The translations under genes were made by a program, and so were the position numbers. The notes under the pieces were generated by a model that worked only from the letters and a program-made list of their open reading frames with translations, did no database searches and was not told the DNA's origin. From Oceanibacterium hippocampi (GTDB lineage Bacteria; Pseudomonadota; Alphaproteobacteria; Sneathiellales; Sneathiellaceae): a DNA stretch of 64,000 nt. The DNA is taken from NCBI RefSeq assembly GCF_900172325.1, contig NZ_FWFR01000001.1, forward strand, positions 1-64,000, given 5' to 3'. Below are positions 1-64,000 of this stretch, piece by piece (position 1 is the first letter of the stretch; the number at the start of each line of letters is the position of its first letter).

Positions 1-353
1 AAAGAGCGCCTCTCCAGAACCGCCTCAGCGGCCCCGCCTCGCCGCAACCCGCCAGCCCCGAAAGACCACCGCGTCGCTGCGAGGCCCGGCTTATACGAAC
101 CCTGCCAAACCCTGTCAACAGGCTTTCGAAACATCCCTGTCACATTTGACAAGACGCATTTGCCCATCCCCCCCGGCGCCCGAAAAATGTCACGGCCCGA
201 GGCGGCCAAATACCTTGTATTTCCGGCAAAATTCTTGACAAGAGGAGGGTGTGGCCGCATCGTTCAGCGCGGTCAATCCATGGTTAACAAGTTTCTGCCA
301 GACTGGCCCTCCAACGCCACCCTCCGACGCAACCGACAAGCAAGAAGCACCGC
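1..353. other. Non-coding stretch upstream of the M23 peptidase gene
   Basis: No convincing gene is seen here. The sequence is moderately less GC-rich than the genes and has two TTGACA hexamers, at 146-151 and 235-240. Only the second is placed to drive the downstream gene, and its partner at about 258-263 is a poor -10 match. A short imperfect inverted repeat (CCTGT..ACAGG) lies near 110-121. The stretch is probably the leader and promoter region of the gene starting at 354. Confidence 0.5.
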
Positions 354-1853
354 GTGACGAAAAAGCGTACGAGCCGATTCAAGGGCGCCGAGCGTCGGGG
401 AATCATCAGCCCGGCCACGGTCGCCCTGAGCGGCGTGATCTGTGGCGCTGTCCTGGCCCTCGCCGGCCTCGCGCTGACCGATGGCGGGACTTTCGACATG
501 CCGCGCGCGAGCGGCTATGACGAGCGCCTGGAACCGACGCCACCCGTTCTTGAGAGCCGGGCCAACCGTTTCCTGACGGCCGAGGCGGCACCACTCGAGT
601 CGCCGATCGAGGTGGCACTGGCGCCAACCGGCAAGGCCGGCAACGACGATGACATCCTCGGACCTGTCCTTCCGGGCGACGGCCCGGCGCAGGATCCGGA
701 GGAGGTCGAGGCCGATCCCGACAGCGCCCTCGTCAAGGCGGTGGCAGTGGCCAAGGGCGACACGCTCGCCAAGCTTCTCGCCCGGGCCGGAACAGACAGC
801 CGCGATGCCCATCAGGCAATCACCGCGCTCTCCGAGGTCTTCGACCCGCGCCGCCTGCGCATCGGCCAGGAGATTCGCCTCGAGTTCTCGCCGCTCGGCG
901 AGGGCGCGGAAGGCGAACTGCGGCTCAGCCGCGTGTCGCTCATGGACAGTGTCGAGCACGAAGTCTCGGCAACCCGCCGGGACGACGCCTTCACGCCGGA
1001 AGAGAATCATCTGGAACTCGAGCGCAGCCTGGTCCGCAGCGATGGCGTCATCAACAGTTCGCTGTTCCTCGCCGCCCGCGATGCCGGCCTGCCGCCAGAG
1101 ATCGTGATCGAGATGATCCGGATCTTCTCCTTCGACGTCGACTTCCAGCGCGAGGTGCAGCCGGGCGACCGCTTCAGCGTCTATTACGAGAGCTTCCGGA
1201 ATGACGCCGGCGAGACCGTCAAGTACGGCAACATCCTGCTCGCCGGGATGACCCTCTCGGGCGAGCAGCTGACCTTCTATCGCTTCACCCCCGACGACGA
1301 CGGCGTTACCGACTATTTCACCGCGACCGGGCAGAGCGTGAAGAAGACCCTGATGCGGACCCCGATCGACGGCGCCCGCCTGTCGTCCGGCTTCGGCAAG
1401 CGCCGTCATCCGATCCTCGGCTACACGAAGATGCACCGGGGCGTCGATTTCGCCGCGCCGTCGGGAACGCCGATCATGGCCGCCGGCGATGGCGTCGTCG
1501 AATTCGCCGGCCGTCACGGCGGCTACGGCAACTACGTGCGGATTCGCCACAACGGCACCTACAAGACCGCCTATGCCCACATGCGCCGTTTCGGCAAGGG
1601 CGTCCGCGCCGGCACGCGGGTCCGCCAGGGCCAGATCATCGGCTATGTCGGCACCACCGGCCGCTCGACCGGTCCGCATCTCCACTACGAGGTCCTGAAG
1701 GGCGATCATCAGGTCAACCCGCTGGCCATCAAGCTGCCGACCGGTCGCAAGCTCAGCGGTTCCATGCTCGCCCGCTTCGCCAAGGAACGCGATTCGCTGG
1801 AAACGCGCTTCGCCGCGGCCCCGGTGGTCAACCGGCAGGCCAGCGCCGACTGA
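354..1853 (+). CDS. M23 family metallopeptidase (MepM-like murein endopeptidase)
   Basis: This 499-residue protein is predicted to cleave peptidoglycan cross-links in the periplasm. A basic N-terminus is followed by one hydrophobic segment (about residues 23-42), so it is likely anchored in the inner membrane. Residues about 125-172 resemble a LysM/OapA-type wall-binding segment (KGDTLAKLL...IGQEI). The C-terminal M23 domain keeps the zinc residues: HRGVD (H361, D365) and HLHYE (H442, H444). All expected ligands are present, so it should be active. The start is GTG at 354; no upstream in-frame ATG fits better. It converges on clpB across a strong hairpin. Which cross-link it cuts cannot be read from the sequence. 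Confidence 0.93.
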   Translation: MTKKRTSRFKGAERRGIISPATVALSGVICGAVLALAGLALTDGGTFDMPRASGYDERLEPTPPVLESRANRFLTAEAAPLESPIEVALAPTGKAGNDDDILGPVLPGDGPAQDPEEVEADPDSALVKAVAVAKGDTLAKLLARAGTDSRDAHQAITALSEVFDPRRLRIGQEIRLEFSPLGEGAEGELRLSRVSLMDSVEHEVSATRRDDAFTPEENHLELERSLVRSDGVINSSLFLAARDAGLPPEIVIEMIRIFSFDVDFQREVQPGDRFSVYYESFRNDAGETVKYGNILLAGMTLSGEQLTFYRFTPDDDGVTDYFTATGQSVKKTLMRTPIDGARLSSGFGKRRHPILGYTKMHRGVDFAAPSGTPIMAAGDGVVEFAGRHGGYGNYVRIRHNGTYKTAYAHMRRFGKGVRAGTRVRQGQIIGYVGTTGRSTGPHLHYEVLKGDHQVNPLAIKLPTGRKLSGSMLARFAKERDSLETRFAAAPVVNRQASAD

Positions 1854-1882
1854 ACGTCGGCGAGCACCGTCCCGAAACGCAG

Positions 1883-1913
1883 AAACGGCGCCACATGGCG
1901 CCGTTTCGCTTTT
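1883..1913. terminator. Hairpin terminator between convergent M23 peptidase and clpB
   Basis: A perfect 10-bp stem (AAACGGCGCC / GGCGCCGTTT, loop ACAT) is followed by CGCTTTT on the + strand. The other strand also leaves the stem into a T-containing run, so it may stop both convergent genes. Confidence 0.8.
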
Positions 1914-1934
1914 CAGCAAGCCCGGTCGATCCGC

Positions 1935-4529
<2,595 letters not shown>

Positions 4530-4643
4530 GCTCGTCTCCGACACATAGAAGACCGACCCCCAGGACTGGCACTCCGGCTGCGATTCCGTACGTGGGCAAT
4601 CGGCCGGAGCCCGTCGGTCGACAATATCATTGGGACATTCGAT

Positions 4644-4672
4644 ATATTGGAACCGAAGCGGATGCCCGCAAG
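4644..4672 (-). promoter_or_regulatory. Candidate RpoH (sigma-32) promoter of clpB
   Basis: Read on the minus strand, CTTG (4672-4669) is followed after 18 bases by CCAATAT (4650-4644). This is close to the alphaproteobacterial RpoH pattern CTTG-N17/18-CYTATNT, with one mismatch in the -10 part. It lies about 115-140 bases ahead of the clpB start, and clpB is a classic heat-shock gene. The match was made by eye. Confidence 0.5.
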
Positions 4673-4735
4673 GTTCCGCTTCCCCGCGCGGGAGGCAATT
4701 GCATTCGCCCGCGGCAACCGCGACAATCCCGCCCC

Positions 4736-5494
4736 ATGAACAAGATCGAGGACTTGTATCGCTATCCGGTCAAGGGGCTCAGCGCCGAGGCGCTGGAGCA
4801 GGTGAGCGTGGCGCCGGGGGACGGCATTCCCGGCGATCGGCGCTACGCGATCGCCCACGGCACGACGGAATTCGATCCGGAGGCGCCGGAGCCGTTGCCG
4901 AAAACCCGGTTTCTGATGCTGATGCGGAACGAGCGGCTGGCGGCGCTGAAAACCCGGCTCGATCCGGAGAGCGGTGAACTGGTCATCGAACGCGACGGCA
5001 GGCCGGTCAGTCGGGGCGTGCTGTCTACTCCGCTCGGGCGCAGCCTGGTCGAGCAGTTTTTTGCCGCCTACCTGGGCGAGGAGGCGCGCGGCGCACCGAA
5101 GATTGTCAGCGCCGAGGGCCATCGCTTCGACGACATGGGCGAACCGGTTGTGTCGCTCATCAACCTGAGGACCGTCGGCGATATCCAGCGGGTCGCGAAG
5201 ACGACGGTCGACCCGCTGCGCTTTCGCGGCAACATCCACTTTTCAGGCGAGGCGCCGTGGTGCGAGTTCGACTGGATCGACCGCGAGGTCCGGATCGGCG
5301 ACGCGACGCTCCGGATCTTCGCGCGCATCACCCGCTGTGCTGCCACCGAGGTGAACCCGACAACCGCGGCGCGCGATCTGCAGCTTCTGCGGGCGCTCAG
5401 AGGCGGCTACGGCCATGTCGATTGCGGCGTTTACGCCCATGTCATCGCGGCCGGCCGGATCAGCCGCGGCGATACGATCCAGCCACTGACCTGA
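4736..5494 (+). CDS. MOSC domain-containing protein
   Basis: This 252-residue protein belongs to the MOSC (molybdenum cofactor sulfurase C-terminal) superfamily, whose members carry sulfur or bind molybdopterin cofactors through a conserved cysteine. An N-terminal MOSC beta-barrel-like part ([15 protein letters not shown]) is followed by a C-terminal MOSC domain with the family signature RCAATEVNP, where the cysteine is the expected sulfur acceptor. The ATG at 4736 opens the homologous part; sequence upstream in this frame has no domain similarity and no clear Shine-Dalgarno is visible. It is divergent from clpB and convergent with the DUF4167 gene. Substrate unknown; a detoxifying N-hydroxylate reductase partner is one known role in the superfamily. 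Confidence 0.85.
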
Positions 5495-5527
5495 CGCCGA
5501 CCGGGGAGGCCGGCGCCGGGCCCTGAA

Positions 5528-6157
5528 CTAGTCGGCGTCGGCCGTTTCGCCGGGCGTCGCGGCCGGTGCCGCCTGATCGGACTGGGTCTCCGCGCGAGGA
5601 CGCCGGGTCCGGCGGCGCGGACGGGGGGCCGGCGCCGGCTCGTCCGGCGTGCCGCCCTGCGGCTGCGAAGGCCCATCTTGCGGCGGTGCCTTGGACTGTT
5701 GCTGGGGGGCCGCTTCGGCAGCCTGGGGCTGGGGCTGTTGCGGCTGCGACTGTAGCGGCTGGGAATTCTGCTGCCGGTTCTGCTGGCCGCGATCGTTCTG
5801 CTGACCCCGGTCGCCCTGCTGGTTGTTGGCCGAGGACTGCTCGTCGCTGTCGTCGTCCTGATCGTCGGAATTGTCGTTGTGACGCGCCTGGGGGGCCTGC
5901 TGGCCGCCGGCTTGCGCGCTCATGATCCGGTAATAATGCTCGGCGTGCTGGAAGTAATTCTCCGCCCCGACCCTGTCGCCACTGGTCGTGGCATCGCGGG
6001 CGAGCGAGCAGTATTTCTCGTAGATCTGCGCAGCCGTGCCGCGGATCTTGACGTCAGGCCCGTTGCTGTCGAACGCACGGTTCTGACCACCCGGGCGACG
6101 ACCCCCGTTGCCGCTTGGCCGACCGCCGCGCGCACGCCGATTGTTTGTTACTCTCAT
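5528..6157 (-). CDS. DUF4167 domain-containing protein, Gln/Asn-rich tail
   Basis: This 209-residue protein has a basic, Gly/Arg-rich N-terminus followed by the DUF4167 core (about residues 35-80: YEKYCSLARDATTSGDR, then NYFQHAEHYYRIM), a short helical segment typical of Alphaproteobacteria. The rest is low-complexity: repeated Gln/Asn (QQNDRGQQNRQQN) and Pro/Gln stretches, ending in an Arg-rich patch and an acidic tail. The composition suggests a disordered, possibly RNA-binding protein, but no function is established from the sequence. It follows prmC in the same direction after a 251-bp gap, the order commonly seen in Alphaproteobacteria. Confidence 0.9.
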   Translation of the reverse strand: MRVTNNRRARGGRPSGNGGRRPGGQNRAFDSNGPDVKIRGTAAQIYEKYCSLARDATTSGDRVGAENYFQHAEHYYRIMSAQAGGQQAPQARHNDNSDDQDDDSDEQSSANNQQGDRGQQNDRGQQNRQQNSQPLQSQPQQPQPQAAEAAPQQQSKAPPQDGPSQPQGGTPDEPAPAPRPRRRTRRPRAETQSDQAAPAATPGETADAD

Positions 6158-6408
6158 TCCGCTATGGACCCACTGTCTTCAGCTGGTTCAAATTGTTCGG
6201 TCAGGACGCCCGCAAGTTGCTGGCCAATTTCACCGGACGCAAACCGCGCCGGTCGGAAACGGCTGAGTGTCGCGGGGACACTTTGCGGACCTGGATCAAC
6301 GTATTTCGCTTGATCGAGCGCGCCACCCGTTCGTCCGGGCTGCCCCGCAGCTCGCGCTCACAAGGAAACCCTAGTCTGCCGCGACCGATTATTCCAATCT
6401 TTTTTTCG

Positions 6409-7266
6409 TCAGCCGCCACTGGGGTCGACCTCGAAAAGCAGGCAACGCTGGCGCCCGGCCAGATCCGCGCGCACCCCGGCGGCACGCAGCCCGGCGGCGG
6501 CGGCGATGCGGGTGACGACCTCCCCCTGTCCGGCCCCGATCTCGAGCGCCAGCAGGCCGCCCGGCGCCAGGTGATCCGGCGTCGCCGGCAGGATCGCGCG
6601 GTAACAGTCCAGGCCGTCCGGGCCGCCATCGAGCGCGACGGACGGCTCGTGCAGGCGGATTTCCGGCTCAAGATCCTCGATCTCCGCGCTGGCAATGTAG
6701 GGCGGATTGGAGACGACGATATCGAAGCGCCCGCCAAGCGGTCCCCACCAGTCGCCGACGGCCATCCGCGCACGATCCGCAAGACCGAGATCCCGGGCAT
6801 TGGCGACCGCGACCGAGGCGGCGGCGCGACTGCGATCGACGCCGATGCCGGTTGCCCGCGGATATTCCCGAAGAAGGGTGAGCAGCAGGCAGCCGGAGCC
6901 GGAACCGAGATCGGCGATCCGCCAATCCTTCGTCCGGTCCGGCCGGGCCGCCAGGACCGCCTCGATCAGCGCCTCGCTGTCCGGGCGCGGATCGAGAACG
7001 GCCGGACCGACGCGGAACTCAAGGCTCCAGAACTCGCGACGGCCGAGCAGGTGGGAGGCAGGCTCCCGCGCCGCGCGCCGCGCGACCAGGGTCTCGAATG
7101 CCGCCGCTTCATCCGCTGACAGTGGACGTTCGGGCGCGCGCAGGATGTCCCCCGGATCGACCATGACATGGCAGAGCAGCAGCCGGGCCTCGGCACGGGC
7201 ACCTTCTATGCCGGCCCCGGCAAGCCGTCCGGCGGCGGCGGTCAGGGCATCGCGCAGGCTGATCAA
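6409..7266 (-). CDS. prmC: Peptide chain release factor N5-glutamine methyltransferase PrmC
   Basis: PrmC methylates the glutamine of the GGQ loop in release factors, which is needed for efficient peptide release. The protein (about 285 residues) has the N-terminal helical PrmC domain, the SAM-binding motif [12 protein letters not shown] and the diagnostic catalytic motif NPPY (VSNPPYIAS). I place the start at a TTG (7266-7264) that overlaps the prfA stop by four bases (TTGA); no ATG lies at a sensible place and the usual N-terminus ([14 protein letters not shown]) begins exactly here. Longer in-frame sequence upstream is only prfA read in another frame. Tight coupling to prfA, its substrate, fits the assignment. 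Confidence 0.95.
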
Positions 7267-8357
7267 TGGCGCGGGTCGTCGCGCATTTCCGCGAGCTGCT
7301 CGGCCTGGTCGGCAGCAGTCAGGGCGTCGATCACCTCGTCGAGCGCCTCGCCGGCGATCACCCGGTCGAGCTTGTAGAGGGTCAGGTTGATGCGATGATC
7401 GGTGACCCGGCCCTGCGGAAAGTTGTAGGTGCGAACCCGCTCGGATCGGTCGCCGGATCCGACCTGGCTCTTGCGGGCAGCCGCCCGCTCCCGGTCCGCG
7501 TTTGCCCGTTCCTGCTCGTAAAGCCTGGCGCGCAGAACCTTCAGCGCCTTCGCCCGGTTCTTGTGCTGCGACTTCTCGTCCTGCTGCTGGACGACAATCC
7601 CGGTCGGCAGATGGGTGATGCGGACCGCCGAGTCGGTTGTGTTGACCGACTGGCCTCCGGGTCCGGAAGCGCGGAAGACATCGATCCGGAGATCCTTCTC
7701 GTCGATCGCGATGTCGACCTCCTCGGCTTCCGGCAGCACGGCGACGGTGGCGGCGGAGGTGTGAATGCGGCCGCCGGATTCCGTCGCCGGGACGCGCTGC
7801 ACCCGATGCACGCCGCTTTCGTATTTCAGCCGCGCGAATACGCTCGTGCCCGCAATCGAGAAGATCCCTTCCTTGCATCCGCCGATATCGGTTTCCGAGT
7901 AGGAAAGCGTCTCGACCCGCCAGCCATGGAGATCGGCATAGCGCTGATACATCTGCACGAGATCGGCGGCGAACAGGGCGGCCTCGTCGCCACCGGTGCC
8001 GGCCCGGACCTCCAGAATCGCGTTCTTCTCGTCGGCCGCATCCTTCGGCAGCAGGCGAAGCTGCAACTCCATCTCGAGGCCCGGCAGGCGGTCCCGCAGG
8101 GTCTCGATCTCCGCTGCGGCAAGCGCCCGCATATCGGCGTCGCTGTCGGGATCCGCGGCCATTTCCTCGAGGTCCGCCAGTTCCCGACGGGCCGCGCGAT
8201 AGCTCTCGACCGCCTCCATGACCGGTCGCAATTCGGCATATTCGCGGGAGATCCGGACGAAGGCCTCGCCGTCCAGCTCGCCGAGTTCGCCGGCCATGCT
8301 GGCCTCGAGTTCGCGAAAGCGCGCGGCGATGCGCTGGATTGTGTCGTCGGCGATCAT
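7263..8357 (-). CDS. prfA: Peptide chain release factor 1
   Basis: RF1 ends translation at UAA and UAG codons on the ribosome. The 364-residue protein has the universal GGQ hydrolysis motif (SGPGGQSVN, near residue 235) and the RF1-specific anticodon-mimic tripeptide P-A-T ([10 protein letters not shown]); RF2 would have SPF. Its start is one base after the hisS stop, so hisS, prfA and prmC are probably translated from one message. Confidence 0.98.
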
Positions 8358-8358
8358 C

Positions 8359-9603
8359 TCAGGCGGACGCCCTCAGCGCGGCAGCCAGTTCGCCGAGCGG
8401 CACCTGCCGCTGTTCGCCGGAATCGAGGTCGCGAAGGGTCGCGGCCCCGGCGGCTAGTTCGTCATCGCCGACGATCACCGCGGCCCGCGCGTTGACCTTG
8501 TTGGCCCGTTTCATCCGCCGCCCGAGATTGCCCTTGAAGGCAAGCTCGACGACTTCGCCGCCGTCGCGGAGCGCATGGGCAAGCCGGAGGGTTTCGGCCT
8601 CGGCCGCCTCGCCGATCGGGATCAACGCCACCGGGCGCCGTCGGGACGGAGCTCCGTCGGCGAGCATCGCCAGCCGCTCGATACCGCCGGCCCAACCGAT
8701 ACCTGGCGTGGACGGTCCGCCGAGGGTCTCGATCAGGCCGTCGTAACGGCCACCGGCGATCACCGCGCCCTGCGCGCCGAGCGCATCGGTCACGAACTCG
8801 AAGGCGGTGTGGGTATAATAATCGAGACCGCGAACCAGCCGCTCGTTATGCGCAAAGGGAATGCCGAGCGCATCAAGGCCGCGCCGGACCTCGGCAAAGA
8901 AATCCCGCGAATGGTCGTTCAGATAATCGGCGAAGCGCGGCGCTTCCTCGACCACGACCCGGTCGCCACGATCCTTCGAATCGAGAATCCGCAGCGGGTT
9001 GCGCTCGAGCCGGGCAAGGCTGTCCTCGGAAAGCTCGCCCTTGCGGGCCGAGAAATAGGTGACCAGCGCCGCCCGGTAGGCGGTCCGGCTTTCCCGGTCG
9101 CCCAGGGTATTGAGCTGCAGCACGCATTTGTCGGCGACATCGAGGGCGCGCAGGATATCCCAGCCGAGCGCCACGACCTCGATATCGGCCTGCGGCTCGG
9201 CGGCGCCGATGATTTCCACATCGATCTGGTGGAACTGCCGCTGGCGGCCTTTCTGCGGTCGCTCGTAACGGAACATCGGACCGTGGGCGAAGACCCGGAA
9301 CGGGACATTCTGCATCAGCCCGTTCGAGATGAAGGCCCGGCAGATTCCGGCGGTATATTCCGGGCGCAGCGTCAGCCCCTCGCCGCCGCGATCCTCGAAA
9401 CTGTACATTTCCTTGGAGACGACGTCCGAGGTCTCGCCCATCGACCGGGCGAAGATCTCGGTGAACTCGAAGATCGGCGTCGCGACCTCCTCGTGCCCGT
9501 AGCGCTCGGCGATGGCGCGCGCGGTATCGACCACGTGGCGATGCCGTCGGTGATCGTCGGGCAACAGGTCGTGGGTGCCGCGTACGGGCTGCGGTGCGGG
9601 CAA
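8359..9603 (-). CDS. hisS: Histidine--tRNA ligase
   Basis: This class II synthetase charges tRNA-His. The 414-residue length is normal. It opens with [12 protein letters not shown], carries the motif-2 region [14 protein letters not shown] and the histidine-specific signatures [13 protein letters not shown] and [13 protein letters not shown], and ends with the anticodon-binding domain. It sits between ispG and prfA in one leftward unit; the gap to ispG is 58 bases. Confidence 0.98.
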
Positions 9604-9661
9604 CGTTCTTCTCCGTCAGGGCGCCGGCGCGACCGGCAGCCGCAGGCTCGACGGACGCTGT

Positions 9662-10807
9662 TCAGGCGGCCCGATGGTCGTCTGCCAGTTCCGCGCCTTC
9701 GGCCTCGGCCGCTTGGGCTTCTATTTCGGCGGCCTTCTTTTCGACCAAAGCGACGATATGGTCAACAAGCTCCTCATCGCCGATCCGATGATCGGTGACG
9801 CCGTTCAGGTAAACCTGGTGCGTTCCCTTGCCGCCGCCGGTCAGGCCGATATCGGTCTCGCGCGCCTCGCCGGGGCCGTTCACCACGCAGCCGATGATCG
9901 ACAGGGTGAGCGGCGTGGAGATGTGCGAGAGACGCTCTTCCAGGGTCTCGACCGTGCGGATGACCGGGAAAGCCTGGCGCGCACAGGACGGACAGGAGAT
10001 CACCGTAACCCCGCGCCGGCGGAGTCCGAGGCTCTTCAGGATCTCGTAGCCGGCCGTGACCTCTTCTTCCGGCTCGGCCGACAGCGAGACGCGGATCGTG
10101 TCGCCGATCCCCGACCACAAGAGCATGCCCATGCCGATCGAGGACTTGATGGTCCCGGCGCGAAGTCCGCCCGCCTCGGTTATCCCGAGATGGAGCGGGT
10201 AGTCGCAGGCCTCCGCCAGCCCCTGGTAGGCGGCGACGGCAAGAAAGACATCGGACGCCTTGACGCTGATCTTGAACTCGCGGAAGTCGTTGTCCTCGAG
10301 GATGCGTGCGTGATTGAGCGCGCTTTCGACCATCGCCTCCGGGCAGGGTTCGCCATAGCGTTCCAGCAATTCGCGCTCGAGGCTGCCTGCATTTACCCCG
10401 ATCCGCATCGAGCAACCGTGATCCTTCGCCGCCTGGACGACCTCGCGAACCCGCTGTGCCGAGCCGATATTGCCCGGATTGATGCGGAGACAGGCGGCAC
10501 CCGCCTCGGCCGCCTCGATGGCGCGGCGATAGTGAAAATGGATATCGGCGACGATCGGCACCCGGGCCGCGGAAACGATCTGCTTCAAAGCCGCGGTCGA
10601 TTCCTGATCGGGGCATGAAACGCGGACGATGTCGGCGCCCGCCGCTTCGAGCCGGCGAATCTGGTCGATGGTGGCGGTCGCATCCGCGGTGACCGTGTTG
10701 GTCATCGACTGCACGGTGATCGGCGCGTCGCCGCCCACCGGAACGTTACCGACATGGATCATGCGGCTCTTGCGGCGCACGATCTGTCGATAGCTGCGAA
10801 TGGTCAT
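9662..10807 (-). CDS. ispG: 4-hydroxy-3-methylbut-2-enyl diphosphate synthase IspG
   Basis: IspG carries out the penultimate step of the MEP isoprenoid pathway, turning MEcPP into HMBPP with a [4Fe-4S] cluster. The 381-residue protein starts with the TIM-barrel half ([15 protein letters not shown]) and ends with the cluster domain, where CPSC and the later [10 protein letters not shown] supply the three cysteines and the conserved glutamate. It is the usual bacterial two-domain form. The MEP route implies the host does not rely on mevalonate for isoprenoids, such as the ubiquinone side chain. Confidence 0.98.
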
Positions 10808-10916
10808 CGGGAGAAACCTGCTTCAAGAGGAACGCCGCCAGGCGACCGACGGCGCGCTTACCGGCGGTAACATGACCGCCGAACGAGGCCAGATCAAGGG
10901 CCGTTCCCAGTCGAGA

Positions 10917-12290
10917 TCAGCTGTCGGCGGGATACCGCGCAAGCAGCGCCGACGCCGCCAGGGGCACGTTGCGAAGCGTACCGCCCGCAGGCCCCAGCGG
11001 CGGCAGCACCCTGCCGTCGACGCGCACTTCGAGCGCCCCGGCATTGCTTGCCATCAGCGACAGATCGTCACGGTTCGGCACCAGATAGCTTTCACCGGCC
11101 TTGAGCAGCCGGTCGACGACCTCCTCGGCATTGGCACCCTGGATCTTCACCCAGATCGTCTGCCGGGCGCGCAGCACCACGCGCACATCCGCATGGGCGT
11201 CGCCGTAGGTCCCGGGCAACGTGCGTTCCGCACCACCGGCGCCATTGGCGGCAACGACCGGCGGCGGCGGGACCAGTTCCTCTGTCTCTTCAGCCTGCGG
11301 CAGGCTGTCCGCGTCGCTCCCCTCGATCACGCTCGGCGGCGGTGCCACCTCGTCGTCCGCATCCCCCGCCGAGGACGCCGTCGATGCGGGTTCGGACGGA
11401 GCGGCGGGCGGTGTTGACGGCAGTGTGGTCGAGGGTGGGGCCAGCGCGGCCAGCGCGCGCGACGGATCCGGCGCCTCCGCCCGCTCGACGGGCGTTTCGC
11501 CGCGCGTCAGCGGCGCTTCCGGAATCGCCGCCATCGCCGGCGAAACGGTATTCGAGCGCCCGTTCGGCGGGAGCTTCTGCGCGGTCGCCGCCATGTCCCT
11601 CCCCGTTGTCCCCGCCTCGTCCGTGGCGGCCGTGTCCGTGGTCGCGGTGGATGATGGTGCGGGACGCGGCTCGGCAACGGCATCGCTTGGGGTCGATTCT
11701 TCTGCCGGCGGGTTCTCGGCGATCCGTGCCAGGTGTCCCGGCACGTCGTCGACCGATGGCAGCAGCGCGACATTGTTCTGGCTGAGCATGTACCAGCCAC
11801 CGAACACGGCGATCGCGGCGACCAGGGATATCCGGACGAGCCAGCCGGCCGGACTCCAGTTGTCCGAGCTCGGTTCCGGGAAATTCAGGCTTGGCGCCGT
11901 GCCCTCGCCGCCGGTTTCCTGCTTGAAGAAGGCAACGACCTGCTCGGCGTCGAGATCAAGGAAGCGGGCATAGGCACGCAGGAAGCCGATGACGTAGATC
12001 CGTCCAGGCAGGGCGTCGTAACGCCCCTCCTCGAGGGCCTCGAGTTGCGAGATGCGGATCCGCAGCCGCTGGGCGACATCGGCAAGCGATATCCCCTCGC
12101 GCTCGCGCACGGCGCGCAGCTGTGCGCCGACCCCGTCAAAATGCGGGCCTTCCATGTCGGGATCCGGTCCGCCGTCGAAGTTCAACTCCGATACGGCGCG
12201 GAGCGACGGCTCGACCCGGCGATCGACAGCCTTTCGGCCGCGGCCTCCCGTGTCGTGTCCCCGCTTTCCGGAATGCGCCTGTCCTGCCAT
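10917..12290 (-). CDS. RodZ-like HTH / DUF4115 membrane protein
   Basis: This is a bitopic inner-membrane protein of about 457 residues. A cytoplasmic Cro/RodZ-type helix-turn-helix (LRAVREREGISLADVAQRL and IRISQLEALEEGRYDALPG) is followed by one hydrophobic segment (WLVRISLVAAIAVFGGWYML), a long Pro/Ala/Ser/Thr-rich periplasmic linker and a C-terminal DUF4115 beta domain (VVLRARQTIWVKIQ...YLVPNRDDLSLMASNAGAL). This is the layout of RodZ, which links MreB to the envelope, and in Alphaproteobacteria it is often encoded just ahead of ispG. The ATG at 12290 is preferred over a TTG ten codons earlier. Whether it acts in cell shape here cannot be read from the sequence. Confidence 0.88.
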   Translation of the reverse strand: MAGQAHSGKRGHDTGGRGRKAVDRRVEPSLRAVSELNFDGGPDPDMEGPHFDGVGAQLRAVREREGISLADVAQRLRIRISQLEALEEGRYDALPGRIYVIGFLRAYARFLDLDAEQVVAFFKQETGGEGTAPSLNFPEPSSDNWSPAGWLVRISLVAAIAVFGGWYMLSQNNVALLPSVDDVPGHLARIAENPPAEESTPSDAVAEPRPAPSSTATTDTAATDEAGTTGRDMAATAQKLPPNGRSNTVSPAMAAIPEAPLTRGETPVERAEAPDPSRALAALAPPSTTLPSTPPAAPSEPASTASSAGDADDEVAPPPSVIEGSDADSLPQAEETEELVPPPPVVAANGAGGAERTLPGTYGDAHADVRVVLRARQTIWVKIQGANAEEVVDRLLKAGESYLVPNRDDLSLMASNAGALEVRVDGRVLPPLGPAGGTLRNVPLAASALLARYPADS

Positions 12291-12472
12291 TCCATCTGCC
12301 GTGCTATTACAAAGTACCAAACAAAATGCCCGATCGTCGTGTCGGCGACGACCGATTAGTGAATATTCCTGATCCCGAATCTCAGGTTAAACCCAACTCC
12401 CCAACGGACGCAACGTGATGGCGATTGCAAAACACGATCAAATCCGGCCATGCGTCTTCACGGCCCGAGCGG

Positions 12473-14737
12473 TCATACCGGGACACCGTGCCGTCGCGCG
12501 AAATCGCCGAGGCAATCCCGGATGCTCCGCTCCTGCGCTCCGTTCATTCCACTCATATAGGATGTAAGTTCCGTTAATACCACGTGCCGAACCATCTCCT
12601 TCACCGGCCCGATCGAGGCCGCGTTCATCGACAGGTTGCGGAAACCGAGCCCGAGCAGCGCCATCGCCTCGAGCGGACTGCCGGCCATCTCGCCGCACAC
12701 CGAGATCGGCACCCCGGCCGCGTCGGCCTTGCAGACGAGATGGCGGAAAAACGCGATGACCGGCGGGCTCAGCCGGTCGTAACGGCCAGCCACCCTGGGA
12801 TTGCCGCGATCGACGGCGAACAGGAACTGCAGCAGGTCGTTCGACCCGACGGAGAGGAAATCGACGACCTCCAGAAGCTCGTCAAGCTGCCAGGCAAGCG
12901 AGGGGACCTCCACCATGGCGCCAAGATGAAGCGACCTGGGCTCGGGCGCGCCGCTGGCCCGATGGCGTTCAAGCTCGCGTTCGAGGATCGCGCGCGCAGC
13001 GACGAATTCGGAGACTTCGGCGATCATCGGGAACATGATTCGCAGATCGCGGTCTTCGGCCGCGCGCAGCAGCGCCCTGAGCTGGCTTTGCAGAAGCGCC
13101 GGCCGATCGAGTCCGAGCCGGATCGCCCGCCAGCCCATCGCCGGATTCTCCCCGCTCTCGATGCGCAGGTAGGGCAGTGCCTTGTCGCCGCCCACGTCGA
13201 GCGTGCGGAAGACCACCGGCTTGCCGTCGGCGCGGTTGAGCACGGCGCGGTAGAAGCCGGTCTGTGAATCGATCTTCGGCATCCGCGGCCGCACCATGAA
13301 ATGGATTTCCGTGCGGTACAGGCCGACGCCGTCGGCGCCGGAGCTCTGCAACTGGTCCATGTCGATCAGCAGGCCGGCATTCACATTGAGTGCGATTCGC
13401 ACCCCGTCGAGGGTTTCCGAGGGCTGGTCGCGAAGCGCCGCGAACCGCGCCAGTCGGGCGGCGCGGGCCGCGAGATTGGCCTGGAAGGCGTGCAGGACCT
13501 CCTCGCCCGGACGGACAAAGATCTGTCCCTGCTCGCCATCGACGATGATCCGGTCGCCGCTTTCCACGCTCTTCCGCGCGTCCCGCACGTTGCCGACCAG
13601 TGGAATCTGCAGCGCGCGGGCGATGATGGCGACATGGCTGGTGGTCGCCCCCTCTTCCAGGACCACCGCGCGCAGCCGCTCCCGGTCGTAGTCGAGAATC
13701 TCGGCCGCGCCCATGTGCCGGGCGACGATGACCGCATTGTCCGGCAGCGCCGGCTTCGCCTCGTCGCGCTCGATGAGATGGGCGTAGAGCCGGTTCGCCA
13801 GGTCGTCCAGATCGGCGAGCCGTTCCCTGATATAGGGGTCGACGGCCGCTTCCATGCGGATCCGCGTGTCGTCCTGGACGCGCTTGATCGCCGCTTCCGC
13901 GGTCAGTCCGCTGGCCACCGCCTCCTGGAGGCGAACCAGCCAGCCCCGGTCATAGGCGAACATCTGGTAGGCTTCGAGAATGTCGCGCGATTCGCCGACG
14001 AAGACCGACTGCGCCGCACTCATCATGGCGTCGACCGCTTCGCGAAGCTGCGCGATCGAGCGCGCCAGACGCTTCTGCTCGTATGTCGTGTCGTCGGCGA
14101 TTGCCCGGTCGACGACGATCTTCGGTTCGTGCAGGACCGCGATGCCGATCGCCAAGCCGTCGGCGAATATCTGCCCGGTCAGGCGAACCGGCGCCGTGGT
14201 GTCGCTCGTCTGGGCGAAATCTTCCGGGCGGAAGAGCTGGCTGGAAACGAGCAGTTCGGCGAGCACCATCGCCACCGTCTGCAGCGCCTCGACTTCCTCC
14301 TCGGAATAATGGCGCTGGGTCCGGTTCTGGACGGCGAGGACGGCGACGACGCGGCCGCCGCGCAGGACCGGCACGCCGAGCAGCGAATGGTAGATTTCCT
14401 CGCCCGTTTCCGGCCGGTAGGCAAAGGCCGGATGCGCCTGGGCGTCCGAGAGATTGAGATAGCGGGCGCTGCGTGCGATCTCGCCGATCAGGCCCTCGCC
14501 GACGCGCAGCCGGGTCTGGTGGACCGCTTCCGGATTCAGGCCTTCGGTGGCGAACAGTTCGAGCACCCCGTCGCCACGCAGCAGATAGACCGAGCAGACT
14601 TCGGCAACCATGTTGTTCGCAATGATGCGCACAACAGTGTTGAGCCGGGCCTCGGCCTCGCCGGTGCCCGCCATGACCTCGCGAAGACGCCGCAGGAGGA
14701 GGCGGGGGCTGCTGGTGGCGGGATTCGTCACTGTCAC
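12473..14737 (-). CDS. ptsP: Phosphoenolpyruvate--protein phosphotransferase PtsP (EI-Ntr)
   Basis: This is enzyme I of the nitrogen-related phosphotransferase system: it takes phosphate from PEP and passes it to NPr and then EIIA-Ntr, a regulatory chain. The 754-residue protein has an N-terminal GAF domain (about residues 20-165), which separates PtsP from the sugar enzyme I, then the phosphohistidine domain with the active-site histidine in GATTSHVAIIAR, and the C-terminal PEP-binding barrel (GLYRTEIHFM, CGEMAGSP). The start is GTG at 14737, overlapping the stop of the upstream gene by four bases (GTGA), which indicates coupling. The NPr and EIIA partner genes are not in the window. Confidence 0.96.
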   Translation of the reverse strand: MTVTNPATSSPRLLLRRLREVMAGTGEAEARLNTVVRIIANNMVAEVCSVYLLRGDGVLELFATEGLNPEAVHQTRLRVGEGLIGEIARSARYLNLSDAQAHPAFAYRPETGEEIYHSLLGVPVLRGGRVVAVLAVQNRTQRHYSEEEVEALQTVAMVLAELLVSSQLFRPEDFAQTSDTTAPVRLTGQIFADGLAIGIAVLHEPKIVVDRAIADDTTYEQKRLARSIAQLREAVDAMMSAAQSVFVGESRDILEAYQMFAYDRGWLVRLQEAVASGLTAEAAIKRVQDDTRIRMEAAVDPYIRERLADLDDLANRLYAHLIERDEAKPALPDNAVIVARHMGAAEILDYDRERLRAVVLEEGATTSHVAIIARALQIPLVGNVRDARKSVESGDRIIVDGEQGQIFVRPGEEVLHAFQANLAARAARLARFAALRDQPSETLDGVRIALNVNAGLLIDMDQLQSSGADGVGLYRTEIHFMVRPRMPKIDSQTGFYRAVLNRADGKPVVFRTLDVGGDKALPYLRIESGENPAMGWRAIRLGLDRPALLQSQLRALLRAAEDRDLRIMFPMIAEVSEFVAARAILERELERHRASGAPEPRSLHLGAMVEVPSLAWQLDELLEVVDFLSVGSNDLLQFLFAVDRGNPRVAGRYDRLSPPVIAFFRHLVCKADAAGVPISVCGEMAGSPLEAMALLGLGFRNLSMNAASIGPVKEMVRHVVLTELTSYMSGMNGAQERSIRDCLGDFARRHGVPV

Positions 14738-15795
14738 TCGGCGGCGGGGCCGCCGTCCCTGAGGCTGAGAACCGCCGCCGCCTGGCTAACCAGCTCGCCG
14801 ATGATGGCCGCGGTCGGTTCCTCGCGTTGGACCATGCCGACGCTCTGCCCCGCCATCATCGAACCCCATTCGACGTCGCCCTCGATGACGGCGCGGCGCA
14901 AGGCGCCGGCCCAGTAATGCTCGATCTCGAGTTGGGCCTCCTTCAGTTCTATCTCTCCGCGACGGAAACGGGCGATGACCTCGTGCTGGAAGGCGATGAA
15001 GCGCTTCGATCCGTTGTTGTTGATAGCCCGCACCGGAATGACCGGAAAAGCCGGATCGACCTGCACGGTCGGCACCGCATCGCGGGCGGCGGCCCGGATG
15101 AAGGCCTGCTTGAACTTGGGATGGGCGATCGATTCGCTGGAGCAGACGAAACGCGTGCCGAGCTGGCAGCCGGACGCGCCCATTTCCAGATACATCGCGA
15201 CCGCCTCGCCGCGACCCAGTCCGCCGGCAACGAATACCGGAATCTCGTTGATATGCGGCAGGATCTCCTGCGCCAGTACGCCGGTCGACACCGGGCCGAT
15301 ATGGCCGCCGGCCTCCATGCCCTCGATAATCAGACCGTCGACGCCGTCGCGAACGAGCTTGCGGGCAAGCCCCAGCGCCGGCGAGAAGCAGAGTAGTTTG
15401 GCACCGCCGTTCTTGACCCGGGCAATCGCCTTTCTGGGCGGGATGCCGCCGGCCAGCACGATATGCCCGACCCGATGCTCCAGGCAAACATCGATCAGCC
15501 TGTCCAGTTCCGGATGCATGGTGATCAGGTTGACGCCGAACGGCTTCGATGTCAGCGCCGCGGTCGCGGCGATTTCGGCGCCGAGCAGATCCGGCCCCAT
15601 GGAGCCGCAGGCGATGACCCCGAAACCACCGGCATTCGAGATCGCCGAAACGAGGTTCCGCTCCGAGACCCAGGACATCGCGCCACCCATGATGGCGTAT
15701 TCGGTGCCGAGCAGGTTCCGGCCGCGTGCCCACAGCGCCGCAAGGCGCGCGGCACCGCGGCGGTCGTCCGTGATAGGCGTACCGTCAGCCGGCAT
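14734..15795 (-). CDS. Nitronate monooxygenase family FMN protein
   Basis: This 353-residue protein belongs to the NMO / 2-nitropropane dioxygenase family of FMN barrels. Visible family marks are GTEYAIMGGAMSWVS near the start, IIEGMEAGGHIGP with the conserved histidine, VFVAGGLGRGEAVA for phosphate binding, and MGASGCQLGTRF. Members oxidise nitronates or act as enoyl-type FMN reductases; the true substrate is uncertain. The start ATG at 15795 lies inside the last codons of lysC (11-base overlap), and the 3' end overlaps ptsP, so it is an integral part of a lysC-NMO-ptsP operon. It is not an expected partner in either pathway. Confidence 0.85.
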   Translation of the reverse strand: MPADGTPITDDRRGAARLAALWARGRNLLGTEYAIMGGAMSWVSERNLVSAISNAGGFGVIACGSMGPDLLGAEIAATAALTSKPFGVNLITMHPELDRLIDVCLEHRVGHIVLAGGIPPRKAIARVKNGGAKLLCFSPALGLARKLVRDGVDGLIIEGMEAGGHIGPVSTGVLAQEILPHINEIPVFVAGGLGRGEAVAMYLEMGASGCQLGTRFVCSSESIAHPKFKQAFIRAAARDAVPTVQVDPAFPVIPVRAINNNGSKRFIAFQHEVIARFRRGEIELKEAQLEIEHYWAGALRRAVIEGDVEWGSMMAGQSVGMVQREEPTAAIIGELVSQAAAVLSLRDGGPAAE

Positions 15796-17005
15796 CGAGA
15801 TCGAAGGCGGTGTGCAGCGCACGGAGCGCCAGCTCCGTATACTCGCCCGCGATCAGGACGCTGATCTTGATCTCCGACGTCGAGATCACCTGGATGTTGA
15901 TGTTCTTCTCCGCCAGCGCGGAGAACATCGTCTTCGCGACGCCGGCATAGCTTCGCATGCCGACCCCGACGATCGAGACCTTGACCACGTTCGAATCCGA
16001 AACCAGCGCGTCGTAGCCGACCTCGCCCTTGACGGCCTCGAGCACGCGCACCGCCTTGTCGAGGTCGGGGCGCAGCACCGTGAAGGTCAGGTCGGTCGCG
16101 CGACCGTCCTCGGAAATGTTCTGCACGATCATGTCGACGTTCACGTGGTTATCCGCCAGCACGCCAAACACGTTGGCGGCGATTCCCGGCTGATCCTCGA
16201 CACGACGGAGCGTGATCTTGGCCTCGTTGCGGGAATAGGTAACGCCACTTACAACTTGCTGTTCCACGATTTCGTCCTCATCGACCACGAGAGTACCCGG
16301 CAGGTCACTGAAGCTCGACCTGACCTGCACCCGAACCCGGTGCTTCATTGCCATTTCGACGGAGCGGGTCTGCAAGACTTTTGCGCCGAGCGATGCAAGC
16401 TCGAGCATTTCCTCATAGGTAATCTTATCAAGCTTGCGAGCCTGCGTCACGATGCGGGGGTCCGCGGTATAGACGCCGTCGACATCGGTGTAGATGTCGC
16501 AGCGGTCGGCGCCGATCGCGGCCGCGAGGGCGACTGCGGAGGTATCCGAGCCGCCGCGGCCCAGCGTCGTGATCCGGTTGTCCGGACCGATCCCCTGGAA
16601 ACCGGCGCAGACCGCGACCTGGCCCTGCGTCAGACGCGCGCCGAGGAGTTCGGTCTCGATCTTCTGGATCCGGGCGGCGCTGTGCGCGTCATTGGTCCGG
16701 AGCGGGATCTGCCAGCCGAGCCAGGAGCGGGCGGAGACGCCGATTTCCTGCAACGCCAGCGCGGTAAGCCCGGCCGTGACCTGCTCGCCGGAGGCGACGA
16801 CACTGTCATACTCGCGTGCGTCGTGCAGCGGCGCCACGCGGCGGACGAGGCTGTCGAGACGGTCGGTCTCGCCGGCCATCGCCGACACCACGACGGCAAC
16901 CTCGTGACCGGCATCGACCTCGCGCTTGACGCGCTCAGCCACATTTCGGATACGGTCGATATCGCCGACCGACGTTCCACCGAATTTCAATACCAAACGA
17001 GCCAT
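15785..17005 (-). CDS. lysC: Aspartate kinase
   Basis: Aspartokinase phosphorylates aspartate, the first step toward lysine, threonine, methionine and diaminopimelate. The 406-residue protein begins with KFGGTSVGD, has the kinase motif GRGGSDTSAVALA, and ends with two ACT domains (VNVDMIVQNIS and NINIQVISTSEIK), which usually mediate feedback inhibition by lysine and threonine. I choose the ATG at 17005, since the conserved N-terminus MARLVLKFGGTS begins there; fifteen upstream in-frame residues have no homology. A promoter-like pair lies about 95-125 bases upstream. It is divergent from ubiG. Confidence 0.97.
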   Translation of the reverse strand: MARLVLKFGGTSVGDIDRIRNVAERVKREVDAGHEVAVVVSAMAGETDRLDSLVRRVAPLHDAREYDSVVASGEQVTAGLTALALQEIGVSARSWLGWQIPLRTNDAHSAARIQKIETELLGARLTQGQVAVCAGFQGIGPDNRITTLGRGGSDTSAVALAAAIGADRCDIYTDVDGVYTADPRIVTQARKLDKITYEEMLELASLGAKVLQTRSVEMAMKHRVRVQVRSSFSDLPGTLVVDEDEIVEQQVVSGVTYSRNEAKITLRRVEDQPGIAANVFGVLADNHVNVDMIVQNISEDGRATDLTFTVLRPDLDKAVRVLEAVKGEVGYDALVSDSNVVKVSIVGVGMRSYAGVAKTMFSALAEKNINIQVISTSEIKISVLIAGEYTELALRALHTAFDLDAG

Positions 17006-17100
17006 ACGGATCGCATCCCTAGTCCACGGCCGGATCCATGGTCGTTCCACCGTGCTCTGAAGCTTGTTTCCTGAAGTCGCGCTTGCCCGAAGCGCGCCAA

Positions 17101-17129
17101 TACATACTCTCTAGACTTGCAGCGAACAA
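17101..17129 (-). promoter_or_regulatory. Candidate sigma-70 promoter of lysC
   Basis: On the minus strand TTGTTC (17129-17124) and TATGTA (17106-17101) are separated by 17 bases, a good housekeeping spacing. They lie in the 163-bp divergent gap between lysC and ubiG. Confidence 0.4.
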
Positions 17130-17168
17130 GCTTTGCAACGCTGCCAAACGAGCCCTTCCGGAGGATCC

Positions 17169-17921
17169 ATGGACCAGCAGGCGCAATCGACGGTCGATCC
17201 CGCAGAGATCGCCCGTTTCTCCGCCATCGCCGACAGCTGGTGGGACCCGGCAGGCGACTTTCGCCCCCTGCACCGGCTCAATCCGGTGCGGCTCGGCTAC
17301 ATCCGGCAGCAGGCGGAACGCCATTTCGGCCTCGATCCGAACTCGCTCGAACCGCTCCGCGGGCTCAGCGTGCTCGACATCGGATGCGGCGGCGGGCTGC
17401 TCTCCGAGCCGATGGCGCGCCTCGGCGCCAGGGTTGTCGGCGTCGACGCGGCGGAGAAGAATATCCGCGTCGCGTCGCTGCACGCGGAACGCGCCGGCCT
17501 CTCCATCGACTATCGCCATGACACCGCCGAGGCGCTCGCCGCGGCGGGCGAGCAGTTCGACATCGTGCTCGCCATGGAGATTATCGAGCATGTCGCCGAT
17601 ACCGGAGCCTTCGTCGGCGCCTGCGCGACGCTGCTCAGGCCCGGCGGCCTGATGTTCGGCGCGACCCTCAACCGGACCCTCAAATCCTACGCCATGGCCA
17701 TCGTCGGCGCCGAATATGTGCTCCGCTGGCTACCGCGCGGCACGCACGACTGGAACAGGTTCCTGCGCCCGAGCGAATTCGCGCGCGCCCTCCGGCAGGC
17801 GGGCCTCCGGCTTCGCCACACGACCGGCGTCGCCTACCAGCCGTTCGACGACAAGTGGCGGCTCGACCCCGGCGATCTCGGGGTCAACTACATGCTGACC
17901 GCCGATCGGCCGACGCAATAG
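17169..17921 (+). CDS. ubiG: Ubiquinone biosynthesis O-methyltransferase UbiG
   Basis: UbiG performs the two O-methylations in ubiquinone synthesis. The 250-residue protein is a class I SAM methyltransferase with motif I VLDIGCGGGLLSEP, the post-motif LAMEIIEHV and a membrane-facing region (LRWLPRGTHDWNRFLRPSE) typical of UbiG/COQ3. N-terminal FSAIADSWWDP is also a family mark. The ATG at 17169 follows a GGAGGA, although with short spacing; an in-frame upstream ATG at 17133 would add 12 unlikely residues. It is divergent from lysC and is followed closely by a hydrolase gene. Confidence 0.97.
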   Translation: MDQQAQSTVDPAEIARFSAIADSWWDPAGDFRPLHRLNPVRLGYIRQQAERHFGLDPNSLEPLRGLSVLDIGCGGGLLSEPMARLGARVVGVDAAEKNIRVASLHAERAGLSIDYRHDTAEALAAAGEQFDIVLAMEIIEHVADTGAFVGACATLLRPGGLMFGATLNRTLKSYAMAIVGAEYVLRWLPRGTHDWNRFLRPSEFARALRQAGLRLRHTTGVAYQPFDDKWRLDPGDLGVNYMLTADRPTQ

Positions 17922-17935
17922 CCGCGGCCCCGGCA

Positions 17936-19285
17936 ATGCGGCTTGGCGCGAACGGCTCCCGCCTGACCGGCCTGGTCGCGCACCCGTGGTTCGACCTGCT
18001 GGCCGAACCCACCGTGACGTCCTATTTCCTGCCACTGTCCCGTGCCTGGGCCGCGGCGCGCGTGGCGGATGGCGACGTCGGCCGCTTCGCCGGAGAGAAC
18101 GGTCTGCGCCGGCCCGGCAAGGCGCTCGCCCGTGCAATCGTCGCAACTGCCGGCCGCGACCGCCGCTACCGGGAAGCGGAACAGGACTGGCAGCAGGCGA
18201 TGTTCGGCGACGGCGACGAAGGCCAGGCCCGGCGACTGGGCACGGAGCGCGCTGAACGCGCCTTCCGGCTGATGGCCGCGCGTGCCTTCTTCCTGCCGTG
18301 GCGTAGCAATTTCGCCGCCGTCCGCTGGGACATCGAAACGCCCGTGGCAACCCACCGGCGGCACGGCGCTCGGCTTGCCCGGACGGCGTCCGCCTATCCG
18401 GCGCCGGCCATGACCGATATCGAACGCTCGGCCACCGTCGCCAATGGAAAGGTCCGACGCTACTGGCTGCGCTTCACCGCCGCCGGTTCCGGCGACCGGA
18501 TGATCGCGCGGGTCAGCGAGCCGGCGAGCGGCAACGTCCGGGCCACGGTGATCCTCCTGCACGGCCTCGCGGTCGAGGACGAAATGTGGCCGAACCCGGC
18601 CGACCCGGTTCTTCCCATGGTGGCCGAAGGGGTCCGGTTCGTGCAGCCGGAAGCGCCCTGGCACGGACGACGGACCCTGCCCGGCACCTACGGCGGCGAG
18701 CCGGTTCTGGCGCGCGGTCCTGGCGGCCTGCTCGATTTCTTCCAGTCGGCGCTGTCCGAGATCGCCTTGCTCGTCCGGTGGGCGAAGAACCGGGGCGACG
18801 GCCCGGTCGGTCTCGGCGGCGTCTCTCTCGGCGCGCTCACCATCCAGCTTGTCGCGACCGCCTCGCGGAACTGGGCCGGGCAGGAGCGCCCCGACGCGCT
18901 CCTGCTGATCGCGACGACCGGACGCATGACCGACGTGCTCCATGCCGCCCCCGCCTTCCGCCGACTGAAGCTGTTCGAGGCGGTACAGCAGGGCGGCTGG
19001 AGCATGGACGAGATCGAGACCTGGCGCCCTCTCCTGGAGCCGAGTGGCGAACCCTGCCTGCCGCCGGAGCGCATCGTCATGGTGCTCGGCAACCTCGACA
19101 CCGTGACACCTTATGACGGCGGGTTGGCGCTCGCCCGTGACTGGCGGGTGCCGGAAGACAACCTGTTCCTTCGTCGCCAGGGTCATTTCTCGCTGGCCCT
19201 CGGCGTGCTGTCCCGGCCGGCGCCGATCGTCCGGTTCCTTGAGATCCTCGGCGTCGGCGCCTCCAACAGCGCTTGTCCGGCCTGA
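17936..19285 (+). CDS. Alpha/beta hydrolase (ABHD18-like)
   Basis: This 449-residue protein has an alpha/beta-hydrolase fold in its C-terminal two thirds: a first strand and turn VILLHGLAVEDEMW, then PWHGRRTLPGTYGGEP, the nucleophile elbow GGVSLG (GxSxG with the catalytic serine), an Asp candidate in LGNLDTVTPYD, and the catalytic histidine in RQGHFSLALG. The segment order and PWHG.R motif resemble ABHD18/DUF2048-type hydrolases, usually described in eukaryotes and some bacteria. The N-terminal 140 residues are less recognisable. The start is ATG at 17936, 14 bases after ubiG, so it is probably co-transcribed with it. Substrate unknown. Confidence 0.75.
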   Translation: MRLGANGSRLTGLVAHPWFDLLAEPTVTSYFLPLSRAWAAARVADGDVGRFAGENGLRRPGKALARAIVATAGRDRRYREAEQDWQQAMFGDGDEGQARRLGTERAERAFRLMAARAFFLPWRSNFAAVRWDIETPVATHRRHGARLARTASAYPAPAMTDIERSATVANGKVRRYWLRFTAAGSGDRMIARVSEPASGNVRATVILLHGLAVEDEMWPNPADPVLPMVAEGVRFVQPEAPWHGRRTLPGTYGGEPVLARGPGGLLDFFQSALSEIALLVRWAKNRGDGPVGLGGVSLGALTIQLVATASRNWAGQERPDALLLIATTGRMTDVLHAAPAFRRLKLFEAVQQGGWSMDEIETWRPLLEPSGEPCLPPERIVMVLGNLDTVTPYDGGLALARDWRVPEDNLFLRRQGHFSLALGVLSRPAPIVRFLEILGVGASNSACPA

Positions 19286-19329
19286 GAGCCGACGATAGGA
19301 TCGCGCCGCTATTCAGGAAAGGTCGCCCC

Positions 19330-20559
19330 ATGGCGCAGTTGCAACGTTCCCCGCTGGCCCCGGCCGGCTTTCCCGTGCTGCCGGCGATCGCCGGCGTGAC
19401 GCTCGCGACCGGCAATTCCGGCATCCGCTACAAGGGCCGCGACGACGTGCTGTTCGCCCGTTTCGTCCCCGGTACCACGGTCGCCGGTCTGCTGACGCGG
19501 AACAGCATGCCGGGCGCGCCGGTCACATGGTGCCGGGCCAATCTGGCGCGCGGCAGCGCCGGGGCGCTGGTCGTGAATGCGGGCAATGCCAATGTCTATA
19601 CCGGCGCCGCCGGCGACCGCGCTGTCGAGGAGACAGCGGCGGCGGCGGCGAAGATCGCCGGCTGCGTCGCCGAGGATGTCTATGTCGCCTCGACCGGGGT
19701 CATCGGCGTACCGCTACCGGCCGAGAAGATCGCCGCGCTGCTGCCGGCGCTTGGCAATGGCGAGGGCGATTTCGAGGCCGCCGCCAAGGCGATCTGCACC
19801 ACCGACACCTTCCCGAAGGGCGCCTCGGCAACCGCGACAATCGGCGGGGACCGGGTGACCATCGCCGGCATCGCCAAGGGCTCGGGCATGATCCAGCCGG
19901 ACATGGCGACAATGCTGGCCTTCGTCTTCACCGATGCGAACCTGCCGGCGGAAGTGCTCGACAGCATCCTGCGAGAGGCGAACGACCGGAGCTTCAACGC
20001 GATCACCGTCGACAGCGACACCTCGACCAGCGACACCCTGCTCGCCTTCGCGACCGGCAGGGCCGGCAACCGCCATGTCTCCGACCCCGCCGATCCGCTG
20101 CTCGACGAATTCCGCGCCGCGCTCGAGGCCGTCCTGGTCGACCTCGCCAAGCAGGTCGTGCGTGACGGCGAGGGTGCCAGCAAGTTCATCACCGTGCAGC
20201 TGGGTGGCGCGAAGGACGATCTTTCCGCCCGCCGGATTGCCCTCAGCATCGCCAATTCACCGCTCGTCAAGACCGCCATCGCGGGCGAGGACGCGAACTG
20301 GGGACGGATCGCCATGGCGATCGGCAAGAGCGGCGAGCCGATCCGCATGGAGGCGGTGCGGATCACCATCGGCGGCGTCCAGATCGCCGCCAACGGCGGC
20401 CTCGACCCGGCTTACCGGGAGGCGGACGTGGTGCCGCACATGAAGGGACAGGAGATCGAGATCACCGTCGATGTCGGCATCGGCGACGGCCGGGCAACGG
20501 TCTGGACCTGCGACCTGACGCACGGCTACATCTCGATCAATGCCGACTACCGCTCCTGA
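19330..20559 (+). CDS. argJ: Bifunctional glutamate N-acetyltransferase/amino-acid acetyltransferase ArgJ
   Basis: ArgJ recycles the acetyl group between N-acetylornithine and glutamate in arginine synthesis and may also start the pathway. The 409-residue precursor has the autocleavage site in IQPDMATMLAF, where the threonine after Ala becomes the new N-terminal nucleophile. The NAGNAN and ASTGVIGVPLP motifs are also diagnostic. The ATG at 19330 fits the conserved N-terminus; the in-frame residues before it lie in the hydrolase gene tail. The next gene, mutT, starts inside its last 20 bases. Confidence 0.97.
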   Translation: MAQLQRSPLAPAGFPVLPAIAGVTLATGNSGIRYKGRDDVLFARFVPGTTVAGLLTRNSMPGAPVTWCRANLARGSAGALVVNAGNANVYTGAAGDRAVEETAAAAAKIAGCVAEDVYVASTGVIGVPLPAEKIAALLPALGNGEGDFEAAAKAICTTDTFPKGASATATIGGDRVTIAGIAKGSGMIQPDMATMLAFVFTDANLPAEVLDSILREANDRSFNAITVDSDTSTSDTLLAFATGRAGNRHVSDPADPLLDEFRAALEAVLVDLAKQVVRDGEGASKFITVQLGGAKDDLSARRIALSIANSPLVKTAIAGEDANWGRIAMAIGKSGEPIRMEAVRITIGGVQIAANGGLDPAYREADVVPHMKGQEIEITVDVGIGDGRATVWTCDLTHGYISINADYRS

Positions 20560-20977
20560 AAAACCCGCCGGGACGGCGCGGCCGATCGTCCTGGTCGCCG
20601 CCGTCGCCCTGGTCGATGCGGACAACCGGGTTCTTCTCGCCGAGCGTCCGGCCGGCAAGAGCATGGCCGGGCTTTGGGAATTTCCCGGCGGCAAGGTCGA
20701 GGCCGGCGAGACCCCGGAAGCGGCGCTGATCCGCGAGTTGCACGAAGAGCTTTCCATCGATGTGACAGCGGCCTGTCTCGCCCCCTTCACCTTCGCCAGC
20801 CACGCCTATGACGACTTCCACCTGTTGATGCCGCTTTATCTCTGCCGACGCTGGTCGGGCGACCTCGTCCCGCGCGAGGGGCAGACGCTGCGCTGGGTCC
20901 GGCCGCTGAAGCTCCGGGACTATCCGATGCCGCCCGCCGATGTGCCGCTGATCGCAATGCTCAGGGATTTTCTCTAG
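20540..20977 (+). CDS. mutT: MutT-type (8-oxo-dGTP) Nudix pyrophosphohydrolase
   Basis: This 145-residue Nudix hydrolase is predicted to remove 8-oxo-dGTP from the nucleotide pool. The complete Nudix box is seen as GGKVEAGETPEAALIRELHEEL-type spacing, from residue about 50, with the REL-EEL catalytic glutamates. WEFPGGK is the usual MutT lead-in. It overlaps argJ by 20 bases, and its 3' end overlaps the convergent methyltransferase gene by 17 bases. argJ-mutT adjacency is common in Alphaproteobacteria. Confidence 0.92.
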   Translation: MPTTAPEKPAGTARPIVLVAAVALVDADNRVLLAERPAGKSMAGLWEFPGGKVEAGETPEAALIRELHEELSIDVTAACLAPFTFASHAYDDFHLLMPLYLCRRWSGDLVPREGQTLRWVRPLKLRDYPMPPADVPLIAMLRDFL

Positions 20978-21902
20978 ACGGCGTCGACTTCGCCGGTGTC
21001 CCCGCAACCTCGCCGGCCGAGCGCTCGTCCGTCCCCAGGGCGTCGGCGAGCCTCGCATTGGCGCTGCCCGGACGGAGCGGCTTCTGCTGGCTCTCGTGTG
21101 GCGCCCAGCCGGTCAGGAACAGGACCTGGAAGGTCGCCGGCACCCGTCCCTCCGCGTCGGCGAATTCCTCGGCATAGATCTCCGCCGCGCGGGCGAAGAC
21201 CGCCCGCCGCGTCGCGCCGCGTGGCCGGCCGCAGGTCGCATTCGCCTCGCCCATGCCACGCAAGTCCCGCATCAGCGCGAACGGGTCCGGGTAGCGCACG
21301 GTGATCGTGTCGACGTCGGTCACAGGCAGGGCAAAGCCGGCCCGCTGCAGCAACGCACCGACATCGCGGAGCGCCGCCGCCGGCGAGACGCGCGGACTGG
21401 CACCACCGGTGATCTCGGTCTCGGCCAGCAACAGGGCGTGGCGCAGCTCGCGTAGGGTCTCGCCGCCGAACAGCGCCGCGAGGAACAGGCCGTCCGGAAC
21501 CAGCGCGCGGCGGATCTGCACCAGGCTGCCCGGCAGGTCGTTGACCCAGTGCAGGCCGAGAACGCTGGTCACCAGGTCGAAGCTCGCAGCCCGGAACGGC
21601 AGCGCCTCCTCGTCGGCGACGATCCCGATACCCGATGCCCGCGCAACCATCGCGGCACTCAGGTCGGCGGAGACAAGGCCCTTGATGCGGCCGGCCCCGG
21701 CCAGCGCCCGGCCCATCAGGCCCGGGCCGGCGTTGAGATCAAGCGCCAGGCCGAAGCCCCGCTTGACGTCGAACACGCGCTCGAGCATGCGGTCGCCGAT
21801 TTCGCGGATCAGGAAATCGTGCGCGTCGATGACCGCGGCCGCGCGGTCGCGATGCCAGCGCACGGCGCGCCGGTCGAACAACAGGATGTCGTGCTCGTTC
21901 AT
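20961..21902 (-). CDS. BioC/NDUFAF5-like SAM methyltransferase
   Basis: This 313-residue protein belongs to the class I methyltransferase group that includes BioC (malonyl-ACP methyl ester formation) and the mitochondrial complex I factor NDUFAF5. It opens with LLFDRRAVRWHRDRAA, has motif I LDLNAGPGLMGRAL, and then ASFDLVTSVLGLHWVNDLPG, a strong mark of this group. The start ATG at 21902 gives the typical N-terminus; in-frame sequence further upstream is antisense to comF. In Alphaproteobacteria this gene usually neighbours comF and grxC, as here. With no bio genes nearby, the complex-I-type role seems more likely than biotin synthesis, but this is inference. Confidence 0.82.
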   Translation of the reverse strand: MNEHDILLFDRRAVRWHRDRAAAVIDAHDFLIREIGDRMLERVFDVKRGFGLALDLNAGPGLMGRALAGAGRIKGLVSADLSAAMVARASGIGIVADEEALPFRAASFDLVTSVLGLHWVNDLPGSLVQIRRALVPDGLFLAALFGGETLRELRHALLLAETEITGGASPRVSPAAALRDVGALLQRAGFALPVTDVDTITVRYPDPFALMRDLRGMGEANATCGRPRGATRRAVFARAAEIYAEEFADAEGRVPATFQVLFLTGWAPHESQQKPLRPGSANARLADALGTDERSAGEVAGTPAKSTPSRENP

Positions 21903-21980
21903 GACGCCAGCGTTGTGGCACGACCGGCGACCCTCATCAAGCGGCGACAGCAAGCCCGTGCCCGTGGCATCATCGGCATC

Positions 21981-22745
21981 ATGCCTGCCGTGATCCTTCG
22001 CCGTTCGCTCCGGCTCGGCCTCGCCCGGACCATCGACTTCCTGCTGCCGCCGCAATGCGCCGGCTGCCGGATACCGATCGCCCAGGACAGCGCGCTTTGC
22101 GCGGAATGCTGGGGCGGGATCGACTTCATCGGGCCGCCCTATTGCGTGACCTGCGGCTATCCGTTTCCGCACGATGCCGGCGACGGTGCAGAGTGCGGCG
22201 CCTGCATCGCCCGGACGCCGGCCTTCGACAGGGCCCGGGCGGCGATGGCCTATGGCGAGGTTCCGCGCACGCTGATCCTCGGCTTCAAGCATGGCGACCG
22301 GATCGAGGCAACCGCCCTCTACGCGCGCTGGCTGGCGCATGCCGGCGCCGCCTTCCGGGCAGAGGCCGATATCGTCACTTGCGTGCCACTGCACCGCGGC
22401 CGCCTGTTCCGCCGCCGTTACAACCAGTCGGCCCTGCTGGCCAATCGCCTGGCGCGTGACTGGGCAAGGCCGGCAATTCCCGATCTCGTGCTGCGGGTCC
22501 GGGCGACGCGGAGCCAGGGCGGGCTGAATGCCGGCGAGCGCCGGCGCAATGTCGCCGCCGCCTTCGCGATAAACCCGCGCCACGCCGCGCAACTGGCCGG
22601 CCGCAATGTCGTGCTGGTCGACGACGTGCTCACCACCGGTGCGACGGTCGAGGCAGTCGCCCGCGTGCTGCGCCGTGGCGGCGCCGGAGCGGTGAACGTG
22701 CTCACACTGGCGCGGGTTGTCCGCGATTGGCGTAATCCCATATAA
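21981..22745 (+). CDS. comF: ComF family phosphoribosyltransferase-like protein
   Basis: This 254-residue ComF/GntX protein is involved in DNA uptake in competent bacteria and has a less clear role elsewhere. The N-terminal double-zinc-ribbon has pairs CAGC, CAEC, CVTC and CGAC; the C-terminal phosphoribosyltransferase domain has the PRPP-binding loop VVLVDDVLTTGAT. The family signature FKHGDR and CVPLHRGRLFRRRYNQS is intact. The ATG at 21981 is 78 bases from the divergent methyltransferase start. No other competence gene is in the window. Confidence 0.92.
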   Translation: MPAVILRRSLRLGLARTIDFLLPPQCAGCRIPIAQDSALCAECWGGIDFIGPPYCVTCGYPFPHDAGDGAECGACIARTPAFDRARAAMAYGEVPRTLILGFKHGDRIEATALYARWLAHAGAAFRAEADIVTCVPLHRGRLFRRRYNQSALLANRLARDWARPAIPDLVLRVRATRSQGGLNAGERRRNVAAAFAINPRHAAQLAGRNVVLVDDVLTTGATVEAVARVLRRGGAGAVNVLTLARVVRDWRNPI

Positions 22746-22779
22746 ATGCGCGACCCAACAGGAGCCGAGTGAGTCCGAC

Positions 22780-23040
22780 ATGCCGAACGTCACGATCTAC
22801 ACCACGATGATGTGCCCCTATTGCTTCCGGGCGAAGAAGCTGCTCACGCAGAAGGGCGTCAAGTTCGACGAGATCGATGTCGGTACCGACCCCGGCCTGC
22901 GTCGAGAGATGACCACGCGCTCGAACGGCGGCCAGACCGTGCCGCAGATCTTCATCGGCAAGCGCCATGTCGGCGGTTGCGACGAGTTGTTCGCGCTCGA
23001 AGCCCGTGGTGAACTCGACGCCGCGCTGCAAGCGGCCTGA
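22780..23040 (+). CDS. grxC: Glutaredoxin 3
   Basis: This 86-residue dithiol glutaredoxin reduces disulfides using glutathione. The active site CPYC sits at residues 12-15 and TVPQIFIGKRHVGGCDEL gives the cis-proline and GG-D glutathione-binding motifs. The ATG at 22780 gives the normal short length; 21 more in-frame residues upstream are not conserved. It lies between comF and the nitrilase gene, which starts three bases after its stop, so the three are probably one operon. Confidence 0.96.
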   Translation: MPNVTIYTTMMCPYCFRAKKLLTQKGVKFDEIDVGTDPGLRREMTTRSNGGQTVPQIFIGKRHVGGCDELFALEARGELDAALQAA

Positions 23041-23043
23041 TCG

Positions 23044-23907
23044 ATGCCGGACCAGGCCGGACAGAGCTTCACCGCCGCGTGCGTGCAGATCAACGGCTCG
23101 GCCGACTGGCGCGAGAATCTGGAGGCGACCAGCGCGCTGATCCGCGAAGCCAAGCTGGGTGGCGCCGATCTTGTCGCGACGCCGGAAGTCACCAACATGC
23201 TGGGCGGCGGCCGGCGAACGCGCGAGGAAGCCCGCCCGCAGGACGACGATCCGTCGCTCGCGTCCTACCGGACGCTGGCGGCCGAACTGAAGATCTGGCT
23301 GCTGCTCGGTTCGCTGACCCTGAAGAAGCAGGACGACGAGCGGCTTGCCAACCGCTCGTTCCTGATCGGCCCGGACGGCGCGATCGCAGCCAGCTACGAC
23401 AAGATCCACATGTTCGACGTCGCGCTGGAAAACGGCGAAACGCACCGGGAATCGAAAAATTTTGCGCCCGGCGACACGGCGGTACTTGCCGATCTGCCAT
23501 GGGGCCGGCTCGGACTCTCCGTCTGCTACGACGTCCGCTTTCCGCATCTCTACCGGCGTCTTGCCAAGGGCGGCGCCGACATCCTGAGCGTGCCCGCCGC
23601 CTTTACCCGGACCACCGGTGAGGCGCACTGGCATGTCCTGCTGCGGGCGCGGGCGATCGAGAACGGTGCCTTCGTCATCGCGCCCGCGCAATGCGGCAGC
23701 CATGCCGACGGTCGCCAGACCTACGGCCATTCGCTGATCGTCGCGCCCTGGGGCGAGGTGCTCGCCGACGGCGGCACCGAACCCGGACTGATCCTGGCGA
23801 CCATCGAGACCGGCGAGATCGGCAAGGCGCGCCGACGGGTTCCGAGCCTCGAGAACGACCGTGCGATCACCGGTCCGGCCGAGCGGCCCACCAGGGCCGC
23901 TGAATAA
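23044..23907 (+). CDS. Carbon-nitrogen hydrolase (Nit1/Nit2-like amidase)
   Basis: This 287-residue nitrilase-superfamily protein has the full Glu-Lys-Cys triad: PEVTN (Glu), YDKIHMFDV (Lys) and LSVCYDVRFP (Cys). The closest described members are the Nit1/Nit2 enzymes, which hydrolyse deaminated glutathione or alpha-ketoglutaramate, and the neighbouring glutaredoxin gene fits a glutathione-repair role. That link is inference. The start is three bases after grxC. Confidence 0.9.
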   Translation: MPDQAGQSFTAACVQINGSADWRENLEATSALIREAKLGGADLVATPEVTNMLGGGRRTREEARPQDDDPSLASYRTLAAELKIWLLLGSLTLKKQDDERLANRSFLIGPDGAIAASYDKIHMFDVALENGETHRESKNFAPGDTAVLADLPWGRLGLSVCYDVRFPHLYRRLAKGGADILSVPAAFTRTTGEAHWHVLLRARAIENGAFVIAPAQCGSHADGRQTYGHSLIVAPWGEVLADGGTEPGLILATIETGEIGKARRRVPSLENDRAITGPAERPTRAAE

Positions 23908-23927
23908 AGGCGCTTGTCGACGCTGAC

Positions 23928-24455
23928 CTAGGGCGCGCGTCTGGCGGCAATCTGCTGCTTCACGGCCGGCTTCGGGTGCCTGACGAAACCATACCGATAG
24001 GCGATCAGGCGGAATCCGTCCTCCAAGGCGCCCAGAAGTTCGCCCCGCCGCAACAGGAAATCCGGATTGGACGGCCGGCCATAGCGCTCGTTCCCGACAG
24101 CGAAGGTATCGTAGAGGACGACCCCGCCGGGCGCGACCGAGGCGGCAAGTGCGGGAAAGAGCGGCCGCCAGAGATAATTGGCGACGATGACAGCGGCGAA
24201 GGTGCGGCCGGCGAACGGCCAGGAACCGGCCTCGAGGTCGGCCTCGACGATCTCCAGGCCCGCGATCCTGCGCAGATCGGCGAGACCGCTGCAATCCCGG
24301 TCGACCGCCGTGACCGGGTGGCCGCGACCGGTGAAGAAACGGGTGTGCCGCCCGCCGCCCGCGGCAACGTCGAGGACGGCGCCGCCCGGCTCCACCTCGT
24401 CGGCGAAACGGCCGATCCAGTCCGAAATGCCGCCTGCCCTTCCGTTCCCGCTCAT
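23928..24455 (-). CDS. Class I SAM methyltransferase (TehB-like)
   Basis: This small methyltransferase (about 175 residues) has motif I VLDVAAGGGRHTRFF, an acidic end of strand 2 (VTAVDRD), a motif ANYLWRPLFPALAASVAPGG and GGVVLYDTFAVG. The pattern is like small TehB/UbiE-type methyltransferases acting on small molecules. Two in-frame ATGs are possible, 24479 and 24455; I give the second, which has a GGGG just upstream, but the first would add eight residues. It converges with the nitrilase gene (20-base gap) and diverges from DUF1178. Substrate unknown. Confidence 0.75.
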   Translation of the reverse strand: MSGNGRAGGISDWIGRFADEVEPGGAVLDVAAGGGRHTRFFTGRGHPVTAVDRDCSGLADLRRIAGLEIVEADLEAGSWPFAGRTFAAVIVANYLWRPLFPALAASVAPGGVVLYDTFAVGNERYGRPSNPDFLLRRGELLGALEDGFRLIAYRYGFVRHPKPAVKQQIAARRAP

Positions 24456-24564
24456 GCTGCCCCGCCGCGCTCCTGTCATAATGACTTGTCGTGCCGACAT
24501 CCTGTTGTCATCTATATCACGATGACCGGATCGTGATTGTACCCGCCGGCAGCGAGTGGAAGCG

Positions 24565-25041
24565 ATGATCGTCTATGACCTGAAATGCCGCAATGACCAC
24601 CAGTTCGAGGCCTGGTTCCGCTCGAGCGACGATTGCGACGAACAGGTTTCCGCCAAGGCGGTGTCCTGCCCGATTTGCGGCAGCAGCAAGCTGGAAAAGG
24701 CGTTGATGGCGCCGGCACTCGCATCCGGGCGCGGCCTGCGCGACGATCCGGCCGAGGGTCGCACGGAGGAACCCGCGGCCACCCGGCCCGCGCCCCAGCA
24801 GGTCGGCCAGTTCGCCGCCATGGGGGAAGCGATGCGCGCGCTGCGGGCGTTGCGCGAGCATGTCGAGAAGAACAGCGATTATGTCGGCGAGCGGTTTGTC
24901 GAGGAAGCCCGCAAGATCCACCACGGCGAGACCGAGAAGCGCAACATCTACGGCGAGGCGACCCTCGAGCAGGCGTCCGAACTGAAGGACGAAGGCATAG
25001 ACGTGGCGGCGATCCCGTGGCTGCCACGGGAGAACGCCTGA
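24565..25041 (+). CDS. DUF1178 family zinc-ribbon-like protein
   Basis: This 158-residue protein starts with the DUF1178 signature IVYDLKCRNDHQFEAWF and a second CPICGS pair, so the first 60 residues probably bind one zinc. The later part (YVGERFVEEARKIHHGE...IYGEATLEQASEL) is also conserved in the family. Function unknown. The ATG at 24565 follows GGAAG; a GTG at 24556 would add three residues. Its place after comF-grxC-nitrilase is the usual alphaproteobacterial order, interrupted here by one antisense methyltransferase gene. Confidence 0.9.
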   Translation: MIVYDLKCRNDHQFEAWFRSSDDCDEQVSAKAVSCPICGSSKLEKALMAPALASGRGLRDDPAEGRTEEPAATRPAPQQVGQFAAMGEAMRALRALREHVEKNSDYVGERFVEEARKIHHGETEKRNIYGEATLEQASELKDEGIDVAAIPWLPRENA

Positions 25042-25092
25042 AACCCAGGCGCCTCCCGCGGTCGATCCACCGACCGGGTCGTCAGACCCTGC

Positions 25093-25974
25093 TTAGTCGC
25101 TCTTGCTCTCGCTCTCTTCCGACTGACCTTCCGCGTCACCCGCGATCGGCTTGCCGTCCAGGCCGTAGATCGTGATCTCGGCCTTGTCCTTGAGCTTGCC
25201 GACCAGTTCGGCGACCACGTCCTGGGTCAGTTCCTGACGCAGCCCCGGTTCCAACTCCTCAAAGCTCGGCGGCGGCGCGTCGCGGCGATCCTCGACCTTG
25301 ATGACATGCCAGCCGAACTGTGTCTTCACCGGCTCGGCCGACACCTCGCCGACCTCCATCGCGAAGGCGGCCTCGGCGAATTCCGGCACCATCTGATCCT
25401 TGGAGAAATAACCGAGATCGCCGCCCTCGGAGCCGGACGGACCGGTCGAGCGGGTCTTGGCGAGTTCGGCAAAGTCCGCGCCGTCTGCAAGTTCCTTGAT
25501 GACCGCCTGGGCTTCCGCCTCTTCGGCCACGAGAATATGGCGGGCCGAGATCTCCTGCTTGGCCGGCATTTCCTTGATCGCCGCGTCGTAGGATTCACGC
25601 AGACGCTCGTCGGTCACGGCCGCCTCGACATGGCGGGTCAGGTAGATCTGCTGGACAATGCGGTCCTTCGCCTCGGCAAGCCGGTCGGCAACTTCCGGAT
25701 CGTCGCCGAGCCCGTCGGTTTCCGCCGCGGCTGTCATCAGCTTGCGCTGGATGATCTGCTCGACGAGCGCGCCGTAGAGGACCTGGAACGGGTACTGCTT
25801 GTACTGGTCAGGCAGGCTCGCATAGAAGTTCTCGACGGCGCTGCGGTGGATCTCGTCGCCGTTGACGATCGCGATCACGGGATCGTCGGCGTCGCCGGAC
25901 GATTGTGCAATCGCGTTGTTGCCCATGGCCAGGCCGAAGCAAAGGGCGGCAGCCGTGACAATGCCAAATCTCAT
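25093..25974 (-). CDS. Peptidylprolyl isomerase (parvulin, SurA/PrsA-like)
   Basis: This 293-residue protein is predicted to be an exported folding catalyst. The N-terminus from the ATG at 25974 is a signal peptide (MRFGIVTAAALCFGLAMG, then a likely cut after NNAIAQ). A SurA-like helical region follows, then the rotamase domain about residues 130-225 with QEISARHILVAEEAEAQ, GGDLGYF and FGWHVIKVEDR. The tail is acidic (SEESESKSD). An upstream in-frame start at 26049 lacks the signal peptide at its N-terminus and is less likely. It is divergent from secA, the normal alphaproteobacterial arrangement, linking export and folding. Confidence 0.93.
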   Translation of the reverse strand: MRFGIVTAAALCFGLAMGNNAIAQSSGDADDPVIAIVNGDEIHRSAVENFYASLPDQYKQYPFQVLYGALVEQIIQRKLMTAAAETDGLGDDPEVADRLAEAKDRIVQQIYLTRHVEAAVTDERLRESYDAAIKEMPAKQEISARHILVAEEAEAQAVIKELADGADFAELAKTRSTGPSGSEGGDLGYFSKDQMVPEFAEAAFAMEVGEVSAEPVKTQFGWHVIKVEDRRDAPPPSFEELEPGLRQELTQDVVAELVGKLKDKAEITIYGLDGKPIAGDAEGQSEESESKSD

Positions 25975-26073
25975 AGGTCGGTTTCCTTTCGGGATCAGGA
26001 TTGGCGGATCGATGCGGCCCTGCTCTTCCGGCACCCAGTCGATTGCCACCCGTCGGCGCTCGATCGCTGCCCG

Positions 26074-26101
26074 ACAATAACGTCCGACGTCGACGGAGCA
26101 A
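26074..26101 (-). promoter_or_regulatory. Possible promoter of the parvulin gene
   Basis: On the minus strand TTGCTC (26101-26096) and TATTGT (26079-26074) are 16 bases apart. It is about 100 bases ahead of the ATG. The match is moderate. Confidence 0.3.
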
Positions 26102-26159
26102 GAGAAAGCCGCAACAATGCAATGTCTTGTGATCGACCGTAAACAGCAGCGTCGATTCG

Positions 26160-26188
26160 TTGACAGACATGCGACCGCCCCTTATCTG
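26160..26188 (+). promoter_or_regulatory. Sigma-70 promoter of secA
   Basis: A consensus -35 TTGACA (26160-26165) and TATCTG (26183-26188) are separated by exactly 17 bases, about 70 bases ahead of the secA start. This is the best promoter match in the window. A 7-bp inverted repeat overlaps both elements. Confidence 0.65.
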
Positions 26189-26191
26189 TCA
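26161..26191. repeat. Inverted repeat across the secA promoter
   Basis: TGACAGA (26161-26167) and TCTGTCA (26185-26191) are perfect reverse complements, with 17 bases between. The left arm covers most of the -35 and the right arm most of the -10. It could be an operator; no regulator is known to me for it. Confidence 0.6.
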
Positions 26192-26259
26192 GCGGGCTCC
26201 GAACGACCGGAGAGACGGCGCGAATGGCGTCGTTCAAGGAATTTTTAAGGATTTCGAGC

Positions 26260-29013
26260 ATGTTCGGCGGCATTGCAAAAAGGCTGTTCGGCTCTGCCAA
26301 CGACCGGGTAGTCAAGAATTACGAGAAGCGCGTCGAGGCGATCAACGTCCTTGAGGACGAGATCTCCGCGCTCTCCGACGAAGCACTGAGAACCAGGACC
26401 AGCGAGTACCGGGCTCGGATCGCCGGGGGAGCGAAGCTCGACGACTTGCTGCCGGAAGCCTTCGCGACCGTCCGCGAGGCCGCCAGGCGGGTGCTCGGCG
26501 AGCGCCATTACAACGTGCAGCTGATCGGCGGCATGGTTCTCCATGACGGCAAGATCGCCGAGATGAAGACCGGCGAAGGCAAGACGCTTGTCTCGACCCT
26601 GCCCGCCTATCTCAACGCGCTGAGCGGCAAGGGCGTTCATATCGTCACCGTAAACGACTACCTGGCCAGCCGCGATTCGGAATGGATGGGCCAGATCTAC
26701 CGCTTCCTCGGCCTGACGGTCGGCTGCATCGTGCACGGCCTGGACGACGATGCGCGTCGGGCACAATACGCCGCCGACATCACCTACGCCACGAACAACG
26801 AGCTCGGCTTCGACTATCTGCGCGACAACATGAAGTTCCGCCGCGAGACCATGGTTCAGCGGCCCTTCAACTACGCGATCGTCGACGAGGTCGATTCAAT
26901 CCTGATCGACGAGGCGCGCACGCCGCTGATCATTTCCGGACCGGTCGAGGATTCCTCCGAACTGTACCGGCGGGTCGACAAGCTGATCCCGGGCCTCACC
27001 GAGGACGATTACGAAAAGGACGAGAAGGCTCGGACCGTCGCGTTCACCGAAAGCGGTACCGAGAAGCTGGAGGCGCTGCTGCGCGAAGCCGACCTGATGC
27101 AGGGCGAGAGCCTCTACGACATCGAGAACGTGACGGCTGTTCACCACACCAACCAGGCGCTGCGCGCCCACAAGCTCTTCACCCGCGACACCGACTATAT
27201 CGTCAAGGACGACAAGCTCATCATCATCGACGAGTTTACCGGCCGGATGATGGAGGGGCGGCGCTACTCGGACGGCCTGCACCAGGCGCTCGAGGCGAAG
27301 GAAGGGGTGACGATCCAGAACGAGAACCAGACGCTCGCCTCGATCACCTTCCAGAATTATTTCCGGCTTTACCCGAAGCTTGCCGGCATGACCGGTACGG
27401 CGGCGACCGAGGCCGAGGAATTCGCCGAGATCTACAGTCTCGAGGTCGTCGAAATCCCGACCAACGTCCCCGTCGCCCGTATCGACCATGACGACGAGGT
27501 CTACCGGACCGAAGGCGAGAAGGTTGCCGCGCTCCTCGAGGCGGTCAAGGATTGCAAGGAACGCGGCCAGCCGGTGCTGGTCGGCACGGTCTCGATCGAG
27601 AAATCCGAGATGCTGTCGGCGGCGCTGAAGAAGGCCAAGGTCGAACACCAGGTCCTGAACGCCCGCTATCACGAAACCGAAGCCGAGATCATTGCCCAGG
27701 CCGGGCGCCTCGGGGCGGTGACGATCGCCACCAACATGGCCGGCCGCGGCACCGACATCCAGCTCGGCGGCAACGCCGAGCTGCGCATCGCCGCCGCGCT
27801 TGAGGGCGTCGAGGGCGACGACGAGCGCGCTGCCGTGGAGACGCGCATCCGGGCCGAGGCCGCGGCCGAACGGGCCAAGGTGAAAGAGGCCGGAGGCCTG
27901 ATGGTCATCGGCACCGAGCGCCACGAGTCGCGGCGTATCGACAACCAGCTCCGTGGCCGCTCGGGCCGCCAGGGCGATCCCGGCGCTTCGCGCTTCTACC
28001 TGTCGCTTCAGGACGACCTGATGCGGATCTTCGGCTCCGAGCGGATGGACGGCATGCTCCGCAAGCTCGGGCTCGAGGAAGGCGAGGCGATCATCCATCC
28101 GTGGATCAACAAGGCGCTCGAGAAGGCGCAGCAGAAGGTCGAGGCGCGCAACTACGACATTCGAAAGAACCTGCTGAAGTTCGACGATGTCATGAACGAC
28201 CAGCGCAAGGTGATCTACGAGCAGCGCATCGAGCTGATGGAAGCCGACGACGTCGCCGAGACCGTCGCCGGTATGCGCCAGGAAGTGATCGACGGACTGG
28301 TCGCCGACCATATCCCGGAGAAGGCCTACCCCGAGCAGTGGGACAGCGAAGGACTGGCGAAGGAGGTTCGCCGGGTCTTCAATCTGGACCTGCCGATCGT
28401 CGACTGGGCGGCCGAGGAAGGCATCGCCGACGAGGAGATCCGCGAGCGGATCGGTCAGGCAGCCGATCGCAAGATGGCAGAGAAGGCCGCCAACTACGGC
28501 CGTGACGTCCTGCGCATGGTGGAGAAGAACCTGCTGCTGCAGCTTCTCGACCAGCACTGGAAGGAGCACCTGCTCCGCCTCGATCATCTGCGCCAGGGTA
28601 TCGGGCTGCGTGCCTACGCCCAGAAGGACCCGCTCAACGAATACAAGCGCGAAGCCTTCAACATGTTCGATTCCATGTTGTCGCAGCTGCGCGAGAGCGT
28701 GACCGCACTGCTGGCCCATGTCGAACTGCGCATGGAATCGCCCGCCGCGGGCCTCGCGCCGCCGCGCGATCCGGACACCTCGGCGATGCAGCCGGAACAT
28801 CTGGACCCGCAGACCGGGACCAACGAGTTCGCCGAGCCGGAACTGGAAACGGTCGGCGACGGCCCGGCAGAGCGCGCCCACCGCCCCGCCCCGAAGCCGG
28901 CAGAGCCGGCGGTCGATCCGAACGATCCGGCGACCTGGGGGAAGGTTGGCCGCAATTCCCTCTGTCCTTGCGGTTCCGGCAAGAAGTTCAAGCAGTGCCA
29001 CGGCCGCCTGTGA
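26260..29013 (+). CDS. secA: Preprotein translocase subunit SecA
   Basis: SecA is the ATPase that drives proteins through SecYEG. The 917-residue protein has Walker A in [24 protein letters not shown] for Walker [14 protein letters not shown] in the second nucleotide fold, and a C-terminal zinc-binding tail [17 protein letters not shown] that contacts SecB and phospholipids. I choose the ATG at 26260 because [16 protein letters not shown] is the conserved start; an ATG at 26224 would add 12 unconserved residues and has no better ribosome site. It is divergent from the parvulin gene and followed by a MaoC gene. Confidence 0.98.
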
Positions 29014-29026
29014 CGGCCCCGGACCG

Positions 29027-29497
29027 GTGAACGGCGAGCGATATTACGAGGATTACGCGGTCGGCCTGTGCTTCCGGGCCAACGGCGTGACCGTGACCGA
29101 GGCGCAGATCATCGAGTTCGCCTGCCTGTACGATCCCCAGCCGTTCCACATGGACCGGGTCGCGGCGGAAAGCTCGATCTATGGCGGCCTGATCGCCAGC
29201 GGCGTGATGGTGATGGGGCTGGGTCTGCGCATGCTGGTCCAGGCCGGCGCCCTGACACCGACCAGCATGGGCTCTCCCGGCATCGACCGCGTCCGCTGGC
29301 ACCGCCCGGTACGCCCGGGCGACACGCTCTACGGCGTCGCCACCGTGACCGAGACGCGGGCCAGCCGATCGCGCCCCGACCTCGGCCTCGTTACCATGGA
29401 TTTCGAGATTCTGAACCAGAGCGACGAGATCGCCATGCGCTGGACCGGCACCCAGCTCATCGCCCGCCGCCCGACGGATGCGGCGACGGCGTCGTAG
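29027..29497 (+). CDS. MaoC family dehydratase
   Basis: This 156-residue hot-dog fold protein has the hydratase catalytic pair in YDPQPFHMD (Asp and His five apart), followed by SSIYGGLIASGVMVMGLGLR and the substrate-side strand VRWHRPVRPGDTL. Such enzymes hydrate enoyl-CoA thioesters, including in mesaconyl/enoyl-CoA chemistry; the substrate is not readable. The start is a GTG at 29027, 14 bases after the secA stop, since sequence before it is the secA tail in another frame. Confidence 0.85.
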   Translation: MNGERYYEDYAVGLCFRANGVTVTEAQIIEFACLYDPQPFHMDRVAAESSIYGGLIASGVMVMGLGLRMLVQAGALTPTSMGSPGIDRVRWHRPVRPGDTLYGVATVTETRASRSRPDLGLVTMDFEILNQSDEIAMRWTGTQLIARRPTDAATAS

Positions 29498-29570
29498 GCC
29501 GGCGCGACGCGTCGGGCCACCTTCTTCTCCTTCCGGGTTGTGACCCGGAACAACCCGTGATAGGCCACCC

Positions 29571-30035
29571 GTGATGGTACTGGATCGCTTGAAATCACTG
29601 TTCGTCGGAATTGAATCCGGCGAGTCCCCGCGCCCGACCCGCGACGAGAAAGCCTTCTCGGCCGCGGCTCTCCTGGTCGAGGCCGCCGCCTTCGACGATC
29701 GGGTCGACAGCGAGGAGATGGCCACAATCCGGGCCATCCTGACCGACCGCTTCGCCCTGTCACCGGAAGAGGCCGGTGGCCTGCTGGAAGAAGCGCGGAA
29801 CCTGCAGGCAACGAGCAACGACCTGCACGGCTTCACCCGCCGCATCAAGGAACATTTCCCGCCGGAAGAACGGATCGGCATCATCGAGATGCTCTGGGAA
29901 GTCGCCTATGCGGACGGCGAATTGCACGACTTCGAAGCAAACCTCTTGCGTCGCGTTTGCGGCCTGATTTATGTCTCTGACAGTCAGAGTGGCGCCGCGC
30001 GCAAGCGCGTCCTGGCGCGCCTCGGGCTTGAGTAA
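29571..30035 (+). CDS. TerB family protein
   Basis: This 154-residue protein has the all-helical TerB/TerB-like fold: [24 protein letters not shown], then [24 protein letters not shown] with the paired acidic residues that can bind metal. The family was named after tellurite resistance, but stand-alone alphaproteobacterial copies like this one have no proven tellurite role. Two adjacent starts are possible, GTG at 29571 or ATG at 29574. It lies upstream of fdxA, a common order. Confidence 0.85.
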
Positions 30036-30130
30036 CCGCCGATCGGCTTATCCGCCCAGGCGATCGGTTCCGGATCGTTTCCGGGCGCCCGTTGGAAAGA
30101 CACCCGTGCCAGGGTGAAGGGGAGAGCAGA

Positions 30131-30469
30131 ATGACCTACGTCGTCACGGACCCGTGCATCAAGTGCAAGTACATGGATTGCGTCGAGGTCTGTCCCGTCG
30201 ACTGCTTCTATGAAGGCGAGAACATGCTCGTCATTCATCCCGACGAATGCATCGACTGCGGCGTCTGCGAGCCCGAATGCCCGCCGGAAGCGATCATTCC
30301 GGACACCGAGGGCGACGTCGATGTCTGGGTCGAACGCAACCGCGAATATTCCGAGATCTGGCCGAACATCACCCGCAAGGGCGAGTCCCCGGCGGACGCC
30401 GACAAGTGGCGCGACGTCAAGAACAAGTGGGACGAACATTTCAGCGAGAAACCCGGCACCGGCAGCTGA
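30131..30469 (+). CDS. fdxA: Ferredoxin FdxA (7Fe type)
   Basis: This 112-residue ferredoxin carries [3Fe-4S] and [4Fe-4S] clusters. The cysteine patterns [18 protein letters not shown] and [12 protein letters not shown] are intact, with the C-terminal extension ([17 protein letters not shown]) typical of the Azotobacter FdI-like group. The ATG at 30131 follows AGGGGAG with good spacing. Electron partners are not visible locally. It is upstream of carD but the 466-bp gap and an internal promoter suggest separate transcription. Confidence 0.96.
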
Positions 30470-30935
30470 GCCGCCCTGCCGCGAAACGTCGCTCCGTCGG
30501 CCTGAGCCGGCACGCCGCCGAAACACGCATTGCGCGAAATTCGCATGGCTCCCATGCGCCGAAGTCACGGCGGCGGGCGGCGATCGCCCTTCATAGTAGA
30601 AATTCGTAATAATACGCCGGAAGTCGGCTTTCTCAACTTCCCCGCCGGTTCCCCCGCGACAATTTCGCCCCGACCCGCAAGAAATCACCCGACCGATCCC
30701 TCGGGACCACGGTGATTTGTTATTGGGCCAAATTGTGCTATATTTGTTACGGTAGAGCTTGGGGAGACGGGGTGACGATCTTGGTCGCCCGCCGCTGAGC
30801 GGGTAGCGTGTACACTTCGCCCGGCCCGGGTCCTTGCAGCTTCGTGTTAATGAAATGTAGTGCGCAGTCGCGCCTGTGAACATCAGGGGCGTGCGCTTGT
30901 TTTTGCGGCATTTTCAAAGGCGAGATCGGCACGAC
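30470..30935. other. Long gap between fdxA and carD: promoter and leader
   Basis: No convincing protein gene lies in these 466 bases. The first part has a small stem right after fdxA (CGGCAG..CTGCCG) without a T-run. A clear promoter is at 30717-30744. From there to the carD start is a leader of about 185 bases with GC-rich foldable parts, including CCCGC..GCGGG near 30788-30803 and the palindrome CCCGGCCCGGG near 30820-30830. The leader could be regulatory or a small RNA; nothing in it matches a riboswitch I recognise. Confidence 0.6.
30717..30744 (+). promoter_or_regulatory. Extended -10 promoter of carD
   Basis: TTGTTA (30717-30722) and TATATT (30739-30744) are 16 bases apart and the -10 is preceded by TGC, an extended -10. 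The surrounding AT-rich sequence stands out from the GC-rich neighbourhood. It is correctly placed to make a long carD leader. Confidence 0.6.
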
Positions 30936-31433
30936 ATGAGCAAAGCGCTGGAATTTTCTCCGAAGGACCACGTGGTTTACCCGACGCACGGCGTCGGGCA
31001 GATTTCCTCGATCGAGGAGCAGGAAATCTCCGGCATGAAGCTGAAGCTTTATGTCATCGAGTTCGCGCATGAGAAAATGACCCTTCGCGTGCCGATCGGG
31101 CAGGTCAAGAATGTCGGCATGCGCAAGCTCTCGACGCCGAAGAAGATGAAGACGGCGATCGAGACCCTGAAAGGCCGCGCCCGCGTGAAGCGCACGATGT
31201 GGAGCCGGCGGGCACAGGAATACGAAGCCAAGATCAATTCCGGCGATCCGATCTCGATCGCCGAGGTGGTCCGCGACCTGCACCGCAATTCCGGTCAGCC
31301 CGACCAGTCCTACAGCGAGCGCCAGATCTACGAGGCGGCGTTCGACCGGCTGGTTCGCGAGTTCGCCGCGGTCGAGGAGATCGACACGACCCAGGCCGGC
31401 GAGCGCCTGCAGAAGATCCTCGAAGTCGAGTAA
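30936..31433 (+). CDS. carD: CarD family RNA polymerase-binding regulator (CdnL)
   Basis: CarD/CdnL binds the RNA polymerase beta subunit and stabilises open promoter complexes, notably at rRNA and growth genes. The 165-residue protein starts with the Tudor-like RNAP-interaction domain (DHVVYPTHGVGQISSIE...LKLYVIEFA) and continues with the helical DNA-binding domain (RRAQEYEAKINSGD, SYSERQIYEAAFDRLVRE). The ATG at 30936 gives the standard length; the in-frame residues upstream are not conserved. It has its own promoter and a long leader. Confidence 0.96.
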   Translation: MSKALEFSPKDHVVYPTHGVGQISSIEEQEISGMKLKLYVIEFAHEKMTLRVPIGQVKNVGMRKLSTPKKMKTAIETLKGRARVKRTMWSRRAQEYEAKINSGDPISIAEVVRDLHRNSGQPDQSYSERQIYEAAFDRLVREFAAVEEIDTTQAGERLQKILEVE

Positions 31434-31444
31434 TCCCGTCGCGC

Positions 31445-31480
31445 GGCGCCCTGCGGAGCCGCCCCTGCGCCGCAGGCGCC
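31445..31480. terminator. GC hairpin after carD
   Basis: GGCGCC-C-TGCGG pairs with CCGCA-GGCGCC: an 11-bp stem with one bulged C and a 13-base loop, starting 12 bases after the carD stop. There is no T-run, so it may be a weak terminator or an mRNA 3'-end stabiliser. Confidence 0.4.
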
Positions 31481-31505
31481 CCCTATCGCGAGGTCGGTGA
31501 CGGCG

Positions 31506-32312
31506 ATGCCGCCACAAGGCAGCGAAGTATTCGCCAGTCTGGATCATGCCGGGCGCGTCTGGGCGGTCGCCCCGGTGGCCGGGCGGTCGGCCAAGCTCGC
31601 GCGCCTGCACGATCAGTTGGCCAACGCCTGGAGGCTCGGCGACCGGCTGGTCTATCTCGGTGATTACCTGGCGCCGGGCCCGGATATCGTCGGCACGCTC
31701 GACGAGTTGCTGATGTTCCGGCGCGAGCTGCTCTGCCGCCCCGGGATGGAGCCGGGCGACATCGCCTATCTGCGCGGCGCGCAGGAAGAAATCTGGCGCA
31801 AGCTGCTCCAGCTTCAGTTCGCGACCGACCCGATCGGCGTCTTCGACTGGATGCTGCGCCAGGGCATCGGCGCGGCCATTGAAGCCTATGGCGACGACGT
31901 CGAGCGGGCGCGCAATCACTTCCGTGCCGGCGCCCAGGCGACAACCCGCTGGAGCGGCGAGATGAGCGCCCGCATGCGTGCCCATCCCGGCCATGACGAT
32001 ATCCTCGCGGGCCTCCGGCGCGCTGCCTACACGGCCGAGGGAACCCTGCTGTTCGTCCATGCGGGGATCGACCCGGATCGTCCACTCGCCGCCCAGAACG
32101 ATACCTTCTGGTGGGGCAGCCGCCGCTTTGCCGACATGGCCGAACCGTACGAGGGCTTCCGCCTGGTGGTGCGCGGCCGCGACCGGGAGCGACATGGCGA
32201 GGGCGCGGGAACCTACTGGCTGACGATCGACGGCGGCAGCGGCGACACCGGCACGCTCAACGCCGGCTGCTTCTCTCATGAAGGCGAACTCGTCGACCTG
32301 ATCGAGGTCTGA
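31506..32312 (+). CDS. Degenerate PPP-type metallophosphoesterase homologue, probably inactive
   Basis: This 268-residue protein follows the layout of bacterial PPP-family Ser/Thr phosphatases (PrpA type), but most metal-site residues are gone. GDxHG is replaced by APVAG (residues 22-26), GDYxDRG by GDYLAPG (52-58, the first Asp kept), GNHE by GAQE (91-94) and the late GH motif by RGRDR. The late HAGIDPDRPLA with its histidine and the end IDGGSGDTGTLNAGCF (family: IDTGA..G.LTA) remain. The pattern fits a pseudo-phosphatase used for binding, not catalysis. The ATG at 31506 follows GAGGT; a GTG at 31497 is possible. It follows carD in the same direction. The codon pattern is intact with no frameshift, so it is probably expressed. 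Confidence 0.7.
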   Translation: MPPQGSEVFASLDHAGRVWAVAPVAGRSAKLARLHDQLANAWRLGDRLVYLGDYLAPGPDIVGTLDELLMFRRELLCRPGMEPGDIAYLRGAQEEIWRKLLQLQFATDPIGVFDWMLRQGIGAAIEAYGDDVERARNHFRAGAQATTRWSGEMSARMRAHPGHDDILAGLRRAAYTAEGTLLFVHAGIDPDRPLAAQNDTFWWGSRRFADMAEPYEGFRLVVRGRDRERHGEGAGTYWLTIDGGSGDTGTLNAGCFSHEGELVDLIEV

Positions 32313-32325
32313 CGGCCACGGCCGA

Positions 32326-33252
32326 TCAGATGATCGGCGTCTCCCGCGTCGTCTCCTCGAACAGCCAGTCGCGGAAGGCCACGACCTTTGGCCGCTCCGC
32401 GTGCGCCGGCGGGTAGACGATATAGTAGGCAAATTCGGTCGCTTCATAGGCCTCGGCCCTGAACGGCCGCACGAGACGCCCTTCCGCCAGCATGCTTTCC
32501 GCCACCGCCCCGGACAGCAGCGCCACGCCCTGGCCGCCGAGTGCCGCCTGCATGGCGAAACCCTCGATCGTGAAGCGCGGCCCTCGATCCACGTCGATCC
32601 CCTTCAGGCCGGCCGCCGTTATCCAGCTTCGCCAGGTGGTCGCGGTTGCCTGGTCGCCGCCGCGCCATTGCACGTGAAGCAGCGTATGGCGTGCCAGATC
32701 CGCCGGCGCCTTGAGCGCATTCGGCCCGTTCAGCAGCTTCGGGCTGCACACCGGAAAGACGGTTTCCGCCATCAGCCGATGCGAGATCAGACCCGGATAC
32801 TTGCCGCGGCCGTATCGCAGGCCGAGGTCGACACGCTCGCGGACGAAATCGACCAGCGCATCGTTCGCATCGATCCGGACATCGTACTGCGGCCAGGCCA
32901 GCCGGAAACGCTCCAGCCGCGGCACCAGCCAGCTTGCGCCGAACGACGGCATCACGCTGACGGTAAGGATCTCACTGTCGTGGGGCAGCCGCATCAGGTC
33001 GACCGCCTCGGCGAACCGATCCATGGCCTCCCGGAGCGATGGCAGTGCCGCCCTCCCGGCTTCCGTCAGCAGCAGTGACCGGGTCAGGCGCCGGAACAGC
33101 GGCACCCCGACGAAAGACTCCAGCAACTTGACCTGCTGGCTGATCGCCGCCGGGGTCACCGCCAGTTCGTCGGCCGCCTTCTTGAAGCTCAGATGGCGGG
33201 CCGCCGCCTCGAAGGCGCGAAGCGAATTGAGCGGCGGCAGGCGACGGGTCAC
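32326..33252 (-). CDS. LysR family regulator, GcvA-like
   Basis: This 308-residue transcription factor has the N-terminal LysR helix-turn-helix (LNSLRAFEAAARHLSFKKAA, then TPAAISQQVKLLE) and a periplasmic-binding-like effector domain (VDLGLRYGRGKYPGLISHRL). RRLPPLNSLRAFEAAARH is the mark of the GcvA subgroup. I choose GTG at 33252, since the usual start is (M)TRRLPPL; a TTG at 33267 would add five residues. It diverges from a DUF1127 gene. Targets are unknown; an 11-bp direct repeat in the divergent gap may matter. Confidence 0.92.
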   Translation of the reverse strand: MTRRLPPLNSLRAFEAAARHLSFKKAADELAVTPAAISQQVKLLESFVGVPLFRRLTRSLLLTEAGRAALPSLREAMDRFAEAVDLMRLPHDSEILTVSVMPSFGASWLVPRLERFRLAWPQYDVRIDANDALVDFVRERVDLGLRYGRGKYPGLISHRLMAETVFPVCSPKLLNGPNALKAPADLARHTLLHVQWRGGDQATATTWRSWITAAGLKGIDVDRGPRFTIEGFAMQAALGGQGVALLSGAVAESMLAEGRLVRPFRAEAYEATEFAYYIVYPPAHAERPKVVAFRDWLFEETTRETPII

Positions 33253-33267
33253 GGCGGATCCATGCAA

Positions 33268-33397
33268 TAGATTTTCTTATTCATTCTCGCAGGTAATCTC
33301 GTTTGTCCAGCCACGTTCTGCGCCCGATATTCCAGTTACAAGATGAAGCAACAGCAGGCCGACAGCCTCTTCACATCATATCGCGTTAGATTTTCTT
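33268..33397. repeat. Direct repeat TAGATTTTCTT in the LysR/DUF1127 gap
   Basis: TAGATTTTCTT occurs at 33268-33278 and again at 33387-33397, 119 bases apart, in the AT-richer gap between the two divergent genes. One copy is just upstream of each gene, so it may mark regulator or polymerase sites. The entry spans both copies. Confidence 0.55.
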
Positions 33398-33436
33398 GTG
33401 AACCGGACGGCTGCTCAGACGCGAAAGGCAAGCAAG

Positions 33437-33865
33437 ATGGAGTACTGGACAAGCTGGCATGCGCTCGACGACAAGTACCGCAACGGTCTCATCGTCGCGC
33501 GGATCGAACGGGCCCGGACCTTCCAGGGCCTGGGCAACCGGATCGCGCGCGGACTGGTCGCAGTCGGCGTCCTCGGCCGCGAACTGGTCGCCGCCGCCGC
33601 CCGTTACCGGCTGGAACGGCGGACACGGGCCGCGCTGGAGCACCTTTCCGATCAGGTCTTGAAGGATATCGGCGTGCCGCGCGGCGATATCCATGCCATC
33701 GCCCGGGCCGCTGCGGGCAAACGCGAGGTCGCCTTCACGGAGAGCCGGTGGGTCCAACGCGTCGGGAGCCCCGAGCCAGGGCACACCAATGACTTCATCC
33801 ACGCGCCCCGGACGAACCGTCCGGCCGCGAACGATCGGACGGGCCGCAAGGGTAACGCGGCCTGA
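33437..33865 (+). CDS. DUF1127 domain protein
   Basis: This 142-residue protein has a short DUF1127 (YjiS-like) core RRTRAALEHLSDQVLKDIGVPRGDI at about residues 57-81. The family is small, Arg-rich, and in Alphaproteobacteria some members bind RNA and affect phosphate, motility or sRNA control. Most stand-alone DUF1127 proteins are 45-75 residues, so this one has longer flanks. The ATG at 33437 follows AAAGG with good spacing. It diverges from the LysR gene. Confidence 0.85.
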   Translation: MEYWTSWHALDDKYRNGLIVARIERARTFQGLGNRIARGLVAVGVLGRELVAAAARYRLERRTRAALEHLSDQVLKDIGVPRGDIHAIARAAAGKREVAFTESRWVQRVGSPEPGHTNDFIHAPRTNRPAANDRTGRKGNAA

Positions 33866-33872
33866 TGCCCGG

Positions 33873-33915
33873 CTGCGACGGTCACCGGAACCCGCCCCGG
33901 CGGTGGCCGTCGCAG
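33873..33915. terminator. Long hairpin between convergent DUF1127 and M48 genes
   Basis: CTGCGACGGTCACC pairs with GGTGGCCGTCGCAG in a 14-bp stem with one G-U pair and a 15-base loop. It starts eight bases after the DUF1127 stop and ends about 20 bases before the M48 stop on the other strand. There is no T-run, so it may act with Rho or protect both 3' ends. Confidence 0.5.
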
Positions 33916-33934
33916 AACCGGCCTTGGATCGTTC

Positions 33935-35425
33935 TCAGGGGCCGGCCTGGATCGTCTTGATGACCGGCGGCAACGCGCCGGTCCCCGGTGCGAGACCGTT
34001 CAGGACCGCCAGCCGCTCGATCTTGAAGTCATCGAAGGGCAACAGGGCGGCATAATCCGCGAGGGTCCTGCCGGCGCGGGTCTCCTGCAGCCTCACCCGA
34101 AGCGGCTCGACCGCGCTCGCTTCCGCCGCGCTCAAGCCGCGGAAGCTTTCGTAGCTGTCCTCTATCGCCCGCTCGAGACCCCGGTAACGGCGGGAGGCGG
34201 TGACGAACTGGAAGCGGTAGATTTCGCCCGGCCGGAGTTCCACGGCGACCAGATCGACGACCACCGGCTGATTGCGCAGCGTGCCGGTCAGGCGACCGGT
34301 TGCGGATGGCAGGCCCGGCACCGGTCCGAGCCTGAAATCCTCGAGCGAATAATCCCGCAGCCAGTTGCGCCGCATGTAGCGGGCCATGTCGCCGGCATAG
34401 CGTTTCGCCACCTCCGGATCGCGCTCGCGGTCGAACAGCACGACATCGCCCGCCTTGCTGCCGGCAACCACCGCGGCCGGCGAATTCTGCAGCATGTAGC
34501 CCGGCGGCACGGCGAAACGGAAGCCGAGGTCCGGATGCACGAACTCACGCCCGCGAACGAGGCCCTGCTTCGGATCGTCGCCGTAGAGCAGGCCGTCGAT
34601 TTCCGACAGATAGCGCTGCCGACCGGGATCGCGGGGCCCCTCGACCCCGGATTCAGTGGCGAGCTTCGTCGCATCGGCCACGCGCTCCGAGGTCAGCGGA
34701 TGGGTCTGCGCCCAGGAGAATTGCTCATCCTCGTCCTTGCCGGCGATCTTCCGCGCGAGCGCGCTCTGATCGCCGAGCTTCTTCAGGAACCCGGCCATCG
34801 CGTCGGGCGGATAGCCGGCGCGCACCAGGTAACGGATACCGAGCGCGTCGGCCTGACTCTCCTGGTCGCGCGAGTAGCCAGCCAGATAGAGCCCGCCGAC
34901 CTGGCTGCCGAGCTGGCCGACGGCGCTGCTGCCGGAGAGAATCGCCGCAGCGGCACTGAAGATACTGACGCCGATCGCCCGTGTCTGGCGCTGCGCCCCG
35001 TGACGCGCCGTGACATGGCCGATCTCGTGGGCCAGCACGCCGGCAAGCTGCGCCTCGTCATCGGCGAGCGCGAGCAGGCCGCGCGTCACGTAGACATAAC
35101 CGCCCGGCAGCGCGAAGGCATTGACCACTTCGCTGTTGAGGACGGTGAAGGTCCAGCCGATATCGGGCAGCTCCGAAACCTTGGCGAGCCGGCCGCCGAG
35201 GGCCGCGACATAACCGCCGATTGCCGCCTCGTCGTAGGGACCGCCGAACTGCGCGAGAACATTCGGATGCTGGCTCTGGCCGATCTTCTTCTCATCGGCC
35301 GGGCTGACGAAGGTGACTTCCGACTGTCCGGTCGCCGGATTCATTGCCGTACAGGCGCCGAGCAGGACCGGCAGTGCGACGAGCGCGAAAAGCGTGAGCG
35401 CGAACCGGAATTCTCTGAGCGTCAT
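33935..35425 (-). CDS. M48 family metalloprotease, lipoprotein
   Basis: This 496-residue protein is predicted to be an envelope protease like BepA/YfgC, which processes or degrades stalled outer-membrane proteins. The N-terminus from the ATG at 35425 is a lipoprotein signal (TLFALVALPVLLGAC, lipobox LGAC). The zinc site is HEIGHVTARH with the distal glutamate in DQESQADALG. The C-terminal half (about 270-496) includes a DUF/TPR-free domain with repeated beta segments. All catalytic residues are present. It follows the nuclease-like gene by 49 bases in the same direction. Confidence 0.92.
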   Translation of the reverse strand: MTLREFRFALTLFALVALPVLLGACTAMNPATGQSEVTFVSPADEKKIGQSQHPNVLAQFGGPYDEAAIGGYVAALGGRLAKVSELPDIGWTFTVLNSEVVNAFALPGGYVYVTRGLLALADDEAQLAGVLAHEIGHVTARHGAQRQTRAIGVSIFSAAAAILSGSSAVGQLGSQVGGLYLAGYSRDQESQADALGIRYLVRAGYPPDAMAGFLKKLGDQSALARKIAGKDEDEQFSWAQTHPLTSERVADATKLATESGVEGPRDPGRQRYLSEIDGLLYGDDPKQGLVRGREFVHPDLGFRFAVPPGYMLQNSPAAVVAGSKAGDVVLFDRERDPEVAKRYAGDMARYMRRNWLRDYSLEDFRLGPVPGLPSATGRLTGTLRNQPVVVDLVAVELRPGEIYRFQFVTASRRYRGLERAIEDSYESFRGLSAAEASAVEPLRVRLQETRAGRTLADYAALLPFDDFKIERLAVLNGLAPGTGALPPVIKTIQAGP

Positions 35426-35474
35426 CGGTTGATTGCCTTGTCGTCCGTCTGAGGAAGTGGATGTCGCACAGATA

Positions 35475-36302
35475 CTAACCTGAACCGGATCCGTCGGGCG
35501 ACCAGTACCGGATACCGTCAGGCGCGAGGATCTCGATGCTGGCCGGGTGGTCGAGCTCCAGGTAGGGGCCATTATACCAGCGGAGCCAGCCGCGCACCCG
35601 GACGAGGCGACCCTGCAACGCCTCCAGCCATGTCATGGCACCGAGCGCCCGGGCCCGGGCGAGCCGCATGCCGATGGTGAAATCGCGCCGCCAGTCGTCG
35701 CCGAAATTGAGCCAGATCCAGCGTTTCGAGCGGGCTACTTCGCGGACCCGGCCCTCGACGAGGCCGAAGCGGTCGAGCAGGCCGACATTCGTCGCGTCGC
35801 GGACCCGGAACTCGGCTTCGCCCCAGAGGCCCTTGCGGGCGAAACGCGCCGCCGCCTCGGCGGACAGCAATTGCGGCCAGCCGGCCGGCGGCTCGCCGGC
35901 GAAATCGACCCGCGCAAGGCCTTCGCCGAGCAGATCGATCTGGAGCGGGGCGCCGTCCCCGCCCAGCACGAGCCCCCTCGCCCGGCCATAGCGATCCTCT
36001 GCCGGCGCGGTCTCGAGCAGGGTCAGCGGTCGACCGAGTGCCCTCTCGCGAAGCCGCGTCACCGCCGCGTCGGCGAAACGTTGCTGGGCGGTCCCTGGGG
36101 TTTCCAGGCCGGCGAGCCTGACCGACCGGCCATCGGCGAGCACCAGCACCCAGTCGGCCTCGACCCGGAGCACGGTTACCGTTTCGGCCGAGGCCGCGCC
36201 GCCGGCCGGCTGCAGCCACAGCCCGGCCAGCAGCAAACAGGCGCCCAGCCACAAACGGCGTCGTCCTGCGGCAAACGGTTGGTATTCCGCCGCACTTCTC
36301 AT
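35475..36302 (-). CDS. Staphylococcal-nuclease-like (TNase) domain protein
   Basis: This 275-residue protein has an N-terminal membrane segment (LWLGACLLLAGLWLQPAGG) that may be a signal peptide, then an SNase-like beta-barrel: SVRLAGLETPG, a helix (QQRFADAAVTRLRERALG), and DRYGRARGLVL, which keeps the arginine corresponding to nuclease Arg87. The glutamate that acts as general base in true nucleases (family RLxGIDxPE) is glycine here (RLAGLETPG), so catalysis is doubtful. The C-terminal part, RVREVARSKRWIWLNFGDDWRRD, is an OB-fold-like extension (TNase-linked). The start ATG at 36302 avoids a long unconserved leader. Confidence 0.8.
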   Translation of the reverse strand: MRSAAEYQPFAAGRRRLWLGACLLLAGLWLQPAGGAASAETVTVLRVEADWVLVLADGRSVRLAGLETPGTAQQRFADAAVTRLRERALGRPLTLLETAPAEDRYGRARGLVLGGDGAPLQIDLLGEGLARVDFAGEPPAGWPQLLSAEAAARFARKGLWGEAEFRVRDATNVGLLDRFGLVEGRVREVARSKRWIWLNFGDDWRRDFTIGMRLARARALGAMTWLEALQGRLVRVRGWLRWYNGPYLELDHPASIEILAPDGIRYWSPDGSGSG

Positions 36303-36345
36303 AGACTGCCGCCGACACGACAGCCAATCTGGGGGAACGAGGATC

Positions 36346-36864
36346 GTGAAGCGACTTACCGGGATCATCGCGGGTCCGGGCATTGTGATGCTGGCCATGC
36401 TTATTGTCGCATTGGCGCCGCGCACCGCAAAGGCTGACGATCCGGCCTTCCTCGCCTTCTCCGCCGGATACTTCGACATCCTCGCCAAGGACGACACGGC
36501 GTTCGAGGGACGGGTGGAGTATCGTTCCGACTACAAGCTCTGGTTCGTGAAACCGTTCGTCGGCCTCACCGGAACCTCCGATGGCGCGGTTCATGCCTAT
36601 GGCGGCATTCTCAGCGATATCTATTTCGGCCGCCGCTGGGTGCTGACGCCGAGCTTCGCGCCCGGCTATTTCCACGACGGCGGTGGCAAGGATCTCGGCT
36701 CCGAGATCGAATTCCGCTCGCAGATCGAGCTCTCTTACCGATTCGACGACCGGTCGCGCCTCGGAATCAGCTTCAACCACATTTCCAATGCCGGGATCGG
36801 CGACGCCAATCCGGGCACGGAGACGCTGGCGATCACCTACGCGATCCCGCTCGGCGGCGACTGA
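36346..36864 (+). CDS. PagL-like lipid A 3-O-deacylase (acyloxyacyl hydrolase family)
   Basis: This 172-residue protein is predicted to be an outer-membrane beta-barrel that removes a 3-O fatty acid from lipid A. A signal peptide (IIAGPGIVMLAMLIVALAPR, cut near AKA-DD) leads into alternating aromatic beta-strands. The C-terminal FNHISNAGIGDANPGTET supplies the PagL catalytic histidine and serine (HxS) and a downstream glutamate. The start is GTG at 36346, soon after GAGGA. It diverges from the nuclease-like gene by 43 bases. A role in modifying lipid A is inferred from the family. Confidence 0.82.
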   Translation: MKRLTGIIAGPGIVMLAMLIVALAPRTAKADDPAFLAFSAGYFDILAKDDTAFEGRVEYRSDYKLWFVKPFVGLTGTSDGAVHAYGGILSDIYFGRRWVLTPSFAPGYFHDGGGKDLGSEIEFRSQIELSYRFDDRSRLGISFNHISNAGIGDANPGTETLAITYAIPLGGD

Positions 36865-37002
36865 ACCGCATCGCGACGGCGGGCGTCGCCACCATCGCGA
36901 CCTTCCCGATTTTCACCGATCCGACCGCGGCCAGGTTGGCGGATTTCATTTATCATTATTTCACACATAGATTATGTTGATGCATTTTTTTCACGAGTCA
37001 CA

Positions 37003-37030
37003 TTGACATTAAATCCGCGTCTACATAATT
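37003..37030 (+). promoter_or_regulatory. Candidate promoter of cysH
   Basis: TTGACA (37003-37008) is followed by ATAATT (37025-37030) 16 bases on, inside a markedly AT-rich 217-bp gap. A short inverted repeat ACATA-GAT-TATGT (36965-36977) is upstream and ATTCGAAT lies between the promoter and the gene; either could bind a regulator of sulfur genes. Confidence 0.45.
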
Positions 37031-37081
37031 GAAACTGTAGTTCAAATTCGAATCTCAATCATCGGGGCGCGGAGCTTAGGG

Positions 37082-37798
37082 ATGAACGATACCGTCAAGA
37101 GCTGCAGCGAGTACGAAGCAGCGCGCCTCCGCGGCCTGTATGGCCATCTGGACGGCGCGGAGCTGCTCGAACCGCTCCTTCGGCGCGAGTTCCAGGGCCG
37201 GATCGTCGCCACTTCGTCCTTCGGCGCGGAGGCGGCCGTGCTGCTCTCCCTGATCGCCGATATCGACCCGAGGACCCCGGTGGTGTTCCTCGATACGCTC
37301 CGCCTGTTCGGCGAAACCCTGCGTTACCAGCGCGACCTGAGCGACCATCTCGGGCTCGAGGATGTTCGCGTTGTCCATCCCGACAGCGGCGCCCTGGCGG
37401 CCCTCGACCCGGACGAGATGCTGTTCGCCCGCGACCCGGATGCCTGCTGCCGGATTCGCAAGGTCGACCCGCTCGGGCCCGCCATCGAAGGCTTCGACGC
37501 CTGGATCACCGGGCGCAAGCAGATGCATGGCGGCAGCCGTGCCTCGCTGGAGGTCATCGAGGCGGCCGAAGTGCGGATCAAGGTCAATCCGCTGGCCCGC
37601 TGGGACGCCAACGACATCAAACTCGCCTTCCTTGAGCGCGACCTGCCGCGGCACCCGCTCGTCGCCGAAGGGTTCCTCTCGCTCGGCTGCATGCCCTGCA
37701 CCGAGCGTGTCGCCTCGGGATCGAGCGATATCCGGGGCGGCCGCTGGGCCGGTCGGGACAAGAGCGAATGTGGCATTCACCTGCCTCGCGGACAGTAA
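37082..37798 (+). CDS. cysH: Assimilatory adenylyl-sulfate (APS) reductase
   Basis: This enzyme reduces APS to sulfite in sulfate assimilation. The 238-residue protein keeps both cysteine pairs of the iron-sulfur type, DACCRIRKV and GCMPCTERV, showing it uses APS directly with a [4Fe-4S] cluster; PAPS-type enzymes lack them. SSFGAEAAVLL is the nucleotide-binding loop and the C-terminal ECGIH has the catalytic cysteine. The ATG at 37082 follows GGAG. It is upstream of the DUF2849-cysI-DUF934 unit; the 166-bp gap with its own promoter suggests two transcripts. Confidence 0.95.
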   Translation: MNDTVKSCSEYEAARLRGLYGHLDGAELLEPLLRREFQGRIVATSSFGAEAAVLLSLIADIDPRTPVVFLDTLRLFGETLRYQRDLSDHLGLEDVRVVHPDSGALAALDPDEMLFARDPDACCRIRKVDPLGPAIEGFDAWITGRKQMHGGSRASLEVIEAAEVRIKVNPLARWDANDIKLAFLERDLPRHPLVAEGFLSLGCMPCTERVASGSSDIRGGRWAGRDKSECGIHLPRGQ

Positions 37799-37810
37799 TA
37801 CGATATTGTC

Positions 37811-37833
37811 GTGTGATATATATTTTTTCACAC
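37811..37833. repeat. Inverted repeat GTGTGA-N11-TCACAC between cysH and the cysI unit
   Basis: A perfect 6-bp inverted repeat separated by an AT-only stretch of 11 bases lies just after cysH and about 130 bases ahead of DUF2849. It resembles an operator more than a terminator, since the spacer is T-rich and no T-run follows. The regulator is not known. Confidence 0.5.
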
Positions 37834-37841
37834 TTCGACTA

Positions 37842-37870
37842 TTGCTTGTGCGGTAATTTCTGCCAATATC
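37842..37870 (+). promoter_or_regulatory. Possible promoter of the DUF2849-cysI unit
   Basis: TTGCTT (37842-37847) and AATATC (37865-37870) are 17 bases apart, downstream of the inverted repeat at 37811-37833. Only moderate similarity to the consensus. Confidence 0.3.
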
Positions 37871-37964
37871 ACGGGATATAAATGCATTGCCCGGACATGG
37901 GCTGACATACGACCGGGAACCGAAGCGGCAGCGCCGCGACGGCGACGACAAAGGAGACGACACA

Positions 37965-38300
37965 ATGGCTCATCGGGTCATCACCGGATCCCTTCTTCGC
38001 GAAGGCACGATCGCCTATCTGCGCGTCGAGAACGGCTGTCGTCGCTGGATCGCCACGCTCGGCGAGGCAACGCACGTCGCCGACAAGGACGCCGCGGAGA
38101 CGCTGCTGGCGGAGGCAATCGCCGATGTCGAAGCGAACCTGATCGTCGCCCCCTATGTCGCCGACATCCGGGTCGAGGATCGGGCCGTCGACGGCATCAC
38201 GATGCGTGAGCGGATCCGTGCGGCCGGCCCGACCATTCCGCTGCCGTCCGGCGACCGTCGCCGTGGTGCGCGCGGCGATGAAGAACGGCGCGCCGCCTGA
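37965..38300 (+). CDS. DUF2849 protein of the sulfite reductase operon
   Basis: This 111-residue protein matches the DUF2849 family (HRVITGSLLREGTIAYLR, then GDATHVAD-like GEATHVADKDAAETLL), found almost always next to alphaproteobacterial cysI. Its function is not established; the link suggests a role in assembling or serving sulfite reductase. The ATG at 37965 has an excellent AAGGAGA seven bases upstream, which decides the start against an in-frame upstream ATG. cysI begins 55 bases after it. Confidence 0.92.
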   Translation: MAHRVITGSLLREGTIAYLRVENGCRRWIATLGEATHVADKDAAETLLAEAIADVEANLIVAPYVADIRVEDRAVDGITMRERIRAAGPTIPLPSGDRRRGARGDEERRAA

Positions 38301-38313
38301 GCCGCCAATGGTA

Positions 38314-38341
38314 GGCGCCGCCCGGACGGCGCCGCCCGGAC
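38314..38341. repeat. Perfect 14-bp tandem repeat ahead of cysI
   Basis: GGCGCCGCCCGGAC occurs twice in direct tandem (38314-38327 and 38328-38341), immediately before the cysI ribosome-binding site. Each copy contains the self-complementary GGCGCC. Confidence 0.85.
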
Positions 38342-38355
38342 ATAGCAGGACGACG

Positions 38356-40008
38356 ATGTATCAATACGATCGCTTCGATCACCAGATGGTGCGCGAACGG
38401 GTGGCCCAGTTCCGTGGCCAGGTCGCGCGCCGCCTGAACGGCGAACTCACCGAAGACGAGTTCAAGCCGCTCCGCCTCCGCAACGGGGTCTATCTCCAGC
38501 TCCATGCCTACATGCTGCGGGTCGCCATTCCCTATGGCCTGCTGGCATCCCGGCAGTTGCGCAAGCTCGCCCATATCGCGCGGCGCTACGACAAGGGCTA
38601 CGGGCATTTCTCGACCCGCCAGAACATCCAGTACAACTGGCCGCGGCTGGACGAGGTGCCGGACATCCTGGCGGAACTCGCCGAGGTCGAGATGCACACC
38701 ATCCAGACCTCGGGCAACTGCATCCGCAATACCACCGCCGATCACCTGGCCGGCGTCGCCGTCGACGAGATCGAGGATCCCCGGCCCTACTGCGAGCTGG
38801 TTCGCCAGTGGTCGACCTTCCATCCCGAATTCAACTGGCTGCCGCGCAAGTTCAAGATCGCGATCAGCGGCGGCGCCCAGGACCGGGCGGCGCTCGCCTA
38901 TCACGATATCGGCCTTCGCCTGGTGAAGAACGACGCCGGCGAGATCGGCTTCGAGGTGATGGTCGGCGGTGGCCTGGGACGGACGCCGATGATCGCGAAG
39001 ACGATCCGGGAATTCCTGCCGAAGCAGCACCTGCTGAGCTATCTGGAAGCGATTCTCCGCGTCTACAACATGCTCGGCCGGCGCGACAACATCTTCAAGG
39101 CGCGGATCAAGATCCTCGTTCACGAGCACGGGATCGAGAAGATCCGCGAACTCGTCGAGGCCGACTGGGAGGCCACCCGGGATGGCGCCCTGGCGCTCCG
39201 TGACGAGGATATCGCCGGGTTCAAGGCCTTCTTCGCACCGCCGCCATACGAGACCCTGCCGGCCAACGACAGCGGCCTCGCCCAGCAGCTCGAAAGCGAC
39301 CCGGCCTTCGCCCGCTGGCACGGCAATGCGGTCATCGCCCATCGGGTTCCGGGCTATGCGGCGGTTGACATCTCGCTGAAGACCGGCGTGCAGGCGCCCG
39401 GCGACGTCACCGACGACCAGATGGACGCTATCGCCGATCTCGCCGACCGCTACAGCTTCGGCCAGATCCGGGTCAATCACCGGCAGAACCTGCTGTTCGC
39501 CGATGTCCGGCAGTCGGATCTTCACGCCCTCTGGCAGGCGCTGGTGGACCTCGATCTCGCGACCCCGAACAACGGCAAGCTGACCGACATCATTTCCTGC
39601 CCGGGAATGGATTTCTGCAGCCTGGCGACCGCCCGCTCGATCCCCGTGGCGCTCGACCTGCAGCGCCGCTTCGAGGACCTCGATCATCTCTACGATCTTG
39701 GCGACCTGACGCTGAACATCTCCGGCTGCATCAATGCCTGCGCCCATCATCATGCGGGCAACATCGGCATCCTCGGCGTCAACAAGAAGGGCGAGGAGCT
39801 TTACCAACTCCTGCTCGGCGGCTCGTCGCGCAACGATGCCTCGATCGGTGCTATCACCGGCCCGGGCTTCGCGCCGGACGCGATCGTCGGCGCGGTCGAG
39901 GACGTGCTCGCCGTCTATCTGGAACGGCGCGAGGGACCGGAAGAAACCTTTCTCGAGGTCTATCGCCGCCTCGGCGACCAGCCGTTCAAGGAGCGCCTCT
40001 ATGGATAA
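38356..40008 (+). CDS. cysI: Sulfite reductase hemoprotein / nitrite-sulfite reductase
   Basis: This 550-residue siroheme enzyme reduces sulfite to sulfide by six electrons. Two ferredoxin-like half domains and two siroheme/[4Fe-4S] domains are visible: NIQYNW and TSGNCIRN in the first, then SCPGMDFC and SGCINACAHHHAGNIG, which carry the four cluster cysteines. It lacks a flavoprotein partner in the operon and probably takes electrons from ferredoxin. The ATG at 38356 follows AGGA; in-frame sequence further upstream is DUF2849 in another frame. It overlaps DUF934 by eight bases. Confidence 0.94.
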   Translation: MYQYDRFDHQMVRERVAQFRGQVARRLNGELTEDEFKPLRLRNGVYLQLHAYMLRVAIPYGLLASRQLRKLAHIARRYDKGYGHFSTRQNIQYNWPRLDEVPDILAELAEVEMHTIQTSGNCIRNTTADHLAGVAVDEIEDPRPYCELVRQWSTFHPEFNWLPRKFKIAISGGAQDRAALAYHDIGLRLVKNDAGEIGFEVMVGGGLGRTPMIAKTIREFLPKQHLLSYLEAILRVYNMLGRRDNIFKARIKILVHEHGIEKIRELVEADWEATRDGALALRDEDIAGFKAFFAPPPYETLPANDSGLAQQLESDPAFARWHGNAVIAHRVPGYAAVDISLKTGVQAPGDVTDDQMDAIADLADRYSFGQIRVNHRQNLLFADVRQSDLHALWQALVDLDLATPNNGKLTDIISCPGMDFCSLATARSIPVALDLQRRFEDLDHLYDLGDLTLNISGCINACAHHHAGNIGILGVNKKGEELYQLLLGGSSRNDASIGAITGPGFAPDAIVGAVEDVLAVYLERREGPEETFLEVYRRLGDQPFKERLYG

Positions 40009-40504
40009 GATCCTCAAAGACGGCGTGCTGATCGACAACGAGTGGACCGACGTGACCGGCTACGAGGCGCTGTCCTCGCTTCCGTCCGGCGATATCGTCG
40101 TGCCGCTCGACCAGTGGCTGGAACACCGGGCCGACCTGGTGAAGCGGAACAGCCGCCTCGGCGTCCGCCTCAGGAACGACGAGGATCCCGCCCGCCTGGC
40201 CGACGATCTCGGGCGGATCGCGCTGGTCGTCCTCGAATTCCCGAGCTTCGGCGACGGACGGGCACTGTCGCAGGCGAACCTGCTGCGCCGCCGCCTGGGC
40301 TTCGAGGGCGAGATCCGCGCCACCGGCGATGTCCAGCGCGACCAGATGAACGACATGCGGCGCTGCGGGGTCGATGCCTTCGCCGTTCGCCCCGACCGCG
40401 ACGCGCTGGCCGCCGCCGAGGCGTTCGACGATTTCACCTATTCCTACCAGCCGACCGCCGACGGCCGGCTGCCGATCAGCCGGATACGCCGCGGCGACGC
40501 CTGA
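40001..40504 (+). CDS. DUF934 protein (CysI-associated)
   Basis: This 167-residue protein belongs to DUF934, encoded beside cysI in many proteobacteria and thought to support sulfite reductase. The conserved parts are FPSFGDGRALSQANLLRRR, GEIRATGDVQRDQ and FDDFTYSYQP. The ATG at 40001 lies inside the last codons of cysI (eight-base overlap). The 3' end overlaps the convergent rhomboid gene by 29 bases. Confidence 0.92.
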   Translation: MDKILKDGVLIDNEWTDVTGYEALSSLPSGDIVVPLDQWLEHRADLVKRNSRLGVRLRNDEDPARLADDLGRIALVVLEFPSFGDGRALSQANLLRRRLGFEGEIRATGDVQRDQMNDMRRCGVDAFAVRPDRDALAAAEAFDDFTYSYQPTADGRLPISRIRRGDA

Positions 40505-41141
40505 GCATGAGGGGGTAGAGCAGACCGCCGGCGAAGAACCCGCCGAGATGGGCCTGCCAGGCAACACCTGCGCCGCCACCGGTCAGCATCGTGCCCACGG
40601 GCGTCAATCCGATCACGAAGTTGAGCGCCAGGATGACCGCGACGAAGATCATCGCCCGCGCCGGACCGGCACGCGCCGCCATGAGCCAGGCCGCCGCCCC
40701 CATCAGGCCGAATACCCCGCCCGAAGCGCCGTAGACGAGAACGTCGAGTTCGCTCGACAGCACGGTCTGCGCGACCGCGCCGGCAACCCCGCAGACGAGG
40801 AAAAGCAGGGTCAGCCGCAGTGAGCCGATCAGGCGCTCGAGCAGGCTGCCGAAGGCCAGGAAAAGGCCGCAGTTCATGATCAGATGCATCAGGTCGTGAT
40901 GCAGGAACATGTGCCCGATCATGGTCATCGCGAGATCCGGCACGAGCCCCGGCGCGCCGCCCAGGAAGGCGTCGAGCTCGGCGGGCACGAAGCCGAAGGT
41001 GACGACGATCCGTTCGCCGGCCGCCGCGGGCAACAGGTTCACCGCTGCGAAGACCGCGACCAGGATCAGGGCGATGATCCGGGTCGCCGGCGGCACGTTG
41101 AAGATCGGCGGGCCTTTCGGCCGCGGACTGGACATCGTCAT
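40476..41141 (-). CDS. Rhomboid family intramembrane serine protease
   Basis: This 221-residue membrane protein has six predicted hydrophobic helices and all rhomboid catalytic marks: HMFLHHDLMHLIMNC (histidine and asparagine of the oxyanion region), GASGGVFGL with the catalytic serine, and WQAHLGGFFAG with the catalytic histidine. It should be an active intramembrane protease. Two close ATGs are possible, 41141 and 41135. It converges with DUF934. Substrates unknown. Confidence 0.92.
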   Translation of the reverse strand: MTMSSPRPKGPPIFNVPPATRIIALILVAVFAAVNLLPAAAGERIVVTFGFVPAELDAFLGGAPGLVPDLAMTMIGHMFLHHDLMHLIMNCGLFLAFGSLLERLIGSLRLTLLFLVCGVAGAVAQTVLSSELDVLVYGASGGVFGLMGAAAWLMAARAGPARAMIFVAVILALNFVIGLTPVGTMLTGGGAGVAWQAHLGGFFAGGLLYPLMLRRRRGVSG

Positions 41142-41488
41142 GAGGGGCCCGGGTGACTGGAATGGCTTTCCATAGGACGGATCCAGGCACCCGGGGTCAA
41201 GTACGGGCCGTCCGGATAGGGCGGCGCACCGGCATTTCCCGGCGGTCTGCACGCGAGATGGTTGAAAGTTCCCAATACGACCCCATCTATACAGGTGATC
41301 GTCTTCCCCTGCGGGCCCTGAATGCGCCCCGGAAGCCAGCCGGCGGCGAGTTTTGCGGCCGCGGCGGATCACGCCTCCCCAATGTGAGACGTTAACGATT
41401 AAACAACCATGCCATGAGAATGTCATGGGATCGCAAGAAGACAGACATCACGGTTCGCTACGATTGTAGGAAGAGGTGGTGATTAAGA
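41142..41488. other. Gap between rhomboid and the small gene at 41.5 kb
   Basis: These 347 bases show no supported gene. GC falls in the right half (41390-41490), where an inverted repeat and AT-rich sequence suggest a regulatory region for the small downstream gene. Confidence 0.5.
41412..41428. repeat. Inverted repeat CCATGA-N5-TCATGG
   Basis: A perfect 6-bp inverted repeat with a 5-base spacer lies about 60 bases before the small gene. It could be an operator. Confidence 0.5.
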
Positions 41489-41662
41489 GTGAAGAAAGTG
41501 AAAGACATGAACCATATGCATACTGTGACCGAGACGCCCCGCGCGTCCGTCATTCCGACGCTGCCGGCCGCCATCAAGGCGTCCGAGCGCGAAACGACCC
41601 CGGCGAAGTCGGGCCTGACGCGCGCGGAACTCCGCGAGATCGTCATGGACGTGCTCGGCTGA
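41489..41662 (+). CDS. Small unknown protein, 57 codons
   Basis: A small open frame that I think is real. From GTG at 41489 it encodes 57 residues (51 from the ATG at 41507), rich in Thr/Ala/Pro in the middle and ending LTRAELREIVMDVLG, a likely amphipathic helix. An AGGAAGAGGTGG purine-rich site at 41469-41480 favours the GTG start. It is followed after about 65 bases by the best terminator of the window, and preceded by a regulatory-looking gap. No signal peptide or membrane segment. I do not recognise the family. Confidence 0.6.
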   Translation: MKKVKDMNHMHTVTETPRASVIPTLPAAIKASERETTPAKSGLTRAELREIVMDVLG

Positions 41663-41725
41663 GGCCGAACGGTCCCGCCGGCTGCTGACGCGGCCGGCGC
41701 GCAGGGCAACCTGCGCCTAAAGATT

Positions 41726-41756
41726 CGTCACCGTCGCAGCGGTGGCGTTTTTTTTT
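41726..41756 (+). terminator. Rho-independent terminator
   Basis: CGTCACCG pairs with CGGTGGCG (8 bp, one T-G pair, loop TCGCAG), followed by nine T (41748-41756). It ends the small gene transcript ahead of the tRNA. Confidence 0.9.
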
Positions 41757-41832
41757 GGCCTGATCCTGTGCCCGCGACGACCCCATCCGGAATTGACGCC
41801 GCGTCCGCCTTGAGCCTAAAACCTTGGGCAAT

Positions 41833-41909
41833 GTCCCCGTAGCTCAGTCGGATAGAGCACAGGATTCCTAATCCTGGGGTCGCAGGTTCGAATCCTGCCG
41901 GGGACACCA
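41833..41909 (+). tRNA. tRNA-Arg (anticodon CCT)
   Basis: A full 77-base tRNA with encoded CCA. Acceptor stem GTCCCCG/CGGGGAC, D-arm AGCTCAGTCGGATAGAGC, anticodon stem CAGGA/TCCTG around TTCCTAA, and the T-arm GCAGG TTCGAAT CCTGC are all complete. The anticodon CCT reads AGG (Arg). Rare-codon tRNA genes are often island integration sites, but I see no repeat of its 3' end downstream. Confidence 0.97.
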
Positions 41910-41962
41910 GATTTTCCGGTGACCGAAGAGAGCGGTCTCGTCGCCAGTGCCGCTCCGCGTGG

Positions 41963-42706
41963 CTAGTCCGGATCGGGGCAATCCGTCGTCCAGCCGGTCG
42001 GTTCGACCGCGAAGGCCCGGCCGCCGCCGCCCGGATAGTGCCCGGCGCGGAGCGCGGCAGGATCGGGAGCCGGCGCGCCGAACGCCGCGTCGACCTCCAG
42101 CAAGCCGGGCTCGACACCGGTCGGCGCCGGGCGGCTGTAGACGGTCAGCGTGAACGGGTTGCGGCCGGGATAATGCGCGCGCATGACCTTTTCCCGGCCC
42201 ATCGAAGCACCGGGATAAAGCGGACAGCCGAGAGTCCGCAAGGCGACGCCGCGGATAGCCAGCGCATCGAGCAGGTTGTAGCGGCCGCCCGAGCCCTGTT
42301 CCCGCCAGTCGAAAGCGATTCCGCCGACGGCCGACGCGCTGCCGGCCAGGGTCACGTCGATGTCACCCAGCCTGCCGGCCAGCCCGTCTGTCGACCAGTG
42401 AACTTGGGGCAACCGGGCGCGTGCATCCTCAGCGGCCGGAACGGCCTCCCCCTCGGCCCCGGCGACTGCCAGCAGCGCTTCCGCCATCGGGCCGGCGGCA
42501 AGCGCGCGTGACCACCGCGCCCGGCATTCGTCCCGCGCCCAAACCGCGGCCGACGCATCGCGCGCCAGGATCTGCCGTTCGCAGCGGTCGACGAAGACGT
42601 CCTCGCTTTCACGCGGCGGAAAGCCGTCGGGCGATGCTGCGGCGACACCGATAAAGGCCGCGAGCGCGGCGGCCGTCCACCGGCATACGCCGGATCGTCG
42701 TTGCAT
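41963..42706 (-). CDS. Secreted protein of unknown function
   Basis: This 247-residue protein has a signal-peptide-like start (WTAAALAAFIGVAAAS, cut near AAA-S) and no domain I recognise. It has spaced cysteines (DRCERQ, DECRARW, LGCPLYPG, TDCPDPD), which may form two disulfides in the periplasm, and a central glycine-rich beta-like part. Its ATG at 42706 shares one base with the stop of the upstream membrane protein, so they are coupled and probably work together. Confidence 0.65.
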   Translation of the reverse strand: MQRRSGVCRWTAAALAAFIGVAAASPDGFPPRESEDVFVDRCERQILARDASAAVWARDECRARWSRALAAGPMAEALLAVAGAEGEAVPAAEDARARLPQVHWSTDGLAGRLGDIDVTLAGSASAVGGIAFDWREQGSGGRYNLLDALAIRGVALRTLGCPLYPGASMGREKVMRAHYPGRNPFTLTVYSRPAPTGVEPGLLEVDAAFGAPAPDPAALRAGHYPGGGGRAFAVEPTGWTTDCPDPD

Positions 42707-43383
42707 CACGCCACGTTCTGGGCCCCGGCACCCTGCCGGGCGGCGATCTCGGCCCGGAGGTCGTTCTGCAGCGCCTGCGCGCATTCGAGCGTGAGGCCGC
42801 CGCTCAGTACCGTCTCGTCGCTGCCGCTCCGTGTCCGCAAGGTGACCAGGTAGGAGCGCTCGACCGCCCGCCTGTTCAGTGCCCGCGAGAACATCGCGGA
42901 CGTGGGCTGGGCGCCGTAGACAAGGCCGCCGCCGGCTGTCCGGTGAACCACCTGGGGTGGCTCGTCCGTCCTGATCCGGCTGCCGCGCCTGAGGTTCAGA
43001 TCCGCGACGTCCGACAGCGGCCAGGCCTTGTCGCCGCTGCGAATGTCCTGGTCCGACACGGTGATCGTCGCCGGGGTCCGGTAGCGCGCGCCGATCGGGA
43101 AGGCAAGCAGGCCCATCGTGACGGGAATGAGGCCGAAGAGGGCAATGATCTCCAACCACAACTGGCTGCAGAGTGCCGCGCCACTGATGAGGAGAACGAG
43201 CGCCGCGCGCGAGGCGCGGGCCGGCACGACCTCGAACGTCGTGCCCCCGTCGGCGGACGACCTGACGAAGCGGCTGGTCGCCCTGTTGCCGAGCGTCCGG
43301 AACGCGTTCGCCCAGCCGAATTTCGTCAGGAGAACATATCCCGCTGCCAGCAGCAGGAGCAGAACAAGAATTCCCGTACCCAT
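42706..43383 (-). CDS. Membrane protein with possible PH-like domain, unknown function
   Basis: This 225-residue protein has three hydrophobic helices in the first 100 residues (LVLLLLLAAGYVLL; AALVLLISGAALCSQLWL; IIALFGLIPVTMGLLAF) and a soluble C-terminal part beginning TPATITVSDQDIRSGDKAWPLSDV, a pattern like bacterial PH-like domains of small membrane proteins. The assignment is by pattern only. It is translationally coupled to the secreted protein downstream. Confidence 0.65.
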   Translation of the reverse strand: MGTGILVLLLLLAAGYVLLTKFGWANAFRTLGNRATSRFVRSSADGGTTFEVVPARASRAALVLLISGAALCSQLWLEIIALFGLIPVTMGLLAFPIGARYRTPATITVSDQDIRSGDKAWPLSDVADLNLRRGSRIRTDEPPQVVHRTAGGGLVYGAQPTSAMFSRALNRRAVERSYLVTLRTRSGSDETVLSGGLTLECAQALQNDLRAEIAARQGAGAQNVA

Positions 43384-43474
43384 GGCATATCCGCGCGTTG
43401 CTGAAACAATCGGACAAAGAGGCCCATTATCCCGGTGCCCGGCGGGGAAAATCGCCCCCTGTTTGGGGGAGAAA

Positions 43475-44623
43475 TCAGTCGGCCTGCCGGTCGAACGCGG
43501 CCACGCTGCGGGCGATCAGCGCCACGGCTTCCGCCTGGCGGTGGGTGCCCGTCTTTGCCAGTATCCGCTTCAGATGGGAACGCACGGTGGCCGGCCCGAC
43601 GGCGCGGCGCCGGGCCACCTGATCGGGCGACAGGCCGTTCGCGAGGTCGGCGGCGATCACGGCTTCGGTCCGGGTCAGCCCGAACAGTTCGCGGAGCACG
43701 CGCGTCGTCGCGACCGGCCATTCCGGATCGCGGACCATGACGAGCGCAAGCGGCTGGGCGGCGAGCCGGGCCATTCCGGCCCGCAGCGGCGCGACGAACA
43801 AGGTCAGCGGCAAGCGATCGGTCCGCGTGAGCGCCATTGCCGACCCGGGCGGCTCCGTTGGGCCGGTCGCCGTGAGGAGGCATGCCCGTACGAGCTGCAT
43901 CATGCGCTCCTGAAGCAGCGGATCGCGGAGCGCCAGTCGGCCCTGGCCGAGCGTGAGGACGTCGGCCTCGCGCACGAGCGTCTCGGCCCGTCCGTTCAGC
44001 GTCGCGACCCGGCCAAGGCGGTCGACCGCGAAGACGGCCGCATCGATGCGGGCCAGCGCCTCCTCGCCGAACGCCTGGCGGATTCCAGCGTCCGCGAACA
44101 TCCTGCCGAGCCCGAGGGCGCGCTGAAGGTGGGGCAACAGGATCGAGAGCTTGCGCCGGTCGGCATCCTCGTAGGCGCCGGCCTGCTCCGGGCGATGCAC
44201 GCCGAGAACGCCGAGCACATCGCCATCCGCCGGGAAGACCGCGCCGACCATGTGGTGGATGTCGAGCGCGCTCAGCCATTCCCGGTAGAAACCGCTCCGG
44301 CGCTGCTCGGCCGGGCTGACGAGGTCGTGATCGGTGACGACGCGGCCCGGACCGAAGGCGGCGGAACGCTCGACCCAGAGGTCCTGCCGGTGCCAGTGCG
44401 CGGCCCAGTCCTGCCGGCTGTCCGGGATGTGGAGATTGTCGGTGCATTCGAGCAACCGGAAGTCGTCGCCGCCACCATGCAGTTTCAGCACGGCGCTGGT
44501 GGAATCCAGGGCCCCGGCGATCTCGCCCGCGATTCCCGCCCAGCCGGAAGCGTCGGCCGCCGCGTCGTAGAAACGCCCGATCAGTCCGAACAGCCGGTCG
44601 TCCGGGGCGCTATCCGGCGGCAT
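43475..44623 (-). CDS. LuxR-type HTH transcriptional regulator
   Basis: This 382-residue regulator has a C-terminal LuxR/FixJ helix-turn-helix (LTRTEAVIAADLANGLSPDQ, then VRSHLKRILAKTGTHRQAE). The N-terminal 300 residues have no acyl-homoserine-lactone domain marks; two PAS/GAF-like segments are possible (LHGGGDDFRLLECTD and DAAVFAVDRLGRVATLNGRA). It sits 215 bases from the divergent trkH gene and may control it, or the gene pair downstream. Confidence 0.85.
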   Translation of the reverse strand: MPPDSAPDDRLFGLIGRFYDAAADASGWAGIAGEIAGALDSTSAVLKLHGGGDDFRLLECTDNLHIPDSRQDWAAHWHRQDLWVERSAAFGPGRVVTDHDLVSPAEQRRSGFYREWLSALDIHHMVGAVFPADGDVLGVLGVHRPEQAGAYEDADRRKLSILLPHLQRALGLGRMFADAGIRQAFGEEALARIDAAVFAVDRLGRVATLNGRAETLVREADVLTLGQGRLALRDPLLQERMMQLVRACLLTATGPTEPPGSAMALTRTDRLPLTLFVAPLRAGMARLAAQPLALVMVRDPEWPVATTRVLRELFGLTRTEAVIAADLANGLSPDQVARRRAVGPATVRSHLKRILAKTGTHRQAEAVALIARSVAAFDRQAD

Positions 44624-44797
44624 GGGTCAGATCCCGTCACAAGTCGCACCCGGGAGGGCCGGCGGGCGCCCCGCTACGCGACATCGCAGAACATCGTCTG
44701 GATGATGCCGTGCTCCGGGCCGGCGCACAAGAGATCGCGGCGGCAAGGCACGGGATCGGGCTCGACGTTGCCGCCATCCGGCCCTAGGGTTCCCCTG

Positions 44798-44819
44798 CCC
44801 GGCCGATCGCGTGGCCGGG
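44798..44819. repeat. Hairpin ahead of trkH
   Basis: CCCGGCC and GGCCGGG form a perfect 7-bp stem with an 8-base loop, ending 19 bases before the trkH start. It may hinder ribosome access or bind a regulator. Confidence 0.5.
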
Positions 44820-44838
44820 TGCCGGATGCGAGTGCCGA

Positions 44839-46284
44839 ATGGCGAGTCTGACCCCCGTCGTGCGCGTTCTCGGCATGCTGCTGATCGCGCTGGCGGTCAC
44901 CATGCTGGTACCGCTCGGCATCGACATGTTCTACGAGCGCCAGGACTGGACGGCCTTCCTGCTGTCGGCGACCGTCGCCGCCTTCGCCGGTGGCGCCGCG
45001 GTGGCCGCGACCGGCAGCGGCAGCGCCTTCGAGATCGACACCCGGCAGGCCTTCCTGATCACCGGGGCGAGCTGGCTGATCCTGCCAGCCTTCGCCGCCG
45101 GCCCGTTCCTCGGCATCGGCCACAGCTATACCGATTCCTTCTTCGAGACCGTCTCCGGCCTGACCACGACCGGCTCGACCGTGCTGGTCGGGCTCGACGA
45201 CCTGCCGAAGGGAATCCTGCTCTGGCGCTCGTTCCTGCAGTGGCTGGGCGGCATCGGCATCATCGTGATGGCGATCGTGCTGCTGCCCTTCATGCGGGTC
45301 GGCGGGATGCAGCTCTTCCGTCTCGAAAGCTCCGACAAGTCGGAGAAGGCGGTCGCCCGGTCCTTTCATTTCGTCTTCTCGATCCTGCTGATCTATCTCG
45401 GCCTGACGATACTTTGCGCGGTCGCCTACGCGGTCCTCGGCATGTCGGGCTTCGACGCGGTCAATCACGCGATGGCGACGCTGTCGACCGGCGGCTATTC
45501 CACGCACGATGCCTCGTTCTCCTATTTCGTATCGCCCGCACTGCACTGGACCTCGATCGTCTTCATGCTGAGCGGCGCATTGCCCTTCGTGGTCTATATC
45601 CGCGTCCTGCAGGGCAAGCGGCAGGCTATCTGGCAGGATCCGCAGGTGCGCTTTCTGCTCGTCATGCTGGCCTTCGTCTGTGTGACGATGGCGCTCTGGC
45701 TGACCGCCACGAACGGGGTGCCGATCGGCCGGTCGCTCCGCCTTGTCACCTTCAACGTGGTGTCGGTCGTGACCACGACCGGTTTTGCCAGCGCCGATTA
45801 CTCGAGCTGGGGCCCGCCGGCGGCGACAGCCTTCTTCCTGCTGACCTTCGTCGGCGGCTGCGCCGGGTCGACGTCGGGGGCGATCAAGATCTACCGCATC
45901 CGCATCGCGCTGTCGGTCGTCCGCATGCAGGCGCTGAAGCTGATCACGCCGTCGCGGATCGTGCCGCTGACGTACGGTGGGCGACGTCTGAGCGACGACG
46001 CCGCCTACTCGGTCCTGGCGTTCCTGTTCGTCTACCTGGCCTCGACAGCGGCCGTCGCCGTCCTGCTTTCATTCATGGATCTCGATCTGGTCACGGCGCT
46101 GACCGCGAGCGCCACGGCGATCTCCAATGTCGGACCGGGGCTCGGGCCGGTGATCGGGCCGGCGGGGAATTTCGCGACCCTCCCCGACGGCGCCAAATGG
46201 GTCCTGACGGCGGCCATGCTGCTCGGCCGGCTGGAGATCTTCACGCTCTTCGTGCTGATCAATCCGCGCTTCTGGGAAAACTGA
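44839..46284 (+). CDS. trkH: TrkH family potassium uptake protein
   Basis: TrkH is the membrane subunit of a K+ uptake system, usually gated by the cytoplasmic TrkA. The 481-residue protein has the four pore-loop repeats with selectivity glycines: TTTGST, STGGYS, TTTGFA and SNVGPG, plus about ten hydrophobic helices. No trkA gene lies in the window. The ATG at 44839 gives the family length; longer in-frame reading from 44811 is in another frame and runs through to the next gene. Downstream is DUF1194. Confidence 0.93.
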   Translation: MASLTPVVRVLGMLLIALAVTMLVPLGIDMFYERQDWTAFLLSATVAAFAGGAAVAATGSGSAFEIDTRQAFLITGASWLILPAFAAGPFLGIGHSYTDSFFETVSGLTTTGSTVLVGLDDLPKGILLWRSFLQWLGGIGIIVMAIVLLPFMRVGGMQLFRLESSDKSEKAVARSFHFVFSILLIYLGLTILCAVAYAVLGMSGFDAVNHAMATLSTGGYSTHDASFSYFVSPALHWTSIVFMLSGALPFVVYIRVLQGKRQAIWQDPQVRFLLVMLAFVCVTMALWLTATNGVPIGRSLRLVTFNVVSVVTTTGFASADYSSWGPPAATAFFLLTFVGGCAGSTSGAIKIYRIRIALSVVRMQALKLITPSRIVPLTYGGRRLSDDAAYSVLAFLFVYLASTAAVAVLLSFMDLDLVTALTASATAISNVGPGLGPVIGPAGNFATLPDGAKWVLTAAMLLGRLEIFTLFVLINPRFWEN

Positions 46285-46358
46285 CGACACCCCGAAATCC
46301 CGCTGAGAAGGGCCCGCGCCATGCTAGGATGTCCGGAACGCGAAATCCGGAGAGCCAC

Positions 46359-47126
46359 ATGCGCCTTGCCCCGGGAGCCTTCGTCGCCTGCCTGTTCACC
46401 CTGCTCGCCATCGCGCTTGCGCCCCGCCACGCGACGGCCGGGACGGTCGACATCGAACTCGTCCTGCTCGCCGATGCCTCGGGCTCGATCGACGAGGCCG
46501 AAACCCTGTTCCAGCGCGCGAGCTATGCCGCCGCGGTCACCGATCCGGCGGTACTCGCCGCGATGACCGGCGGTTACCAGGGACGGATCGCGCTGACCTA
46601 CGTGGAATGGGGAAACGAATACAGCCAGGACGTTGTCGTCCCCTGGACGGTGATCGACGGAATCGAGGCCGCGACCGTGTTCGCCGAGGCGCTTCTCTCG
46701 CAGCCGCGCCGGGCCTTCGGGCTGAACGCGATCGGCAGCGCCATCGCCTTCGCCCATCGGCTGATCGAGGAGAACGACCATGAAGGCCTGCGCCGGGTCA
46801 TCGACTTTTCCGGCGACAGCGCCAACAACTGGGGCGGAATTGGGATCGAGGCGGCCCGGCGGGCGGCGATCGACGACGATATCGTGATCAACGGCCTGGC
46901 GATCCTTTGCCGCGGCTGCAACGGACGCCCGGTCGATTACGACCTGGAGGCGGCGTTCCGCGACTTCATCATCGGCGGCGTCGGCGCCTTCGTCGTCACC
47001 GCCGACGACAAGGCGAGCTTCGCGCAGGCAGTGCGCAACAAGATGCTGCTGGAGGTCGCCGGCCGGACCCCCGGCGAGGCTGTCGCGACGGTCTTGGCGG
47101 ACGATGGCGGCGGAGTCCCGGACTGA
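46359..47126 (+). CDS. DUF1194 (vWA-like) secreted protein
   Basis: This 255-residue protein is predicted to be exported (signal peptide to about HATAG) and to carry a von Willebrand factor A fold: LLADASGSID is the metal-ion-dependent adhesion site (DxSxS), and RVIDFSGDSANN is its partner strand. The DUF1194 family is common in Alphaproteobacteria and has no proven role. The ATG at 46359 follows CCGGAGA, which decides the start. It follows trkH by 74 bases and may be co-transcribed. Confidence 0.88.
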   Translation: MRLAPGAFVACLFTLLAIALAPRHATAGTVDIELVLLADASGSIDEAETLFQRASYAAAVTDPAVLAAMTGGYQGRIALTYVEWGNEYSQDVVVPWTVIDGIEAATVFAEALLSQPRRAFGLNAIGSAIAFAHRLIEENDHEGLRRVIDFSGDSANNWGGIGIEAARRAAIDDDIVINGLAILCRGCNGRPVDYDLEAAFRDFIIGGVGAFVVTADDKASFAQAVRNKMLLEVAGRTPGEAVATVLADDGGGVPD

Positions 47127-47186
47127 TCATCCGTCGCCAGACTTGCGCCTTTGCCGGCGGACAGTCCGTGTGCCATCGGGCGAGAA

Positions 47187-47210
47187 AATTGGGGGGCCAG
47201 GCCACCAATT
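47187..47210. repeat. Inverted repeat and direct repeat upstream of the liv operon
   Basis: AATTGG (47187-47192) and CCAATT (47205-47210) are perfect inverted repeats with a GC-rich 12-base spacer. About 20 bases on, ATGCAAA occurs twice in tandem (47228-47234 and 47236-47242). Both lie in the 184-bp gap before the transporter operon and may be operators. Confidence 0.45.
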
Positions 47211-47310
47211 CGACCCTCGCCAGCAATATGCAAACATGCAAAACTCGTTCGTATCCAGCGCGGCTGAACAAGGCCGCCAACAAGATCAAGACAAGGTGGG
47301 GAACAGCATC

Positions 47311-48588
47311 ATGACGGACTTCCGGACCGACAATAATGGCAAGACCCGGGGCAGCCGGGCGCTCCCGGTCAGCCGGCGCGGCTTCACGTTGGGCGCTGCC
47401 GCGACAGCGGCAGTCCTTGGTGCCCCCGGGATCCTGAAGGGCGCGCGCGCCGCGACACCGCTCAAGATCGGCTGCCTCGCCCCGCTCACCGGCTTCTTCG
47501 CCCGCGAAGGCCAGAACTGCAAGCGCGGCTTCGATATCGCGCCGGCGCTGTTGTCCGACATGGGGCACACGGTCGAGATCATGATGGCCGATACCGAGTC
47601 CAATCCGGACAAGGCCAGGACCGCGGCCGAGAAGCTGGTCAACGAGGGCGCCCAGGTGCTGATCGGCACCTTCGTGTCGGGCGAGACGGCGGCCGTTGCC
47701 CAGGTCGCCGAGCAGCGCGGCATCCCGCACATCATCAATGTCGCCGCCGCGCCGCAGATCACCGAGCAGGGTTACAAGTACGTCTTCCGCAACTTCACGA
47801 CCGGCCCGATGCTGGTGATCAACGGCCTCGGCCTGATCAAGCAACTGATGCAGAAGGTCGGCGCGACCCCGAAGGGCGCGGTCTTCATGCATGTGAACGA
47901 TACCTTCGGCACGGCGATGTCGAAGGGTATCGAGGCGCTCTACGGCCGCATGGAGATGCCGTTCCCGATTCTCGAGACGATCGCCTACGACCCGAAGGCC
48001 AAGGATCTCTCGGTCGAGGTCGCCAAGGCGAAGGCGAGCGGCGCGGACATCGTCTTCCCGGTCAGCCACGGCGCCGACGCGATCCTGCTGATCCGCGAGA
48101 TGGTGAAACAGCGCTTCGAGCCGGCCGGCATCATGACTCCCGGCAGCCCCGGCACTTACGAGGCGCAGTTCTACAAGGCGCTCGACAAGTATTCCGAGTT
48201 CGTCATGGCCAATGTGCCCTGGATCGATCCGTCGACGGACATGTCGAAGGCCTTCACCGCCGCCTTCGACAAGACCTTCAAGGGCGAACTGATGGAACTC
48301 AACGCCGGCTTCTCCTTCGAGGCGGTGCTGATCGCCGCCGATGCCCATGCCCGGGCCGGCAGCGCCGATCCCGGCGCGCTTGCCGACGCCATCCGGGCGA
48401 CCGACATCGCCGAGCACGTGATGATCGGCGGTCCGATCCAGTTCGACGAGAAGGGCCAGAACGTCAACATCAAGTCGGCGACGCTGCAGAATCTCGACCG
48501 CATGCCGACGGTGGTCATGCCCGCGGAATCGGCCCAGCACGAGCCTGTCTACCCGATGCCGGGCTGGCGCGACGCGGCGCGCAAGTGA
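47311..48588 (+). CDS. HAAT-family ABC transporter substrate-binding protein (LivK-like)
   Basis: This 425-residue periplasmic binding protein delivers a substrate to the permease pair downstream. The N-terminus is a twin-arginine signal (SRRGFTLGAAATAAVLG, cut near ARAA), which is usual for folded LivK-type proteins in Alphaproteobacteria. The type-1 periplasmic-binding fold follows: LKIGCLAPLTGFFAREGQN, ADTESNPDKARTAAEKLV, and GTFVSGETAAVAQVAEQRGI. HAAT transporters move branched-chain amino acids, amides, aromatic acids or other compounds; the ligand here is unknown. The ATG at 47311 follows AAGGTGGGGA. Confidence 0.92.
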   Translation: MTDFRTDNNGKTRGSRALPVSRRGFTLGAAATAAVLGAPGILKGARAATPLKIGCLAPLTGFFAREGQNCKRGFDIAPALLSDMGHTVEIMMADTESNPDKARTAAEKLVNEGAQVLIGTFVSGETAAVAQVAEQRGIPHIINVAAAPQITEQGYKYVFRNFTTGPMLVINGLGLIKQLMQKVGATPKGAVFMHVNDTFGTAMSKGIEALYGRMEMPFPILETIAYDPKAKDLSVEVAKAKASGADIVFPVSHGADAILLIREMVKQRFEPAGIMTPGSPGTYEAQFYKALDKYSEFVMANVPWIDPSTDMSKAFTAAFDKTFKGELMELNAGFSFEAVLIAADAHARAGSADPGALADAIRATDIAEHVMIGGPIQFDEKGQNVNIKSATLQNLDRMPTVVMPAESAQHEPVYPMPGWRDAARK

Positions 48589-48647
48589 GCGGCCGCCAGC
48601 AACATTCCGGAACCTGACGCGACAAGACAACTGGCAGCACGGACAAC

Positions 48648-49523
48648 ATGACCTGGGAACTGGCCGCGAACGTCGTGACCGGAGGCCTTCTGATCGGCCT
48701 CGTCTATGCACTGATGGCCCTCGGGCTCTCGGTGATCTTCGGTGTCACCCGCATCGTCAATTTCGCCCATGGCGAAATGACGGTGCTGGCGATGTTCGCC
48801 GCGGTCATCCTGTTCCGGCAATTCGGCCTCGACCCGATCCTGATGTCACCGATCGTCGCCGCCGGCCTGTTTGCCCTCGGCTACGGCCTGCAGCGCTACC
48901 TGGTCGCACCCTTCGTGACCCGGCCGGAGCATGAGCAGTTCATCCTCCTGCTCGCCGTCGCCTTCGCGCTCACCAACGGCATGCTGATCGTCTTCGGCCC
49001 CGAGGCCCAGGGCATCCTGACCGACTATTCCTTCGATTCCTACGAGATCGGACCGCTGATCGTCGACAAGACGAAGGCGATCGCCGGGCTGATCTCGCTG
49101 GTTGTCGCCGCCCTGCTGCTCGGCTTCTTCCGCTACTCGGCGACCGGCCGGGCGATCCGCGCCTGCGCCGACAACCTGATCGGTGCCGGCGTCGTCGGCC
49201 TTAACGTGCCCTATCTCTACGCCCTCACCTTCGCAATCGGTGCCGCCACGGTCGGCGTCGCCGGCTGCCTGCTCTCGATCATCATGGACGCGACGCCCGT
49301 GCTCGGGCCGGAGCTGACCCTGCTTGCCTTCATCATTGTCATCGTCGGCGGGCTCGGCTCGATGACCGGCGCGCTTCTGGGCGGTGTCCTGATCGGCGTG
49401 TCCGAGGCTCTTGCCGGCCTGCTCTTCACCCCGTCCCTGAAATCGATGCTGAGCTTCGGCCTACTGATCCTGGTGCTGGTCGTGCGCCCGCAGGGCCTGT
49501 TCGGCAAGAGCGGCGCCCGATGA
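48648..49523 (+). CDS. livH: HAAT ABC transporter permease, LivH-type
   Basis: This 291-residue permease of about eight helices has the LivH family motif GLIYALMALGLSVIFGVTRIVNFAHG-type sequence near its start and AADNLIGAGVVGLN region. It forms the channel with the LivM-type permease. The next gene starts within its stop (ATGA overlap). Confidence 0.94.
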   Translation: MTWELAANVVTGGLLIGLVYALMALGLSVIFGVTRIVNFAHGEMTVLAMFAAVILFRQFGLDPILMSPIVAAGLFALGYGLQRYLVAPFVTRPEHEQFILLLAVAFALTNGMLIVFGPEAQGILTDYSFDSYEIGPLIVDKTKAIAGLISLVVAALLLGFFRYSATGRAIRACADNLIGAGVVGLNVPYLYALTFAIGAATVGVAGCLLSIIMDATPVLGPELTLLAFIIVIVGGLGSMTGALLGGVLIGVSEALAGLLFTPSLKSMLSFGLLILVLVVRPQGLFGKSGAR

Positions 49524-50524
49524 TCGCATCGCTCGCCCGACTGCCCGCGCGCGTCCTGCTGGCGACGGCTCTGCTCGGGCTTGCGCTCGCCACGGCGCCG
49601 CTGGTCGTCGACGGCTACATTCTCTCGGTCATCCTGATCGCGCTTTACTTTGCCTATGTCGGCCAGGCCTGGAACATCGTCATGGGCTACGCCGGCCAGC
49701 TCTCGCTTGGCCACGCGCTCTATGTCGGGCTCGGCGCCTACATGGCCGCGGCACTCTATATCCATGCCGGCATACCGCCGATCCTGGGCGTTTTTCCGGC
49801 CGTCGCGGGCGCGGCGCTCGCCGCCGCGATCATCGGCGCGCTGGCCTTCCGGTTCCGCATCGGCGGGGTCTATTTCGCGCTGCTGACCATCGCCTTCGCG
49901 GAGTTCACCCGCATCCTGTTCATGCATATCGACTGGCTCGGCGCGACCGAGGGGTTGTTCCTGCCGGTCGAGAACCGGACGACGAACGATCTGCTCAACC
50001 TGCGCGGCTCGCCGACGATGTTCTATTACGTGCTGCTCTCCCTCGTCGTCGCCTCTGTGGCGCTTGCCTATTATCTCCGCGAGAGCCGGCTCGGCTTCTT
50101 CCTGCGCGCGGTGCGCGAGGACGAGGATGCGGCGGAAGCTTCGGGCATCAACATCTTCCGCGTCAAGATGATCGCCGTCGTGCTGTCGGGCGCGATGACC
50201 TCCGTCGGCGGCGTCATCCTCGCCTTCTATTACAACAACCTCTTCCCCTCCGACGTGTTCGGGATGCATCGCTCGATCGAGATCATCCTGGCGCCGATCG
50301 TCGGCGGGCTCGGCACCCTGTTCGGCCCGCTGATCGGCGCCTTCGCGCTCGGCATCCTCGGCGAGGGCCTGACCGCTGTCCTCGAGGCGAGCGGCACCTC
50401 GACCGCCGGCATCAAGCAGCTTGTCTACGCGGCGATGCTGATCGTCATCATCAAGTTCCTGCCCGGCGGGCTCTGGCCGAGCATCGCGCGGCTGATCCGC
50501 CTCGACCGCGGGGGCGAGCGATGA
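49520..50524 (+). CDS. livM: HAAT ABC transporter permease, LivM-type
   Basis: This 334-residue permease has the LivM motif YAGQLSLGHALYVGLGAYMAA-type region and RESRLGFFLRAVREDEDAAEASGIN for contact with the ATPases. It overlaps livH by four bases and livG by four bases, so translation is coupled. Confidence 0.94.
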   Translation: MIASLARLPARVLLATALLGLALATAPLVVDGYILSVILIALYFAYVGQAWNIVMGYAGQLSLGHALYVGLGAYMAAALYIHAGIPPILGVFPAVAGAALAAAIIGALAFRFRIGGVYFALLTIAFAEFTRILFMHIDWLGATEGLFLPVENRTTNDLLNLRGSPTMFYYVLLSLVVASVALAYYLRESRLGFFLRAVREDEDAAEASGINIFRVKMIAVVLSGAMTSVGGVILAFYYNNLFPSDVFGMHRSIEIILAPIVGGLGTLFGPLIGAFALGILGEGLTAVLEASGTSTAGIKQLVYAAMLIVIIKFLPGGLWPSIARLIRLDRGGER

Positions 50525-51255
50525 GCGCCCGGACCCTGCTCGAGGTGGCCGGCGTCTCCCGGACCTTCAAGGGCCTGCGCGCCGTCGACGCCGTGTCGCT
50601 GAGCGTGACCGAGGGCGCGATCGTCGCCCTGATCGGGCCGAACGGCGCCGGCAAGACGACGCTGTTCAACCTGATCGCCGGCCATCTCGTCCCCGACACC
50701 GGCACCATCGACTTTGCCGGGCAGCGCCTGAACGGCCTGCGCCCCGACCGGGTCTGCCGGGCCGGCATCGGCCGGACCTTCCAGATCGTCCGCCCGTTCC
50801 TGAAACTGTCGGTGCTCGAGAATGTCGTGGTCGGCGCGCTGCACCGGCGCCGCTCCGTCGCTGAGGCGGAAACCCATGCCCACCGGCTGCTCGGCCTGCT
50901 CGACCTCGACGGCATTGCCGATCGCCAGGCGTCGAGCCTGAGCCTGCCCGAGCGCAAGCGGCTGGAGGTCGCGCGCGCGCTTGCCACCGATCCGAAACTG
51001 CTGCTGCTCGACGAGGTGATGGCCGGCATGCGGCCGGCCGAGACCGACCAGCTTGTCGAGGTAATCCGCCGCCTGAACCGGGAAACCGGCGTGACCGTGC
51101 TGCTGACCGAACATGTCATGCGCGCGGTCATGGCGCTGGCACAGGAGATCTACGTGCTCAACTCCGGCCGCCTGATCGCCCATGGCGCGCCCGAGGAGGT
51201 GATCCGCAACGAGGCCGTCCTGGAATGCTATCTGGGCGCCGAGGCGATCGAGTAG
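50521..51255 (+). CDS. livG: HAAT ABC transporter ATP-binding protein, LivG-type
   Basis: This 244-residue ATPase has Walker A GPNGAGKTTLFNLI, the LivG-type Q-loop region GIGRTFQIVRPFLKLS, signature LSLPERKRLEVAR and Walker B LLLLDEVMAGM. The signature starts SLPE instead of SGGQ, normal for LivG. It powers import with LivF. Confidence 0.95.
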   Translation: MSARTLLEVAGVSRTFKGLRAVDAVSLSVTEGAIVALIGPNGAGKTTLFNLIAGHLVPDTGTIDFAGQRLNGLRPDRVCRAGIGRTFQIVRPFLKLSVLENVVVGALHRRRSVAEAETHAHRLLGLLDLDGIADRQASSLSLPERKRLEVARALATDPKLLLLDEVMAGMRPAETDQLVEVIRRLNRETGVTVLLTEHVMRAVMALAQEIYVLNSGRLIAHGAPEEVIRNEAVLECYLGAEAIE

Positions 51256-51259
51256 GGCC

Positions 51260-51964
<705 letters not shown>

Positions 51965-51973
51965 CGCGGCTTG

Positions 51974-53509
51974 CTAGATGTTGCGTCCGGCGCCTTCCCA
52001 GTAGGGCGCGCGCAGCTTGCGCTTGAAGATCTTGCCGGAATCCTCGCGCGGCAACTCGCGGGCGAACTCGATCACCTTCGGGATCTTGTAGTTGGCGAGT
52101 CGCTCGGTCAGCCAGCGGCGGATGTCGCTCTCGCCGAGGCCCGCGTCGGGCTGCAATTCGACATGGGCGCAGAGCTGCTCGCCATATTCCGGGTCTGGAA
52201 TGCCGAAGACCGCGCAATCCTGGACCCCGGGCATGGTCACCAGCACCGCCTCGATCTCGGCCGGGTAGATGTTCACCCCGCCGGAGATCACCATGTCGCG
52301 GACCCGGTCGCAGAGGAACAGGTAGCCTTCGTCGTCGACGTAGCCCATGTCGCCGACGCTGATCAGGCCGTGCTTTTCGCACTCGGCCCGCTTCTCCGGC
52401 AGCTTGTTATAGGTGAAGTCAGGAAAACCGGCGATCCGGATATAGACCTCGCCGACCGCGCCGGGCGGCAGTTCCCGGCCCTCGGCGTCGAGTATCCGCA
52501 ACTGCCCGTACTCGATCGGACGGCCGACCGTCCCGGGCTTGCGCAACGCCTCCTCGGCAGTGTGGAAGATCACCCCGCCGGTCTCGGTCGCGCCGTAATA
52601 CTCGTTGATGACCGGCCCCCACCATTCGATCATCCGGCGCTTGACCTCGGCCGGGCACGGTGCCGCGGCATGGACGACGAATTCGAGCGACGACAGATCG
52701 TATTTCGCCCGCACCGCGTCGGGCAGTTTCAGCAGGCGGACGAACATCGTCGGCACCATATGCAGGTGCGTAATCCGGTGGCTCTCAATCAGTCGCAGTA
52801 GTTCCTCGGCGTCGAAGCGCGGCTGCAGGATCACAAGACCACCCTCGCGCGCCGCCGAGAGCGCATAGAGGTTGGGCGCCGAGTGATAGACCGGGCCGGT
52901 GATCACCGTCCGCATCTTCCGGCCCGGACGGATGTCGAAGATCGTGTCGACCATGGCGCCCAGCCGCTCGGCCATTTCCGCCGTCGCCGGGGTTCGCCGC
53001 ACGCCCTTCGGCAGGCCGGTCGTACCGGAGGTGTAGATCATGTTGGTCCGCACGCTGGCCGGCGGCGTCGGCCAGGGTTCGTGACCGGCAACCCAGTCGT
53101 TCCATTCGGCGCGCCCCTCGGGCACCCGGCAGACCGCATCGGCGAGGCCGTAGGCCGCGCGGATCTCGGGCGGCACCGGCACGACGAGGACGGCGACATC
53201 GTCGGGGATCGCGGACGCCATCGAGGCGAGCAGATCAGCGTGGATCACGACTGCCCGGGCACCGCAATCGCGGAGGATGTAGCCGACCTCGTCAGCCTTG
53301 AAATGCCAGTTGACCGGGACCGCGTAGGCACCCGCCTGATTGGCGCCGAGAGCCGCCTCGAAGAAGGCGAAGTCGTTGCGGAGAACGAGCGCTACAGCGT
53401 CGTTCTCGGCAACGCCCAGCGCCATGAAGCCCTGAGCGGCCCGGGCCGCGCGCGTGAGCAATTCGGCCTGGGACAGTTCCCGGCTGCCGCTCAGAATCCG
53501 GCCACTCAT
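51974..53509 (-). CDS. Acyl-CoA ligase (AMP-forming)
   Basis: This 511-residue adenylating enzyme activates a carboxylic acid as AMP ester and then CoA thioester. Motifs in order: IYTSGTTGLPKGVRR (P-loop), YYGATETGG (A5), YLFLCDRVRDMVISGG (A8 hinge) and the catalytic lysine near the end in EDSGKIFKRKLR. The length fits medium/long-chain or aryl acid ligases. The RBS GGGGAGG lies seven bases upstream. It follows two SDR genes in the same direction and converges with the HAAT transporter, which could supply its acid substrate. Confidence 0.9.
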   Translation of the reverse strand: MSGRILSGSRELSQAELLTRAARAAQGFMALGVAENDAVALVLRNDFAFFEAALGANQAGAYAVPVNWHFKADEVGYILRDCGARAVVIHADLLASMASAIPDDVAVLVVPVPPEIRAAYGLADAVCRVPEGRAEWNDWVAGHEPWPTPPASVRTNMIYTSGTTGLPKGVRRTPATAEMAERLGAMVDTIFDIRPGRKMRTVITGPVYHSAPNLYALSAAREGGLVILQPRFDAEELLRLIESHRITHLHMVPTMFVRLLKLPDAVRAKYDLSSLEFVVHAAAPCPAEVKRRMIEWWGPVINEYYGATETGGVIFHTAEEALRKPGTVGRPIEYGQLRILDAEGRELPPGAVGEVYIRIAGFPDFTYNKLPEKRAECEKHGLISVGDMGYVDDEGYLFLCDRVRDMVISGGVNIYPAEIEAVLVTMPGVQDCAVFGIPDPEYGEQLCAHVELQPDAGLGESDIRRWLTERLANYKIPKVIEFARELPREDSGKIFKRKLRAPYWEGAGRNI

Positions 53510-53575
53510 CAGGCACCCTCCCCTTGCAGCCGCGTTCTCCTTTTCGTCCGATTGTAGTCCTCTGGTGCGGCTCCG

Positions 53576-54331
53576 CTAGCCCTTCCGTGCGGGTTGGCCA
53601 AGCCGGTCCACGGTCGGCGAGAGAAGGATCTCGTTGATGCAGACATGGTCCGGCTGGGTCGCGACATAATGGATCAGCCGGCCGAGATCCCGGCTCTGCA
53701 GCATGCGCGCCATATCCGCCTCACTCGGCGGAACCGGCCGGTTCGCCATGATCGGTGTCGCGACCTCGCCCGGGCAGATGGCGCAGCTCCGGATGCCGTT
53801 GCGGCCCTCCTCGATGTTGAGGCTGGCACTCATCGCGACGACCGCATGCTTGGCGGCGATGTAGGCGGGACCGGGCAGGAAATTGACCTGCCGCCCGGCC
53901 CGGGACGCGATCTGGATCAACAGCCCGCCGCCCTGGCGGCGCATGATCGGCAGGACGACGTTGCTGGTATAGAAGGTGCCGTCAAGATTGATGCGGACGA
54001 CATCGTCCCAGTCGCTTTCCTCGAGATCGCCCCAATGGCGCTCCGGAACATTCATCCCGGCGGAGTTGACGAGGATGTCGAGCCGGCCATGACGCTTGTC
54101 GATCCGCCCGGCGACGGCAGCGACCGCCTTCCTGTCGGTAACGTCGAGGATCTCGATCTCGGCCGCGCCGCCGGCCGCTTCGATCCGCCCGGCGACTTCC
54201 TTCAGCTTCTCTTCCCGTCGGCCAGACAGCACGACCAGCGCGCCGGCCTCCGCCAATGCCTCCGCCCCGGCCGCACCGATGCCGCTGCCGGCGCCGGTGA
54301 CCCAGACGATCTTGCCCCCCAGTTCGCTCAT
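53576..54331 (-). CDS. SDR family oxidoreductase (copy 1)
   Basis: This 251-residue short-chain dehydrogenase/reductase has the nucleotide motif TGAGSGIG, NSAG, and the catalytic YxxxK in AYIAAK. It is a tandem duplicate of the gene at 54473-55228: by my hand alignment both are 251 residues with no gaps and differ at about 39 positions (about 84% identity). The differences cluster near the active site (SRAGRQVNFLPG versus SWAGRYVTFLTG) and at the C-terminus, hinting at a changed substrate. The ATG at 54331 matches the sister copy's start. Confidence 0.9.
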   Translation of the reverse strand: MSELGGKIVWVTGAGSGIGAAGAEALAEAGALVVLSGRREEKLKEVAGRIEAAGGAAEIEILDVTDRKAVAAVAGRIDKRHGRLDILVNSAGMNVPERHWGDLEESDWDDVVRINLDGTFYTSNVVLPIMRRQGGGLLIQIASRAGRQVNFLPGPAYIAAKHAVVAMSASLNIEEGRNGIRSCAICPGEVATPIMANRPVPPSEADMARMLQSRDLGRLIHYVATQPDHVCINEILLSPTVDRLGQPARKG

Positions 54332-54354
54332 TACGCTATTCCGCCTTCTCACAA

Positions 54355-54377
54355 GTTACTTTCCGGAACACAGTAAC
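54355..54377. repeat. Inverted repeat upstream of SDR copy 1
   Basis: GTTACT (54355-54360) and AGTAAC (54372-54377) are perfect inverted repeats around TTCCGGAA. A decayed version of the same block lies upstream of the sister copy (about 55253-55282), so the duplication included the leader. Confidence 0.55.
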
Positions 54378-54472
54378 AGAGCCTTCCATCCGGCCAAGCC
54401 CCGGGGGCATGCAATTGTGGCCCCAGGTCCAGGCCGGCTTCCCGGGTCGGCCGCTTGCGGTTGTCTCGCCCG

Positions 54473-55228
54473 CTAGTCCTTCCGCGCTGCCTGGCTGACG
54501 CGGTCCCAGGTCGGCGAGATCAGGACCTCGTTGATGCAGACATGTTCCGGCTGGGTCGCGACATAGCGAATCAGCCGGCCGAGATCCGCGATCTGCAGCA
54601 TGCGCGCCATTTCCGCCTCTGTCGGCGGCACCGGACGCTTCGCCATGATCGGCGTCGCGACCTCGCCCGGGCAGATGGCGCAACTCCGGATCCCGTTGTG
54701 GCCCTCCTCGAGATTCAGGCTCGCGCTCATCGCCACGACCGCATGCTTGGCGGCGTTGTAAGCGGGCCCGGTCAGGAAAGTGACGTACCGGCCGGCCCAG
54801 GAGGCGATCTGGATCATCAGCCCGCCGCCCTGCCGGCGCATGATCGGCAGGACCGCGTTGCTGGTATAGAAGGAGCCGTCCAGATTGATGTGGACGACAT
54901 CGTCCCAGCCGCTTTCGTCGACATCACCCCAGTGGCGCTTCGGCACGTTCAGGCCGGCGGAATTGACGAGGATGTCGAGCCGGCCGTGGCGCTTCCCGAT
55001 CCGCCCGGCGACGGCGGCGACCGCCTTCTTGTCGGAAACGTCGAGGACCTCGATCCCGGCATGGCCCCCGGCCGCTTCGATCCGCCCTGCAACTTCCTTC
55101 AACTTGTCCTCGCGGCGCCCCGACAGCACGACCAGCGCCCCGGCCTCCGCCAACGCCTCCGCCCCGGCCGCGCCGATACCGCTGCCGGCGCCGGTAACCC
55201 AGGCGACCTTGCCCCCCAGTTCGCTCAT
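54473..55228 (-). CDS. SDR family oxidoreductase (copy 2)
   Basis: This 251-residue SDR has TGAGSGIG, NSAG and AYNAAK, with the same length and frame as copy 1, 897 bases away. Its GGAG ribosome site is better than copy 1's. It is the promoter-proximal member of the SDR-SDR-ligase leftward series. The role is unknown; dehydration or reduction of a hydroxy or keto group linked to the CoA ligase is a guess. Confidence 0.9.
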   Translation of the reverse strand: MSELGGKVAWVTGAGSGIGAAGAEALAEAGALVVLSGRREDKLKEVAGRIEAAGGHAGIEVLDVSDKKAVAAVAGRIGKRHGRLDILVNSAGLNVPKRHWGDVDESGWDDVVHINLDGSFYTSNAVLPIMRRQGGGLMIQIASWAGRYVTFLTGPAYNAAKHAVVAMSASLNLEEGHNGIRSCAICPGEVATPIMAKRPVPPTEAEMARMLQIADLGRLIRYVATQPEHVCINEVLISPTWDRVSQAARKD

Positions 55229-55407
55229 GTCGTTCTCCTGCCCTGTTTATCGGTTGCTTTTCCCGGATACTGTAGCAGAGCCTTTTGCTCGACCAGGGTC
55301 GAGACTCCGTTGCAACGGCCGCAAGGGTCAAAGCGGTGTTCTTGGACGAACCGCTATGCTATTGCCTCGCCCGCGGCGCTGCCCCGGGCGCCCGTTTCGG
55401 AAATGCC

Positions 55408-57105
55408 ATGCGGAACGTCTTACGAATTTTCCTGACCACCCCGGGTCCGGCGAAATGGACGGCGGTGATCAGCCTGATCGTCGCCGGTTTCGCCGAAAGC
55501 ATCGGCCTGGCGACCCTGCTGCCGCTGCTCACGACCGCGATGGGCGATGCCAACGATCCCTCGCCGGTCAGCCGGATGGTGCGCGAGGGGTTGGCGATGA
55601 TCGGCCTGCCCGCCGATCTCGAGATCCTGCTCGCGATCGTCGTTCTCGGCGTGACGGTGAAGGCGGTCTTCGTCATGATCGCGATGCGCCACGTCAGCTA
55701 CACGATGGCCGACGTCGCGACCTATCTCCGCACCGCGCTGGTCCGCAACGTTGCGGCCGTCGAATGGCGCTATTTCACCCACCAGCCGGTCGGCCGGATC
55801 GCCAACGCGCTCAGCCTCGACGCCAACAACTCGGCACGCGCCTACCTGCTGGCGACGATGTTCCTCGCGACTCTGATCCAGTCGGCCTTCTACGTGGTGG
55901 TCGCCTTCTTCGTCTCGCCGAGGCTCGCCCTGGTCGCCTTCGTCACCGGGATGCTGCTGATCCTCGTGCTGCAGCCGCTGGTCCGCATCTCGCGCAAGGC
56001 CGGCAAGCGCCAGCGCGCGCGGACCGAGGAACTGGTGACGCTGCTCTCGGACACCATGGGCAACATCAAGCCGCTCAAGGCGATGGCCCGGCAGGAACAT
56101 TTCGCCCACTTCTTCGACGAGAAGATCTCGCTGCTGCGGACCGCGATCCGGCGCGAGGCGCTGAGCAACCTGGCGATGAAGAACATCCGCGAGCCGATCC
56201 TGGTAATGCTGATCGCCGTCGGCTTCCTGGCGACCCGGAACAGCCTCGAGATCGGCGTCCCGGAACTGCTGGTTATGGCGCTGATCCTGCAGAAGACGGT
56301 GAGCACGATGGGCCGGGTCCAGCAGCAGTTGCAGACCGCCGTCGCGGTCTCCGCCGCCTACTGGTCGGTGCGCCGCCTGATCGAGGAAGCGGCCGACCAG
56401 CGCGAGGACCTGTCGGGTGAGGTCGCGCCGACGCTCCGGACCGCCTGCGTCTTCGACAATGTCAGTTTCGCCTATGGCGACGAGCCGGTCCTCGACCGGG
56501 TCTCACTGGAACTTCCCGCCCGCAGCCTGACCGTGCTTACCGGCGCATCCGGGTCCGGCAAGACGACGATCATCGACCTGCTGCTCGGCCTGCACCGGCT
56601 CGACAGCGGCGAGATCCTGATCGACGGCATCCCGCAATCGCGGATCGACCTGCGCGCCTGGCGCGGGATGATCGGCTATGTGCCGCAGGAACTCACCCTC
56701 TTCCACGACACCGTGCTCGCCAATGTCACGCTCGGCGATCCGGCGATGACCGAGGCGGAGGCGCGGGCGGCACTGGAAGCCGCCGGCGCCTGGGATTTCG
56801 TCGAGCGGCTGCCGAAGGGCCTGCAGACCATCGTCGGCGAACGCGGCAGCCAGCTTTCCGGCGGCCAGCGACAGCGCATCGCGCTCGCCCGGGCGCTGAT
56901 CGGCAAGCCGACGCTGCTCATTCTCGACGAGGTGACGAGCGCGCTCGACCCGGAAACCGAGGCGGCGCTGGCGACGAAGATCCACAGTCTCGCTGCCGAG
57001 CACACCATCGTTGCGATCAGCCACAACCGGGCACTGGTCGAACAGGCCGACCGGATCTACGACCTCAGCCGCGCCGGCGCCCGCCTGGTCGACGCGGCGG
57101 AGTGA
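55408..57105 (+). CDS. ABC transporter, fused permease and ATPase (exporter type)
   Basis: This 565-residue half-transporter has six helices in about residues 15-300 and a C-terminal ATPase with Walker A GASGSGKTT, Q-loop GYVPQELTLF, signature LSGGQ, Walker B LLILDEVTSALD and H-loop ISHNR. It would work as a homodimer. The MRNVLRIFLTTPGPAKWTAV start at 55408 fits the first helix; in-frame sequence upstream has no homology. Substrate unknown; it is not linked to a clear biosynthetic operon. Confidence 0.93.
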   Translation: MRNVLRIFLTTPGPAKWTAVISLIVAGFAESIGLATLLPLLTTAMGDANDPSPVSRMVREGLAMIGLPADLEILLAIVVLGVTVKAVFVMIAMRHVSYTMADVATYLRTALVRNVAAVEWRYFTHQPVGRIANALSLDANNSARAYLLATMFLATLIQSAFYVVVAFFVSPRLALVAFVTGMLLILVLQPLVRISRKAGKRQRARTEELVTLLSDTMGNIKPLKAMARQEHFAHFFDEKISLLRTAIRREALSNLAMKNIREPILVMLIAVGFLATRNSLEIGVPELLVMALILQKTVSTMGRVQQQLQTAVAVSAAYWSVRRLIEEAADQREDLSGEVAPTLRTACVFDNVSFAYGDEPVLDRVSLELPARSLTVLTGASGSGKTTIIDLLLGLHRLDSGEILIDGIPQSRIDLRAWRGMIGYVPQELTLFHDTVLANVTLGDPAMTEAEARAALEAAGAWDFVERLPKGLQTIVGERGSQLSGGQRQRIALARALIGKPTLLILDEVTSALDPETEAALATKIHSLAAEHTIVAISHNRALVEQADRIYDLSRAGARLVDAAE

Positions 57106-57112
57106 TTGCGCT

Positions 57113-57308
57113 CTACTCGGCGCTCCAGACCGGGCTCACGGTCTCGTCGAATATCCGGTTCGACAACGAATTCGGATAACGTCCCCTGCCATAGCGGATT
57201 GCCGCATCCACGCGCCGGAACAGCGGGCCGCGCCTCGAAGGCACGGAGAGTGGGCAATGGTGGCGGTCGCCCGGACATCGATCTCATGGTTGCGTATGGC
57301 TCAATCAT
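57113..57308 (-). pseudogene. Remnant of a GcvA-like LysR regulator gene
   Basis: Broken pieces of one LysR gene are seen on the minus strand. One frame gives PPLPTLRAFEA, the start of a GcvA-type regulator (compare PPLNSLRAFEA in the intact gene at 32326-33252). A shifted frame continues with GPLFRRVDAAIRYGRGRYP and NSLSNRIFDETVSPV, ending in a stop. In the intact gene these correspond to PLFRR and, far downstream, VDLGLRYGRGKYPGLISHRL. So most of the linker and first effector half are deleted, the frame is shifted, and the tail is cut. It is divergent to lysE, the usual position of a LysE-controlling LysR. Confidence 0.75.
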
Positions 57309-57551
57309 GGAATGCGAACAATTCGATTGTCAGGACGCTCGCTCTGCGGCACGAGATAGACCGACAGCAATTACCGGTCTTCGCAACATCAGATGACGAC
57401 CAGCACCATGATGCCCCCTGCGCAGCGATTGGCACCGATCACGGCATGCCGCTCGCCTTTCGGCGTTGTCGCCATCCCGACGGCTGTCCTCGGGAAGCCG
57501 GACCGCCGGCTGTCAGACCCGGCATCACGCGACCTCGGAAAGGAATAGCGG
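57309..57551. other. Gap between the LysR remnant and lysE
   Basis: No supported gene. It probably holds the lysE promoter and perhaps more eroded sequence of the former regulator region; I cannot identify it. Confidence 0.4.
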
Positions 57552-58175
57552 ATGAGCATCGAGAGCTGGCTGATCTACCTCCTGGCCGCCGTTGGCCTCT
57601 CCCTGACCCCGGGCCCGAATGGCCTGCTTGCTCTCACGCATGGCGCCAGCTTCGGTCTGCGACCCACGGTGCATACCGTTCTCGGCGGGGCTCTCGGCTT
57701 CCTTCTTCTTATCGCCGCGTCGTTGGCCGGAATGGGGGCATTGCTCGCCGCGTCGGAAGAGGCCTTCACCGTCGCCAAGTGGATCGGCGCGGGCTACCTG
57801 ATCTATCTCGGCGCGCGTCTCTGGCGGGCACCTGCCATTTCGGTCTCCGACGCCCCCGGTGGCGCAAGGCCGCATGGCCGCAGTTCCGCGCGGCGGTTCA
57901 ACCAGGGCTTCATCGTGGCGGTCTCGAATCCCAAGGGGCTGATCTTCTTTGCCGCCTTTCTCCCGCAATTCATGGTGCCGGGCACATCGTTCCTGACCCA
58001 GATGATCGTGTTCGGCGGGACGTTCGTCCTGATCGAGGTCATCTACGAGCTGCTGCTGGCGGGCCTTGCCCAGCGAATTGCTCCGTGGCTCGCGCGCTAC
58101 GGCCGGTGGTTCAACCGCGTGACGGGCGGGGCCTTCATCGGTATCGGTGCGGCCCTCACGATGGCGACCCGCTAA
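57552..58175 (+). CDS. LysE/RhtB family amino-acid exporter
   Basis: This 207-residue membrane protein has six hydrophobic helices and the LysE/RhtB signature LTPGPNGLLALTHGASFGLR near the start, with SNPKGLIFFAAFLPQF in the middle. It probably exports an amino acid or derivative. The ATG at 57552 follows AAAGGA with eight-base spacing. The LysR gene that would normally lie divergently is a broken remnant. Confidence 0.92.
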   Translation: MSIESWLIYLLAAVGLSLTPGPNGLLALTHGASFGLRPTVHTVLGGALGFLLLIAASLAGMGALLAASEEAFTVAKWIGAGYLIYLGARLWRAPAISVSDAPGGARPHGRSSARRFNQGFIVAVSNPKGLIFFAAFLPQFMVPGTSFLTQMIVFGGTFVLIEVIYELLLAGLAQRIAPWLARYGRWFNRVTGGAFIGIGAALTMATR

Positions 58176-58204
58176 CCGACAACGACCGGCGAAAGACACT
58201 GCCG

Positions 58205-59236
58205 TCAGGCGGCGTCGAGGTAGCCCTTCAGCACGTTCACGACATTGACGCCGAGGGCATCGACGGCATAGCCGCCCTCCATGACGATCAGGGTCGGCAG
58301 GCCGATGCCGGCGATCGCGGCGCCGATATGCAGGAAATCCTCGTGCTCCAGCCGGAAGCGCGAGATCGGGTCGTCCTTGAAGCTGTCGACGCCGAGCGAA
58401 ATCACCAGCGCCTCGGCGCCGAACGTCCCGATCCGGCCGACCGCCTGTTCCAGTGCCTGCTCGTATCCGCCCCAGGCCGTGCCCCAGGGCAGCGGATAAT
58501 TCGCCGTCGCACCCTCGCCCGCACCGCTCCCGGTTTCGTCCGCATGGCCGAGGAAGAAGGGATATTCCTGGCGCGGGTCGGCGTGGATCGAAGCGAAGAA
58601 GACATCGCTCCGGTCGTCGAAGATGGTCTGCGTGCCGTTGCCGTGATGATAGTCGACATCGAGGACCGCGACCCGCTCCGCGCCGCCGTCGCGGAAGGCC
58701 TGGGCGGCAATCGCCGCGTTGTTCAGGAAGCAGTAGCCGCCGAAATAGTCGCCGGCGGCGTGATGGCCGGGCGGGCGACAGAGGGCGAAGGCCATGCGCT
58801 CCCCGCCGCCGACCGCGGCAGCCCCGCCGAGCGCCACCTGGGCCGAGGCATAGACCGCCTGCCAGGTCCCGGCGGTGAGCGGCGTCCCTGCGTCGAAGGA
58901 GAAATAGGAGAGCTTGCCGTCGATGCTGTCCGGTTCGACCGACCGCATGCCGCGCACCGCCCAGTTGAGCGGCAACGCGTCATAGTCGCCATGCTCGGCG
59001 ACCCATTTCGGCCAGGCGGTCTGGAGGAAGCCGAGATAGTTGGCGGCATGGATCCGGGCGATCGGCGCCAGGCCGTGATCGCCGGGGGCGACGATCTCGC
59101 CAAGCCCGGCCGCCCTGACATGGCGGAGAACGATGTCGGCCCGGACCGGTGCCTCGTGGCAGGGTTCGAGCCTGCCGTCGATCAGCTCGGCCTTGCCGTC
59201 CTGCAGGCGATGATCGTCGCTGTAGTATGTCAGCAT
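58205..59236 (-). CDS. HDAC-family deacetylase (acetylpolyamine amidohydrolase-like)
   Basis: This 343-residue protein has the zinc deacetylase marks CRPPGHHA (tandem histidines), GGYCFLNNAA and DVDYHHGNGTQ, with the catalytic aspartates, and GVDSFKDDP. In bacteria these act on acetylpolyamines or other acetylated amines, not histones. The ATG at 59236 gives the family length; in-frame sequence upstream is part of the CodA gene in another frame. It is the last gene of a leftward nucleobase operon, 41 bases after the deaminase. Confidence 0.9.
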   Translation of the reverse strand: MLTYYSDDHRLQDGKAELIDGRLEPCHEAPVRADIVLRHVRAAGLGEIVAPGDHGLAPIARIHAANYLGFLQTAWPKWVAEHGDYDALPLNWAVRGMRSVEPDSIDGKLSYFSFDAGTPLTAGTWQAVYASAQVALGGAAAVGGGERMAFALCRPPGHHAAGDYFGGYCFLNNAAIAAQAFRDGGAERVAVLDVDYHHGNGTQTIFDDRSDVFFASIHADPRQEYPFFLGHADETGSGAGEGATANYPLPWGTAWGGYEQALEQAVGRIGTFGAEALVISLGVDSFKDDPISRFRLEHEDFLHIGAAIAGIGLPTLIVMEGGYAVDALGVNVVNVLKGYLDAA

Positions 59237-59277
59237 CGCGGTATCGTCCCGTCTGTTCGCCCGGCCGTCTTGCGCCC

Positions 59278-60567
59278 TCAGCGGGTCGCGGCGGCGCGCG
59301 CAAGTTCGAGTGTAGCGGGCCGCCCCGGCAGATCCATCCGGGTCGTCCGGGGCGCCGTCTCGGCGATCACCCGGCCGCGACGGACGACGAAGAGCCGTGT
59401 CGGCTTGAGCCGGATCGCCTCGATCGGATCGGCGGCCTGCAGCACCACGAGGTCGGCACGGGCGCCTTCCTCGAGTCCGTAGCAGTCCAGGTGCAGGATC
59501 GCGGCCGGCCGCGAGGTGACCGCGTCGAAGGCGTCGCGCATCGCCGCAAGCGAGGTCATCTGGCCGACATGCACGGCCATGTGCGCCACCTCGAGCATGT
59601 CGGCGGAACCCAGCGAATACCACGGGTCCATCACGCAATCATGGCCGAATGCGACATTCACGCCGGCGGCCAGCAGCTCCGGCACCCGGGTCATGCCGCG
59701 CCGTTTCGGATAGCTGTCGTGGCGTCCCTGGATGGTGATGTTGATCAGCGGGTTGGCGATCGCCGCGACGCCCGCCTCGGCGATCAGCGGCAGCAGCTTC
59801 GAGACATAGTAATTGTCCATCGAATGCATCGAGGTTAGGTGCGAGCCGGCGACCCGGCCACCGAGCCCGAGGCGCACGGTCTCCGCAGCGAGAGTCTCGA
59901 TATGCCGCGACATCGGATCGTCGGTCTCGTCGCAATGCATGTCGACCAGCAGGCCGCGCTCGGCGGCGATCTGCATGAGCGCCCGGACCGATTCCGCGCC
60001 GTCGGCCATGGTGCGTTCGAAATGCGGGATGCCGCCGACCACGTCGACGCCCTTGTCGAGGGCACGCAGCAGGTTCTCCCGCGCCTTCGGGTAGCGCAGG
60101 AAGCCGTCCTGCGGAAAGGCGACCAGTTGCAGGTCGAGATAGTCGCGGACCCTGTCGCGCACCTCGATCAGGGCATCGACGGCGAGCAGCCGGTCGTCGC
60201 AGATGTCGACATGGCTGCGAACAGCGCCGATCCCCTGGGCGACCGCCATGTCGCAATAGGCGAGCGCGCGGTCGACCAGCGCCTCGTGCGTCAGATGCGG
60301 CTTCAATTCGCCCCACAGGGCGATGCCCTCCAGCAGCGTGCCGCTCTCGTTCATGCGCGGCAGGCCGAGCGACAGCGTCGCGTCCATGTGGAAATGGGCG
60401 TCGACGAAAGGCGGTGTGACGAGCTGACCGGTGGCGTCGATCTCGCGGCCCGCCTCGACGTCGAGCGCCGGTCCGATGGCGGCGATCCGGCCGTCGCTGA
60501 CGGCGATATCCTGGCCCTGCCGGCCGTCCGGCAGATTGGCCCCGCGAATGACAAGGTCGACCGGCAT
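59278..60567 (-). CDS. codA: Cytosine deaminase-like amidohydrolase (CodA family)
   Basis: This 429-residue protein of the amidohydrolase superfamily has DAHFHMDATLS (two metal histidines), VDMHCDETDD (third histidine and catalytic glutamate), SHLTSMHSM, and GHDCVMDPWYSLGSADM with the metal aspartate, the set seen in E. coli CodA. It probably deaminates cytosine or a related base. It follows a nucleoside-type permease by one base and so belongs to that uptake operon. Confidence 0.88.
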   Translation of the reverse strand: MPVDLVIRGANLPDGRQGQDIAVSDGRIAAIGPALDVEAGREIDATGQLVTPPFVDAHFHMDATLSLGLPRMNESGTLLEGIALWGELKPHLTHEALVDRALAYCDMAVAQGIGAVRSHVDICDDRLLAVDALIEVRDRVRDYLDLQLVAFPQDGFLRYPKARENLLRALDKGVDVVGGIPHFERTMADGAESVRALMQIAAERGLLVDMHCDETDDPMSRHIETLAAETVRLGLGGRVAGSHLTSMHSMDNYYVSKLLPLIAEAGVAAIANPLINITIQGRHDSYPKRRGMTRVPELLAAGVNVAFGHDCVMDPWYSLGSADMLEVAHMAVHVGQMTSLAAMRDAFDAVTSRPAAILHLDCYGLEEGARADLVVLQAADPIEAIRLKPTRLFVVRRGRVIAETAPRTTRMDLPGRPATLELARAAATR

Positions 60568-60568
60568 T

Positions 60569-61510
60569 CTAGCGCTCCCCTTTCCGGAACGGGATCAGCA
60601 GCGCCTTCGGATAGGCGGCCCGGCGCGACATGATGATCAGGGCGACGATGCTGAGCAGATAGGGCGCCATCAGGAAGAACTGATAGGGAATGATCACGCC
60701 CGAGGCCTGCTGCACACGGATCTGCAGGGCGTCGAAGGCGGCGAACAGGAGCGCGCCGAAGAGCGCCTTGCCCGGACGCCACGAGGCGAAGATGACCAGC
60801 GCCACGCAGATCCAGCCGCGCCCGTTGATCATGCCGAAATAGAAGGCGTCGAACACCGATATCGTGAAGAACGCGCCACCGACCGCCATCAGCGCGCTGC
60901 CGACCATCACCGCGCCGGTGCGGACGGCGAACACGTCGATGCCCTGCGCCTCGACCGCCATCGGATTCTCGCCGACCATCCGCACCGTCAGGCCGAGCGG
61001 CGTCCGGTAGAGCAGCCAGGCGACCGCCGGCACCACGAGATAGGCCACGTAGGTCAGCGGCGACTGGTTGAAGAGCGGCCCGCCGAACAGGGGAATGTCG
61101 GCAAGGTAGGGGATCGCGTAAGGCTGGAACGGGACGATCTTGGGCGGCGTCGTCACGTCGGGAAGGAAGACCCGGAAGGCGAAATAGCTGAGCGAGGAGG
61201 CGAACAGCGTGATTCCGATGCCGGAAACATGCTGGGAGAGCCCGAGATAGACGCTGAAGATCGCGTGCAGCAGGCCGAACAGCGCGCCGACCGCCGCCGC
61301 GACCAGAACCGATGTCCACAGGTCGCCACCCTGGTAGACCCAGAGCCAGGCGATCATGGCGCCGAAGGTCATGATGCCCTCGATGCCGAGATTGAGCACG
61401 CCGGCGCGTTCGCAGATCAGTTCGCCGAGGGTGCCGAAGATCAGCGGCGTCGCCATGCGGATCATCGCCGCCCAGAAGCCCGCCGCGAGGAAGAGTTCGA
61501 AGAATTCCAT
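60569..61510 (-). CDS. Nucleoside-type ABC transporter permease (NupQ/YufQ-like)
   Basis: This 313-residue permease of the BmpA-type (simple sugar/nucleoside) family has about eight helices and the family motif GELICERAGVLNLGIEGIM with MVGENPMAVEAQGIDV. The ATG at 61510 gives the normal length. It is the second permease; the first ends 11 bases upstream. Confidence 0.92.
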   Translation of the reverse strand: MEFFELFLAAGFWAAMIRMATPLIFGTLGELICERAGVLNLGIEGIMTFGAMIAWLWVYQGGDLWTSVLVAAAVGALFGLLHAIFSVYLGLSQHVSGIGITLFASSLSYFAFRVFLPDVTTPPKIVPFQPYAIPYLADIPLFGGPLFNQSPLTYVAYLVVPAVAWLLYRTPLGLTVRMVGENPMAVEAQGIDVFAVRTGAVMVGSALMAVGGAFFTISVFDAFYFGMINGRGWICVALVIFASWRPGKALFGALLFAAFDALQIRVQQASGVIIPYQFFLMAPYLLSIVALIIMSRRAAYPKALLIPFRKGER

Positions 61511-61521
61511 CGCCGTCCCCT

Positions 61522-62571
61522 TCAACCCCGACGCAGCCGGTAGCGGGTGAACAGCATGCTCGCCAGCACGCAGAGCAATGCCGTCGCGGTGATCACGTCC
61601 GCCAGGTAGTTGGAAATCGACATCGCCCGGCTCATCGCGTCGGCGCCGTTGTAGATCGCGGCGATGAAGATCGCCGAGGCGATCACGCCGAGCGGATGCA
61701 GCCCCGCCAGCATGGCGACCGCGATCCCGGTGTAGCCGAAGCCGGGCGAGATATCGAGGGTCAGGTAACCCTTGAGCCCCGCAACCTCGGTGACCCCGGC
61801 AAGCCCCGCCAGGCCGCCGGAGATCAGCGCCGTCCTGAGGATCACCCGGTTCATCGGCAGGCCGGCGAAGCGCGACGCCTCCGGGTTCAGGCCGACGGCG
61901 CGGATCTCGAAGCCCCAGCGGGTGAAGCGCATCAGCGCCCAGACCAGGACGGCGACGGCGACGGCGATCACGAAGCCGGCATGCAGCCGGGTTTTGGCGA
62001 CCAGCAGCGGCAGCGTGCCCTCGTCGACGACCGGCGCGGCCTGCGGCCAGCCCATGGCGAGCGGGTCCTTCCACATGCCGAAGAGCAGCCAGTTGGCGAA
62101 CAGGAGCACGACGAAATTGAGCAGCAGCGTCGTCACCACCTCGTCGACCTGCAGGCGAACTTTCAGGATCGTCGGGATCAGCAGGAGGATGCCGCCGGCG
62201 ATGGCGCCGATCACGAACAACGTCGGGATCATCAGGTAGGGCGGCAGCGTGAAGGCGCCGGTCCCGAGCCAGGTAACCGCCATCGCGCCGGCGTAGAGCT
62301 GGCCCTCGCCGCCGATGTTCCAGAGCTTGGCGCGGAAGGCGACGGCGACGGCAAGACCGGTCAGGATCAGCGGCGTCGCCCGGGTCAGCGTCTCCGAAAG
62401 AGCGAAGACGGAGCCGAGCGCGCCGCGAACCAGGCTGGCATAGGCCGCCCCCACCGGCGCGCCCGCCCAGACGATCAGCCCGCTGGACAGGAACAGCGTG
62501 ACCACCACCGCGGCGACCGGCGCCATGACGCCGAGCCAGGCCGGCGTCGTTTCCCGGGGTTCAAGCCGCAT
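61522..62571 (-). CDS. Nucleoside-type ABC transporter permease (NupP/YufP-like)
   Basis: This 349-residue permease has the family motif NIGGEGQLYAGAM and VRLQVDEVVTTLLLNFV, with about nine helices. The ATG at 62571 lies within the end of the ATPase gene (11-base overlap), so the two are coupled; an upstream in-frame ATG at 62598 is less likely. Confidence 0.92.
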   Translation of the reverse strand: MRLEPRETTPAWLGVMAPVAAVVVTLFLSSGLIVWAGAPVGAAYASLVRGALGSVFALSETLTRATPLILTGLAVAVAFRAKLWNIGGEGQLYAGAMAVTWLGTGAFTLPPYLMIPTLFVIGAIAGGILLLIPTILKVRLQVDEVVTTLLLNFVVLLFANWLLFGMWKDPLAMGWPQAAPVVDEGTLPLLVAKTRLHAGFVIAVAVAVLVWALMRFTRWGFEIRAVGLNPEASRFAGLPMNRVILRTALISGGLAGLAGVTEVAGLKGYLTLDISPGFGYTGIAVAMLAGLHPLGVIASAIFIAAIYNGADAMSRAMSISNYLADVITATALLCVLASMLFTRYRLRRG

Positions 62572-64000
62572 GGCCCGCGCCTCCCTGTGCGGCGGCACCG
62601 CTCATCATCAGGCCGAGCTCGGTGAGACCGAGCCCCTCGACCGGCCGCGACGCGCTCAGCGTGCCCTGGTACATCACCGCGACCCGGTCGGAGATCGCCA
62701 GCAGTTCGTCCAGGTCCTCGGTGATCAGGATGACGCCGGCGCCGCGCGCCCGGGCGGCGAACAGCTGCTCGTGCACGTAGGCGGCCGCCCCGACGTCGAG
62801 GCCCCGCGTAGGCTGGTTGGCCAGAATGACCGCCGGTTCCCGCGACAGCACGCGGGCGAGAATCAGTTTCTGCATGTTGCCGCCGGACAGCGAACGCGCG
62901 AGCGCCGCCTCGTCGGCACCGCGAATGTCATAGCCCCGGATCAGCGCCTTCGCATGCTCTGCGATCGCCCGGAAGCGGAAGATCCCGAACCGCTGGAACC
63001 GTGCCGAGCGATAATCCTCGAGGATCAGGTTCTCCTCGGGCGTCATGTCGCCGACGACGCCGAAGCGGTGGCGGTCCTCGGGCACTCGCCCGACCCCGCT
63101 CGCGACCATCGCCGCCGGCTCGGCGCGAGTCACCGGGCGCCCGAGCAGTTCGAGGCTGCCGCTCGCCGCGACCGCGAGCCCGCTCATGAGCGCGGCGAGC
63201 GACCCCTGTCCGTTGCCCGAAACGCCGGCGATGCCGAGGATCTCGTGCTCGCGGAGTTCCAGGTCGACGGAACGGAGCGCGGGCTGCGCCTCGGCCGCGG
63301 CCACGGATACGCCGGCAAGGCGGAGCACCGTCTTGCCCGCCGCCATTGCCTGGCGCTTCGGCTGGGCGACCTCGCGGCCGACCATCGCGGCGGCAAGGGC
63401 CTCGCGGCTGGTCTCGGACTTGCGAAAATTGGCGACCACCTTGCCGCGCCGGAGCACGGTGACCCGGTCGGCGATTTCCATCACCTCGTTCAGCTTGTGC
63501 GAAATGAAGATCACCGAGAGCCCGTCGGCGACCATCTGGTGCAGGGTCTCGAACAGGGTGGCACTTTCCTGGGGGGTCAGCACCGCGGTCGGCTCGTCGA
63601 GGATCAGCACCCGGGCGTTGCGGTAGAGCGCCTTGAGAATCTCGACCCGCTGGCGCTCACCGACCGAGAGTTCCTGTATGCGGGCATCGGCGCGGACCGC
63701 GAGGCCGAAACGGTCGGCGAGTTGGGCCAGCCGCGCGCGAGCCGCCTTGTGGTTCTGGCGGAGCGCGAAGAGCGGCTCTGCGCCGAGCACGATGTTCTCC
63801 AGCACCGTCATGTTATCGCCGAGCGTGAAATGCTGGTGGACCATGCCGATACCGACATCGATAGCGGCCCGCGGCGAACCCGGCGGGAGGGTCTGGCCGA
63901 AGGCCTCGATCGAACCCGCATCGGCCACGTAATGGCCGAACAGGATGCTCATCAGGGTGGTCTTGCCGGCACCGTTCTCGCCGAGCAGGGCGAGCACTTC
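62561..64000 (-). CDS. Nucleoside-type ABC transporter ATP-binding protein (NupO/YufO-like), 5' end cut
   Basis: This tandem ATPase runs past the window end, missing roughly the first 30 residues (the cut falls within EVLALLGENGAGKTTL, Walker A of the first domain). The first domain has ELSVGERQRVEILKAL and LILDEPTAVLTP; the second has SLSGGNMQKLILARVLS and a modified Walker A-like GVSGNGQGSLAAL, which lacks the GK[ST] and so is probably non-hydrolysing, as in this family. It powers uptake with the two permeases downstream. The solute-binding (BmpA) gene would be beyond the window. Confidence 0.93.
   Translation of the reverse strand, partial: EVLALLGENGAGKTTLMSILFGHYVADAGSIEAFGQTLPPGSPRAAIDVGIGMVHQHFTLGDNMTVLENIVLGAEPLFALRQNHKAARARLAQLADRFGLAVRADARIQELSVGERQRVEILKALYRNARVLILDEPTAVLTPQESATLFETLHQMVADGLSVIFISHKLNEVMEIADRVTVLRRGKVVANFRKSETSREALAAAMVGREVAQPKRQAMAAGKTVLRLAGVSVAAAEAQPALRSVDLELREHEILGIAGVSGNGQGSLAALMSGLAVAASGSLELLGRPVTRAEPAAMVASGVGRVPEDRHRFGVVGDMTPEENLILEDYRSARFQRFGIFRFRAIAEHAKALIRGYDIRGADEAALARSLSGGNMQKLILARVLSREPAVILANQPTRGLDVGAAAYVHEQLFAARARGAGVILITEDLDELLAISDRVAVMYQGTLSASRPVEGLGLTELGLMMSGAAAQGGAGHAA

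Follow-up and report, generated by a model that had tools for sequence, protein, structure and literature searches.

The window, a stretch of 64,000 nucleotides from Oceanibacterium hippocampi, carries a gene just downstream of carD whose product follows the layout of PPP-family phosphatases yet has replaced most of the residues on which these enzymes depend. We refer to it as the pseudo-PPP gene and list it together with its motifs and its neighbors in Table 1. As the initial annotation had stated, its reading frame is clean, and its GC content at the three codon positions (0.73, 0.50, and 0.84) resembles that of the neighboring carD and secA genes. An open frame of 566 aa runs antisense to both carD and the pseudo-PPP gene (30747–32447, minus strand); a low third-position GC of 0.68 marks it as the kind of mechanical shadow frame that GC-rich DNA would be expected to produce.

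Table 1 Features of the carD/pseudo-PPP locus (positions in the window; counts refer to orthologues unless stated otherwise)
Feature	Position	Strand	Observation
TerB-domain gene of the conserved order	29571..30035	+	Pfam TerB, E 7.8e-36
Ferredoxin gene of the conserved order	30128..30469	+	Fer4 and DUF3470 matches; conserved upstream of carD
carD (CdnL), upstream neighbor	30936..31433	+	Pfam CarD_C, E 6e-25; CarD_TRCF_RID, E 4.5e-16
carD to pseudo-PPP gap	31434..31505	+	GC-rich hairpin, no T tract; no terminator called
Pseudo-PPP gene	31506..32312	+	268 aa plus stop; open frame, orthologues, predicted PPP fold
Motif 1, APVAG replacing GDxHG	31569..31583	+	Asp lost in 124/124, His kept in 101/124
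Motif 2, GDYLAPG replacing GDYxDRG	31659..31679	+	Asn at the first Asp position in 109/124; no DRG Asp in any of the 124
Motif 3, GAQE replacing GNHE, and the family-specific conserved helix after it	31770..31853	+	catalytic His is Gln in 116/124
HAG motif, retained	32058..32066	+	His kept in 81/124
WWGS replacing the second clamp Arg (xWIR)	32109..32120	+	Arg in 8/8 active paralogues
RGRDR replacing the last (H)GH motif	32172..32186	+	first His is Arg in 112/124

Searched on its own, the window protein had no match in Pfam or NCBIfam, phmmer returned nothing from the PDB, and a single-sequence scan of the genome contigs found no relative; the relatives came to light only through whole-genome and profile searches. 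Pfam Metallophos (PF00149) matched neither the window protein nor any of 32 family members at an E-value of 0.01, and a weak match (E 5.9e-5) connected the window protein to phrog_246, a phage NinI-like Ser/Thr phosphatase family. An AlphaFold model derived from the orthologue alignment (pLDDT 92.6, pTM 0.91) found its best PDB match by Foldseek in 2qjc, a putative Ap4A phosphatase (E 9.2e-9, probability 1.00), with lambda phosphatase, PP5, PP1, and PP2A among the other top matches (top hits E 9e-9 to 1e-6). Profile–profile alignment with hhalign of 32 orthologues against eight intact PPPs gave a probability of 99.6% (E 4.9e-25), a value that, taken together with the Foldseek result, excludes a chance resemblance. 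On modeled structure and sequence profiles, the protein is thus a member by descent of the PPP fold family, with a predicted metallophosphoesterase fold and the PPP order of motifs. This bears out the PPP layout proposed in the initial annotation: fold and profile searches both returned PPP phosphatases, and no sign of a missing PPP fold was seen.

In whole-genome searches, orthologues in related genomes were ~38–55% identical to the window protein, whereas the second matches were much weaker (~27–37%) and corresponded to PPP phosphatases with an intact site. The genome from which the window comes encodes one such protein (G000:C13:36445–37161; predicted model with pLDDT 81), in which all canonical motifs are present. 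Such alphaproteobacterial PPP paralogues are the closest active relatives, scoring 39–64 bits as compared with 15 for PphB, 9 for ApaH (8.7, E. coli ApaH), and 7 for PphA. The ApaH model (NF001204) weakly matched 16 of the 32 members (best E 6.5e-7) and did not match the window protein; ApaH as the closest relative, a candidate hinted at by these matches, is ruled out by the bit scores.

To set the homology of the motifs, we aligned the family with eight intact PPP paralogues (GDIHG, GDYVDRG, GNHE, HAG, VHGH) and counted residues in 124 non-redundant orthologues, a set that extends to the most distant members we found. The four substituted motifs of the window protein stand exactly where they had been placed from its sequence—APVAG at residues 22–26, GDYLAPG at 52–58, GAQE at 91–94, and RGRDR at 223–227—and D53 of motif 2 and H185 of HAG (185–187) are, as claimed, the only surviving metal ligands. 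The window protein therefore lacks the motif set of a PPP enzyme (the metal ligands of GDxHG-GDxxDRG-GNHE-H-H and the catalytic His). The two-arginine phosphate clamp is gone as well, Pro57 and Ser205 occupying its positions.

The replacements are largely the same throughout the family and are fixed. The motif-1 Asp position holds Ala in 76 orthologues, Ser in 34, Cys in 10, and Pro in 4, and Asp in none; the first Asp position of motif 2 holds Asn in 109, Asp in 10, and Gly in 5, and at the DRG Asp position 122 of the 124 have Gly and none has Asp. Within GNHE, the Glu is kept in all 124 orthologues, the Asn in four, and the His in just two (lost in 122), with Gln in 116. Phe or Tyr takes the place of the last-motif metal His in 94 sequences, and five keep it. 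The first clamp arginine survives in 37 of 124 orthologues. The second was compared in 104 orthologues, most of which have Ser, Gly, Asn, Ala, or Pro at its position, and for 100 of them the listed residues do not include Arg. Accordingly, an intact metal site was found in none of the 124 orthologues, and the loss of catalytic residues is consistent, which upholds the initial annotation on this point too. The window protein departs from its family in carrying D53 where 109 of 124 have Asn and Ala25 where 101 keep His. Since the motif-1 and HAG histidines are often kept (101 and 81 of 124, respectively), relatives might still bind a single metal; the window protein is without the motif-1 His. 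Motif 3 and the helix that follows contain a run of conserved residues (R90, Q93, E94, E95, W97, Q102, Q104, A106, and W115).

Selection has maintained the gene. The median dN/dS over 114 close orthologue pairs was 0.083 (carD: 0.025), indicative of purifying selection, and of 69 alignment columns with conservation of 85% or more, 38 are family-specific, including the old active-site replacements N53, G56, Q93, and R223 as well as the helix after motif 3. A maximum-likelihood tree recovered the family as one clade (100/100 support) apart from the intact PPP paralogues. The window copy has lost more than the rest of the family (A25, A56, P57, and R225), which would be compatible with a pseudogene that is decaying and has survived here by chance. 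We consider this highly improbable: besides its clean frame and the low dN/dS of the family, the copy breaks only four of the 69 conserved columns (rank 31 of 124) and sits on a branch of ordinary length (0.56 versus a median of 0.61). Being an outlier in neither conservation nor branch length, it was rejected as a case of decay. Predicted fold, lost catalytic residues, and a gene kept under selection together describe a conserved, putatively dead phosphatase, and the retained non-catalytic role suggested in the initial annotation is strongly supported by the PPP fold, the losses in 124 of 124 orthologues, and purifying selection.

Of 386 alphaproteobacterial genomes drawn evenly, 143 have an orthologue, more than a third of those sampled. 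The cut fell in a clear score gap, no orthologue scoring worse than E 1e-52 and no other PPP better than E 1e-21; a tally of 145 genomes was reduced to 143 because two have only the weak kind of match. Among 299 genomes sampled from the phylum, all nine matches came from the same class, Alphaproteobacteria. Named carriers include Sneathiella, Magnetospirillum, Paramagnetospirillum, Ferrovibrio, Zavarzinia, Tistlia, Oceanibaculum, and Desertibaculum. Neither Pfam nor NCBIfam holds a model of its own for the family, so its members are likely annotated as hypothetical proteins, or as phosphatases, an activity that they would lack. The intact paralogue was missing from five of ten carriers outside the window's family, arguing that the pseudo-PPP protein is not merely a regulator of that enzyme; we rejected this as its sole role on these grounds.

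Adjacency was scored in 100 carriers for which the position of carD was also recorded. In 84 of them carD lies directly upstream on the same strand, so the adjacency seen in the window is conserved. Another four have it 1.3–1.4 kb upstream, and at most 12 have it at a different place, some of these perhaps reflecting contig breaks. The common order comprises a helicase gene, a gene for an S4-domain protein, the TerB-domain and ferredoxin genes, carD, and the pseudo-PPP gene, followed in many genomes by rpoH. Directly 3′ of the pseudo-PPP gene, rpoH was observed in many carriers (loci L040, L194, L187, L189, L192, and L185); at L040 and L194 the pseudo-PPP gene is away from carD and rpoH is still next to it. 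The order is no different in genomes that do not have the gene, where rpoH or other genes come after carD, arguing that the pseudo-PPP gene fills a slot in an old and generally static arrangement. At two loci, L173 (G112:C52) and L122, carD is absent between ferredoxin and the pseudo-PPP gene; in the first of these genomes, G112, the pseudo-PPP gene adjoins ferredoxin, carD is gone from the locus, and the only carD match in the genome is diverged (E 6e-40).

In the window, 72 nt (82% GC) separate carD from the pseudo-PPP gene, and the RNA of this gap folds no better than shuffled sequences. Across 97 distinct carD-to-gene gaps, an intrinsic-terminator-like element was found in 44, where dinucleotide shuffles gave 1.75 on average and 5 at most, and in the Sneathiella genomes (L010–L029, L031) every gap examined contained one. 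In five Sneathiella gaps (L010, L016, L019, L025, and L027), a strong terminator precedes a promoter-like stretch that is similar among them and lies immediately 5′ of the start codon, reading GGACTTGCCAAG or near, then TTTCATTGT. In many lineages, the terminators argue for carD and the pseudo-PPP gene as separate transcription units, and they weaken the idea that the gene generally forms an operon with carD.

The initial annotation had deduced from the position after carD a link with transcription or stringent-type control. This deduction is weak in view of the terminators and of the same gene order in genomes without the gene, and it is weakened further by the genomes, as many as 12 of 100, that retain the pseudo-PPP gene away from carD. 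Nothing in the analysis ties the protein to stringent control, and a CarD link is unproven; a literature search for work joining carD, rpoH, ferredoxin, and a metallophosphoesterase found nothing relevant.

In one specific form of such a link, the pseudo-PPP protein would be dedicated to binding CarD, or RNA polymerase with CarD bound, and would change CarD activity or stability, for instance as an adaptor for starvation-dependent proteolysis. Beyond the immediate adjacency, this idea draws on Caulobacter, where CdnL is cleared by ClpXP in starvation via a C-terminal AA and an adaptor is one of the authors' suggestions for what triggers this turnover (PMC11034885). An AA end of this ClpXP degron type is found in 88 of 100 CarD neighbors at non-redundant loci. 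Protein distances within the family, too, track those of CarD better than those of ferredoxin (r 0.75 versus 0.51), a comparison that is suggestive only, because ferredoxin is short and slow and makes a poor control. The same neighborhoods, however, speak against a dedicated partnership: terminators interrupt many of the gaps, the gene order does not depend on the pseudo-PPP gene, the gene can lie away from carD, and in one carrier it stayed beside ferredoxin after carD had left the locus. Moreover, most carD-bearing genomes are without a pseudo-PPP gene (348 versus 143 genomes), and the window's own CarD has no AA end. We therefore regard a dedicated CarD partner as unlikely.

The window CarD terminates in LEVE (31416–31433). 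We considered whether its lost AA end goes along with the extra motif losses of the pseudo-PPP protein and discarded this idea, since only three CarD neighbors are without the final Ala and no usable correlation can be drawn.

PPP phosphatases work by an established two-metal mechanism. With metal ligands, catalytic His, and phosphate clamp lost, PPP catalysis is implausible, while a fold and family-specific cleft residues kept under selection point to binding. We thus think it very probable that the window protein belongs to a conserved alphaproteobacterial family of dead PPP-fold proteins that act by binding through a relined cleft. Such a protein would be unable to hydrolyze phosphoesters by the PPP mechanism and would instead serve as a regulatory subunit or a scaffold. 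Residues such as N53 (Asp here), R90, Q93, E95, W97, W203, and R223 would reline what used to be the catalytic cleft, a placement read from the motif positions, and this cleft may hold a protein partner or a small ligand. As a weak suggestion, the partner may come from the transcription or stress machinery represented by the neighboring carD and, in many relatives, rpoH. Extended to the whole class, this would give the pseudo-PPP protein an accessory regulatory role in transcription, coupling CarD, and possibly the heat-shock sigma factor RpoH, to a signal bound in the remodeled cleft, a scenario to which we give little credence.

Alternatively, the relined cleft might still serve an enzyme or ligand sensor, binding a nucleotide or alarmone such as Ap4A, as in ApaH/ALPH phosphatases, with or without slow turnover. 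The high conservation of polar cleft residues would fit, as would the putative Ap4A phosphatase as best structural match and the weak ApaH profile matches in half of the members tested. Yet the nearest active relatives are the alphaproteobacterial paralogues and not ApaH, and the arginines that would clamp a phosphate are lost in the window protein, the second one in nearly all relatives, which leaves this alternative improbable next to binding by a dead PPP fold.

Pseudoenzymes are a known kind of protein, and pseudophosphatases have been described mainly in eukaryotes and mainly in tyrosine-phosphatase families. A conserved bacterial family of PPP pseudophosphatases was not found in the reviews and papers searched, which cover the literature incompletely. 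As a single gene at a fixed locus in culturable hosts such as Sneathiella, Magnetospirillum, and Tistlia, the pseudo-PPP gene offers a clean system in which to study the bacterial use of a dead PPP fold, and it adjoins the gene of a global regulator, CarD.

Compared with PPP-family Ser/Thr phosphatases of the bacterial type (lambda PP, PphA/PphB, and the intact paralogue in the same genome), the pseudo-PPP protein shares the predicted fold, motif order, HAG motif, and similar length; it differs in lacking the metal ligands, catalytic His, and clamp arginines, and in adding family-specific insertions and the conserved helix after motif 3. The likeness to ApaH and ApaH-like (ALPH) Ap4A phosphatases lies in the 2qjc match and the weak profile matches, whereas the catalytic site is missing and the score to E. 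coli ApaH is low. PTP-type pseudophosphatases such as STYX and MK-STYX, in which a dead phosphatase serves as a binding module, have an unrelated fold and are analogous only in how they would work. The kinetoplastid PPP pseudophosphatases are eukaryotic PPP sequences that likewise have substituted catalytic residues and were proposed from sequence to be inactive (PMC2175518). A working analogy for binding by a metallophosphoesterase-type fold is provided by Vps29, a eukaryotic protein from another branch of the superfamily that uses its phosphoesterase fold as an interaction scaffold (Collins 2005, cited in PMC7182434).
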